Of a stretch of 43,627 nucleotides of DNA, positions 1 through 43,627 are shown piece after piece. Positions within the stretch are counted from its first letter, which is position 1. Each line of letters starts with the position of its first letter. The notes beneath the pieces were generated by a model. The model saw nothing but the letters and a program-made list of their open reading frames with translations, was not told where the DNA came from and ran no database searches. The DNA comes from Candidatus Magasanikiibacteriota bacterium (GTDB lineage: Bacteria; Patescibacteriota; Patescibacteriia; Magasanikbacterales; GWA2-37-8), in the NCBI GenBank assembly GCA_017991415.1, contig JAGOQR010000002.1:161109-204735 (forward strand). Direction: 5' to 3'. The position numbers and the translations under genes are program-made.

Positions 1-404
1 CCCGCGACATCGCGACGATCGAGCGCAGTCGGCTTGTCGCTGCTGTTGACGTGGCCCTTCGGGTAGAAGATGTAGGTCTCGCGAGTAGTACGGCAATTGA
101 TGCCGAGACACCCGTCTCCACACGGGAACGACTCGGCAGCGCGAAGGTCGATCGTCACCTGGAGATGCGCGGGCATCGACTGCCACTGACTACTCGGAGT
201 CTCGGGCAAGCCGGTGTTCTGCGCCATCCAGTTGAAGACGATATGAATCTCGCCTTTGCCTTCAACCACATTAGCGATTTCACCTCGCCGAATGTAGCCG
301 ATATTGTCGGCACTGAACTCCTGGCGGACTTCCATCTGCCCACCAACGAACTGGTGGAAGATGTTTCCGTCGATAGAGCTATGACCTGTAACAAGTCTTG
401 ACAT
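1..404 (-). CDS. GC-rich orphan gene, 3' end outside the window
   Basis: An open frame begins with ATG at 404 on the minus strand (MSRLVTGHSSIDGN) and stays open to the window edge, at least 134 codons, so the stop codon lies outside. I do not recognise the protein. It has no signal peptide or membrane segment; it has alternating hydrophobic stretches (EIHIVFNW, HLQVTIDLR) suggesting beta strands and a Cys cluster (PCGDGCLGINC). Base composition is alien: 40 of 60 bases at 121-180 are G or C against about 35% in neighbouring core genes. No good Shine-Dalgarno site precedes the ATG. A sigma70-like promoter with an extended -10 box and a hairpin at the expected transcript start lie upstream. 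It is one of four similar GC-rich single-gene blocks in the window. The opposite-strand frame at 51-401 was judged a shadow. Confidence 0.6.
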   Translation of the reverse strand, partial: MSRLVTGHSSIDGNIFHQFVGGQMEVRQEFSADNIGYIRRGEIANVVEGKGEIHIVFNWMAQNTGLPETPSSQWQSMPAHLQVTIDLRAAESFPCGDGCLGINCRTTRETYIFYPKGHVNSSDKPTALDRRDVA

Positions 405-434
405 GAGAGCTGGGCTCCGAACCAGTTTGGTTGC

Positions 435-474
435 GTGTTTCTCTACCGCCCCAACGTAGGGCGCGAGAAAACAC
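435..474 (-). other. Hairpin at the expected 5' end of the orphan mRNA
   Basis: GTGTTTCTC (435-443) pairs with GAGAAAACAC (465-474) with one bulged base, and GCCC (448-451) pairs with GGGC (459-462). The transcription start predicted from the promoter at 478-507 falls near 471, so the mRNA would begin in this stem. Confidence 0.5.
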
Positions 475-477
475 CTC

Positions 478-507
478 ATATTAGCATAAAAATACCCGAA
501 TGGTCAA
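478..507 (-). promoter_or_regulatory. Sigma70-like promoter for the gene at 1-404
   Basis: On the minus strand: -35 TTGACC (502-507), 18-nt spacer, -10 TAATAT (478-483) preceded by TGC, an extended -10. The AT-rich host-like composition ends here and the GC-rich block starts just downstream. Confidence 0.55.
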
Positions 508-595
508 GGCTTTTATCTAATTGCACCCCTTATTCTTTTCTACACGTACTACATATATAGGCTGCCACCAGCCTAACGCATAACCATATATTAGT

Positions 596-1327
596 ATGAA
601 AAAAAGAAAATATATTATCTTAACTGCTGTAGTAGTTATTACCCTACTCTCCACTTCTGGAGCTGCTATTGCCTCTGCTATGGGCGACGTGCGAAATGCC
701 AGCTTTTCTTTTCATCCAAAAAATAATCTAAAAGGCAACAAGCCTGGCATTGGTGGTGCTATTGCCGCTATCAATGGGACAACACTGACCATAACAGGTG
801 CAGACGGCACCACATATACCGTCGATGCGGCCAAAGCAAAAATTACTCGTGGCTTTGGACCAAACACCGAAACGCTTGCGCTTACTGACATAAAAGTCGG
901 AGATGCCATTGGTGTAATTGGAACTGTTTCGGGCACAAATGTTACTGCCAAAGTTATTATTGATGGTGTGGGCATGATACGCGGAAAAGAAGCAGGTGCT
1001 CCAGAAAAATTACACACTGTCGGAACAGTGATAAGTGTAAGCCCATATTCTTTTACCGTAGCGGTAAAAAACTTTCATAACAAAAATAAAACTTCAAACG
1101 AAGCTGTAACATATACAATTGATACAACAAGTAACACGACCGTTACCAAAGATGGAGCAAGCGCTTCCTTGGGAGATATTACAAGTGGCCAAATGGTAAT
1201 TGTTACAGGCAGTGTAAATAACGAAGCAAAAACTGTAGCTGCAACCAAAGTAAATATTACAACTGCCCAAGAAAAAGGCACCCGATTTTCTCACCGACCA
1301 CATATGATGGGAGAAAAAAAGAAATAA
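596..1327 (+). CDS. Secreted DUF5666-like protein
   Basis: A 243-residue protein with an N-terminal signal peptide or anchor (basic MKKRK, then a hydrophobic stretch to about residue 27). The rest holds two similar beta-rich units, roughly residues 52-125 and 138-225. Each has the pattern of DUF5666-type OB-like domains: a glycine-containing strand (GAIAAINGTTLTITG; GTVISVSPYSFTV), a Thr-rich strand (TTYTVD; VTYTID), then a block of the form L-x-D-I-x-x-G-x-x-V-x-x-G (LTDIKVGDAIGVIGTV; LGDITSGQMVIVTGSV). The C-terminus is basic and ends in four lysines with a His/Met patch. Function is unknown; related proteins are exported and common in Gram-positives and CPR bacteria. The ATG at 596 gives the signal peptide directly. 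It is a single-gene unit closed by a strong terminator at 1344-1377. Confidence 0.8.
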   Translation: MKKRKYIILTAVVVITLLSTSGAAIASAMGDVRNASFSFHPKNNLKGNKPGIGGAIAAINGTTLTITGADGTTYTVDAAKAKITRGFGPNTETLALTDIKVGDAIGVIGTVSGTNVTAKVIIDGVGMIRGKEAGAPEKLHTVGTVISVSPYSFTVAVKNFHNKNKTSNEAVTYTIDTTSNTTVTKDGASASLGDITSGQMVIVTGSVNNEAKTVAATKVNITTAQEKGTRFSHRPHMMGEKKK

Positions 1328-1343
1328 AAATTAAAAATAGTAT

Positions 1344-1377
1344 AAAAAAACAGCTGGATTAGCCCAGCTGTTTTTTT
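1344..1377. terminator. Intrinsic terminator after the DUF5666-like gene
   Basis: CAGCTGG and CCAGCTG form a 7-bp GC-containing stem, extended by an A-run on the left and a T-run on the right, so it can work on both strands. Confidence 0.85.
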
Positions 1378-1389
1378 ATACATAGCCTC

Positions 1390-1418
1390 TTGTTATTATT
1401 TTTAATGTTGGGTAAAAT
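1390..1418 (+). promoter_or_regulatory. Promoter of the riboswitch transcript
   Basis: -35 TTGTTA (1390-1395), 17-nt spacer, -10 TAAAAT (1413-1418). The predicted start near 1425 lies just before the riboswitch core. Confidence 0.5.
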
Positions 1419-1440
1419 TACGACAGTTCTTTTAACTATT

Positions 1441-1572
1441 CCATACATGTGGAAGTAGGGTTAAATCCCCTCGCTGTGCCGCAACAGTAAAGTCCCGAAC
1501 CTATTCGGGAACAAGCCTGGTCTTCATTTATGGAAAACTATATTCTTAGGTTAAAACTCCCGAGCAGGGGTG
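1441..1572 (+). ncRNA. Cobalamin-type riboswitch
   Basis: The core at 1441-1533 folds as nested stems: CCATA/TATGG (1441-1445 with 1529-1533), GAAG/CTTC (1452-1455 with 1522-1525), GGG/CCC around TTAAAT (1458-1468), CTGT/ACAG enclosing GCCGCA (1474-1487), and TCCCGAA/TTCGGGA (1493-1510). The single-stranded and loop signatures GTTAAATCC, GCCGCAACAGTAA and AAGCCTGG match the P3-P6 junction of the cobalamin riboswitch family (consensus CCGCAACTGT and AAGCC-GG). The end of the B12 box is shorter than usual, so it may be a variant class. A further C/G hairpin at 1559-1569 could supply the kissing loop; I could not confirm that pairing. An intrinsic terminator at 1633-1666 is the likely expression platform and the regulated gene is the lipoprotein at 1690. 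Confidence 0.78.
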
Positions 1573-1580
1573 GATTTGCC

Positions 1581-1629
1581 ATTAGATATCGTATACATGA
1601 TTATATTAGTCGTCTACACGATGTCTAAT
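1581..1629 (+). other. 12-bp stem between riboswitch and terminator
   Basis: ATTAGATATCGT (1581-1592) can pair along its whole length with ACGATGTCTAAT (1618-1629), with one G-U pair in RNA. It ends four bases before the terminator hairpin, so it may belong to the riboswitch's switching region. Confidence 0.45.
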
Positions 1630-1632
1630 CGC

Positions 1633-1666
1633 CAACGCCCGCCTTCTAGCGGGCGTTGTGTTTTTC
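1633..1666 (+). terminator. Intrinsic terminator, likely riboswitch expression platform
   Basis: CAACGCCCGC (1633-1642) and GCGGGCGTTG (1649-1658) form a perfect 10-bp stem with a 6-nt loop, followed by TGTTTTTC. It lies between the riboswitch and the lipoprotein start codon, so it would stop leader transcription when formed. Confidence 0.8.
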
Positions 1667-1689
1667 TACCTTCACGAAAGCTGGCTCAA

Positions 1690-2007
1690 ATGAACCGTAG
1701 AACTTTTTTGGCAACCATGCTCTCTGGCGCAACCGCAGGTACGCTCGCTGGTTGCGGCCTCGTCAACGAACTGCCCACCTTCCTCTCGGTTCTGTCGAAG
1801 GACCATGACGTCGAGACATGCGACCGACAACTAGATGGCGTTCCTACTACCTACGCCCTCAGCGTCGACGGAGTGTCGGAGCAACCCGAGACGAGCCTCT
1901 ATTGGCAGTTCTACGTGGACGGCGTGCCTATCGAAGGACCTATCGACGAAGTCTTCGTGAACGAAGGGCAGGCCGTCTCGGCTCGCCTCACCTCCCAACC
2001 AACATAG
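1690..2007 (+). CDS. Tat-type lipoprotein with transcobalamin-like (DUF4430) domain
   Basis: A 105-residue exported lipoprotein. The N-terminus has a twin-arginine motif (NRRTFLA) and a lipobox (LAGC, Cys at residue 22), predicting Tat export and lipid anchoring. The mature part matches the C-terminal beta domain of transcobalamin and intrinsic factor (DUF4430) in pattern: YALSVDGV, then SLYWQFYVDG, then a final strand block DEVFVNEGQAVSARL. From memory, human transcobalamin has the same order of features, ending FWQLL and DGETIELRL. I infer a role in cobalamin or corrinoid capture at the cell surface, supported by the cobalamin-type riboswitch directly upstream. The ATG at 1690 is chosen over an in-frame GTG at 1570, because that GTG lies in the riboswitch and would bury the signal peptide. 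Composition is GC-rich (36/60 at 1861-1920), unlike the host. No permease gene is adjacent. Confidence 0.72.
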   Translation: MNRRTFLATMLSGATAGTLAGCGLVNELPTFLSVLSKDHDVETCDRQLDGVPTTYALSVDGVSEQPETSLYWQFYVDGVPIEGPIDEVFVNEGQAVSARLTSQPT

Positions 2008-2026
2008 AAAACACAGCCTAGAACAA

Positions 2027-2057
2027 ACATCCGCTCAGAGACGGCCTGAGCGGATGT
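2027..2057 (+). terminator. Hairpin closing the lipoprotein cassette
   Basis: ACATCCGCTCAG and CTGAGCGGATGT form a perfect 12-bp stem around AGACGGC, 20 nt after the stop codon. T-rich sequence follows only after about ten bases, so terminator strength is uncertain. Confidence 0.6.
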
Positions 2058-2118
2058 GACTAATTATTTATTTTTTAATTTTTAAGACCACTCTTTCAAA
2101 AAAATTGAAAAGGATGCA

Positions 2119-2202
2119 TTACTGATTATGCTCTTCAACTACAGTCTTCAGCTGAGGCAGCTCACCAAGCGTATTGCCTAATAATTCAACGAATACCCAA
2201 AA
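2119..2202 (-). pseudogene. Possible 3' remnant of a lost gene
   Basis: On the minus strand a 27-codon open stretch follows an in-frame TAG and ends in TAA at 2119. It reads FWVFVELLGNTLGELPQLK and then TVVEEHNQ, which looks like the helical end of a real protein. It has no start codon, and I cannot name a parent family. It lies between the GC-rich lipoprotein cassette and the acyltransferase gene and may be a leftover of the gene displaced there. It could equally be chance. Confidence 0.25.
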
Positions 2203-2229
2203 CTAGTCAAAACATGTAACAAGTCTTTT

Positions 2230-3129
2230 TTATTTAACTTCCTCTTCTACCATTTCAATATCATCTTCACCTAATTCTATCTCAGGAATTTCTTGATACT
2301 GACCTCTTCGTTCTGGCGGCAACATAGTGCCAATTTTACTAGCAACTGTATTAGCATCTTCCTTTAGACGTTTGTAGACTCTGGAAAACTCCACTCGCTC
2401 TTCATCAGTTACTTGTTCTTTATTACCTCGCTTATACATGACCGTTTCAATAATTGAAACATCCAGCGGCAAGAGCTGTATAGGCTTACCCACATGATAC
2501 GTGCCTTTTCCTTTACCAGCTACCCTAGCTGCTAGCGCCTTTGCCAACTCTATGCCACCTTCCATACTAACTGAGCCGCCTTCATATTCTAATGCAGCAG
2601 GAATAATCATAGCGCCAGATTTATGAGCCAAGTATACGCTACCAATACGAGCTGCCTGCATTTGTTCTTCTTTAGTAAATGGATGAATAGCAATCCAAGG
2701 GGTTTTGCCTTTTTCTACACTTTGGGCTAAGCCAGTAAAATCGTCAGGATCAAATACACCATGTTTTCCTTTCTTGCCTTTTTCATATGAAAGCGGTACA
2801 AAATTTTCTTTTCCTGCGAATTTAAACAGTGCTCGTTGTGGGGCTAGCCCTTCAAACAGCACTGATTCGGCAGTAATTTGCATATCTAACATATCACCCA
2901 AGGCTACTACAGCCGCCGGAGCATCTAGGTTAGAAAAGTGAGATGCAGCCAATACAAACTTTGCATTTGGATTCTCCCTCAACACTTGCCTAATTTGCTC
3001 TTTACCATCTACAGAAAATTCTTTACAAAAAAGCTTAACGGCTTTTTCCATCCCTTTTCTTAATTCTTCTGAGGTTTGTCTTGTTAGTTTTGGCTCGCCT
3101 GGATGACCAGTTTCAAAATGGTGGGGCAT
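2230..3129 (-). CDS. PlsC-like glycerophosphate/phospholipid acyltransferase
   Basis: A 299-residue protein with acyltransferase blocks in order. Block I is SHFSNLD near residue 65, fitting the catalytic H-x4-D motif. A HPFTKEE block near residue 149 sits where FPEGTRS normally lies, and GAMIIPAALEY near residue 172 resembles block IV. The family transfers acyl chains to lysophosphatidate or related acceptors at the membrane. There is no obvious transmembrane segment, so the enzyme would be peripheral. The C-terminal tail is strongly acidic (ELGEDDIEMVEEEVK), which is unusual for PlsC. The gene stands alone between two GC-rich cassettes and is read leftward. Its start MPHHFE is the first in-frame ATG. 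The substrate is not predictable from sequence. Confidence 0.72.
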   Translation of the reverse strand: MPHHFETGHPGEPKLTRQTSEELRKGMEKAVKLFCKEFSVDGKEQIRQVLRENPNAKFVLAASHFSNLDAPAAVVALGDMLDMQITAESVLFEGLAPQRALFKFAGKENFVPLSYEKGKKGKHGVFDPDDFTGLAQSVEKGKTPWIAIHPFTKEEQMQAARIGSVYLAHKSGAMIIPAALEYEGGSVSMEGGIELAKALAARVAGKGKGTYHVGKPIQLLPLDVSIIETVMYKRGNKEQVTDEERVEFSRVYKRLKEDANTVASKIGTMLPPERRGQYQEIPEIELGEDDIEMVEEEVK

Positions 3130-3220
3130 ATATTAATTTAATATTTACATAAAAAGCATATCATTAAAGCCATTCTATTACAATCAAAACTGTGCCTTAT
3201 TTGAAGCGTTATATTAAAAC

Positions 3221-3248
3221 AAAAAATCACCTATTCAGGTGATTTTTT
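3221..3248. terminator. Bidirectional intrinsic terminator
   Basis: AAAAAATCACCT and AGGTGATTTTTT form a perfect 12-bp stem with loop ATTC. It separates the GC-rich lipoprotein block to its right from the acyltransferase gene to its left. Confidence 0.85.
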
Positions 3249-3298
3249 GCTCCTCAATCTCTTCTATAAGATTTAAAATAAAAAAAATAGTTGGATGC

Positions 3299-3324
3299 GA
3301 GGTCGAGACAGCTGTCTCGACCTC
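3299..3324. terminator. Perfect 26-bp palindrome at the 3' end of a cassette
   Basis: GAGGTCGAGACAG is followed directly by its exact reverse complement CTGTCTCGACCTC. It lies 72 nt past the stop codon of the minus-strand lipoprotein gene and marks the point where GC-rich sequence gives way to AT-rich sequence. It could be a hairpin terminator or a recombination or protein-binding palindrome. Confidence 0.55.
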
Positions 3325-3396
3325 AGTCGAATGAGTGCTACCGCAAACAGCATTGTCCGCGGCAGCAACACCGACATGGTTCCGGTCTCGCCCTGA

Positions 3397-3846
3397 TCAG
3401 AGACGCACGTCGAGGGTGATCAGCTTGTACTTGCCGTTGTGATGGAGTGGAATGAGCTCGGAGTAGTCGTCTTCGGGAACGAGATCTTCGCCTACGGCGA
3501 ACACCCGAACACGACCGTGCTGACTGAGCTCGTAGCGCACGAAGATGGCGCCGAAGAGGTACTGACAGCGAGCATCGGCGCTGGGGCAAGTAAGAAGCAC
3601 CTTCTCCTCGTGAGTGAACTCGCTGTAGCGGTACATCACGAGCACCTTGGCAGACGTCGCAACGATATGAGCCACATCGTTAAGGCAGACGTTGTCCACG
3701 CTGACCTCGCCACAGCGCAACACCTTGGGCCGAGTGATCTCGATGTGGAGGTCGAGCTTCCTCGGTGATGAGGGGCTACCACACGCCGTGATGAGCAGGG
3801 CAAGCAGCACGACGAACGACTTCTTCAGAACGGACTCGGTAACCAT
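3397..3846 (-). CDS. GC-rich orphan lipoprotein
   Basis: A 149-residue predicted lipoprotein: basic start, hydrophobic stretch SFVVLLALL and lipobox LITAC with the Cys near residue 22. The mature part is beta-rich (LDLHIEITRPKVLRC, HIVATSAKVLVMYRY, IFVRYELSQ) with four further Cys residues that could pair. I recognise no family. The start at 3846 is preferred over an upstream in-frame TTG at 3858, because GCGAGG sits about five bases before this ATG as a Shine-Dalgarno site. Composition is alien (37 of 60 bases G/C at 3481-3540). An imperfect 21-bp inverted repeat lies upstream (3881-3925) and a perfect palindrome downstream. It belongs with the other GC-rich single-gene blocks. Confidence 0.68.
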   Translation of the reverse strand: MVTESVLKKSFVVLLALLITACGSPSSPRKLDLHIEITRPKVLRCGEVSVDNVCLNDVAHIVATSAKVLVMYRYSEFTHEEKVLLTCPSADARCQYLFGAIFVRYELSQHGRVRVFAVGEDLVPEDDYSELIPLHHNGKYKLITLDVRL

Positions 3847-3880
3847 AGAACCTCGCAATGGGACGGGGGTTGAAAGGACA

Positions 3881-3925
3881 TTGGGTTAAGTCTATTCAAG
3901 AAAATCTTGAATACACTCTACCCAA
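3881..3925. repeat. Imperfect 21-bp inverted repeat before the orphan lipoprotein
   Basis: The sequences at 3881-3901 and 3905-3925 are inverted copies with three mismatches and a 3-nt AAA loop; the 8 bp nearest the loop (ATTCAAGA/TCTTGAAT) are perfect. It marks the 5' boundary of the GC-rich block and would be a strong hairpin in the leader of the minus-strand mRNA. Confidence 0.6.
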
Positions 3926-4163
3926 CGTCTTTTGTTAGAACCATGTCAAATTGTAAAGAACATTACATTCAATTGTTTAATTGAACATAGAAATATCTCA
4001 TAAAAAGAGCATTTTGTCAATAGTAACATAACTTTATTTACATTGAAAATAATTCTACATATTTAAAGCTGATACATAATGGCGCAGAGATAATCAAAAG
4101 CATTGGAAAACTTTTTTAAAATTTAAAATGCCTTAATGTATACATAAGCCATGTAAAGTATAC
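3926..4163. other. Gene-free AT-rich spacer
   Basis: No gene, tRNA or strong terminator is visible. There is a minor inverted repeat TTCAATT/AATTGAA near 3967-3984 and a TTGACA on the minus strand near 3945-3950 without a convincing -10 box. Confidence 0.5.
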
Positions 4164-4192
4164 TTGACATAGTATTATACCTGTTTTATACT
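4164..4192 (+). promoter_or_regulatory. Near-consensus sigma70 promoter of the thiol-redox operon
   Basis: -35 TTGACA (4164-4169), 17-nt spacer, -10 TATACT (4187-4192). The predicted start near 4199 gives a leader of about 100 nt that contains the two-hairpin element. Confidence 0.8.
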
Positions 4193-4206
4193 ACCCATAT
4201 AATTAA

Positions 4207-4298
4207 TATATACCGTAGCGATATAAGCTACCACATATATTCTCATTCATTCAGAAATAATTAAAAACATTTAATTATTTCTCTCATTCATTTCGAAT
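4207..4298 (+). ncRNA. Two-hairpin leader element, copy A
   Basis: Stem 1 uses GTAGC/GCTAC flanked by TATAT/ATATA (4207-4239). Stem 2 is a perfect 13-bp hairpin AGAAATAATTAAA (4253-4265) with TTTAATTATTTCT (4270-4282), loop AACA. The segment CATATATTCTCATTC, stem 2, then a CTC-rich run reaches the start codon at 4299. The same order, with near-identical sequence, precedes rpsA at 39328-39409. No Shine-Dalgarno site is present, so the element probably governs translation initiation. Confidence 0.7.
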
Positions 4299-4898
4299 AT
4301 GAAAAACAAAGTAGTTATCGGCCTCGTCGTTATTTTGGCAGTAGCAGCATCTGGATATTTAATAAATCAACGCAGCCATGATAAAAAAATAATTGAAGAA
4401 AAAAATAATACAGAAGCAATGATGGAAAAAGAAAAGATGGATAGCAAAGAAAATTCCCCTATGGAAAATAAAACAGAAGATACTGCCGAAATGACAAAAG
4501 AAAACAGTATGACAAAACCAGACGAGTCCGCAATGATGGACAAAAGCGACGCTCCAGATAAAGAAAAAATGATGGCTCAAGTAAGCCCTGGCACATACAA
4601 AGATTACTCCCCCGCTACCTTGGCCGAAGCTACAAAAAATGGCAGCAAAGTTGTACTATTCTTTTGGGCTGCCTGGTGTCCAGATTGCAAAGCTGCGAAC
4701 ATTGATTTTGTAACTCATGCAGATCAAATACCTGCAGGAGTCACTGTTCTCAAAACAAACTACGATACGGAAAAATCTCTTAAAACAAAATATGGCATTA
4801 CCTACCAACATACTTTTGTACAAATAGATGCCAACGGCAATCAAATTACAAAATGGAATGGCGGCGGAATAAACAACCTAGTAACAAATCTTAAATAA
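4299..4898 (+). CDS. Membrane-anchored thioredoxin-like protein
   Basis: A 199-residue protein with an N-terminal anchor (residues 5-22), a long charged linker (about 25-93) very rich in Met, Glu and Lys, and a thioredoxin fold with the active site WCPDC (Cys127, Cys130). The N-in orientation of the anchor places the redox domain outside the membrane, where it could reduce or isomerise disulfides in exported proteins. It is followed 17 nt later by the DipZ-like gene, whose CcdA domain would pass electrons to it. The Met-rich linker (AMMEKEKM, SAMMDKSD, EKMMAQ) is unusual and might bind copper or act as an oxidant sink; that is speculation. The start codon follows the structured leader directly. 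Confidence 0.82.
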   Translation: MKNKVVIGLVVILAVAASGYLINQRSHDKKIIEEKNNTEAMMEKEKMDSKENSPMENKTEDTAEMTKENSMTKPDESAMMDKSDAPDKEKMMAQVSPGTYKDYSPATLAEATKNGSKVVLFFWAAWCPDCKAANIDFVTHADQIPAGVTVLKTNYDTEKSLKTKYGITYQHTFVQIDANGNQITKWNGGGINNLVTNLK

Positions 4899-4915
4899 TC
4901 GTTTAAAATACTACC

Positions 4916-6577
4916 ATGCTACAAATTATTTTTTCTTTTTTAGCAGGAATACTTACCATTGGCGCACCCTGCATCTTGCCAATGCTCCCTATTATTTTGG
5001 GAGTATCGGTTGGCCATACCAGTAAAACCAGACCGCTATTTATCACGTTAGGTTTTATCACGTCCTTTTCTTTGGCTGGTCTTACCTTGTCATACATCGT
5101 GCAGAGCTTCATGATTCCACCCGATTTTCTACGCACTGTGGCGGTAGTTGGTTTGGGAATTTTTGGCATACTAATGTTATTTCCAAAAATTTTTGAATTG
5201 TTGGCTCAACGATTATCTGGGGTTTTCACACAAGCCCAGCAAATTGGACAAAAAGCAGGTAACAAAAACATTGGCGGTTTTGTACTTGGCATAATTCTTG
5301 GACTTATTTGGACTCCGTGCGCCGGACCGATACTTGGCAGCATCCTTACTCTTATTGCAACCCAAGCAGCTGGCCAGGCTGTACCGCTCCTTCTTGCATA
5401 TTCAGCAGGAGCAGGCATACCTATGCTACTCATATCATATGGCGGCCAAACTATTACCACTAAGGTTCGCGTATTAGCCAACTATACAAATACCATACAA
5501 AAAATATTCGGTGGCGTAATTCTCCTCCTTGCAATCGCCATGTATTTTCAATACGATTTAAAAATCCAAGCTAAAATTTTGGACTACTATAGCTTTCCAA
5601 CTCTCGAAGAAAAACTTTTAAAACCAAAACTAAATAACCAGTCAAAATTAGATGCTGTAACAAACAAAGCAACAGCATATAACAGCTTACCCAATTATGG
5701 CAGTGCCCCAGATTTTAAAAATATTGCTGCCTGGGTAAACACCGACAAACCACTCACCATGGATAATTTAAAAGACAAAGTTGTGTTAATAGATTTTTGG
5801 ACGTACTCTTGTATTAATTGTATCCGTACACTACCATATATCACTTCATGGTACGAAAAATATAAAGACCAGGGTTTTGTGGTTATCGGTGTTCACACAC
5901 CCGAATTTGAATTTGAAAAAGTATTAGACAATGTAAAAACAGCCACCAAAAGATACAGCATCAATTATCCGGTAGCACTCGATAACAACTTTGGCACTTG
6001 GAACAACTATAACAATCATTATTGGCCAGCCCACTACCTTATAGACAAAGCGGGTAATATTCGCTACTATCATTTTGGCGAAGGCAAGTACGAAGAAACA
6101 GAAGCAGCGATTGCTCAGCTACTAGGCGCAGATGGCCCGACAACTACCAAGCAAGCGGATGAAGACAATAAAAAAATTGGCACCCCAGAAATTTACTTTG
6201 GCACAGACCGATTAGAATACCTATCATCTGCACAATCCCCTTCGCAATCTGGCACAGGCTTTAAACTCCCTACCACACTTGAAAAAAACCATTTTGCTCT
6301 GCAAGGTAACTGGCAATTCTCTTCCGACCACATTACGTTATTGCAAAATAATGGTACTATAAAAATGAATTTCTTTGCAGGTAAAATTCATATGGTAACC
6401 AAAGCAAACAAACCAACTTCTGTTCAAATTACGGTAGATGGCCACAAACAAAATCCTGTTCTCATTTCATCTTCTGATCTATATACCTTATTTGATTCGG
6501 AAGATTATGCACAGCACGAAATTACTATCGAAATTCCCGAAGCAGGATTGGAAGTTTATACATTTACATTCGGATAA
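4916..6577 (+). CDS. dipZ: DipZ-like thiol-disulfide transporter (CcdA-TlpA fusion)
   Basis: A 553-residue fusion. Residues 1-215 are a six-helix CcdA/DsbD membrane domain with its two reactive cysteines in APC (Cys19) and TPC (Cys135). Residues 260-405 are a TlpA/thioredoxin domain with WTYSCINC (Cys299, Cys302) and the GVHTPEFEFE segment typical of DipZ. Residues 410-553 form a beta-rich C-terminal domain found in DipZ proteins, related to carbohydrate-binding modules. The membrane part moves electrons from cytoplasmic thioredoxin to extracytoplasmic targets. With the thioredoxin gene upstream it forms a complete reductive pathway. The family is best known from mycobacteria, so it is of note in a reduced CPR-type genome. 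It is of full length and has no frameshift. Confidence 0.88.
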   Translation: MLQIIFSFLAGILTIGAPCILPMLPIILGVSVGHTSKTRPLFITLGFITSFSLAGLTLSYIVQSFMIPPDFLRTVAVVGLGIFGILMLFPKIFELLAQRLSGVFTQAQQIGQKAGNKNIGGFVLGIILGLIWTPCAGPILGSILTLIATQAAGQAVPLLLAYSAGAGIPMLLISYGGQTITTKVRVLANYTNTIQKIFGGVILLLAIAMYFQYDLKIQAKILDYYSFPTLEEKLLKPKLNNQSKLDAVTNKATAYNSLPNYGSAPDFKNIAAWVNTDKPLTMDNLKDKVVLIDFWTYSCINCIRTLPYITSWYEKYKDQGFVVIGVHTPEFEFEKVLDNVKTATKRYSINYPVALDNNFGTWNNYNNHYWPAHYLIDKAGNIRYYHFGEGKYEETEAAIAQLLGADGPTTTKQADEDNKKIGTPEIYFGTDRLEYLSSAQSPSQSGTGFKLPTTLEKNHFALQGNWQFSSDHITLLQNNGTIKMNFFAGKIHMVTKANKPTSVQITVDGHKQNPVLISSSDLYTLFDSEDYAQHEITIEIPEAGLEVYTFTFG

Positions 6578-6586
6578 ACTATACTC

Positions 6587-6781
6587 ATGATACATAATCG
6601 CATAAAACTACTACGCGAAAGCAAAGGCATTACCCAAGAGGATTTTGCCAATGCCCTAAAAGTTTCTAGGCAAACAATTATTGCTATGGAAAAAGGAAAC
6701 TACGAACCGTCACTCGGTTTGGCTTTGAAAGTAGCCCGTTTTTTTGATATGCCTATAGAAAAAATTTTTAGCATAAGATAA
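6587..6781 (+). CDS. XRE-family transcription regulator
   Basis: A 64-residue one-domain helix-turn-helix protein of the Cro/CI type. The recognition part is ITQEDFANALKVSRQTI followed by MEKGNYEPSL, matching the small YozG-like regulators. It begins 9 nt after the DipZ stop and is followed 9 nt later by a small membrane protein gene; this regulator/DUF2178-type pair is a common bacterial arrangement. It may control its own operon, including the redox genes. No signal-sensing domain is present. Confidence 0.85.
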   Translation: MIHNRIKLLRESKGITQEDFANALKVSRQTIIAMEKGNYEPSLGLALKVARFFDMPIEKIFSIR

Positions 6782-6790
6782 TATACTCAT

Positions 6791-7162
6791 ATGCCTCACC
6801 GCAAAATTTTGACTTACTACACACTTCTTCTTGTTTTACTCTTGCTTACGGGCGGTTATTTGGTTTTCAAACCAATGGATGAAATGTCCATGCCAAATAT
6901 AATTTCTATTTGTACTGCATTGGTTTTATATTCAATTTTGATATCAATTACCGGTGAAACAAGGTGTGAGGATGAACGAGAGGTACTTCATAGAAATCTA
7001 TCCAACCGAGCAGCGCTTATTGCCGGAACATTTGTTATATCTGCCGGACTCATTTACCAGATGTTTGTTTCTCATACCGTAAATTGGTGGCTTTTGACCG
7101 TAATTATAGTAATAAATATAACAAAAATTTCTAGCCTTATTTTTTATCATTATAAAAAATAA
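6791..7162 (+). CDS. Small membrane protein, DUF2178-like
   Basis: A 123-residue protein with four predicted membrane helices (about residues 8-27, 36-53, 73-92 and 97-118) and a short cytoplasmic loop containing TRCEDEREVLHRNLSNRA, which resembles the DUF2178 signature (D-E-R). Function is unknown. In many genomes this family is coded next to a small XRE regulator, as here. It closes the operon started at 4164; no intrinsic terminator is evident between it and the convergent LRR gene. Confidence 0.65.
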   Translation: MPHRKILTYYTLLLVLLLLTGGYLVFKPMDEMSMPNIISICTALVLYSILISITGETRCEDEREVLHRNLSNRAALIAGTFVISAGLIYQMFVSHTVNWWLLTVIIVINITKISSLIFYHYKK

Positions 7163-7210
7163 AATAATACCAGCCTTACAGCCAGTACATTCACTCCTAC
7201 AAACAAAGAC

Positions 7211-7684
7211 CTAATCTACAATAATCTCGGTTGTTTTTGGCAATTTATTTTTTATATATTCTAAATCTTTTTGGGAATACTTGTTTCCTTTAAGATTGAA
7301 GATTTTTAATTTTTGCAAATTACCCAATTCATACGGCAAACCAGTGAGCTGGTTGTTGGAAACATCTAAAACTTCTAAGTTTGAAAGTTGTCCAATTTCT
7401 GCAGGCAAACCTGTCATTTGATTATTGCTGCTATTTAAGATTTTCAACTTAGCCAGATTTCTTATTTCTGCCGGCAAAGCACCGGAAATATTATTATTGG
7501 ATAAATTTAATTCTACGATTTGATTGTTTTTAAAAAAATCAGCTTCAACTTTAGACAGGTTTTTATTACTCAAATCAACCACCGTTTGATCTGAGGAATA
7601 TGCCGACTGGTTGGTTGAAATATTTTGCACACAACCAGCGCCAGCAAGTACAATAATTGATAATAAAAGAAATATTTTTTTCAT
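7211..7684 (-). CDS. Leucine-rich-repeat lipoprotein
   Basis: A 157-residue lipoprotein: MKKIFLLLS signal, lipobox LAGAGC (Cys18), a short polar linker, then about four LRR units of 23 residues with the core L-x-x-L-x-x-x-N-N (LNLSNNNISG, LNSSNNQMTG, LDVSNNQLTG, FNLKGNKYS). The repeats end in a capping segment SQKDLEYIKNKLP. LRR surface proteins bind other proteins; for a CPR cell, contact with a host cell is a possible use, but nothing here proves it. A TTGACA/TATACT promoter lies so close that the mRNA would have almost no leader. Confidence 0.85.
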   Translation of the reverse strand: MKKIFLLLSIIVLAGAGCVQNISTNQSAYSSDQTVVDLSNKNLSKVEADFFKNNQIVELNLSNNNISGALPAEIRNLAKLKILNSSNNQMTGLPAEIGQLSNLEVLDVSNNQLTGLPYELGNLQKLKIFNLKGNKYSQKDLEYIKNKLPKTTEIIVD

Positions 7685-7693
7685 ATAGTTAGT

Positions 7694-7721
7694 AGTATAG
7701 ACCTATTATTAGCTTTGTCAA
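7694..7721 (-). promoter_or_regulatory. Promoter of the LRR lipoprotein, near-leaderless
   Basis: On the minus strand: TTGACA (7716-7721), 16-nt spacer, TATACT (7694-7699). Only nine bases separate the -10 box from the ATG, so transcription should start about 2-3 nt before the start codon. Confidence 0.65.
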
Positions 7722-7763
7722 AGCTCTGTTGCTGGCAAACTTATTTTATTCTCTAACCTTAAA

Positions 7764-7796
7764 CGAAAACACCATCATTTGTGTGATGGCGTTTCG
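7764..7796 (-). terminator. Hairpin after the deoxyribosyltransferase-like gene
   Basis: On the minus strand CGAAACGCCATCA pairs with TGATGGTGTTTTCG (one bulge, one G-U), followed by TTTAAGG. It is about 65 nt beyond the stop codon of the gene at 7864. Confidence 0.55.
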
Positions 7797-7863
7797 AATT
7801 GCAGACCACTCCATTGACCGTCGGAACCTTTTGTTTGAGGAAATCATTTTTTGGCGTGTGAGA

Positions 7864-8229
7864 TTATGTGAGTTTATTTAAATGTTCCTGTAGTTTTTCT
7901 ATCATCTCTACCTCATTGTTATATTCAATAAAAGTATTACTCACATAATGTAGGGCATTGGAAATTTTACTACCTTTTTCATGAATGCAAATTATTGGAA
8001 TATTGAAGGCGTCTGCCCACCCTAGTTCAATTCCTTGGCCAGTCGATGGTAATGAACATTCGGCTATGACTGCCACGCATTCTTTAACTATGTCTTTGGT
8101 CAACTTTTCCTTTTCTGTTTCTTGCGGAAGGCGAAATTCATATTTACTATTGATAGTAGAATCTCGCAACGGCTTATAAAGTTTATTGCGAAAATCAAAA
8201 TCGCTTGAGTGGGTTACTAATATTTTCAT
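7864..8229 (-). CDS. Nucleoside 2-deoxyribosyltransferase-like protein
   Basis: A 121-residue soluble protein with a Rossmann-like fold typical of the nucleoside 2-deoxyribosyltransferase superfamily: an opening strand MKILVTHSSDFDFRNKLYKPL, a central strand CVAVIAECSLPSTGQGIELGWA with the Glu positioned as in the catalytic G-x-E motif, and a strand IPIICIHEKG. Family members cleave or exchange N-glycosidic bonds of nucleosides or nucleotides; short versions also act in nucleotide salvage or signal-nucleotide hydrolysis. The activity of this one is not fixed by the sequence. It is a single-gene unit with its own promoter placed so close that the mRNA would be leaderless. Confidence 0.65.
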   Translation of the reverse strand: MKILVTHSSDFDFRNKLYKPLRDSTINSKYEFRLPQETEKEKLTKDIVKECVAVIAECSLPSTGQGIELGWADAFNIPIICIHEKGSKISNALHYVSNTFIEYNNEVEMIEKLQEHLNKLT

Positions 8230-8235
8230 AGTTTT

Positions 8236-8264
8236 AAATTAGGATATAATAAGAATAACATCAA
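8236..8264 (-). promoter_or_regulatory. Promoter giving a leaderless transcript
   Basis: On the minus strand: TTGATG (8259-8264), 17-nt spacer, TAATTT (8236-8241). The ATG at 8229 lies 6 nt past the -10 box, where transcription would begin. Confidence 0.5.
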
Positions 8265-8289
8265 AATTGTTTATTTACAATCGTTAGTT

Positions 8290-8314
8290 ATGAGTTCGAT
8301 TCTCGTTGGGTCAC
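8290..8314 (+). pseudogene. tRNA 3' fragment (T-arm and acceptor strand)
   Basis: ATGAG-TTCGATT-CTCGT forms a proper T-arm, followed by a 7-nt acceptor strand TGGGTCA. No matching 5' acceptor (TGACCCA), D-arm or anticodon arm lies upstream. It looks like the remnant of a tRNA gene, such as an attachment-site scar left by an integrating element. Confidence 0.5.
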
Positions 8315-8387
8315 ATAAATATTTTGGCTAAAACATCAAGTATTAAAAATAGTCTAATCGAACCCAATATTTTTTCTTAATTAAAAC

Positions 8388-8414
8388 AAAAAAGAGACTT
8401 CGTTTTCATGAAAT
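8388..8414 (-). terminator. Terminator downstream of tRNA-Glu
   Basis: On the minus strand GA-x-TTC pairs with GAA-x-TC across an 8-nt loop and is followed by a run of six T. Confidence 0.45.
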
Positions 8415-8420
8415 CCCTTT

Positions 8421-8495
8421 TGGTAGTCCCAACGGGAATTGAACCCGTATTTTCGCCTTGAAAGGGCAATGTCCTAACCATTAGACGATGAGACC
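8421..8495 (-). tRNA. tRNA-Glu (anticodon TTC)
   Basis: A full cloverleaf on the minus strand with acceptor GGTCTCA, D-arm GTCTAATGGTTAGGAC, anticodon loop CTTTCAA giving TTC, and T-arm ACGGG-TTCAATT-CCCGT. The 3' CCA is encoded. It has its own promoter at 8538-8566 and a terminator-like hairpin downstream. Confidence 0.95.
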
Positions 8496-8537
8496 AAATT
8501 GGTTATTTTGCACGATGCAAATGCTAATTGTTAAAAT

Positions 8538-8566
8538 AGTCTACTATATTTTAAGGCGAAAGTCAA
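8538..8566 (-). promoter_or_regulatory. Promoter of tRNA-Glu
   Basis: On the minus strand: TTGACT (8561-8566), 17-nt spacer, TAGACT (8538-8543), giving a short leader before the tRNA. Confidence 0.65.
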
Positions 8567-8603
8567 CTACCTTCTAGAGTAATAAATGAGCCTAAAAGCT
8601 ACC

Positions 8604-8632
8604 TTGACTTTGGGAGCTAATTTTAGTATCAT
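8604..8632 (+). promoter_or_regulatory. Promoter of the tRNA-Met/tsaD transcript
   Basis: TTGACT (8604-8609), 17-nt spacer, TATCAT (8627-8632). The predicted start near 8640 precedes tRNA-Met by about 16 nt. Confidence 0.65.
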
Positions 8633-8655
8633 TATCACTAATTGCCTCCTAAAAT

Positions 8656-8729
8656 GTCAGGGTAGCTCAGATGGTTAGAGCACGGGATTCATAACCCCGA
8701 GGTCGAGAGTTCGATTCTCTCCTCTGACA
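8656..8729 (+). tRNA. tRNA with anticodon CAT (elongator Met type)
   Basis: Acceptor GTCAGGG pairs with the 3' strand CTCTGAC including a G1-C72 pair, which excludes an initiator tRNA (that needs an unpaired 1-72). The D-arm GCTCAGATGGTTAGAGC, anticodon loop TTCATAA (CAT, A37) and T-arm GAGAG-TTCGATT-CTCTC are intact. CCA is not encoded. It could be elongator Met or the Ile tRNA whose CAT is lysidine-modified; the body fits Met better. It ends three bases before the tsaD start codon. Confidence 0.92.
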
Positions 8730-8732
8730 CGT

Positions 8733-9755
8733 ATGTTAATCCTCGGTATTGAATCATCTTGTGATGACACGTCTATCGCCTTGCTCGACTGTTCCGACAA
8801 AGGCCATTTTGTTTTATCCGAAAAAACTGCTTCTCAAATTGATGTGCACAAAAAATATGGCGGCGTAGTACCAGAAATTGCTGGCCGTATGCATGCCGAA
8901 AAAATAGTGCCGCTTATTGAGGCTGTGCTCGAGAACCAACCAAAACCAGATGTCATAGCAGCCACTTCTGGCCCAGGACTTATCACCGGACTTTTGGTAG
9001 GAACCGAAGCTGCCCGCACACTTTCGTATGTATCTGGCATACCTCTCATTGCAACCAATCACATAGAAGGACATATTTACTCCACTCAAATTAATACTAA
9101 CCAGCACAACAACCCACACATACAATTTCCCGCTCTCTGCCTCATTGTTAGTGGCGGTCACACCGAACTTATTTTAATGAAAGACCATGGCACATACCAA
9201 TTGCTGGGCGCAACCAAAGATGATGCTGCAGGAGAATGTTTTGATAAAGGTGCAAAATTAATTGATCTTCCCTACCCTGGTGGCCCACAGATTTCTAAAT
9301 TGGCACTCAGTGGCAACACCAAAGCTATTCACTTTCCTCGACCAATGCTTGATAGTAGTGATTACAATTTTAGTTTTTCTGGACTAAAAACATCTGCGCT
9401 ATATTGGTTGCGTGATAATAAAAATGAATCATTTAATAGCAATGATTTTTGCGCCAGTTTTGAACAAGCTATCATCGATGTTCTGGTAACAAAAACGATG
9501 GCTGCAGCTGCAGAATACAAACCTAATACTATTATTCTTGGTGGTGGTGTAAGCGCAAATAAAAAACTTCGGGAAACTTTGCAAGAAGAGATAGGCAAAC
9601 AATTCCCTCATACCAGTTTTCAAATTCCAGAACTCAAATATGCCATGGATAACGGTGCCATGATTGCTGTCGCTGGATATTACCACGCTCTTAAAAAAGA
9701 TTTTACTTCTTGGGACAACATAAAAGCTAATCCTAACTGGAGGCTGGCCAAATAA
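8733..9755 (+). CDS. tsaD: tRNA threonylcarbamoyladenosine transferase TsaD
   Basis: A 340-residue TsaD/Kae1 protein of full length. It shows the ASKHA start LGIESSCDDTS, the metal-binding H-x3-H in MHAEK and HIEGH regions, the SGGHTEL phosphate loop and the C-terminal MDNGAMIA metal site. The enzyme, with TsaB and TsaE, transfers threonylcarbamoyl to A37 of tRNAs reading ANN codons. The start codon is only 3 nt past tRNA-Met, itself likely a substrate because it reads AUG and has A37. There is no room for a ribosome-binding site outside the tRNA, so translation presumably starts on a processed, almost leaderless RNA. Its stop codon lies one base from the convergent dnaE stop. Confidence 0.96.
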   Translation: MLILGIESSCDDTSIALLDCSDKGHFVLSEKTASQIDVHKKYGGVVPEIAGRMHAEKIVPLIEAVLENQPKPDVIAATSGPGLITGLLVGTEAARTLSYVSGIPLIATNHIEGHIYSTQINTNQHNNPHIQFPALCLIVSGGHTELILMKDHGTYQLLGATKDDAAGECFDKGAKLIDLPYPGGPQISKLALSGNTKAIHFPRPMLDSSDYNFSFSGLKTSALYWLRDNKNESFNSNDFCASFEQAIIDVLVTKTMAAAAEYKPNTIILGGGVSANKKLRETLQEEIGKQFPHTSFQIPELKYAMDNGAMIAVAGYYHALKKDFTSWDNIKANPNWRLAK

Positions 9756-9756
9756 A

Positions 9757-12700
9757 TTATACAAGCATAGCTGCAATTTCTTTTTGCAGTTCTTCGCTCG
9801 TATCATCCACTGTAAAAGAAGTTTTTATAGTTTTATCTCCAACTCGCAACACAACAGGTGTACTACCTGCAAATTTACTTAGGATGGTTTTTATTGCATC
9901 ACCTTTAGATTTTAATTGCTCAGCGGTAACCCTAATTTCAAACGGATGCACCATAGCTGGAGCAGGCTTACTTTCAACACTTTTCCCCATAGACATTTGT
10001 TTGGCAAGTGTATACACATTTTCTGGAGTTAACACATACGCTTTTTCTACAAACAATTTGTCATCCCCTTCTTCTTCGGAGGTTTTACCAATCACGCAAA
10101 CTGGACGACCTTCTACCCAAATATCTTTGGTGGTTTCGTAAGTTTTTGGAAAAACTAACAATTCCAAACTACTGGTTGTATCGAGTAGTTTGGCAAACAT
10201 CATAGCCTTGCCACTACGGGTGATTTTTTTCTTTGTGGAATCAAGTACACCACCTACTACTACCCACTGATTTCTGGCCTGACCAGATAAATCCTTGAGG
10301 GGCACAAGCGCATCTTTCATTATCTCTTGATAGCGGCTAAACGGGTGAGAAGTAACATACAGCCCCAACAATTCTTTTTCCCAAGATAATTTTTCTGCTT
10401 CAGTAGCGTCTGGCTTATCTGCCAACTTGAGCTTGGAAGACATGTCGATGGTCGTACCAGAAAACAATGAATGTTGTGTGACCAAACTATGTTCGCGAGT
10501 CTGCTTAACAAAAGACAAAATATTTTCGATATTGCCATGTAAAAATCCTCGATCATGACCAAAGCCATCCAAAGCACCACATTTAATTAAACTTTCTAAT
10601 GACTTTTTATTTAGATCTTTATCTTTGACGCGAGTTAATAAATCTTGCAGATCCTTAAACCTACCATTTTCTTTTCGTTCGCGATAAATAGCTTCGGCGA
10701 TATTTTCTCCCAAATTCTTGATACCGTTTAAACCAAAACGAATATGAGCTGGCTCACCATCTTTGGCAGGAATCATGGCAAAATTTTTAAAACTTTCATT
10801 TATGTCTGGAGGCAATACTTTTACCCCCATTCGCTCACACTCATAAATAACTTCGGGCACTTTATCGATATCACCACTTTCTGCTATCAAAATAGCAGTC
10901 ATGTACTGCACCGGAAAATTAGCCTTGAGGTAAGCTGTTTGATATGCCACAACTGCGTAACTGGCCGCATGCGCTTTATTAAAACCATAGGCAGCAAACG
11001 GCTCGATGCGCTCCCACAATTTATTTATTTTTTCTGATGATAACTTACCAAAATCTTTTGCACCTTTGTAAAACTTTTCTTTTTGCTTTGCCATTTCTTC
11101 TGGAATTTTTTTACCCATGGCTTTACGAAATTTATCTGCCTCTTCCCAGTTGTAGCCTGCCAAATTGATGGCGGTAAGTAATACGTCGTCTTGATACACA
11201 ATTAAACCCAAAGACTGATCCAAATATTCTTTCATGCGTGGATCTTCGTACTGAACAAGGTCGGCATTATTTTTTCTTTGGATATAGTCGGGAATAGAAT
11301 CCATTGGTCCAGGACGAAACAACGCCACCATCGCCATGATATCAAAAATAGAAGCCGGTCGTAATTCTTTTAAATACCTAGTCATACCAGAACTAGACAA
11401 CTGAAACACGCCCACCGTCTCACCACGCGCAAGCATCTCGTAGGTTTTTTTATCGTTCCATGGATACAAACTATATATATCAATTTTTTGATTGGTTGTG
11501 CGTTCAATAATTTCTACTGCATGCCCTAAAATAGAGAGGTTACGAATACCCAAAAAGTCCATCTTAAGCACACCTGCTGTTTCGACCGAATGCATCTCAT
11601 ATTGCGTAATTAATTTATCACCACCAGTTTCTAACTGAACGGGTGTAAAATCTGTAAGTGGTGTTGGTGAGATAACCACGCCCGCCGCATGGATAGATGT
11701 ATGACGAGCACAACCCTCCACTTTTCGAGCCAAGTCGAGCAGCCGCTTGGCATCGGGGTTTTTGTCATATAATTTTTTTAATTCTGGCTCTAAATCCAAT
11801 GCTTTATCTAAAGTCATCTGAAATCCTTGCGCCCCAAACGGAATGAGCTTGGCTACTTGATCACAAAAAGAATATGAATAGCCAAGCGCTCGGCCCACAT
11901 CACGAATCGCCCCTCTAGCCATCATCGTACCAAACGTAATAATCTGAGCTACCTTATCGGCACCGTATTTTTTGGTTACATAGGCAATCATCTCATCACG
12001 CCTGTCGTCGGCAAAATCACCATCAATATCGGGCGGACTCGGACGAAATGGATTCAAAAAACGTTCAAAAGGAAGTTTAAAATACAGCGGGTTATCCATC
12101 ACAATACCCATAGCAAAAGAAACAATGGATCCAGCTGCCGACCCACGAGTTGTAACCATAATACGATGCTCGCGAGCATAACGAATATAATCGGCCACAC
12201 TGAGGAAGTACGGTGAATATCCTTTTTTGGCAATAATATCTAATTCATAATCTGCACGTTTTTTTACTTCTTCGGTCATTGGTATTCGTTGCGGCAATTT
12301 TTCATACACCTGATCGCGCAAATATTCGTCAGCAGTTTTGCCTTTGGGGATATCAATATCTGGGAAATGCCATTTATTAAGCTCTATTTGCAGGTCTACC
12401 CTATCAGCAATTTTTACCGTATTAGTAATTGCCTCGGGCACATGTTTAAAACGATTTATAATATCTTTGGATGACGATAATGAATAATCCACGCCGTTCA
12501 TCGTCACTCGATTATCCTCATCTATTGTTCGCCCATCTCGAATACAAGTTAAAATATCTTGCGCTTCGGCATCTTGCGGACTGAGATAATGAGTATCGCG
12601 AGTAACTACTAGTGGAATGCCAGTATCTTTGGATAACTCTATAAGTTTTGTATTTAAATCCATCTGGCCTTCTAAGGCAGGCAAATCCATCATTTCTAAA

Positions 12701-13215
12701 TAAAAATTTTCTGCACCAAAAATATCTCTATACTCAAGCGCCACTTTTTTAGCTTGCTCATACCCATCTTCCTTGCGCAAAATCCACGGCACTTCACCAT
12801 CAAAACAGCCAGACAATGCCACGATACCTTCATGATATTTTCTCAGCAATTCTTTATCGAGCCGCGGCTTATTATTAAAACCTTCGAGATGCGCCAGCGA
12901 AGCAAGCTGCAATAAATTTTTATACCCCACAGAATTGAGCGCTAACAAAACAAGATGAAAAACTTTTTCATCTTTATTATTTTTATCCAAACGACTACCC
13001 GAAACTAGATATGTCTCAATACCAATGATTGGTTTTATGCCTTCTTTTTGACACGCCTCATAGAACTCAATGGCGCCATACATATTACCATGATCGGTAA
13101 GCGCCAAAGCCTTATACCCCAATTTTTTGGCATGACTAACTAGCTCATCAATTTTAGGAAGAGCATCTAAGAGCGAATAATGCGAATGAACATGGAGGTG
13201 AACAAAATCTGACAT
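9757..13215 (-). CDS. dnaE: DNA polymerase III alpha subunit
   Basis: A 1152-residue replicative polymerase of the DnaE type. The N-terminal PHP domain starts HVHSHYSLLDALPK. The palm carries the catalytic acidic motif PDIDGD near residue 399 and a later Asp in YQDDVL. The fingers and HhH region follow (PRIDE-like segments, KSLESLIKCGALDGF), then an OB-fold (WVVVGGVLDSTKK to LELLVF) and a C-terminal tail. PolC-type exonuclease insertion is absent. It synthesises the chromosome in the replisome. A TATACT -10 box sits only 6 nt before the ATG, so the mRNA is probably leaderless; the -35 region is poor. Confidence 0.97.
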   Translation of the reverse strand: MSDFVHLHVHSHYSLLDALPKIDELVSHAKKLGYKALALTDHGNMYGAIEFYEACQKEGIKPIIGIETYLVSGSRLDKNNKDEKVFHLVLLALNSVGYKNLLQLASLAHLEGFNNKPRLDKELLRKYHEGIVALSGCFDGEVPWILRKEDGYEQAKKVALEYRDIFGAENFYLEMMDLPALEGQMDLNTKLIELSKDTGIPLVVTRDTHYLSPQDAEAQDILTCIRDGRTIDEDNRVTMNGVDYSLSSSKDIINRFKHVPEAITNTVKIADRVDLQIELNKWHFPDIDIPKGKTADEYLRDQVYEKLPQRIPMTEEVKKRADYELDIIAKKGYSPYFLSVADYIRYAREHRIMVTTRGSAAGSIVSFAMGIVMDNPLYFKLPFERFLNPFRPSPPDIDGDFADDRRDEMIAYVTKKYGADKVAQIITFGTMMARGAIRDVGRALGYSYSFCDQVAKLIPFGAQGFQMTLDKALDLEPELKKLYDKNPDAKRLLDLARKVEGCARHTSIHAAGVVISPTPLTDFTPVQLETGGDKLITQYEMHSVETAGVLKMDFLGIRNLSILGHAVEIIERTTNQKIDIYSLYPWNDKKTYEMLARGETVGVFQLSSSGMTRYLKELRPASIFDIMAMVALFRPGPMDSIPDYIQRKNNADLVQYEDPRMKEYLDQSLGLIVYQDDVLLTAINLAGYNWEEADKFRKAMGKKIPEEMAKQKEKFYKGAKDFGKLSSEKINKLWERIEPFAAYGFNKAHAASYAVVAYQTAYLKANFPVQYMTAILIAESGDIDKVPEVIYECERMGVKVLPPDINESFKNFAMIPAKDGEPAHIRFGLNGIKNLGENIAEAIYRERKENGRFKDLQDLLTRVKDKDLNKKSLESLIKCGALDGFGHDRGFLHGNIENILSFVKQTREHSLVTQHSLFSGTTIDMSSKLKLADKPDATEAEKLSWEKELLGLYVTSHPFSRYQEIMKDALVPLKDLSGQARNQWVVVGGVLDSTKKKITRSGKAMMFAKLLDTTSSLELLVFPKTYETTKDIWVEGRPVCVIGKTSEEEGDDKLFVEKAYVLTPENVYTLAKQMSMGKSVESKPAPAMVHPFEIRVTAEQLKSKGDAIKTILSKFAGSTPVVLRVGDKTIKTSFTVDDTSEELQKEIAAMLV

Positions 13216-13221
13216 ATATTA

Positions 13222-13227
13222 AGTATA
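13222..13227 (-). promoter_or_regulatory. Candidate -10 box of dnaE
   Basis: TATACT on the minus strand, six bases before the dnaE ATG; no good -35 box is present 17 nt upstream (CCTTTA). If used, transcription starts at the start codon. Confidence 0.4.
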
Positions 13228-13267
13228 GTTGTCTTATAGTACCTTAAAGGAAAAACAAAATCAACGA

Positions 13268-13299
13268 CAAAAAAACTCCCAATTACCGGGAGCTTTTTT
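13268..13299. terminator. Intrinsic terminator before dnaE
   Basis: CTCCC and GGGAG with flanking A- and T-runs form a hairpin with loop AATTACC; in the minus direction it ends the transcript of the gene at 13312. Confidence 0.8.
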
Positions 13300-13311
13300 G
13301 TGTATAGTTAG

Positions 13312-13698
13312 TTATTTTTTCAAATTTTTAGCAGTTTTTTTCATCTTACTCGCTGTAGCCTGCACTGCTTTATTTACTGCATCTTTGGCAGCCGTATTAA
13401 ACTTTTCTGAACCCTCATCTATCCATTCTTTTGCTTTGTTCTTTACCATATTTTTGACTGCCCCAGCCATACCGCCACTTGCCAAACTGAGTAGTCCGTG
13501 AATATTTTCTACCTTATCTCGTAAATAATCTATAGCTTCTGTAAGGATTTGCAAACGCGTCCGAAATTCTTCGACAATATGATTGGCATTTTTGAGAATT
13601 CGCATTACGTAGTAAAACATCCAACACAAGAAAACAGTGACCCACAAAACACAAAAAGCAATTACCAGATACAAAATATCTTTTGAAGATTCTATCAT
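13312..13698 (-). CDS. Single-pass membrane protein with coiled-coil tail
   Basis: A 128-residue protein with one N-terminal membrane helix (residues 9-33), a heptad-like stretch (about 35-68, ILKNANHIVEEFRTRLQIL) and a very Lys/Ala-rich C-terminal part resembling DUF948 or late-embryogenesis-type helices. The function is unknown. GGAGGG four bases before the ATG is one of the clearest Shine-Dalgarno sites in the window and fixes the start. It is an independent unit ended by the terminator at 13268-13299. Confidence 0.7.
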   Translation of the reverse strand: MIESSKDILYLVIAFCVLWVTVFLCWMFYYVMRILKNANHIVEEFRTRLQILTEAIDYLRDKVENIHGLLSLASGGMAGAVKNMVKNKAKEWIDEGSEKFNTAAKDAVNKAVQATASKMKKTAKNLKK

Positions 13699-13786
13699 AT
13701 TCCCTCCATTAAAAAATTAATTTATTTTAATATGAAAGTATTATCTCACGCGTAAAAAACAGTGTCAAGAAAATTTTTCAATATAA

Positions 13787-14200
13787 TTAATCAATCGCAA
13801 TTACCCAATCTAAGTGAATGCGTCCAAATGAAACTGTTTCGTCCTGATTTAAAATCTTCACATCATACCAATCAGCTTTATCAATAGTAAGTATGCGCGC
13901 AAATCTAATTTCTCGTTTGTATGGATACTTAAAAGCAACCAAATCCCCCTTAATCAAAGGAAGTGGACGATGATTAGAAAATCGAGTACTAAATAGGGTT
14001 TTAAATAATTCTATTCTCCACATCGGTGTAAAATATCTTTCTGACAACCCCTTCATCTCATTACTTTCAAGAAAACTATCTGGCACATAAAATCGTCCGG
14101 TCCATTTCCAAGCCAATATGCCTAAAGCCAAACACCCGAAAATAAAAATAGATACTAGAACTAAAAAAAATTTAACAATCAACGAATGTTTAGTAGGCAT
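13787..14200 (-). CDS. Anchored protein, distantly signal-peptidase-like
   Basis: A 137-residue protein with one N-terminal membrane helix (residues 8-31). The C-terminal half contains LPLIKGDLVAFKYP and REIRFARILTIDKADWYDV, similar in spacing to the GD-x-V and KR-x-IG-x-PGD strands of S26 signal peptidases. The Ser and Lys catalytic positions are not obvious, so it may be inactive or unrelated. It starts 5 nt after the pheT stop and is likely co-transcribed with pheS-pheT. Confidence 0.55.
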   Translation of the reverse strand: MPTKHSLIVKFFLVLVSIFIFGCLALGILAWKWTGRFYVPDSFLESNEMKGLSERYFTPMWRIELFKTLFSTRFSNHRPLPLIKGDLVAFKYPYKREIRFARILTIDKADWYDVKILNQDETVSFGRIHLDWVIAID

Positions 14201-14205
14201 AGAAC

Positions 14206-16668
14206 TTATCTTATCTCGGCGTTAAATTTTTCTTTCAAAATTTTTATTATTTTTTCATGTGCTACATCTACTTCTTGGGTTACAAGCGTTCTTTCATTGT
14301 TTCGATATACAAGATGATAGGCCATACTCTTGTATTCTGCTCCCACATTTGTTCCTTCGTATACATCAAACAAATCTACAGATTGCAGCAACGAATCTGT
14401 ATTAAGCAAAGCAGATAAAATCTCCTGGTGTGATACGCTCTTTTTAACAACAATTGCTAAATCTCTTTCTATAGATGGAAAAACCGAAATTGGCACATAT
14501 TTTTTCTCAACTCTTGGCACATCAACCAGTGCGCTGAGATTTATTTTAACTATCCCCACTCTTCCTTCTAGACCAAAGTTATTGGCAATGCTTGGATGCA
14601 GTTCGTAGACAGAACCAATATTTTTTTCTCCTACAACAAGAGAAGCTGAACGTGACGGGTGTCTGCCAATATGAGAATCGGATTTTGAAATAGCAATACT
14701 CGGCAATACAGATTTTGACAAAGCCTCAACAACACCTTTTGCTTCCCAAAAAGGAACACGATTCTTTTTTTCTAAACACACTACCGTGAGCCATGTATCT
14801 TGACCTGGGAGAAGACTGTCACCATTAGATTCTACTCGGAAGCCTGGATCTTCCAAACGGAAAACCTTACCTACTTCAAAGAAATGCAACGTATCGTTGC
14901 CTGCCTGGTTAGATTCCAAATTCTCTAATAAATTAAGAAGTAAACAACGTCGTAAAAATGGCTTCTCTTTTGAGAGTGGATTATCGAGCTCCACATATTG
15001 TTTAACATCGTCACCCATGCGGGCAATCTGCACCGTACTTACAAAAGAATAATTATACACTTCGGTATAGGACAAAGAATGCACCAGGATATTTTTCACT
15101 TTTTTTTCTAACTCTCTGAGTGTATTGATTTCAGGTGGTACAATAGAAAAAGCTGGCAACGACGGCTGGACTTTGTCGTATCCATATATACGAATAATTT
15201 CTTCCACCAAATCTTCGGCAATAGAAATATCTTTGGTGGCACGCCAACTCGGAATAGTAACGGAAAATTCTTCTCCTTTAATTTTTAAGCCGAATCCGAG
15301 CTGTTCCAAAATTTTTATTACTTCTTTAGGACGCAGGGTAACTCCAATTTTTTTCTCAAGTAGCTGAATATTCAAAGAAATTGGCCCTTGCTTGAGACTA
15401 AATTTTGATTCATCGATCACTTTGCTTGCCACTTTTGCGCCTGGGCAAATTTCTAAAACTAAACCTACTGCTTTCTGCAAAGCCTGCATAGTCAAATTTG
15501 GATCTAGGCTTTTTTCAAATCGAGAAGACGAATCACTGCGAAGCCCTAGTTTGGTAGATGTGCTGCGAATAGAGGCAGCCTCAAAATTAGCAGATTCAAA
15601 AATAATAGTATTTGTATGATCACTTATACCACTCCCTAAGCCTCCCATCACACCAGCGATAGCGAGCGCCTTTTGTGCGTCGGCAATAACAAGCATTGAG
15701 GAATCTAATTTTCTTTTTTCGTTATCAAGTGTTACAAACTCTTCTCCGTCCTGAGCAGTCCGCACGATAATAGTTGTTTCTGCAACGGTGCTTGCATCAA
15801 ACGCATGCATTGGCTGCCCAACATCGGCCATAACATAGTTAGTAATGTCCACAATATTATTAATAGATCGTAGACCCACGGCCATCAAACTTTTTTTCAA
15901 CCACTCTGGAGACGGACCAACTTTTATTCCAGACATTGCCACCGCCATATATCGTGGACATAATTTAGGCGCCTGCACTTGTACTTTAAGAGAAATTTTT
16001 TCCCCTGGTTTTCGGCCAAAGGCCGATCCGCCTCGGGCGGAAATTTTTTCTACAGTATATTCTTTAAGGTTTTTATTAAACAAAACCGCTACTTCTCGTG
16101 CGATACCATAATGCCCCCACAGATCAGGGCGATTACTCAAAGATTTATTATCAATTTCTAAAATAGCGTCGTTTAAACTAAGTGCTTGCGCCAAAGCCAC
16201 ACCTGGTTTAACTTTCAAATTACTGAGGTCTAAAATTTCTTTTTCTTCTGAAAGTGGAAATAACTCTCCTAATCCAATTTCTGTTGAAGCACAAATCATA
16301 CCAGCTGATTCTACATCACGAATCTTGGTTGGTTTTAATTCTATAAGCTCACCCTCTCCGTGCCACTGCACCTTAGCACCCACCTTAGCGAGGGCCACGA
16401 GCATACCAGCTTGGACATTGCTACCGCCACAAACAATTTGTAATTGTTCATTACCCACATCTACCATACACAACTTTAACTTATCGGCATTTGGATGCTT
16501 TTCTGCAGAAATTATTTTTCCAACTACAATATGTTCCAAATTTTTTCCTTGGACTTCTACACGCTCCACTTCTACCGTACTCGCCTTAAGCTTTGCCGCC
16601 ATCTCTTCGGCTGTAGTGGAATCTGGCAGGTTAACGTATTTTTTTAACCAATTATATGAAATCAACAT
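14206..16668 (-). CDS. pheT: Phenylalanyl-tRNA synthetase beta subunit
   Basis: An 820-residue PheT of standard length. It begins LISYNWLKKYV and has, in order, the tRNA-binding OB domain (about 42-155, IVVGKIISAEKHPNADKLKL), B3/B4 editing domain, B5 domain, a catalytic-like core (YTEVYNYSFVS) and the C-terminal anticodon-binding FDX-ACB domain (VFPSIERDLAIVV). With PheS it forms the heterotetramer that charges tRNA-Phe and edits Tyr-tRNA-Phe. The ATG at 16668 is preferred over an in-frame TTG two codons upstream because it gives the canonical family start. It lies 6 nt after the pheS stop. Confidence 0.96.
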   Translation of the reverse strand: MLISYNWLKKYVNLPDSTTAEEMAAKLKASTVEVERVEVQGKNLEHIVVGKIISAEKHPNADKLKLCMVDVGNEQLQIVCGGSNVQAGMLVALAKVGAKVQWHGEGELIELKPTKIRDVESAGMICASTEIGLGELFPLSEEKEILDLSNLKVKPGVALAQALSLNDAILEIDNKSLSNRPDLWGHYGIAREVAVLFNKNLKEYTVEKISARGGSAFGRKPGEKISLKVQVQAPKLCPRYMAVAMSGIKVGPSPEWLKKSLMAVGLRSINNIVDITNYVMADVGQPMHAFDASTVAETTIIVRTAQDGEEFVTLDNEKRKLDSSMLVIADAQKALAIAGVMGGLGSGISDHTNTIIFESANFEAASIRSTSTKLGLRSDSSSRFEKSLDPNLTMQALQKAVGLVLEICPGAKVASKVIDESKFSLKQGPISLNIQLLEKKIGVTLRPKEVIKILEQLGFGLKIKGEEFSVTIPSWRATKDISIAEDLVEEIIRIYGYDKVQPSLPAFSIVPPEINTLRELEKKVKNILVHSLSYTEVYNYSFVSTVQIARMGDDVKQYVELDNPLSKEKPFLRRCLLLNLLENLESNQAGNDTLHFFEVGKVFRLEDPGFRVESNGDSLLPGQDTWLTVVCLEKKNRVPFWEAKGVVEALSKSVLPSIAISKSDSHIGRHPSRSASLVVGEKNIGSVYELHPSIANNFGLEGRVGIVKINLSALVDVPRVEKKYVPISVFPSIERDLAIVVKKSVSHQEILSALLNTDSLLQSVDLFDVYEGTNVGAEYKSMAYHLVYRNNERTLVTQEVDVAHEKIIKILKEKFNAEIR

Positions 16669-16674
16669 ATGCAA

Positions 16675-17706
16675 TTAAAATTGTTCCAAGAATTTTGTAT
16701 TCCCGCTTTCCAAAAGACGAATGTCTTCTATACCGTATTTAAGCATTACCAGTCGGGTGAGACCAAAACCAAACGCAAACCCTTGGTATACTTTTGAATC
16801 AATGCCGCCTTCTTTTAAAACATTTGGATGTACCATACCAGCACCAAATACCTCTAGCCAGCCAGTTTGCTTGCACAACCTGCAGCCAACACCCTTGCAC
16901 AAATAGCAGGTTACCTCTCCATTTACCCCTGGCTCCACAAACGGATAAAATTTAGGACGTAATCGGATTTTAGTTTCTGGACCAAAAATATGTTTGAACA
17001 CTTCTTCCAAAACACCTTTCATGTGAGAAAAATTTATTCCTTTATCAATAACTAATCCTTCGAGTTGATAAAAGGTGTGTTCGTGTCGAACGTCAGTCGC
17101 TTCGTTACGAAAACATTTTCCTGGCACAATCATACGCAACGGAGCACCATATTTTTGCATAGAACGCACTTGAACTGGAGAGGTGTGCGTTCTCATTACC
17201 CAATCCGAATGGCCTTTGATATAGAAAGTATCTTGCATGTCGCGGGCTGGATGATCGGCTGGAATGTTTAGACCAGTAAAATTATAATATTCACTTTCTA
17301 ATTCTGGACCATCCAAAACGGCAAAGCCCATAGAGGTAAAAAAATCTTCCAAATCATTTTGAATAATGGTGTTAGGATGAGAATGGCCTGTATTTTTTAA
17401 TGGCAATACTGGCTGGGAAATATCTACCTGCTCTTTTTCCAAAAGCCCAGACATCTCTTGTTCGGTAAATTCTTTTTTCTTATGATTAATCGCCTCTTCG
17501 ACGGTCTTTTTTACTTCATTTGCCAATTGCCCCATTTCTTTTTTTGCTTCTTCACTGAGGTCTTTTAAGCCTTTAAGAAGTTCCGTAAGCTGACCACCTT
17601 TGCGACCAAGCAACCTGGTTTCTAATTCTTCGAGCTGCATCGTATCTTTTACAGACTTAAGGGCGAGTAGCGCTTCAGTTTTTAATTGTTGCAGTGTATC
17701 TTTCAT
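16675..17706 (-). CDS. pheS: Phenylalanyl-tRNA synthetase alpha subunit
   Basis: A 343-residue PheS with an N-terminal coiled coil (about 1-85) and a class II catalytic core: motif 1 near GPELESEYYNF, motif 2 RNEATDVRHEHTFYQLEG, motif 3 GFGFGLTRLVMLKYG. A Cys-rich loop CYLCKGVGCRLCKQTGW is likely a zinc site, an addition also present in some other PheS proteins. The ATG at 17706 is chosen; an in-frame TTG at 17721 would overlap the upstream gene. It lies 4 nt after the rseP stop and precedes pheT. Confidence 0.95.
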   Translation of the reverse strand: MKDTLQQLKTEALLALKSVKDTMQLEELETRLLGRKGGQLTELLKGLKDLSEEAKKEMGQLANEVKKTVEEAINHKKKEFTEQEMSGLLEKEQVDISQPVLPLKNTGHSHPNTIIQNDLEDFFTSMGFAVLDGPELESEYYNFTGLNIPADHPARDMQDTFYIKGHSDWVMRTHTSPVQVRSMQKYGAPLRMIVPGKCFRNEATDVRHEHTFYQLEGLVIDKGINFSHMKGVLEEVFKHIFGPETKIRLRPKFYPFVEPGVNGEVTCYLCKGVGCRLCKQTGWLEVFGAGMVHPNVLKEGGIDSKVYQGFAFGFGLTRLVMLKYGIEDIRLLESGNTKFLEQF

Positions 17707-17710
17707 AAAT

Positions 17711-18886
17711 TTATGATCCAATAACTTTTTGAATCAAGCCCATAAATAAACCTTTAAATTTACCCAAGTCTTTAATGGTAATTAAAACCACCAGTGATAT
17801 TAACAAAATAAAACCAACTCCATGGGCGATTTGTTCATATTTTTGCTGAACTGCCTTACCTTTAATTTTGCTAATAATTAAGAATAGCAATCTACCACCA
17901 TCAAGTGCTGGGATTGGCAGCACATTTAAAATAGCTAGATTTAAAGATAGCAAGGCCATAAAGTTAAGCAGGTAATTAAACCCGAGTTTGGCCACTTTAC
18001 CAGTCATTACCGCAATGCCAACTGGACCAGACAACGATTCTCCAACTGGTGCACCTGCAATTAGTCCAGAAATTAAATAGTAGAAGGAGAATAGTATCTC
18101 TTTTAAATAGAGGCCTGTCATTATAAGTCCATAATATAAAGATTTATACCATGGGTAACGAACCAAACCAACTTCAATAAGACTTACCCCCAAGCCACCT
18201 TTACCTGTATCAGCATATACAAAGGGGCGAATATTTTTTTCTAGTGTTTCATCACCTCTTTTTATGAGTACTTTTATATCTTGATCTTTATGACTATCTA
18301 CATACTCTTGCATCGCTTTGACAGTTGGATTTTGTACATCATCCAACGCTACGATTATATCTCCTGTTTGCAAACCAGCCTTACCTGCTGGCTTATCTGC
18401 AGCAGCTTCCATAATTTCCAAATGGCTATTCTCTACTCTAGTGCCTGGTGGCAAATTATTTAGGGCTTGCGGAGCGCCAATCATAAAGCCGACTGACAAT
18501 AGAATAAAAGCCAGTATTATATTCATACCGACGCCCGCCATAAGAGTAATAGCTTTTTTCCAAGCTTTCTGCGCAGAAAAACTATCTGGACCTTGATCTT
18601 GACCATCCTCACCCTTTATTCGGACAAACCCACCGAGCGGCAATAGATTAAAGGAATAAACCGTGCCTCCAGCAGTTTCTTCATCTGGTTTTCTACCCCA
18701 TATAAAACGCCATTTTTTAGTACCAGCTTCGTCTTTCACCATTTGTATACCAAATAATCGAGGTGGAAAACCAAAACCAAATTCATATACCTTCATGCCG
18801 CTTTTTCTGGCAGCCACAAAATGACCCCATTCATGCGAAATTACGAGCACAGCCAAAACAGCAATAAAAATTAATAGAGTTACCAT
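17711..18886 (-). CDS. rseP: Site-2 zinc metalloprotease, RseP-like
   Basis: A 391-residue intramembrane protease of the M50 family. The first helix carries HEWGH (His-Glu-x-x-His zinc site, residues 18-22), and the last core helix has NVLPIPALDGG with the third metal ligand. One PDZ domain lies at about residues 150-225. The family cuts membrane-embedded anti-sigma factors or signal peptide remnants. The gene heads the rseP-pheS-pheT transcript, diverging from lemA. An insertion near residues 55-75 (KDEAGTKKWRFIWGRKPDEE) is typical of several Gram-positive and CPR versions. Confidence 0.93.
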   Translation of the reverse strand: MVTLLIFIAVLAVLVISHEWGHFVAARKSGMKVYEFGFGFPPRLFGIQMVKDEAGTKKWRFIWGRKPDEETAGGTVYSFNLLPLGGFVRIKGEDGQDQGPDSFSAQKAWKKAITLMAGVGMNIILAFILLSVGFMIGAPQALNNLPPGTRVENSHLEIMEAAADKPAGKAGLQTGDIIVALDDVQNPTVKAMQEYVDSHKDQDIKVLIKRGDETLEKNIRPFVYADTGKGGLGVSLIEVGLVRYPWYKSLYYGLIMTGLYLKEILFSFYYLISGLIAGAPVGESLSGPVGIAVMTGKVAKLGFNYLLNFMALLSLNLAILNVLPIPALDGGRLLFLIISKIKGKAVQQKYEQIAHGVGFILLISLVVLITIKDLGKFKGLFMGLIQKVIGS

Positions 18887-18921
18887 AATAAATATGTAAG
18901 TTACATCTACAAGCTTAAATC

Positions 18922-18950
18922 TTGTAATTTCTATGGCTATATAATATAAT
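18922..18950 (+). promoter_or_regulatory. Promoter of the lemA-htpX operon
   Basis: TTGTAA (18922-18927), 17-nt spacer, consensus TATAAT (18945-18950), leaving a leader of about 52 nt. Confidence 0.6.
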
Positions 18951-19008
18951 AACTTAGTAAAAAAGCCAATAGCCCAAGCTACTTTGGCCTTAAATAAATT
19001 AAATAATT

Positions 19009-19575
19009 ATGCCAGCACTCTATATAGTTCTCGCCGGAATTGCGCTCGTAGCCGTTTGGCTTATCGCCGTCTATAACGGCCTGATTCGCTCCAAAAACCG
19101 AGTTGACGAAGCTTTTAGTGACATTGATGTCCAATTAAAACGCCGCTACGACCTAATCCCTAACCTAGTAGAAACAGTAAAAGGCTACATGACCCACGAA
19201 CGAGAAACGCTCGTAAAACTTACCGAAGCCCGCACTGCCGCTATGGCCACCCACGATAATCCAAGTGCAACATTACAACAAAAAGAACAGGCAGAAAACA
19301 TGCTGTCTAGCACCCTCAAAACATTGTTTGCTGTAACTGAAAATTACCCAGAACTAAAAGCGAGTCAAAACTTTTTACAATTACAAGACGAGATTAGCGA
19401 TACAGAAAACAAAATCCAAGCTTCTCGCCGATTCTATAACGGCAATGTTCGTGACTTCAATACAAAAATCGAGGTATTTCCTACCAACATGATTGCTGGT
19501 TCTTTGGGATTTAAAAAATACGAATTCTTCCAAGCCGATGCCGCTGAACGACAAAACGTACAAGTTAAATTCTAA
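19009..19575 (+). CDS. lemA: LemA family protein
   Basis: A 188-residue LemA protein: one N-terminal membrane helix (residues 4-24) followed by helical bundle motifs NGLIRSKNRVDEAFSDIDVQLKRR (start), DLIPNLVETVKGYM, and the conserved RRFYNGNVRDFNT. The function is not settled, but lemA commonly sits beside htpX, as here. The gene starts a rightward operon with an unknown gene, htpX and a small gene. Confidence 0.93.
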   Translation: MPALYIVLAGIALVAVWLIAVYNGLIRSKNRVDEAFSDIDVQLKRRYDLIPNLVETVKGYMTHERETLVKLTEARTAAMATHDNPSATLQQKEQAENMLSSTLKTLFAVTENYPELKASQNFLQLQDEISDTENKIQASRRFYNGNVRDFNTKIEVFPTNMIAGSLGFKKYEFFQADAAERQNVQVKF

Positions 19576-19594
19576 TTTTTTCTTTTAAATAGCT

Positions 19595-20449
19595 ATGGTA
19601 GAAAATAAAAGAAGAGACGGATATAGAGAACTTGGAGACCCAAATGCAGGAGCTATTGAATCAAGACAAAGAAAACTCGATGTAATGCTCAAAAAAATTA
19701 ATGCTGAAGGCTTAATGGGCATAGAAATCAACACATCGTCAAACGAAGGAGCTTTACTTACTTCTTTTATTAATGCGCTCGACACTCCCGTCGGACCAAC
19801 TAAAATTACCCCGGAAAAAATTGCCCTATTTTCTTTAGAAACTGGTGTTTTAAAGTACTCTAATAAAATAAAAAAGAATCGAGCAGAAACAATTTTTATT
19901 TACAACAACCCAGATCACCCAGAAGCCCAGGCTATTATAGAAATAAATACCGAGCTCAATATTGCCTTTATTTCTGATATAGCCCCGCTAAGACCCGAGA
20001 CACATAAAACAGAAAAACAAAACCCCGAGCAAATTACCGAGGAAACGAAAGAAAAAAAACCAGAACGAGAACTTTCACTTCAAGAGATGAGAGCTGTTGT
20101 TGCTACTGAAAATAAAATTGGTATTGAGATTACAAAAGATATAAGCTCTCGGGATAAAGACAATCCATTCAGATCAATTAACGAAATTTTAAGCAACGCC
20201 AATCAAGATGATATAAACACATTTAAACCAGATGATTTTATTATATATTCTGAACAATTTGGCATTCTGCGATTTAGCCATCGCTCAGAACCAAGCGAGC
20301 CTGTTAGAACAAAAACCTCAACTATTGATTTTACCTGGGTAAATGAAACTGCAAAAATTACACTCGTTCTATCCTATCATGAAGCTGGAAAAATATTTTA
20401 TCTAAAACATTTAAAGGAAAAAAAGGATAAAAAGGATAAAAAACTATAA
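19595..20449 (+). CDS. Unknown soluble protein between lemA and htpX
   Basis: A 284-residue hydrophilic protein with no signal or membrane segment. It seems to have two related halves, each with a strand pattern G-I-E-I (GIEINTSSNEG; GIEITKDISSR), a helix region, then IALFSLETGVLKYSN and FIIYSEQFGILRFSH, followed by ETIFIYNN or TIDFTWVN. These parallels suggest an internal duplication separated by a Glu/Lys-rich linker at about 125-160. The C-terminus is a Lys/Asp repeat (KDKKDKK). I know no family. Its position 20 nt after lemA and 10 nt before htpX suggests a role with these membrane quality-control genes. Confidence 0.6.
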   Translation: MVENKRRDGYRELGDPNAGAIESRQRKLDVMLKKINAEGLMGIEINTSSNEGALLTSFINALDTPVGPTKITPEKIALFSLETGVLKYSNKIKKNRAETIFIYNNPDHPEAQAIIEINTELNIAFISDIAPLRPETHKTEKQNPEQITEETKEKKPERELSLQEMRAVVATENKIGIEITKDISSRDKDNPFRSINEILSNANQDDINTFKPDDFIIYSEQFGILRFSHRSEPSEPVRTKTSTIDFTWVNETAKITLVLSYHEAGKIFYLKHLKEKKDKKDKKL

Positions 20450-20458
20450 CAAAAAAAT

Positions 20459-21340
20459 ATGTACTCTCAGATAACCTCCAACAAAAGACAATCCGTTATC
20501 CTGGTAATGGTTTTTATTGCTATCATCATTGGGTTGGGATATGTTTTTGATATGGCATCTGGTAGTGGCGACTACAGCGGTGTATTTCTGGCAATCATAC
20601 TTTCTTTTGGCATGACTATGATTTCTTATTTTCAAGGCGATAAGATCGCCTTATGGTCTAGCGGCGCCAAGCCAATTGCCAAAGAACATAGTCCGTATGT
20701 ATACCGCATGATCGAAAATTTATGCATCACGAGCGGACTACCCATGCCAAAAATTTATATCATTGAAGATCCAGCTATAAACGCTTTTGCTACTGGTCGT
20801 AAACCAGAAACCGCTTCGGTAGCAGTCACAACTGGCGCCATAGAAAAATTAACTAACGAAGAATTGGAAGGCGTGCTCGCGCACGAAATGTCTCACATTC
20901 AAAACTACGACATTCGCTTTATGATGCTTGTAGCAGTGCTGGTTGGCTCTATTTCTATTCTCGCTAATATATTTTTACGCAGCCGGTGGTTACCGCGCCG
21001 CAACGACCGTGAAGGTGGAAACCTAGGTGCTATTTTTATGATTATTGGTATTGTACTTGCTATTCTGTCACCAATAGTTGCAGAACTTATCAAGCTGGCT
21101 ATTTCTCGTCGCCGCGAATATTTAGCAGATGCCTCTGGATCGCTCCTTACTCGCTACCCAGAAGGACTTGCGAGCGCACTTGAAAAAATCGCTGCCCAAA
21201 GTCAACCGATGGCCAACGCCAATAATGCTACCGCTCACTTATTTTTTGCTAATCCTTTTTCTGGCAAAAAAATCTCTAGCTTTTTTTCTACTCACCCACC
21301 TATTGAAGAACGTATAAAAAAATTACGAGGAATGGCATAA
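20459..21340 (+). CDS. htpX: HtpX-like M48 zinc metalloprotease
   Basis: A 293-residue membrane protease with two N-terminal helices (18-33 and 41-58), the zinc motif HEMSH near residue 142, two further helices (about 155-172 and 193-215), and the downstream Glu in RREYLADASG that supplies the third metal ligand. The family degrades misfolded membrane proteins with FtsH. It is of normal length, in an operon with lemA. Confidence 0.94.
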   Translation: MYSQITSNKRQSVILVMVFIAIIIGLGYVFDMASGSGDYSGVFLAIILSFGMTMISYFQGDKIALWSSGAKPIAKEHSPYVYRMIENLCITSGLPMPKIYIIEDPAINAFATGRKPETASVAVTTGAIEKLTNEELEGVLAHEMSHIQNYDIRFMMLVAVLVGSISILANIFLRSRWLPRRNDREGGNLGAIFMIIGIVLAILSPIVAELIKLAISRRREYLADASGSLLTRYPEGLASALEKIAAQSQPMANANNATAHLFFANPFSGKKISSFFSTHPPIEERIKKLRGMA

Positions 21341-21371
21341 ACTTATACCTTAAATAAAAAACTTACGCCCT

Positions 21372-21680
21372 ATGTCAACAGAAAGAAGAGAAACTACTCC
21401 AGAAAAAGTAAGAATCATAGTACCTTCAATAGAAGCAGGTGTTGAAATTGTGAAAGAATTTTGGCGGGCCATGCCTCACGGCACAGATCTAACCCGTGGA
21501 TTAAGAGAAGATGTTATGGAAGATTGGAAGCAGGAATTAACTATGGGGGATAGAACAAAAGTTATTAAGGGAATGTTTCCTAATGAAAGGGGTAAATTTG
21601 TAGTGCATATTCTCGGGAACAACCAACCTTTATCTTCAGAGGCTGTGAGTTGGCTGAAGGGTAAGGGCTATCTTCAGTAA
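21372..21680 (+). CDS. Small unknown protein after htpX
   Basis: A 102-residue soluble protein with no recognised motif. It starts with a polar segment MSTERRETTPEKVR, has a central part with WRAMPHGTDLTRGLREDVMEDW, and ends in a compact segment SEAVSWLKGKGYLQ. No membrane segment is visible. It lies 31 nt after htpX and may be the last gene of that operon. Its codon use matches the host background. Confidence 0.5.
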   Translation: MSTERRETTPEKVRIIVPSIEAGVEIVKEFWRAMPHGTDLTRGLREDVMEDWKQELTMGDRTKVIKGMFPNERGKFVVHILGNNQPLSSEAVSWLKGKGYLQ

Positions 21681-21713
21681 ATATGGAAAATATAGAACGT
21701 CCTATTTTGACGC

Positions 21714-23087
21714 CTAAGTCTTGATGACCGCACTCAATTGATTAATTTTTTCTTGCATCACTTCTGCGCTTCGCGCTTCCAAATTCAAGCGCACAACTGG
21801 TTCGGTATTGCTCAGGCGCACACTGAGCCAGCCCCAATCAAACCTCATCCACAAACCATCTAAATGAGAAGTTTCTAAAGCTTCGTTTTTATATTTTTCT
21901 TCTACTCTACTTACCGCCGCCAACTTATCTTCAATTTCAAAATTAATTTCTCCAGAATGGAAATATTTTTTGAGAGGCGCTACAACTTCGCTGAGCGGTT
22001 TATTTTCGCGTGACAGTAATTGCAAAACATATAGCAAAGACAAGTCTGTGCTCTCTACATCAAACGTATCATGATAATACAAATGCAAAGATAGCTCACT
22101 TGCAAATGCGCCGTTAGTTTCTTTGAGCGCTTTTTTAATATTAGCATGACCTACTTTGCACATTTCTACCGATGCACCTGCAGCTTGCCATACTTCGGGC
22201 ACAATCATACTCGATCGCAAATCATACAACATGCGAGCACCCACATGTCGACGTAACACCTCCAAACCAACAAGCGCACCTACAAAAGAAGCTTCTACGA
22301 CTTTCCCTTTTTCATCTACCAAACCTACCCTATCCGCATCTCCGTCTAGGGCAAAACCAAAATCAGCACCCGTTTCAACTACCTTCTTTTGCAATGCCGC
22401 TAATGTTTCTACTTTAAGCGGATTAGCTTCGTGATTAGGAAAACTGCCATCTGGTTCTAAATATAGATACTCAACCTCTACTGGTAATTTTTTTAATATT
22501 TCTGGAAATGAAACTTTGGCCATACCGTTTCCTGCATCCACCACCAACTTCATAGGACGAATTGATTGCTGCGGCACAACAGAAAAAACTTTTTGTATAT
22601 AATCTTGTAAAACATCTTTTTTAGGAAAAGTAGTATCAACAGAATCTTGATAAGCATAATTGGAATTAGCAACCAGGTCTTTAATTTCTGCCATACCAAA
22701 AGCCTCGCCTACTGGCAATCCGTCACCAAGCGTCATTTTAAAACCATTGTACTTGGCTGGATTATGGCTTGCGGTGACCATAACACCACCTGCATGCTCT
22801 GGGTAGTTGGCACAGGCAAAATTAAATAAAGGAGTGGAGGCCAAGCCGATATCAACTACCGGCACATTTTCGTCGTGCACTCCTTTCATAAGCGCACTCT
22901 GAAGACTTGGGCTCGTGAGACGCATATCACGACCAACTACTACTGCCTGACCAGGCTTAAGTAAATTATGAGCGCGTAAAAAAACTACAAATGAACGTCC
23001 CAAACTATAGGCCAAATCTGGAGACAGTTCTGTTTCTGCCAATCCGCGAATATCGTATGCTTTAAATATTTGTGGCGCAATTATCAT
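21714..23087 (-). CDS. manB: Phosphomannomutase/phosphoglucomutase
   Basis: A 457-residue alpha-D-phosphohexomutase. Domain 1 has the catalytic phosphoserine loop TASHNP near residue 106, domain 2 the metal loop DGDADR near residue 247, domain 3 sugar-binding ELSLH near 317 (the usual ESSGH type loop is altered) and domain 4 the phosphate loop RLSNTEP near 430. It converts 1- and 6-phosphates of mannose or glucose for glycan synthesis. The name manB is by family; whether mannose or glucose is preferred cannot be read here. The gene is a single unit diverging from clpC with overlapping promoters. Confidence 0.88.
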   Translation of the reverse strand: MIIAPQIFKAYDIRGLAETELSPDLAYSLGRSFVVFLRAHNLLKPGQAVVVGRDMRLTSPSLQSALMKGVHDENVPVVDIGLASTPLFNFACANYPEHAGGVMVTASHNPAKYNGFKMTLGDGLPVGEAFGMAEIKDLVANSNYAYQDSVDTTFPKKDVLQDYIQKVFSVVPQQSIRPMKLVVDAGNGMAKVSFPEILKKLPVEVEYLYLEPDGSFPNHEANPLKVETLAALQKKVVETGADFGFALDGDADRVGLVDEKGKVVEASFVGALVGLEVLRRHVGARMLYDLRSSMIVPEVWQAAGASVEMCKVGHANIKKALKETNGAFASELSLHLYYHDTFDVESTDLSLLYVLQLLSRENKPLSEVVAPLKKYFHSGEINFEIEDKLAAVSRVEEKYKNEALETSHLDGLWMRFDWGWLSVRLSNTEPVVRLNLEARSAEVMQEKINQLSAVIKT

Positions 23088-23100
23088 AATAAAAAATACG

Positions 23101-23129
23101 TTGACTTAAAGGCAAAATTAGTATATATT
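23101..23129 (+). promoter_or_regulatory. clpC promoter
   Basis: TTGACT (23101-23106), 17-nt spacer, TATATT (23124-23129). Its -10 box overlaps that of the divergent mutase promoter. Confidence 0.7.
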
Positions 23130-23148
23130 ACAAGCTAAATTCAGTCAA
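23120..23148 (-). promoter_or_regulatory. Divergent mutase promoter
   Basis: On the minus strand: TTGACT (23143-23148), 17-nt spacer, TATACT (23120-23125), overlapping the clpC -10 box by two bases, so only one polymerase can bind at a time. Confidence 0.7.
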
Positions 23149-23199
23149 AATTTTTACTAAAATTAGACTAGATTTTGCAGCAATAAATTACTTTCACTT

Positions 23200-25695
23200 A
23201 TGAATATAATAGACCGTTTTTCAACCAATCTACGAGAGGTACTTATTGCAAGTATTAATATTGCTACAGACCTAAAAAATAACTCCGTAGAACCGAGCCA
23301 TCTTTTACTTGCCCTTTCAATGCAAAAAGGCTCTATGGCCAACGAAATTCTTACCCGCTTTCACTTAGACAGCAAAAGTATCCAAGAAACGCTTGCAAGC
23401 TCACAGAAACAATCCCCTTCAAAAACCAGAAATACTATCTCCCCTTTTTCTACCCATGCCAAAACTGTTTTAGAAAAATCACTCGTTATCGCTCAACAAC
23501 ATAATCATAACTATCTTGGCACTGAACATTTATTACTTGGCCTTCTGAGCACCGAAGACAAACAGTTAGAGCTGCTACTAAAAAATAAAAAAGTTCAAAA
23601 AACCGAACTTGAGGAACAAGTAAAAGTTGTCCTCACTAACGCTTCTCAATTTCCACAAATAAATAAAGCTCCAGAGATCATCGACCATATTCAAGAAAAC
23701 TTGTCAGAAGATATTTTAATGCAGAACATGAAACCACCGACTATGACCCACAAAAAATCTCATAAAAAAGAAACTGTTTTAGATTTTTTTGGTACCGATT
23801 TAACTAACCCTGATATTGCCTCCGAAATTGACCCTGTAATTGGCCGTGAAAAAGAAATCGAACGCATGATGCAAATTCTCTGTCGTCGAACCAAAAACAA
23901 CCCCATACTACTTGGCGACCCCGGCGTAGGAAAAACTGCAATCGTAGAAGGGTTGGCAAAAAAAATTGTAATGGGTGATGCACCCGATATATTGCTCAAT
24001 AAAAAAATATACTCCCTAGATATGGGCCTCCTTATCGCTGGTACTGCCTACCGAGGTGAATTTGAAGGCCGCTTACGTCAAGTAATTGAGGAAGCAACCC
24101 ACAACGAAGACGTTATTTTATTTATTGATGAATTGCATAACATTGTTGGTGCTGGCTCCAACCAAGGCAACATGGATGCAGGCAATATCTTAAAACCAGC
24201 CTTAGCACGAGGACAAATTCGTTGTATTGGAGCTACCACACCAACAGAATTTAAAAAACATATTGAAAACGATCCTGCTCTCGAAAGACGTTTTCAACCA
24301 ATTCAAGTCAAAGAATCTTCGGTAGCTGATACCATTAAAATAATAAGGGGTATAAAACAAAATTACGAAAACTATCATAATCTAGAAATTACAGACAAAG
24401 CTATAATCAAAGCTTCGGTATTAGCTGACAGATATATTACTAATAAGCTACTGCCAGATAAGGCCATCGATCTGCTGGACGAAACAGCGGCAGCCAAACG
24501 ACTTACTATCAAACCAAGTGCAGCAACTGCCAAGCTGTGGCAATTAAAAAAAGAATTAGAAAAAATTTCTCTATCCAAAGAAGAAGCGGCGGCGCATGAT
24601 AATTTTGACCAAGCTGTAGAATTAAAAGAAAAAGAAAAAATCCTAACCAAAGAAATACAACTTTTGGAACAAAAACATACTCATAAAAAAATAAAAGAAA
24701 AAATTGGTATAATTACCGAAGATGATATTGCGGCGCAGCTCGCAAAAATTATTGATGCTCCGATAAAAAATATGTCATTCGGCACAAAAGATACATTGTC
24801 CGACCTTAAATCTGAATTAAACAAACGTATTGTTGGTCAAAACGAAATTATCCACGAAGTCTCACAAACAATTCTCCAAACTCAACTCGAACTCTCCAAC
24901 CCTAATCGCCCACTTGCCTCATTTTTGTTTGTTGGCGAAAGCGGTGTTGGTAAAACCGAACTGGCCAAATCACTAGCGCGATCACTATACCCTCACCAAA
25001 ACTCGCTTATCCATTTAAACATGAGTGAATTTAATGAAAGTTTTGGAGTTTCAAAATTATTAGGGTCCCCCGCTGGATATATTGGCTATAAAGAAACAAA
25101 TCAATTTACTGATCGAATAAAAATGAATCCGTACTGCATTATTCTATTTGATGAGATTGATAAAGCGCATAAAGATGTAACCAAGCTACTGCTACAAATC
25201 TTAGAAAACGGCTCTATTACCGACTCTACAGGGCGCCAAGTATCGCTCAAACATGCTACAATAATACTTACTACTTCTTTGGGAATGGAAGAAATAAAAA
25301 AATCACAGATTGGTTTTGATAAAAATAACCAACCAGGAGAAAATAAAAAAATTGTTACCGCTAAATTAAAAGAATTTTTCTCTCCAGAGCTTATCAATAG
25401 AATTGATCAGATTTGTTTATTCAACACGCTAAACAAACAAGATTTTGCCAAAATTGCTGCGCTTGAAATAGACGACCTCAACAAACAGCTGGTTAATTAC
25501 CACACCAAAATTAATCCAGATAAAAAAATATTTGAATGGTTCGTAAATCAACAGCCAGAAAAAAATAACGCTCGAGAAATACGAAGACAGATAAGAAAAG
25601 AAGTTGAAAAAATAATTTCAGACTTGATTATTCACGAAAAAACTAAGCCTTCCCATAAACTTGTTTTGCAACAAAATAAATTAGCCATAAGCTAA
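23200..25695 (+). CDS. clpC: ClpC-type AAA+ ATPase
   Basis: An 831-residue Hsp100 protein. A double Clp-N repeat domain (about 1-150) is followed by AAA domain 1 with Walker A GDPGVGKT and Walker B LFIDELHN, a short coiled middle domain containing a UVR-like segment (DNFDQAVELKEKEK), and AAA domain 2 with GESGVGKT and ILFDEIDK. The short middle domain indicates ClpC rather than ClpB. ClpC unfolds substrates, usually for ClpP; no clpP lies in the window. The pore-loop region of the second domain reads GSPAGYIGY, where GSPPGYVGY is usual. It starts after a 64-nt leader without clear Shine-Dalgarno site. Confidence 0.93.
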   Translation: MNIIDRFSTNLREVLIASINIATDLKNNSVEPSHLLLALSMQKGSMANEILTRFHLDSKSIQETLASSQKQSPSKTRNTISPFSTHAKTVLEKSLVIAQQHNHNYLGTEHLLLGLLSTEDKQLELLLKNKKVQKTELEEQVKVVLTNASQFPQINKAPEIIDHIQENLSEDILMQNMKPPTMTHKKSHKKETVLDFFGTDLTNPDIASEIDPVIGREKEIERMMQILCRRTKNNPILLGDPGVGKTAIVEGLAKKIVMGDAPDILLNKKIYSLDMGLLIAGTAYRGEFEGRLRQVIEEATHNEDVILFIDELHNIVGAGSNQGNMDAGNILKPALARGQIRCIGATTPTEFKKHIENDPALERRFQPIQVKESSVADTIKIIRGIKQNYENYHNLEITDKAIIKASVLADRYITNKLLPDKAIDLLDETAAAKRLTIKPSAATAKLWQLKKELEKISLSKEEAAAHDNFDQAVELKEKEKILTKEIQLLEQKHTHKKIKEKIGIITEDDIAAQLAKIIDAPIKNMSFGTKDTLSDLKSELNKRIVGQNEIIHEVSQTILQTQLELSNPNRPLASFLFVGESGVGKTELAKSLARSLYPHQNSLIHLNMSEFNESFGVSKLLGSPAGYIGYKETNQFTDRIKMNPYCIILFDEIDKAHKDVTKLLLQILENGSITDSTGRQVSLKHATIILTTSLGMEEIKKSQIGFDKNNQPGENKKIVTAKLKEFFSPELINRIDQICLFNTLNKQDFAKIAALEIDDLNKQLVNYHTKINPDKKIFEWFVNQQPEKNNAREIRRQIRKEVEKIISDLIIHEKTKPSHKLVLQQNKLAIS

Positions 25696-25702
25696 AAACG
25701 CT

Positions 25703-26692
25703 ATGACTATGCCCGAACAAAAACCGATATCCAAACGAGGATCACGCTGGACAGCACTTATGCTGGCTGCCAAACTTGGACTGGGGTCAGATAACCCAAC
25801 ACCCCAACCTACACAGACGCAAACTAATATTGCAAACCGTCTGACGTCTGAACGGGCTCTTCAAGCCGGACAGCAAAGAACCCAGCCTGATTCACCGGAG
25901 GTTCAGGACGAAGATGAGGACGGTGAGGACTACAATGATAACGAAAATGGATACGAGGACGAAGATGAGAATGATTTTTCTTCTGCTGAAGAGGATGAGC
26001 CGAAACAATCAAGACCTACCACCTACCCTCAACAACAAATAGGCCCTGACACCCAACAACAAACTGCAGTAGCTATGGCCAACAAAAGGCAAGCAGACTT
26101 ACGAATGCTAAAAAACCAGGAACAAGCTCTGGATACAGAAACAGAAGGGCTCATAAAAGAACTCAAGGGATTTAAAGAATCGAAAGGCAAAAGATCCATG
26201 AATTTTTTTAAACCAAGGATCAGCATTACTATAGACACTCTTCTTACAAGCTTACAGCACCAAAGCTCCCGCTCTTCTTATAAAAAACGAATTGCGGTTT
26301 TAACTGGCGCTCTTATGACTATCGGCAGCCTACTGGCCATGCTACGTGGTTTTAGATTTATTGCTGCTATGATAGATTCAGTCTCATCTTGGAAACGATG
26401 GATAATCAAAACAATAGAGACAATAGTTGGAGCTGTTATCATTTTTTTACTCGGATTTATTATAGTCCCTTTTGGAGCTGTACTATTTTATATTGATAAA
26501 ATTCCAACAATGAAAGGCAAGATAACCCATGAGGTTGTGGAGATGATTGAAAAACTTAAAAAAAGACAAGCGGAATGGCAGCAAAAATTACAACAACTCA
26601 AAAAAATTGTAGCTCGACAAAACCAAAAAAAAGCAATTCAAAAAATGGAGAAACAGGCCCAAAAACCAGGGCAGGGACAGATGCAACGATAG
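25703..26692 (+). CDS. Unknown membrane protein with acidic region and coiled coil
   Basis: A 329-residue protein that I do not recognise. Residues 1-60 are polar and Gln/Thr/Pro-rich, 65-100 are extremely acidic (EDEDGEDYNDNENGYEDEDEN), 110-165 are a Gln-rich helical stretch (LKNQEQALDTETEGLIKEL), two membrane helices lie at about 197-213 and 239-262, and the last 65 residues are a basic coiled coil (EMIEKLKKRQAEWQQKLQQLKK). It follows clpC by 7 nt. Its tail and two-helix layout resemble accessory proteins of secretion systems in CPR genomes, but that is only an impression. The ATG pair MTM leaves a two-codon uncertainty in the start. Confidence 0.6.
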   Translation: MTMPEQKPISKRGSRWTALMLAAKLGLGSDNPTPQPTQTQTNIANRLTSERALQAGQQRTQPDSPEVQDEDEDGEDYNDNENGYEDEDENDFSSAEEDEPKQSRPTTYPQQQIGPDTQQQTAVAMANKRQADLRMLKNQEQALDTETEGLIKELKGFKESKGKRSMNFFKPRISITIDTLLTSLQHQSSRSSYKKRIAVLTGALMTIGSLLAMLRGFRFIAAMIDSVSSWKRWIIKTIETIVGAVIIFLLGFIIVPFGAVLFYIDKIPTMKGKITHEVVEMIEKLKKRQAEWQQKLQQLKKIVARQNQKKAIQKMEKQAQKPGQGQMQR

Positions 26693-26715
26693 GATTATTT
26701 TTTACCTATTTTTGT

Positions 26716-26723
26716 GATATAAT
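26716..26723 (+). promoter_or_regulatory. Extended -10 promoter before the beta-propeller gene
   Basis: TGATATAAT (TG at 26715-26716, TATAAT at 26718-26723) forms an extended -10 box; no good -35 box is visible. It gives a leader of about 27 nt. Confidence 0.5.
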
Positions 26724-26756
26724 AACAGTCGTCTTTATATTCAGTAATCTACCTGT

Positions 26757-27983
26757 ATGTCTCTTACCAAAAGAATCGTCTTAGCCGTTCTTCTCCTTGC
26801 TGTCGCAGGTCTTATGGGTTATGGACTGTACTATTTTTTTGTCAGAACCGGCAGCTTAGGCCCAACCACTCCTCCTACTAGCACCGACATTCCCTCCGGA
26901 CAACTACCTGGTTCTGGCACAAGACCAACAACCACCACAGGCACAGTAATAGGTCCAAATGGAGAAATTTTACCAGCATCGGGCGAAATACAATCTTCTA
27001 CACCCTCCTATTATCAACCGGTCGCTACAACTCAACTACTCTCCGACAGTGCTAAAAATCCCTCTTTAAGTAATGCAGGTGATTTTCGGTTTTACAATGC
27101 CAATGATGGAAAATTCTACCGTGTAATGCCAGATGGCAGATTAGAAAAACTATCCGACGAAGTATTTTATAATACCCAAAAAATTACCTGGGCCAAAAAT
27201 AAAAACCAAGCTATTATTGAATACCCAGATAGTGCAAAAATTGTCTATAATTTTGATACCAAAAAACAAGTAACTCTACCAAAACATTGGGAAGATTTTT
27301 CTTTCTCAAGTGACGGCAATCAAATTGCAGCTAAAAGTCTTGGACTAGACCCTTCAAACCGTTGGCTTATCACCGTAAATAGTGATGGCACAGGTGCAAA
27401 ACTAATCGAACCAATGGGAGAAAATGCAGACAAAGTAATTGTTAACTGGTCTCCAAATCAACAGGTGGCTGCCTTCTCTCAAACAGGTGCACCACAAGGT
27501 GGCGAACGAAGAGAAGTTCTTTTCGTTGGCTTAAATGGTGAAAACTTTAAATCTACCATAGTAGACGGCTCTGGATTCTTACCTCAATGGTCTACTACTG
27601 GAAAAAAACTACTCTACAGCATATACAGCTCACGCAGCGACTTCAAACCAGAATTATGGATTGTAGATTCTCAAGGAGATAGTATTGGCAATAACCGCAA
27701 ACTACTCCAGCTAAATACCTGGGCTGATAAATGTACCTTTGGCAACGATGACACTATTTACTGTGCCGTACCACGAGATTTGCCTACTGGTGCTGGCATG
27801 TCACGAGGAATTACAACCTACAACTACGATGATTTATACAAAATAGATTTAAAAACTGGCCTAAAAACACCTATCGCACTCGATGGCCAATATAATATAA
27901 ATAATATTTTTTACGACACAGCTGACAACAAAGTTATTTTTACGGATTTAAATAAAACTGGCGTATTTGAATCTCAACTATAA
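26757..27983 (+). CDS. Membrane-anchored TolB/WD40-like beta-propeller protein
   Basis: A 408-residue protein with an N-terminal membrane anchor (7-31), a Thr/Pro-rich linker (35-80) and repeated blade motifs in the rest: ITWAKNKNQAIIEYPD, FSFSSDGNQIAAKS, VNWSPNQQVAAFSQ, PQWSTTGKKLLYSIYS. The W-S-P-D-G-x-x-I/V-A pattern is that of TolB-like propellers (PD40 repeats). It probably acts outside the membrane as a binding scaffold. It shares a transcript with the DsbA-like and pilin/peptidase genes; its stop lies inside a possible extended reading frame of the next gene but 10 nt before the chosen start. Confidence 0.7.
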   Translation: MSLTKRIVLAVLLLAVAGLMGYGLYYFFVRTGSLGPTTPPTSTDIPSGQLPGSGTRPTTTTGTVIGPNGEILPASGEIQSSTPSYYQPVATTQLLSDSAKNPSLSNAGDFRFYNANDGKFYRVMPDGRLEKLSDEVFYNTQKITWAKNKNQAIIEYPDSAKIVYNFDTKKQVTLPKHWEDFSFSSDGNQIAAKSLGLDPSNRWLITVNSDGTGAKLIEPMGENADKVIVNWSPNQQVAAFSQTGAPQGGERREVLFVGLNGENFKSTIVDGSGFLPQWSTTGKKLLYSIYSSRSDFKPELWIVDSQGDSIGNNRKLLQLNTWADKCTFGNDDTIYCAVPRDLPTGAGMSRGITTYNYDDLYKIDLKTGLKTPIALDGQYNINNIFYDTADNKVIFTDLNKTGVFESQL

Positions 27984-27993
27984 AAGAGTTATT

Positions 27994-28653
27994 ATGATGC
28001 ATAAAAAATTGTACCTCATACTTATTATAATGGTTGCACTGGCAGGAATTTTATTTTTTACGCAAATTAGAAAAGCTACAAAAATTACTATTAAAAAAAG
28101 CACCACTTCTTTAATTTCTCCCAACGCCACCTTTATTCCCTTATCAACCTCCGAGCTAATCTTTGGTAATCCGGGCGCACCTATTACGATAATAGAATTT
28201 GTTGATTTTAGCTGCAACGAATGTCTTACCTTACACGAAACAATCAAATCTGTAGTTAATGCACACCCCCAAGATCTTCGCTTAATCTGGAAAGATGCTC
28301 CACAGCCAAAAATACTTTCCAAAAACCTAACCCTCGCCCATCAGGCTGGTTGGTGTATTGCAGAGCAGGACGAAAAAAAGTTTTGGCAATTTATAGACAC
28401 AGCAAGTCAAAACAACAAAGACCTTGCTGAATCAGGACTAAAACGAATCGCCCAAAACCTAAATCTAAATATAGAAAAATGGTGGGAGTGTACTAATAGC
28501 GAAATGGCCAAACAAAAAATTACAGAGTCATTACAACTTGCCAATAGTCTGGGAGCAAAATCTTTGCCTGCAATTTTCATTAACAACAAGCTCATCAATA
28601 CAAGTGCCGACATAAACATACAAGAGATGCTCGAAAGCTTTATTACAAAATAA
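27994..28653 (+). CDS. DsbA-like thioredoxin-fold protein
   Basis: A 219-residue protein with an N-terminal anchor (6-22) and a DsbA/Thioredoxin_4 type fold. The active site is FSCNEC (Cys74, Cys77), the helical insertion is present (DLAESGLKRIAQNLNL), and the cis-Pro loop is SLPAIFIN near residue 190. It would oxidise or rearrange disulfides outside the membrane, complementing the reducing thioredoxin/DipZ pair. The ATG at 27994 is preferred over one at 27967 because AAGAG precedes it by five bases and the upstream start would overlap the previous gene. A Cys in WWECTN could form a second disulfide. Confidence 0.82.
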   Translation: MMHKKLYLILIIMVALAGILFFTQIRKATKITIKKSTTSLISPNATFIPLSTSELIFGNPGAPITIIEFVDFSCNECLTLHETIKSVVNAHPQDLRLIWKDAPQPKILSKNLTLAHQAGWCIAEQDEKKFWQFIDTASQNNKDLAESGLKRIAQNLNLNIEKWWECTNSEMAKQKITESLQLANSLGAKSLPAIFINNKLINTSADINIQEMLESFITK

Positions 28654-28696
28654 ATTTTTACGGCCAGACTCTCACCCATTTCTTGTCTTATATACT

Positions 28697-29881
28697 ATGC
28701 TAAAAAATAAGCTACCAAAAAAAATAGCTCTAACTGTCGCTTCTTTTTTTGTTATCTTATTTTCTTCGATACCAACAATTTCTCTAGCTCAACCAGTAAG
28801 CGAAACAGCAAGCGGAAGATCCATTACCGCCGTGTACGAGGAGCTCAATGGCAGAAAACCTCTTCTTGAGATAAGAATTCCCGGGCTCACTTTTAGCAAC
28901 ATTGCTTCAAGCAGCGATGAAACTGGGCTTTATTTCTATATCTCATGGATTCCAGAGCTTATCTCCGCAGTCTATAAATTTAGCATTGCCATTGCCAGTA
29001 TCGTGGCTGTAGTTATTATAATCCTACAAGGCATGCGCCTTATTACTTCGGCAGGCAGCAGCGAAGCCACTTCTGAAGCCTATAAAAAAATAACCCATGC
29101 TGTTATTGGACTCTTTATCGCCTGGGGATCTTTTCTTATCCTCTACACAGTCAACCCAAATTTGGTAGAATTTAATCCCTTAAAAATTAAGGTGGTGGAA
29201 AGACAAGAACTCGATGTCTCACCATCTACTGAGACGGAAGTCGATGTAAGTGATATACAACAAAGTACTACAGTACCCTATTTTGGACAATATGATTCAC
29301 GCTGGGCACAACTCAAACCAGGTGACCCTCAATGGCCATTTGATACTAGCCAATGTAAAAAAACTGCAAGCATAATAGCCAGAGGGTGCGGATCAACTTC
29401 CCTGGCAATGATTCTCAAGTCATTAAACAAAGATGTGACACCTATAGAAACATCACGATTTGCTTTAGGATGTTCAGGCGCAATGAGCCAAAACAATCTC
29501 CAACAAGCATGGAGCACAGGCCCTTGGGCAGACTTAAAACTTCAATTTTTTTATAATGAAAAAGCTTTAGAATTGGCCGCTAAAAATATTCCTCTGATCA
29601 TGAACTGCCACCCATGCAACGGCTATACAGGTGATGGTAAAATCAAAACATACTCAGGTCATTATATGGTGATAACAGGTAGTAGCGATAACGGTCAAAC
29701 ATTTAACATTAATGATCCTGGCGGAAACCCCAAAAAAAATAATGCTATTATTAAAATGACAAGAGAACAAATTTTAACTCCAAACAGGGATCAGGTCACA
29801 GAAGGTTGCAATGGAAATAGCGAGTGTCTAGCGGGAATCAAAACTATAAGAAAACCGAGTTTTATCTATATTCACCAATAA
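28697..29881 (+). CDS. VirB2-like membrane pilin region fused to C39-type peptidase
   Basis: A 394-residue protein. A signal peptide (1-31) and a short exported segment precede two membrane helices (about 83-110 and 132-152) with the layout of VirB2/TrbC-like pilins (small loop SSEATSEAYKKIT). After a linker (160-190) comes a papain-like C39 domain: GQYDSRWAQ opening, catalytic Cys231 in RGCGSTSLAMIL, His322 in GHYMVITG and Asp340 in INDPGG. Eight further Cys residues could form disulfides, fitting the DsbA-like gene just upstream. The domain suggests peptidoglycan or pro-peptide cleavage at a secretion channel. The order of motifs is as in active C39 peptidases. Confidence 0.72.
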   Translation: MLKNKLPKKIALTVASFFVILFSSIPTISLAQPVSETASGRSITAVYEELNGRKPLLEIRIPGLTFSNIASSSDETGLYFYISWIPELISAVYKFSIAIASIVAVVIIILQGMRLITSAGSSEATSEAYKKITHAVIGLFIAWGSFLILYTVNPNLVEFNPLKIKVVERQELDVSPSTETEVDVSDIQQSTTVPYFGQYDSRWAQLKPGDPQWPFDTSQCKKTASIIARGCGSTSLAMILKSLNKDVTPIETSRFALGCSGAMSQNNLQQAWSTGPWADLKLQFFYNEKALELAAKNIPLIMNCHPCNGYTGDGKIKTYSGHYMVITGSSDNGQTFNINDPGGNPKKNNAIIKMTREQILTPNRDQVTEGCNGNSECLAGIKTIRKPSFIYIHQ

Positions 29882-29889
29882 TTATTTTA

Positions 29890-31260
29890 ATGTCCAAAAA
29901 CTCTCTTATTTTTAATTGCTCTAACTGCGGAGCTCAATATGCCAAATGGACTGGCAGATGTTTAGAGTGTGGCAAATGGGGTACGATACCTGAAACTCCT
30001 ACTATAGATTCAAAATCACAGGTAGAAAAAAATAAACAACGATACGCCCCAATAGAAATGACAGATTTGCAAGCAGCTGATAAAGCTAAATTTGAAAGGA
30101 TAAAAACAAATATCGGAGAACTGGACAGAGTTTTGGGAGGGGGCCTCGTTCCAGGCTCTCTTATTTTACTCGGTGGCGAACCAGGCATTGGCAAGTCCAC
30201 ACTCGCCCTACAACTGGCAGCAATTCTTCCGCACTCATTATACATTTCTGGCGAAGAGTCGGCTCAACAAATCAAGCTACGCGCCGAACGTCTTGGTATT
30301 ACTAGTAGCACAAAAACAACTGGCTCTACTATGAAAATCGGCAATGCTACTTCTATAGAAAATATCATTGAAACTATAAAACAAAACAAAGATTGCCAAT
30401 TAATAATTATTGACTCAATCCAAACTGTACAATCAACCGAAGCAGAGGGCGAAGCTGGGAATATTAACCAGGTACGAGCCTGCACCACCAAGCTACTCGA
30501 CCTTGCCAAGACAACCAACAAAACTATTGTTCTTATTGGCCAGGTCACCAAAGATGGTGCTGTCGCTGGTCCAAAAACCCTCGAGCACTTAGTTGATGCT
30601 GTCCTCTACCTCGAAGGTGATAAATACCATATTTTCCGCATATTGCGCACCACCAAAAACCGATTTGGCCCAACGGATGAAATCGGAGTTTTTTCTATGG
30701 AGAGCCACGGGCTAGAAGAAGTAAAAAATCCTTCCACGGTATTTTTGGCTGGACGCGGAGAAGCAGTATCTGGATCTACTGTAACCTGTCTTATGGAAGG
30801 TAGCCGCCCCATACTGGTCGAAATCCAAGCCCTGGTTACTAAAACAAATTTCGGGTATCCACAACGACGAGCTTCTGGTTTTGACCTCAATAGGTTACAA
30901 GTACTTGTAGGCGTCTTATCCAAACGAGCAGGTTTACCGCTGGATGCCTATGATATTTTTCTTAACGTAGTTGGCGGCATTCAAGCTGAAGAACCAGCGG
31001 CTGACCTGGCAGTAATGCTCGCTCTTGCCTCTGCCCTAAAAAACAAAGCTATATCCAAAGACATCGCTTCTTTTGGAGAAGTTGGCTTGGGTGGAGAAAT
31101 ACGACCTGTTCCGCAAACTGAAAAAAGACTGAGTGAGATTAAAAAAATGGGATTTAAATTTACTATTATCCCCTACACTACCAATACTATTAAAACCAGC
31201 GAAATTAAGGTAGCTTCTGTAAAAAATGTAAAAGAATTGGTTGAACAAATTTTAAAATAA
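29890..31260 (+). CDS. radA: DNA repair protein RadA
   Basis: A 456-residue RadA/Sms with an N-terminal zinc finger (CSNCGAQYAKWTGRCLECGKW), Walker A GEPGIGKST near residue 97, the RadA-specific KNRFG motif and a C-terminal Lon-like domain. RadA is a DnaB-type helicase driving branch migration in recombination. The ATG at 29890 places the zinc finger at the expected distance from the N-terminus; an upstream in-frame start at 29824 would overlap the previous gene. It lies 8 nt after that gene. Confidence 0.96.
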   Translation: MSKNSLIFNCSNCGAQYAKWTGRCLECGKWGTIPETPTIDSKSQVEKNKQRYAPIEMTDLQAADKAKFERIKTNIGELDRVLGGGLVPGSLILLGGEPGIGKSTLALQLAAILPHSLYISGEESAQQIKLRAERLGITSSTKTTGSTMKIGNATSIENIIETIKQNKDCQLIIIDSIQTVQSTEAEGEAGNINQVRACTTKLLDLAKTTNKTIVLIGQVTKDGAVAGPKTLEHLVDAVLYLEGDKYHIFRILRTTKNRFGPTDEIGVFSMESHGLEEVKNPSTVFLAGRGEAVSGSTVTCLMEGSRPILVEIQALVTKTNFGYPQRRASGFDLNRLQVLVGVLSKRAGLPLDAYDIFLNVVGGIQAEEPAADLAVMLALASALKNKAISKDIASFGEVGLGGEIRPVPQTEKRLSEIKKMGFKFTIIPYTTNTIKTSEIKVASVKNVKELVEQILK

Positions 31261-31271
31261 AATACAGAGTT

Positions 31272-33362
31272 TTATTCAAAATGAGTTTGGTTCTCCCAAT
31301 CTCTTAGCTTCTCAAGTACAACGGCATGTTGTTGTAAGTCTGCCAAAACCATTTTTGCTGCTTCCCGACATTTCTTAATTAATTCTTGATCTGTTAATTT
31401 GGCAAGTCGTAAATTCATTTCACCGCTCTGCTCCGTTCCATAAACTTCTCCGGGGCCGCGAAGCTCCAAATCTTTCTCTGCCAACTTAAACCCATCATTT
31501 TCTGTTTCAAAAAACTTTAATCTTTCTAAAGATTTGCTAGACCTACTCGCAGTAAATAATAGGCAGTACGATTGATACGACGACCTGCCGACTCTACCTC
31601 TAAACTGATGCAGCTGAGCCAAACCAAAATTTTCTGAACCTTCAATCATCATAACGCTCGCATTTGGAATATCAACACCAACCTCTATAACTGATGTTGA
31701 GACAAGCAAATCTACTTTACCCTCTTTAAAAGAAGACATTATTTGTTTTTTTTCTTCTGATTTTAACTTTCCATGTAAATACCCTACCCGTAAATCTGGA
31801 AAGATTTTTTTGGATAATTTTTCATACTCAGACATAACTGATTTTTTTTCCGTATTGCTAGACGTGATAATTTTTACCTCACCAGCGTCTTCAGCAGGCG
31901 CTTCAATAGCCGGGCACACTACAAAAACTTGGCGTCCTTGAGCTACCTGTTCGCGTATAAACACATAGGCCTTATCTCGATTAAGCGTCTCGACCAGCCT
32001 AGTAATTATCTTTTTTCTTCCTGGTGGCAACTCGTTGATAATAGAGACTTCCAGATCACCATAAATCATAAGGGCAAGAGATCGAGGAATAGGTGTCGCT
32101 GTCATACTCAAAAAATGGGCCGACTTGCCTAAGTTTTTTGAAAATGATTTTTCTTTAATAAGCTTTCGCTGTGTAACGCCAAAGCGGTGCTGCTCATCCA
32201 CTACTACTAGACTAAGATTTTTAAAAGATACATCTTCGGTTAAGAGTGCGTGCGTACCAACCACAATATCTATTGACCCATCTGCAATAGCCTGCACAAT
32301 ACTCTTCCGTTCTTTCTTGGACACACTGCCTGTTAATAAATTTATTTTTAAATTTGTATTACTAAATAATTTTTGCAAAGAATAAAAATGCTGTTGCGCC
32401 AAAATTTCTGTTGGCGCCATAAGCACCCCTTGTCCGCCATTTAGGAAAACAGTGTACAGAGCAATGGCAGCAACCACTGTTTTACCCGAACCAACATCCC
32501 CAGAAACCAATCTGTTCATGGGGATATTTTTATTAATATCTTGTAAAATTTCCCAGGCAGCAATTTTTTGAGTTCTTGTTAATACAAACGGCAACGATGC
32601 CACAAATTTTTTTACCTCTTCCTCCTTAAATACGACCGCTAGTGCTTGTAAACTACCTCGTTCTTTTTTTGATAGCTCCGCTTTCATGTGCACCAAAAAT
32701 AATTCATCAAACTTTAACCGATCTGTACTTATCTTGAGCTCACGTTCATCGTGCGGAAAATGAATACCGCGCAACGCATGCGGGAGCGGCACAAAATCAA
32801 ACTTTTCTAAAACATCTTTTGGTACCCAATCTGGAGTTTTGTCGGCCAAAGGCAAGATTTGATTAATTAAAAAACGTATTTGTTTCTGGGTTAAACCATG
32901 AGTAAGCGAATACATTGGCACCAAACGTGCGGTATGAACTGCTTCTTTTTCGCCCAAGGCGGTTTTTTCATAGGCTGGACTTACCAACTGCGGCCCGAGC
33001 ATATCGGATTTTACCTTGCCTGAAAAATAAACCATGTCGCCGACTTTAATATTCTTTATCAAGAATGGCTGATTAAACCACACTATCCGCAAACTACCAG
33101 TTTTATCAGATACCAAAGCTTCGGTAATTGTTTTTCTGGATTTAAAGCTACGCTTATTACCTACTAGCTCTACCTGCGCACAAACTGTCACCAGCTCACC
33201 ATCACGTAGTTGTGAAATAGGCACGATCTGCCGATAATCTTCATAGCGAAAAGGAAAATAATACAACAAGTCCTGGGCAGTTCGTATACCCAAAACCTCC
33301 AACCGTTTGCCGATTGTTTTACCCACTCGAGTTAATTCAGAAATAGGAGTTAATAAATCCAT
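31272..33362 (-). CDS. recG: ATP-dependent DNA helicase RecG
   Basis: A 696-residue RecG: N-terminal wedge OB domain (about 55-150, GELVTVCAQVELVGNKRSF), helicase motif I SGDVGSGKT, DEQH box VVVDEQHRFG, motif III SMTATPIPR, and C-terminal motifs V/VI with STSVIEVGVDIP and QLHQFRGRVGR. RecG remodels stalled forks and Holliday junctions. It is the last gene downstream of pilB (30-nt gap) and converges with radA, with 11 nt between stop codons. Confidence 0.96.
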   Translation of the reverse strand: MDLLTPISELTRVGKTIGKRLEVLGIRTAQDLLYYFPFRYEDYRQIVPISQLRDGELVTVCAQVELVGNKRSFKSRKTITEALVSDKTGSLRIVWFNQPFLIKNIKVGDMVYFSGKVKSDMLGPQLVSPAYEKTALGEKEAVHTARLVPMYSLTHGLTQKQIRFLINQILPLADKTPDWVPKDVLEKFDFVPLPHALRGIHFPHDERELKISTDRLKFDELFLVHMKAELSKKERGSLQALAVVFKEEEVKKFVASLPFVLTRTQKIAAWEILQDINKNIPMNRLVSGDVGSGKTVVAAIALYTVFLNGGQGVLMAPTEILAQQHFYSLQKLFSNTNLKINLLTGSVSKKERKSIVQAIADGSIDIVVGTHALLTEDVSFKNLSLVVVDEQHRFGVTQRKLIKEKSFSKNLGKSAHFLSMTATPIPRSLALMIYGDLEVSIINELPPGRKKIITRLVETLNRDKAYVFIREQVAQGRQVFVVCPAIEAPAEDAGEVKIITSSNTEKKSVMSEYEKLSKKIFPDLRVGYLHGKLKSEEKKQIMSSFKEGKVDLLVSTSVIEVGVDIPNASVMMIEGSENFGLAQLHQFRGRVGRSSYQSYCLLFTASRSSKSLERLKFFETENDGFKLAEKDLELRGPGEVYGTEQSGEMNLRLAKLTDQELIKKCREAAKMVLADLQQHAVVLEKLRDWENQTHFE

Positions 33363-33392
33363 ACGCAGCTATCTTACTCCTTATTTGAAGAT

Positions 33393-35123
33393 TTATTCAA
33401 TAACTCTAAACACTTCTTCTACGGTTGTAATTTTTTCAAGCGCTTTGAGCAAACCATCTTGGACCATTGTTACCATACCACCTTTTACCGCCAAATCTTG
33501 AATAGCATATTCTGAAATTTGAGCACTTAAAATAGCCTGCTCAATTTCTTTGTTCATGGTAAAAATTTCGTAAATACCTATTCGGCCCTTATACCCCAAA
33601 CCACTACATGCCTCACAGCCCTTACCTTTATAAAAATGTAAGTTTTGTATATCAATATTTTTTTTCTCTGCTTCTGGCAGGTTGGTTAAATTTTTCATCA
33701 CCCGTTCCATTTGTTCAGAAGTTAGAACCTGCTCTTCTACACAAGCAGCACAAATTTTACGCACAAGCCTCTGACCAATTACCGAGTTAAGTGCTGGCGC
33801 TAATAAAAACGGTTTTACGCCCATGGATAAGAATCTTGGTATAGTGCCAGAAGCACTATTGGTATGAATGGTAGATAAAATAAGATGGCCAGTTAAGGCA
33901 GCTTGAATAGCGATTTCGGCTGTTTCTAGATCGCGGATTTCACCAACCAAACAGATATCAGGGTCTTGACGCAACAAACTACGCAGACCTTTTGCAAATG
34001 TATAATCACGACTGGCGTCTACCTGGCTTTGATTGATACCATCAATTTTAATTTCAACAGGATCTTCTAAGGTGATAATTTTTACGCCTTGTTTATTGAG
34101 CGTTCTTAAAATGGCATACATGGTAGTAGTTTTACCAGAGCCAGTCGGACCAGTGGTAATTATCATACCATTTGGTCGCTCCACTTCTTTTTTTAACTTA
34201 GCATACGCATCGCCACGTAAGCCTAACTCATCAAAAGTAACGCCTTTACTACCGCTATGCAAAATTCTCATTACAACACTCTCACCATAAATAGTAGGCA
34301 TGGTAGAAACACGAATATCCAAACTACCAGAAGATAGCTTAAGGGTTACGCGTCCATCTTGCGGACGATCAGTAATATTTATCTTTAATGCTGCCAGCAA
34401 TTTTATACGGGAAACAAACTTTTTCCACTGCTCTTTTGGCAATTTAGCTACATCATGCAAAATACCATCGATACGATATCGTACCATAATCCCATTTTCT
34501 TCTGCCTCTACATGAATATCGGACGAAGTTACTTTTAAGGCAGACGCAATAATAAGAGTGAGAATATCACTAATTGAAACATTCAAAAATTGATTTTCCA
34601 AGCTACGAAAATCAATTACTCCTGATTTAAATTTTTCCAATTCTTCATCAGTTATGTTTATATCTTTGCTTATTGGCTTGACGATTGGCAGGTTGGCATA
34701 GAGTTTGATCGCCTTAGCAAAACTATTTTCAGAAATAAGATAGATTTGTGTATTAGCATGATGACTTTCTCCAAGCTGATATGCCAGCTCTTGTATCTGA
34801 TCACCATACTCTATACACCCTATTCGTATTTCTCCTGGAATATTAAAAAAACAAATCACCTTTTGCTCCATAGCAATAGGTTCGGCAATAGTCTTCAAAG
34901 ATTCAGCAGTTATAGGAAACGCAGAAAGATCTATATACGGTAAACCAAGAGAGCTCGCTTTTTGCGCAACAAGCTCCTCCTTATTTTTTAGGTCAATCTC
35001 ATGGATTTTCTTATCAAATTTTTCTTCTGCACCACCTTGCGTACCTCCTGTAGTAGGAGTCGCAGAAGAAGATTTTTGATTAGATTTTCCGAGCAAACTA
35101 TTAATAGAGGGAAAGTCACTCAT
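33393..35123 (-). CDS. pilB: Type IV pilus assembly ATPase PilB/GspE
   Basis: A 576-residue secretion ATPase: N-terminal T2SSE_N-like domain (about 60-180), N2 domain, Walker A GPTGSGKTTTMY near residue 318, Asp box ITLEDPVE, Walker B RQDPDICLVGEIRD and His box LTGHLILSTIHTN. The C-terminal zinc site has paired Cys motifs CAACVEE and CEACSGLGYKGR. It powers extension of type IV pili, which CPR bacteria use for attachment and DNA uptake. Only one base lies between the upstream stop and its ATG, so it is translated with the membrane protein gene before it. Confidence 0.94.
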   Translation of the reverse strand: MSDFPSINSLLGKSNQKSSSATPTTGGTQGGAEEKFDKKIHEIDLKNKEELVAQKASSLGLPYIDLSAFPITAESLKTIAEPIAMEQKVICFFNIPGEIRIGCIEYGDQIQELAYQLGESHHANTQIYLISENSFAKAIKLYANLPIVKPISKDINITDEELEKFKSGVIDFRSLENQFLNVSISDILTLIIASALKVTSSDIHVEAEENGIMVRYRIDGILHDVAKLPKEQWKKFVSRIKLLAALKINITDRPQDGRVTLKLSSGSLDIRVSTMPTIYGESVVMRILHSGSKGVTFDELGLRGDAYAKLKKEVERPNGMIITTGPTGSGKTTTMYAILRTLNKQGVKIITLEDPVEIKIDGINQSQVDASRDYTFAKGLRSLLRQDPDICLVGEIRDLETAEIAIQAALTGHLILSTIHTNSASGTIPRFLSMGVKPFLLAPALNSVIGQRLVRKICAACVEEQVLTSEQMERVMKNLTNLPEAEKKNIDIQNLHFYKGKGCEACSGLGYKGRIGIYEIFTMNKEIEQAILSAQISEYAIQDLAVKGGMVTMVQDGLLKALEKITTVEEVFRVIE

Positions 35124-35124
35124 A

Positions 35125-36090
35125 CTATCTAGAGAACATATACTTAAAGAAGTGAATTGCGCGACTAGAGACCCCTTCTTTGTGCATTTTCATAAATAAA
35201 AATACCCAAGCACTGATTGTGAACGCATTAAAAAACCCAGCTGCTAAGGCTATAAATAAAAGGAGGAGGAAAATACCAAGAACCAATCCTACCGCCGCGA
35301 GCACTACCAAATTGGTAATACCGCCAGCTATCCAAATAAGGGCTGCTGGGAGAAAGGCAAAAAATGACCCTGCAATAACTGCGATTATGAGCAAGAATGT
35401 TAAAAACATTAAGAGCGCCCCAACTTCCAACGAAACAAGAAAATGATCTGAAAATAAAAGCCAAGCTTTTTTTATAGAAGTACGCATACCCTTTCCATCT
35501 AAAACAACATAGCAAAGAGTATATATGGTAAGGGCCGAAAAAATTAGAGAGACAAACAAAACAACTACAGATGAAACTGCAAAAATAAAACCTTGCGTTA
35601 AATTAGGAGAAACAAAAAAACGACTTGCTAAAAAAGTAAAGGCAAACAAAAGGCCAAACATGAGCACTTGTCTTATTACATTTACCAAAAGAACACTCCA
35701 AAAATGTTTAAGGCTTACTCTCCATGATTTTGCGAGCGTTTGATGTTTACCAGTTTTGAACCACTCAGCCACATACATGATAAGAGAACCTTGAGAGCTG
35801 ACGGCCAAAAAAACAAGCAGAGTAATAACAGACAGACAAATAATAGCTAGCCAAACTAGCCCTAAAATACTCCAAACACCACCAGATATATCAAGCTTTA
35901 ATAAAGGTATAAGTGGCACACCTTTTTGAGATAGGCTCGCGTCAAATATAGACCAGATTTTTCCAAAAATATCACTAAAACCTAACTGACCCAAAAAAAT
36001 TGAAAGAAGGCCTAATATCCACAAAATTTTATTTTCCCAAACTACCTGCCATGCAGACATAAGGGTTTGACGATATGTTGGCTCTTTCAT
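35125..36090 (-). CDS. Polytopic membrane protein of unknown function
   Basis: A 321-residue protein with about six membrane helices (near 24-42, 78-103, 137-158, 168-195, 222-245, 255-300). The start segment RQTLMSAWQVVWENKILWILGLL and the loop LDGKGMRTSIKKAWLLFSDH resemble the glycerophosphodiester-phosphodiesterase-type membrane domain (DUF7544/DUF975-like families). The function is not known. It precedes pilB with overlapping context and could be an envelope or pilus-related helper. Confidence 0.6.
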   Translation of the reverse strand: MKEPTYRQTLMSAWQVVWENKILWILGLLSIFLGQLGFSDIFGKIWSIFDASLSQKGVPLIPLLKLDISGGVWSILGLVWLAIICLSVITLLVFLAVSSQGSLIMYVAEWFKTGKHQTLAKSWRVSLKHFWSVLLVNVIRQVLMFGLLFAFTFLASRFFVSPNLTQGFIFAVSSVVVLFVSLIFSALTIYTLCYVVLDGKGMRTSIKKAWLLFSDHFLVSLEVGALLMFLTFLLIIAVIAGSFFAFLPAALIWIAGGITNLVVLAAVGLVLGIFLLLLFIALAAGFFNAFTISAWVFLFMKMHKEGVSSRAIHFFKYMFSR

Positions 36091-36140
36091 AATATAAAAA
36101 TACAGTTAAAAACAAATTTATTATAGCATATTGTAGGGAC

Positions 36141-36178
36141 AAATAAAAATCCGCCTGGCTAAAGGCGGATTTTTATTT
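36141..36178. terminator. Intrinsic terminator after ftsH
   Basis: ATCCGCC and GGCGGAT form the stem, extended by A/T-rich flanks AAATAAAA and TTTTATTT, loop TGGCTAAA. Confidence 0.88.
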
Positions 36179-36189
36179 ATTTATAATTA

Positions 36190-38019
36190 TTACTGTCTTG
36201 GGCCAAAAATTCTCTCTACACCTTCTTGTTCTATCGTTTCTTTCTCCATTAATTCTTTAACCATTTCTTCTAACTGGGGACGATGACTCTCTACCACTTC
36301 TTTTGCTCTCTTTTCAGCTTCGGCCAACAAACCAGACACTTCTCTATCTATAGATTCAGCAGTTTTTTCACTATAGTCTCTTTCCACTGCGCCGCCGCCC
36401 ATAAATACGGCCTCCTGATGATCACCAAAGGTACGAGGACCCATAGAGCTCATACCGTACTTTACTACCATATCGCGAGCCACTTTACTGGCACTTGTTA
36501 AATCGGAAGAAGGTCCAGTTGAAAGCATATTATCACCAAAAATCATTTTTTCTACAACATAACCACCCAACGCCATAGCAAGCTCATCTTTAAACTGAGC
36601 TATAGTATGATAATGCTTATCTTCAGTTGGCATTTTAAGCGTATACCCTCCAGCCGAACCTCGAGAAATTACAGAAACCTTACGCACCGGATCGCCGTGC
36701 ACTAAATAATGACCAACAATTGCATGGCCTGCTTCGTGATAGGCAGTCATTTTTTTCTCTTTATCATTTATAATTCGATTTTTTCTTTCTGGGCCTAACA
36801 ACACTTTTTCGATACTTTCCAAAATTTCTGATTCACCAACTTTTTTCATACCACGACGAACTGCTAAAATCGCAGCTTCGTTTAGTAAGTTAGCGAGATC
36901 AGCTCCAGAAAAACCCGGTGTACGCTCGGCTACCTTACGCATAGATACACCATCGGCGAGCGGTTTGTTTTTTGCATGAATTCCTAAAATCTCTTCGCGG
37001 TCTTTGATGTCAGGCAAATCAAGCATTACGCGACGATCAAAACGACCAGGACGGAGCAAAGCTGGATCAAGCACGTCGGGGCGATTGGTAGCTGCCATAA
37101 TAATCACACCAAGATTTGGTTCAAAGCCATCCATTTCAACGAGTATCTGATTGAGGGTCTGCTCTCGTTCATCATGTCCTCCGCCCAATCCAGCCCCTCG
37201 ACGACGACCAACAGCATCAATCTCATCGATAAACACAATTGCTGGCGCATCTTTTTTAGCTTTACCAAATAAATCTCGTACACGAGAAGCACCAACACCT
37301 ACAAACATTTCTACAAATTCGGACCCAGACATATTGAAAAATGGCACATTAGCTTCTCCAGCTACCGCCTTAGCAAGCAATGTTTTACCTGTACCAGGAC
37401 TACCAACTAACAAAACACCTTTAGGAATTTTTGCACCCATCTCTGTAAATTTCTTTGGATCTTTCAAAAAATCTACTATTTCTACCAGCTCCTGTTTTGC
37501 CTCTTTAGCACCAGCCACATCGGCAAATGTTTTTTTATTTTTATCATCTGGATTTGTTTGACGCGGATTACTTTGACCAAAGCCCATTGCTTTGTTGTTC
37601 ATACCTTGCACGCCACGAGTCATGAAATAGAAGAATAATATAAAAATAACAAGGGGCAATAAAATAGGCAACAAGTTTCCTACCCAAAACTTCCACGAAC
37701 TTTCATTTTTAACTTCAACAGACAAACCAGCCAAAGACGAGGTGGCAACACCATAATTTTTTACAATTTCATCAAAAGTTCCATTTGGCTCTTTTAACAC
37801 TTGCTGCAATTTTGCATTCTCATCTTTGAGCTGCAGACTAAGAGTATCTCCTTTTATAATTACTGTTTTTACTTGGCCTGCATTTATCTCTTCAATCATT
37901 TTGGAAATACTAATAGTTTCGGGGCCTTTATTTTTTTCTGATTTTACATAACCCAAAACTCCTGCCACTAAAAATAAAAAGATGAAGACGATAATAAAGT
38001 TTTTTAAGAAATTTTTCAT
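36190..38019 (-). CDS. ftsH: ATP-dependent zinc metalloprotease FtsH
   Basis: A 609-residue FtsH with two membrane helices (about 6-24 and 113-133), an AAA domain (Walker A GSPGTGKT, Walker B IVFIDEID, second region of homology with [18 protein letters not shown]) and the protease domain with zinc motif HEAGH and downstream Asp. The membrane-bound hexamer degrades misassembled membrane and regulatory proteins. It is a single-gene unit with its own promoter (38082-38110) and terminator. Confidence 0.97.
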
Positions 38020-38081
38020 AGTATTTTTTAGTTAGTAAGCTCAGAGCTTTTCGCTATAAATAGCTCTAATACCATTATTAG

Positions 38082-38110
38082 ATAATACTATTTTCCCAGT
38101 AAAAAAGCAA
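38082..38110 (-). promoter_or_regulatory. ftsH promoter
   Basis: On the minus strand: TTGCTT (38105-38110), 17-nt spacer, TATTAT (38082-38087), giving a leader of about 55 nt that contains a short AGAGCT/AGCTCT hairpin. Confidence 0.55.
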
Positions 38111-38124
38111 GGCTTTGTCCCAAA

Positions 38125-38164
38125 CAAAAAAGACGACTACCCATAAGGTGAGCCGTCTTTTTTT
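38125..38164. terminator. Intrinsic terminator after rpsA
   Basis: AAAAAAGACG pairs with CGTCTTTTTT, continued with mismatches by CT-CC/GG-AG, loop CATAA. Confidence 0.8.
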
Positions 38165-38169
38165 AATTA

Positions 38170-39327
38170 TTATTTGGCTTCTTTTTCTTCCTTTTTCTTT
38201 TCTTTCTTTACCTCTTTTTCATCTTTTTCTTCCTTTTTTTCTTCAGTCTTTTTTACCTTACCTTTTACTCCAAATAATCGGAGACCAAGGCGGTGTTCTG
38301 GTGGTTCCAAAGACACAATTTCAAAATCCGTACTCTGGCCAATCTTGAACTTCTCGTTTAGATTGCTAATGCCTTCGTCAGCTAACTCGGAAATATGCGC
38401 TAAGCCGTGAATATCTTTGTCGAGCGCTACCATAAGACCAAATGGCTCGATCTTCAAAATCTTACCCTCTACTTTGTCTCCAACTTTATATTTATCTTTT
38501 ACAGACTTCCAAGGATCGTCTACTAAACGTTTGATAGAGAGGTAAATCTTGGATCTGTCTAATTGGATAATCTGTGCTTTTACTTTGTCACCAACTTTTA
38601 AGATATCTTTTGGATGATCAATACGCTGCCAAGCAATTTCGGAAATATGAACGAGACCTTCTAAATCTTGGCCAAATTTTACAAAGGCGCCAAAAGAAGT
38701 AAGGGCACTAATTTCACCTTCTACGGTATCACCTACTTTGTAAGATTCAAGCACAGCCTTTTGTGTATCTTCCCAAACTGCTTTTTCGGACACAATTAAT
38801 TTTTCTTCTTTTTCATTTACATCAATTACTTTTACTTCTAATTCTTTATTCATTAACTCTCGCAACTTTTCTAAGATACGATTTTTATCGCCGCCCATTA
38901 CTCGCGGGTAATGATCTGGGTTAAGTTGAGATACTGGCATAAAACCACCAAGGCCTTCTACCTGCATCATCAGACCACCTTTGTTAGCAGCAAGAACTTT
39001 TGCTTTGATAGTAATATTGTCTTGCATCCATTTCTTAACATTGTTCCAAGCGCGCTGGTAACCAGCAATACGGAATGACAATTCCATTTCACCATTTTCA
39101 TTTTCTAAATCAAGAACAGTAGCTTCTACTTCGTTACCAACTTTTAGATCAGTATATTCTTTTGACTCAGCAAATAATTCTCGGCCACGAACTACACCAA
39201 CAGTTAAACCTTCAATGTCTACGTGCACTTCACCTTTATCGATTGAGATAATTTTACACTTAACCACATCCCCTTCTTTTGGGATGGTAAGCGGATGAGA
39301 CTGCAGCAATGTTTTAAAATCTTCCAT
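38170..39327 (-). CDS. rpsA: 30S ribosomal protein S1
   Basis: A 385-residue S1 with four S1 RNA-binding repeats at about 17-88, 103-170, 188-260 and 272-345. Repeats 3 and 4 are the best conserved (GAFVKFGQDLEGLVHISEI, GLMVALDKDIHGLAHISEL). The last 40 residues are Lys/Glu repeats. S1 helps the 30S subunit bind structured or SD-poor mRNAs, a likely need here since Shine-Dalgarno sites are scarce. The first two repeats are less canonical. The gene has a consensus promoter and a 170-nt structured leader whose last 80 nt recur before the thiol-redox operon. Confidence 0.95.
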   Translation of the reverse strand: MEDFKTLLQSHPLTIPKEGDVVKCKIISIDKGEVHVDIEGLTVGVVRGRELFAESKEYTDLKVGNEVEATVLDLENENGEMELSFRIAGYQRAWNNVKKWMQDNITIKAKVLAANKGGLMMQVEGLGGFMPVSQLNPDHYPRVMGGDKNRILEKLRELMNKELEVKVIDVNEKEEKLIVSEKAVWEDTQKAVLESYKVGDTVEGEISALTSFGAFVKFGQDLEGLVHISEIAWQRIDHPKDILKVGDKVKAQIIQLDRSKIYLSIKRLVDDPWKSVKDKYKVGDKVEGKILKIEPFGLMVALDKDIHGLAHISELADEGISNLNEKFKIGQSTDFEIVSLEPPEHRLGLRLFGVKGKVKKTEEKKEEKDEKEVKKEKKKEEKEAK

Positions 39328-39409
39328 ATACGAGATGAGCGAGAGAAATAATCAAATGTTTTGATTATTTCCGAGCGAATGAGTATATATGAGCTTTAGC
39401 CCATATATA
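39328..39409 (-). ncRNA. Two-hairpin leader element, copy B (rpsA)
   Basis: On the minus strand stem 1 is TATATATGGGCT with AGCTCATATATA (39384-39409, one mismatch). Stem 2 is a perfect 12-bp hairpin GAAATAATCAAA / TTTGATTATTTC (arms 39345-39356 and 39360-39371). The linker ACTCATTCGCTCG and the run CTCTCGCTCATCTCGTAT lead to the rpsA ATG. It aligns over its length with 4207-4298; the T-A pair in stem 2 of copy A is a C-G pair here, which preserves pairing. Confidence 0.72.
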
Positions 39410-39501
39410 AACAAAAAAACTCTTTTATCCCTACTGACTAAATCAATATGGGTGTCCTCCTCTAAATTGGGAGAACTTAATTTGTTAAATTTTATATGCT
39501 C

Positions 39502-39530
39502 ATTATACTCTATAACCAACAAATTGTCAA
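39502..39530 (-). promoter_or_regulatory. Consensus sigma70 promoter of rpsA
   Basis: On the minus strand: TTGACA (39525-39530), exactly 17 nt, TATAAT (39502-39507). Both boxes match consensus. The start near 39495 gives a leader of about 168 nt. Confidence 0.88.
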
Positions 39531-39557
39531 TACATGCCCCCAAACCTAACACGGGGC

Positions 39558-39584
39558 GGGAACGGCGTACACGACGCCGCTCCC
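39558..39584 (-). terminator. Hairpin after the GC-rich orphan gene
   Basis: GGGAGCGGCG and CGCCGTTCCC (minus strand) form a 10-bp stem with one G-U pair and a 7-nt loop, directly after the stop codon. It lacks a T-run. Confidence 0.55.
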
Positions 39585-39585
39585 A

Positions 39586-39867
39586 CTAGTACAACCACCC
39601 TTCCTCACTCGGCCACGTGAACCCGAAGCCCGGCTGACAGTTGACCAGGCACTCAGCCAGGAACCGATTGAGGAGCGCCTGTGCGTCGACCTGCTCTTGC
39701 CCGCGACACGAGGACACCTTCCCCTGCAAGAACATGGAGACCCTGTGGTCATTGTCCGTGGAGTTGCTCAAAGCCTGGTGAAGAGATGCTCCTCCTCGGC
39801 ATATGGGTTCATCAGGGAACAGCTTCTTGAGATCTGCCACAAGAGCAGCAGAAAGCGGCATCCGCAT
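39586..39867 (-). CDS. GC-rich orphan gene between rpsA and uvrC
   Basis: A 93-residue soluble protein without recognised family (start MRMPLSAALVADLKKLFPDE; middle GGASLHQALSNSTDNDHR; end GFGFTWPSEEGWLY). It looks like a small alpha-helical domain with four Cys. The ATG at 39867 is chosen because AAGGAG lies six bases upstream, the best Shine-Dalgarno site in the window; an in-frame TTG at 39900 is less likely. Composition is alien (38 of 60 bases G/C at 39661-39720). It has its own promoter at 39986-40014, two leader hairpins, and a GC-rich hairpin after the stop, so it is a self-contained unit. Confidence 0.65.
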   Translation of the reverse strand: MRMPLSAALVADLKKLFPDEPICRGGASLHQALSNSTDNDHRVSMFLQGKVSSCRGQEQVDAQALLNRFLAECLVNCQPGFGFTWPSEEGWLY

Positions 39868-39906
39868 AAACAGCTCCTTGCGCACAAGCGCAGTTACCAA
39901 AATGGG

Positions 39907-39927
39907 TTCGACAATCTCATTGTCGAA
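39907..39927 (-). other. Second leader hairpin of the orphan gene
   Basis: TTCGACAAT and ATTGTCGAA form a perfect 9-bp stem with a 3-nt loop, between the large hairpin and the Shine-Dalgarno site. Confidence 0.6.
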
Positions 39928-39929
39928 AA

Positions 39930-39985
39930 ATGAACTTGGAATTTTAGAATATCTATCATAAGGTATTCTAAAATTCCAAGTTCAT
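39930..39985 (-). repeat. Perfect 22-bp inverted repeat at the transcript start
   Basis: The arms 39930-39951 and 39964-39985 are exact reverse complements with a 12-nt loop (TCTATCATAAGG). The promoter at 39986-40014 abuts it, so the RNA would begin inside the first arm. Confidence 0.8.
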
Positions 39986-40014
39986 AGAATAGGGTCGCAC
40001 TAGCTCATTGTAAA
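39986..40014 (-). promoter_or_regulatory. Promoter of the GC-rich orphan gene
   Basis: On the minus strand: TTTACA (40009-40014), 17-nt spacer, TATTCT (39986-39991). Confidence 0.55.
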
Positions 40015-40083
40015 TAATTTATAAGGAATATAAGCCTAAAAATAGGCTGACATCACGCTTACAAACAGTTCATTAATAACAAA

Positions 40084-40113
40084 AAAAGATGCTTTGGTCA
40101 AGAAGCATCTTTT
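40084..40113 (-). terminator. Intrinsic terminator overlapping the uvrC stop codon
   Basis: AAAAGATGCTT and AAGCATCTTTT form an 11-bp stem; the uvrC stop TGA (40098-40100) lies in its loop. Confidence 0.85.
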
Positions 40114-41270
40114 AAGTTATCTTTGAAATATCTGCGACTGCGTCCGCGATTCGCAAACCGATGCGCTTCATCTCGCACCTGTTGCAATGTTCTTTTTATA
40201 GTCTCAGCTAATTCTTTGAACACATTTTTTGTCCCTGAAGGATATACCAAATGATCGCCGTCCAATTTGGACAATCCGAGCCATGGTGCTTTGAACTGAT
40301 ATTTTTCCATAGTCCTGGCAAGATATTCTATCTGAGGCCTACCGCCATCTATCAAAATAAGATCAGGCTTTGGCCATTCCACGTGCTTTAACCGTCTCTC
40401 CAACATCTCTTTGAGAGCTTCTAAATCATTGTTAGCAGGGGCATCTTTTATTTTAAATAATCGATACTGCGTATTATCTGGTTTACCGTCAGTAAAAACT
40501 ACCATTGAGCCATATGTTTCTTTACCAGCAAAATGGGAGATATCATACCCTTCGATACGATTAAAATTATGAGAATTGGAACCAACCTCATCATTTGCAA
40601 TAAGAGTTACATCTTGAATATGCTTGAGTGCCAGAGCAGCATGCGGATTTTCGGTAGTTAATTTTTTTAACAGTTTACTTTTTTCACCTTTTAATAACAA
40701 AATTATATTATTAATATTTTTTTGATAATCTTTTTTAGTTATATTACCCACACACACGCCCGGGCATAACCCAATTTGATAATCAAAACATGGCTTGCCA
40801 GTTTGCTTGCAAGTACTATACGGAAAAATCCGACGAATAATTTTTAACGCATTTCTAATAGTAGTAAGACTCTGGTATGGCCCAAAAATCTTGGCAGCAG
40901 AAGCAGGAAAACTTTCTAATTCTCTTCCTCGAGCAATAATTGGTTTGGGAAAATCTGCCTTTGGAATAACTAAAAAAACAAACGAACGATTATCTTTATC
41001 TTTTACATTATACTTTGGCCAATATTTTTTAATGAGGTTTGCTTCTAAAATAATAGCCTCCAGCACGGTGTCAGTTTGTATATAAGTAACTGTATGAGCC
41101 AAAGAAACCATTTCACCAATACGAGGATCTATATCTTTACGAAAATACTGCAAAACACGCCGACGCAACGAAGTTGCACGACCGACATATAGGGGCTTCC
41201 CTTCTATATCTTTGTAAATATAGACACCAGGATTAAGAGGGAATTGTTTGGCTTGATCAATTAGAATCAT
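40098..41270 (-). CDS. uvrC: Short UvrC excinuclease subunit
   Basis: A 390-residue UvrC, against about 600 in most bacteria. The GIY-YIG nuclease domain is at 10-90 (GVYIYKDIEGKPLYVGRA, Glu in LEAIILEANLI). A Cys cluster follows (CKQTGKPCFDYQIGLCPGVC), then a weak UVR-like segment, and the RNase H-like second nuclease (IEGYDISHFAG, with PDLILIDGGRPQ). The protein ends at the RDEAHRFANRGRSRR motif, so the C-terminal HhH2 DNA-binding domain is missing. Start ATG overlaps the upstream stop (ATGA), showing coupling with the surface protein gene before it. The shortening is by design or by lineage, not a frameshift, since the terminator follows at once. Confidence 0.9.
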   Translation of the reverse strand: MILIDQAKQFPLNPGVYIYKDIEGKPLYVGRATSLRRRVLQYFRKDIDPRIGEMVSLAHTVTYIQTDTVLEAIILEANLIKKYWPKYNVKDKDNRSFVFLVIPKADFPKPIIARGRELESFPASAAKIFGPYQSLTTIRNALKIIRRIFPYSTCKQTGKPCFDYQIGLCPGVCVGNITKKDYQKNINNIILLLKGEKSKLLKKLTTENPHAALALKHIQDVTLIANDEVGSNSHNFNRIEGYDISHFAGKETYGSMVVFTDGKPDNTQYRLFKIKDAPANNDLEALKEMLERRLKHVEWPKPDLILIDGGRPQIEYLARTMEKYQFKAPWLGLSKLDGDHLVYPSGTKNVFKELAETIKRTLQQVRDEAHRFANRGRSRRYFKDNLKDAS

Positions 41271-42106
41271 GGTTGCAAAATATCTTCACTATTACCATTT
41301 ACAGAAATAACAACACTTTTTACTGTTGGAAATTGATTCAGTGTTTCTACTATTTGCGCACGGATAGCAGTTACGCGACAAGCACCACCAACTTCTTTTT
41401 GCATCTCGTCACTAAAATCAACTTTGGCTACTCCGTTATTTTCAATAACTAAACTATTAATCTGCACACCTTCATTAATATTTGTAACATAGCCATCAAA
41501 CTGCTCCGCTGCGGTTGGGCCTTTTAATAATTCTTGCAAAGCAGCCCTTGCTACAGCCACAGTCTTAGGCAGCACCCTATTTACTGCAAACACTTTTTCA
41601 CAAGTAATTTCTGGATCAAGTTTACTATTACTAAAGTAAGCTTGAACATTTATCACATCATTTGTAGGCACTAATTTTACTTTAAAGGAAACTTCTTTGT
41701 CTCTTGAAGGCTCACCGCTTGCATTTTCATTTTTAAAAACAATCCTACCTTCTCGGGCAGTTGTTATATACTCTAGGTTTGCTTCAAAATATACCGTGGA
41801 AGTCATCCATTCTGTAGTAGCGGTAAGAGGTTTGATATCTAAAATATTATTATTGCTATCATACAAACTAACACTACCTACCTGCCCTTCAAAACCGCCC
41901 CAGCCTTCACCATTGGTATAACCAGTAATTTTAAATGGCGAACCAACTGTATCATTTTCTTTTACGTTATCTAAAACCAACCCTTTTTTTAACTCAACAG
42001 GAGTTGATTCGTTTGTTGCAGAACGATTTCCAAAATAATGCCAACTTAAAAAAGAGGCCACACCAAGCGCTAAAACCATAACAACAATTGGAAGTAGTTT
42101 TTTCAT
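41267..42106 (-). CDS. Anchored Gmad2 plus GerMN domain protein
   Basis: A 279-residue exported protein: membrane anchor or signal (3-21), an Ig-like Gmad2 domain (about 40-145; SPFKITGYTNG, FEGQVGSVSLYD, FKNENASGEP) and a C-terminal GerMN domain (about 150-275; VAVARAALQELLKGPTAAE, INSLVIENNGVAKVDFS). Both domains occur in spore germination and envelope proteins of Firmicutes and in many CPR surface proteins. The start at 42106 (MKKLLPIV) is preferred to an in-frame ATG at 42127 as it gives a normal signal. It overlaps uvrC by 4 nt. Confidence 0.8.
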   Translation of the reverse strand: MKKLLPIVVMVLALGVASFLSWHYFGNRSATNESTPVELKKGLVLDNVKENDTVGSPFKITGYTNGEGWGGFEGQVGSVSLYDSNNNILDIKPLTATTEWMTSTVYFEANLEYITTAREGRIVFKNENASGEPSRDKEVSFKVKLVPTNDVINVQAYFSNSKLDPEITCEKVFAVNRVLPKTVAVARAALQELLKGPTAAEQFDGYVTNINEGVQINSLVIENNGVAKVDFSDEMQKEVGGACRVTAIRAQIVETLNQFPTVKSVVISVNGNSEDILQP

Positions 42107-42139
42107 ACAATACAAGTTAAACTTCATTCAAAATGGTTA

Positions 42140-42613
42140 TTAGAATGTAACTGGAAAAGTCACGCTTCTATCTCTGATCGGTTCACCACTTGGGTTTTCA
42201 TTTTTAAATATTAAAGTTCCCGTAGGAGCAGCTGTTGCAAAAATTAAATTAGCTTCAAATGGTACTGTGCTGGTCATCCAGTCTGCAGTGGCCATAAGTG
42301 GCCCAGTTACCAATAAATTACCAAGATTATCATATAGTCGAGCTGTCCCCGCTTGGGCTTCAAAAGCTGTCCAATTATCATTTCCATTTACGTAGCCAGT
42401 AATTTTAAGTGGCGAAGAAACTACCTGATTTTGTGCAGGCGTTGTAATTACCAGGCCTGCTGATACTTCGTCTTCTACAACTTCTTCCGAAGGAGCAGGA
42501 GAAACCGTATTAACGCTGTTTTTAGGAGCACTATATTTATAGCTGTAGACAATGGCCAGAACGAGAACCGCTACAAGCAAAGCCACTAATAATAAAATTG
42601 TTTTTTTAGTCAT
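42140..42613 (-). CDS. Anchored Gmad2-domain protein
   Basis: A 157-residue paralogue of the previous gene, with an N-terminal membrane helix (5-25), an acidic linker (about 30-52) and one Gmad2 domain (VVSSPLKITGYVNGNDNW, FEAQAGTARLYD, FKNENPSGEPIRDRSV). It lacks a GerMN domain. The two shared domains are clearly related (both contain TADWMTST or TTEWMTST and FKNEN-SGEP-RD), so they came from a tandem duplication. The function is probably binding or structural at the envelope. Confidence 0.8.
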   Translation of the reverse strand: MTKKTILLLVALLVAVLVLAIVYSYKYSAPKNSVNTVSPAPSEEVVEDEVSAGLVITTPAQNQVVSSPLKITGYVNGNDNWTAFEAQAGTARLYDNLGNLLVTGPLMATADWMTSTVPFEANLIFATAAPTGTLIFKNENPSGEPIRDRSVTFPVTF

Positions 42614-42643
42614 ATGTATATTTAAATAATTAATAAATGTATT

Positions 42644-43627
42644 TTAATCTAAATACGGTCTTAAATACATACCCGTATATGAATGTGGATTATCACCTAC
42701 CTCTTCGGGCGTACCTTTCGCCACTACTATACCACCTTTTGCACCACCTTCTGGACCCATGTCCACAATATAATCAGCGCATTTTATAATATGTAAATTA
42801 TGCTCAATTACCACTACTGAGTTACCTTTATCTACTAATTTATTAAGCACTGCTAACAAAAGTTCAATATCATAATAGTGCAGCCCAACCGTAGGCTCAT
42901 CAAGAAGATACAAATTCTTCTTACCAAGTGGCGCAGTGAGTTCGCGAGCTAGTTTAATACGTTGTGCTTCTCCTCCAGACAAGGTAGTAGCACTTTGACC
43001 TAATCGTAAATAGCCCAAACCAACTTCTTGCAGAACTTTTAACTTGTCAGTGATTTGATAAATATGTTCAAAAAATTTCACCGCTTCGGTTACCGTCATC
43101 TCCAACACATCAGCAATATTTTTATTTTTATGTTTTACTTGCAATGTTTCACGACTAAACCGTTTACCATGACAAACTTCACACGGCACTTCTACAGCGG
43201 GCATAAAGTGCATCTCGATTGTATTGAAACCTGCGCCCTCACACGACTCACAGCGTCCACCAGGACGATTAAAAGAAAAACGAGAATGGGTATATCCACG
43301 CAACCGTGCCTCTTCGAGGCTGGCATAAAAATCTCGAATTGGACTAAAGATACCTGTATACGTTGCAGGATTAGAACGCGGCGTACGCCCAATTGGAGAC
43401 TGATCAACAATTACTGCCTTATCTATATATTCTGTCCCCGTAATACTGCTCACATTTTCTAATTTTTTAAATCGACTTTTTATACGAGCTATATTTTCGT
43501 ACAAGACATCATATAGCAAAGAAGATTTACCCCCACCAGAAACTCCTGATATACAAACTAGTTTACGCAATGGAATTTTAACATTGATATTTTTTAAATT
43601 GTTAGCCCGAGCACCAACAATAGAAAT
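42644..43627 (-). CDS. uvrA: UvrA excinuclease subunit, C-terminal part
   Basis: The last 327 residues of UvrA; the gene continues past the right edge of the window. Visible are the second ATPase domain with Walker A GVSGGGKSS, a zinc finger CESCEGAG...CEVCHGKRF, the ABC signature LSGGEAQRIKLA, Walker B YLLDEPTVGLH and the switch His in VVIEHNLHI. The reading frame is open to 43627 (ISIVGARANNLKN), so no start is visible here. UvrA recognises DNA damage with UvrB. In this operon it is followed by two Gmad2 surface proteins and uvrC. Confidence 0.95.
   Translation of the reverse strand: MSIVGARANNLKNINVKIPLRKLVCISGVSGGGKSSLLYDVLYENIARIKSRFKKLENVSSITGTEYIDKAVIVDQSPIGRTPRSNPATYTGIFSPIRDFYASLEEARLRGYTHSRFSFNRPGGRCESCEGAGFNTIEMHFMPAVEVPCEVCHGKRFSRETLQVKHKNKNIADVLEMTVTEAVKFFEHIYQITDKLKVLQEVGLGYLRLGQSATTLSGGEAQRIKLARELTAPLGKKNLYLLDEPTVGLHYYDIELLLAVLNKLVDKGNSVVVIEHNLHIIKCADYIVDMGPEGGAKGGIVVAKGTPEEVGDNPHSYTGMYLRPYLD

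Follow-up and report, generated by a model that had tools for sequence, protein, structure and literature searches.

REP sequences, which occur with RAYT (Y1) transposases, are hairpin repeats with conserved flanks whose pairing is kept as their sequence varies. Integron attC sites carry the R boxes RYYYAAC and GTTRRRY and lie 3′ of cassette ORFs, and the autogenous leader of E. coli rpsA is a structured, Shine-Dalgarno (SD)-poor RNA upstream of that gene. In marine Beggiatoaceae, TAACTGA direct repeats are mostly in the forward orientation, their largest class ends 1 nt before the start codon, the genes after them mostly lack SD sites, and a translational role has been suggested (PMC4679880). 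BOX, RUP and SPRITE of Streptococcus pneumoniae are short, modular, structured multi-copy repeats that are transcribable and can join leader RNA (PMC3049150), and Correia/NEMIS and other bacterial MITEs are small elements with inverted ends that often lie directly upstream of genes and alter their expression (PMC10969869).

The element described here occurs as two copies (A and B) in the window, that is, the whole 43,627-nt stretch of Candidatus Magasanikiibacteriota DNA that was analysed. Like the TAACTGA repeats it is dispersed and start-adjacent, but those are simple 7-nt tandem units without a comparable fold (PMC4679880), whereas the present element has a 72-nt core with the helices P1, P2 and P0 described below and includes the start codon. 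BOX, RUP and SPRITE are reported to be over-represented between convergent genes (PMC3049150), whereas this family lies flush with gene starts and in sense; Correia elements carry promoters and are cut by RNase III (PMC10969869), whereas the promoters of the window copies lie outside the element, whose end is the AUG. As to the features that define a MITE, terminal inverted repeats are represented by the P1 arms, 7 bp that covary and are short for a MITE, and filled and empty sites were seen, with flanks too diverged to define a target-site duplication. The likeness to REP/RAYT systems extends to hairpins, conserved flanks and pairing; the difference is that Y1_Tnp (PF01797) was not found in the genome that holds the window (G000) or in G001 and G015. 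A RAYT/IS200 origin was rejected on this ground. Searching with PF01797 yielded no parent transposase, and the domain occurred in 5 of the 22 family genomes sampled (a set that omits G002), whatever their element copy number. An attC identity was also rejected, as the element ends in TATANNC/GNNTATR and is located 5′ of ORFs. An autogenous leader of a ribosomal protein gene occurs only in the operon of the protein that binds it, whereas the present element serves many unrelated genes. Literature searches for start-codon repeats, or for SD usage, in Magasanikbacteria and Patescibacteria gave no relevant paper, and a repeat family with the start codon as its edge, covarying helices and sense orientation appears to be undescribed in the literature searched. 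Many bacteria carry dispersed palindromic repeats; the start-codon edge over dozens of housekeeping genes sets this family apart, and it provides a direct handle both on translation start without SD pairing in Patescibacteria and on how a repeat turns into a regulatory leader.

A preliminary description had reported two leaders that align up to the ATG, each with two hairpins, one before a thiol-redox operon and the other before rpsA. Both leaders are present, and both hairpins are real (stem 1 is P0 and stem 2 is P2 in the following), while a competing helix that contains the AUG, P1, had been missed. The parts of the two copies and the adjoining genes and predicted promoters are as follows.

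4164-4192, forward strand: predicted promoter of sigma-70 type 5′ of copy A, TTGACA-17-TATACT, agreeing with the consensus at 11 of 12 positions (consensus-only scan)
4207-4301, forward strand: copy A, whole
4207-4239, forward strand: hairpin P0 of copy A (stem 1), pairs 4207-4211/4235-4239 and 4215-4219/4227-4231, from the minimum free energy fold and the family covariation of P0
4236-4242, forward strand: 5′ strand of P1 of copy A, TATATTC, overlapping the 3′ strand of P0 and pairing with 4295-4301
4243-4253, forward strand: conserved internal loop of copy A, 5′ side, TCATTCATTCA
4254-4281, forward strand: hairpin P2 of copy A (stem 2), 12 bp
4282-4294, forward strand: conserved internal loop of copy A, 3′ side, TCTCATTCATTTC
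4295-4301, forward strand: 3′ strand of P1 of copy A, GAATATG, whose last three letters are the start codon (ATG, 4299-4301)
4299-4898, forward strand: gene begun by copy A, thioredoxin-like protein of 199 aa (Pfam)
4916-6577, forward strand: DsbD/thioredoxin fusion after the copy A gene, with DsbD-type membrane, thioredoxin-like and Thioredoxin_10 domains (Pfam)
39502-39530, reverse strand: promoter TTGACA-17-TATAAT upstream of copy B (12 of 12 matches)
39407-39325, reverse strand: copy B, whole
39386-39407, reverse strand: hairpin P0 of copy B, TATATGGGC-TAAA-GCTCATATA
39383-39389, reverse strand: 5′ strand of P1 of copy B, TATATAC, overlapping the 3′ strand of P0
39372-39382, reverse strand: conserved internal loop of copy B, 5′ side
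39345-39371, reverse strand: hairpin P2 of copy B, GAAATAATCAAA-ACA-TTTGATTATTTC
39332-39344, reverse strand: conserved internal loop of copy B, 3′ side, TCTCGCTCATCTC
39325-39331, reverse strand: 3′ strand of P1 of copy B, GTATATG, whose last three letters are the rpsA start codon (39327-39325)
38170-39327, reverse strand: rpsA, begun by copy B, with four S1 domains (Pfam)

The promoter 5′ of copy A would place this copy within the 5′ UTR, and the promoter-like sites 5′ of both copies were taken as a sign that both are probably transcribed. In both leaders P2 pairs perfectly over 12 bp, with the compensatory change from T-A to C-G that had been noted earlier. When folded against 200 dinucleotide shuffles, both leaders beat all of them (z −3.95 for copy A and −3.64 for copy B), and at 37 °C the folded leaders were predicted to leave the AUG unpaired for only some 30% of the time. 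A transcription terminator was rejected, as no T run follows P2. The preliminary view that no named family fits agrees with Rfam release 15, in which the only window matches above the gathering cut-off were tRNAs and the best sub-threshold matches of five copies were at chance level (E 0.21 and 0.49).

The two leaders are members of a multi-copy family of structured repeats, with about a dozen copies in their own genome and hundreds across relatives, rather than the single pair reported earlier. A loose pattern search of the own genome gave a 3-mismatch list about equal to that of a reversed-pattern control, only its best few matches being real, and covariance models were used instead: a model from six copies built after that search, and a later one to which P1 was added. 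In the window a covariance model matched copies A and B with E values of 2e-17 and 4e-17, and the next match (E 0.16) was P2's own reverse strand, leaving exactly two strong copies. The covariance-model search of relatives that the preliminary description had proposed recovered further copies with paired changes in P0, P1 and P2. At E ≤ 1 the six-copy model found 85 copies in G001 and 54 in G002, both congeners of the own genome, which has about 12. With the P1-containing model, 22 of the 25 family-level genomes (Candidatus Magasanikbacteria) gave matches, as did 37 of 86 genomes of the order, 36 of 286 of a class sample and 14 of 380 of a phylum sample, a patchy distribution at the phylum level. 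Copy number ranges from about 12 to more than 50 among members of a single genus and, in the other genomes of the family, from 0 to 26. All these counts are minimum values, since scoring was confined to the top candidates of each genome. The repeat is about 90 nt long, reaching about 125 nt where P2 is long; variant copies have a longer core of about 106 nt and a branched P2, and tandem arrays occur in which adjacent units have one TATA in common. The consensus matched nothing in a viral contig collection, and a viral origin was rejected.

Alignment of 143 copies revealed a core consisting of P1 (7 bp, TATANNC/GNNTATR), a conserved asymmetric internal loop (5′ side CTCATTCGYTCG, 3′ side CTCACTCATTTCG) and P2, whose sequence is free to vary provided that pairing holds, while its shape is conserved. 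In the 143 copies, 93.5% of P1 and P2 cells were paired versus 74.5% after shuffling, and the covariation score was 0.445 versus 0.136; sliding the pairing partners destroyed the signal. Since P1 was outside the model that built this alignment, its covariation is independent of the alignment. The same test gave 0.612 versus 0.165 for 80 distinct copies of other genera and orders and 0.558 versus 0.159 for 45 distant copies, both in alignments fitted to the model that holds P1. Hairpin P0 lies upstream of the core, and its stability exceeds that obtained with permuted upstream sequence. It covaries with the core as well: the core letter C was found with TATG 59 times and with TATC 12 times, and the core letter G with TATC 16 times and with TATG 3 times. 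Because the 3′ strand of P0 and P1 have ATATA in common, the two helices are mutually exclusive for those bases. Calculated energies of the P0 and P1 states were −18.7 and −18.1 for copy A (near-equal) and −22.4 and −17.4 for copy B (P0 favoured). In having two exclusive folds, one of which closes the start region, the element resembles a translational riboswitch or thermometer, the switching itself being predicted here.

The codon at the 3′ end of P1 is ATG in 103 of the 143 copies and ATA in 29, and an ORF begins exactly at this end in 101 (71%); the figures are 9 of 10 for the own genome and 35 of 45 for copies of the other family genera. As a control, the noncoding DNA of the own genome has 1631 TATR sites, of which 95 (5.8%) are ORF starts. 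For copies of the genus, the next gene is in sense in 114 of 121. The mreB genes of G001, G002 and G015 have a shifted copy (L100:1347-1418, L122:4201-4273 and L258:1539-1611), in which the internal loop contains the AUG and codons 2-4 are the partner strand of P1 (ATGTTTATC).

The absence of an SD site from both leaders, reported earlier, is correct and not peculiar to them: upstream of 301 genes with an ATG start in the own genome (stretches L188-L207 and the window), SD-like 4-mers were at the shuffled level (20 versus 27, and 20 versus 16 with another shuffle), and the only strong start signal was a T at −1, present in 87% of the genes. The 16S tail of this genome still has CCTCC despite the unused SD sites; Bacteroidetes, too, are known to initiate without SD sites while their anti-SD is intact (PMC6847099). 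T at −1 was found in 81-86% of the genes of G001, G002 and G015, with no clear SD signal, and in 29% of only 24 genes of G449, where the copies are not at starts. The element end UAUR matches this UAUG start context. Leaderless initiation was rejected, a −10 box at fixed distance before the ATG not being found.

Besides the window pair, the element begins rpmJ, ssb, gap, adk, murG, dciA and a 40-aa ORF in the own genome. In the relatives it begins well over 100 different genes of mixed housekeeping functions, including rplD, rplE, rplI, rplK, rplN, rplQ, rplS, rplX, tyrS, nusG, trmD, rny, dnaN and eno. A regulon of ribosomal proteins only was rejected, the downstream genes being too varied. 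The operon neighbours rplN and rplX of G004 (L148) each have their own start-codon copy. The 40-aa ORF (L008:1554-1676, at own-genome copy C4) encodes a very basic product, MAKRPTGLKKRTKSRHSPK..., with no match in Pfam or NCBIfam.

For about 20 genes, the orthologue in a congener has its start at the same ATG but no element there. At rplD, the site is filled in G002 (...aaaaaata[ctatatagttaaaACATATAATC...CATATCGATT]ATG) and empty in G001 (...aaaaaatattATG). Such element-free orthologous starts indicate that copies are gained or lost at pre-existing starts, as expected of a mobile repeat, and, since these orthologues start normally, that the element is dispensable at most genes, which counts against a leader function. 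Six of the nine start copies of the own genome (rpsA, gap, ssb, adk, murG and dciA) are retained at the orthologous start of a congener, where independent placement would give an estimated 0.6 or so shared starts at about 1,100 genes per genome. In these retained pairs the loops are mostly similar and P2 and the flanks differ, and rplK, rplX, rplS and tyrS recur as carriers across genera. Orthologous sites with and without the element offer natural comparisons.

With somewhat more confidence than doubt, we read the leaders as members of a family of structured, mobile-like repeats, dispersed and about 90 nt long, which in Magasanikbacteria are held at start codons and act there as cis leaders. 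The pairing is shown by covariation, from which, with the placement of the copies, we infer translational control of the downstream genes; a structured leader with selected pairing and a role in translation initiation, as the preliminary description had it, is the best reading, with a reach well beyond two genes. Several findings count against an RNA leader. Pairing in P2 is nearly pure Watson-Crick, with 20 G-U against 37 A-C among 1606 P2 cells, although selection on the RNA strand only should favour G-U; part of the pairing may thus be maintained on the DNA. In copies without a terminal ATG, P1 is paired just as well, so P1 is part of the element and did not originate as an AUG-hiding helix, and position 6 remains T, not C, opposite the G of the AUG. 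The same repeats might, though we consider it the less likely case, be selfish REP- or MITE-like DNA whose hairpins serve its own copying through cruciform or single-strand recognition, inserting at TAT(A/G) and tolerated at UAUG, where initiation would go on undisturbed, without any regulatory effect. The swings in copy number, the tandem arrays, the strand-symmetric pairing with G-U nearly absent, the element-free orthologous sites and the unoriented intergenic relatives in other classes all fit selfish DNA. It does not explain why 71% of the copies, nearly all in sense, are at starts when so few insertable TATR sites are, or why copies are kept at orthologous starts while their flanks diverge, and the Y1 transposase of REP systems is missing from the three genomes named above. 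The scarcity of G-U, the P1 of non-ATG copies and the unoriented distant relatives led us to read the element as a mobile-like repeat that is kept here as a start-codon leader.

As to how a start-codon leader of this kind might work, formation of P0 would leave the UAUG start free for initiation without an SD site, whereas P1 formed on P2 and the internal loop would close the AUG. Repression would follow when a protein or ligand that recognises the CTCATTCG-type loop shifts the balance to P1; initiating ribosomes would shift it to P0. From gene to gene, the element would be copied by some process and survive mainly at start codons. We tentatively extend this to a transposon-like family of RNA switches, bistable between P0 and P1 with the AUG as the switching strand, in which a common trans factor reading the loop might govern a genome-wide translational regulon; if so, the spread of a repeat would have created such a regulon in bacteria whose translation starts at UAUG without SD pairing. 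The short, AU-rich, AUG-containing P1 and the mostly paired AUG at 37 °C could also be those of an RNA thermometer, closed when cold and melting on warming without ligand or protein, but we regard this as improbable, since it would leave both the strongly conserved internal-loop sequence and the covarying P0 unexplained.

The specific proposal of the preliminary description was a leader of the thiol-redox operon and rpsA, perhaps S1-binding, that couples the former to the S1 level; for rpsA this would mean autoregulation. A pyrimidine-rich loop, the lack of an SD site and the single copy preceding rpsA in both the own genome and G002 speak for it, but the same element starts well over 100 unrelated genes, and the mixture of downstream genes does not support a coupling of S1 and redox functions. 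Among the relatives, rpsA of G001 has no sense copy at its start, and rpsA is not among the recurrent carrier genes of other genera. We give this proposal very little credence, while a general factor, S1 included, may read the loop. That only two copies are seen in the window might suggest that they resemble each other by chance or arose when one leader was simply duplicated; a family of hundreds of covarying copies refutes this, leaving it next to no probability.

Just upstream of the G001 rpsA, an antisense copy of 106 nt (L087:1822-1927) was found in place of a sense copy. In other classes of Patescibacteria (L277-L299 of G449, G577 and G410; L169-L187), the P0-P1-loop-P2 architecture was observed in intergenic repeats that are unoriented and off starts, for example ATAAAGGGCTTCGCCCTTTGTTTGCTCGTTCGCTCG...CTCACTCACTTCGCAAATAAA. 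Within the window, positions 1-400, 1570-2007, 3338-3858 and 39586-39900, and likewise L008:2160-2760, seem GC-richer than the otherwise AT-rich genome and contain small odd ORFs; in a 2-kb profile, GC content was 0.43-0.47 over window positions 1-4000.
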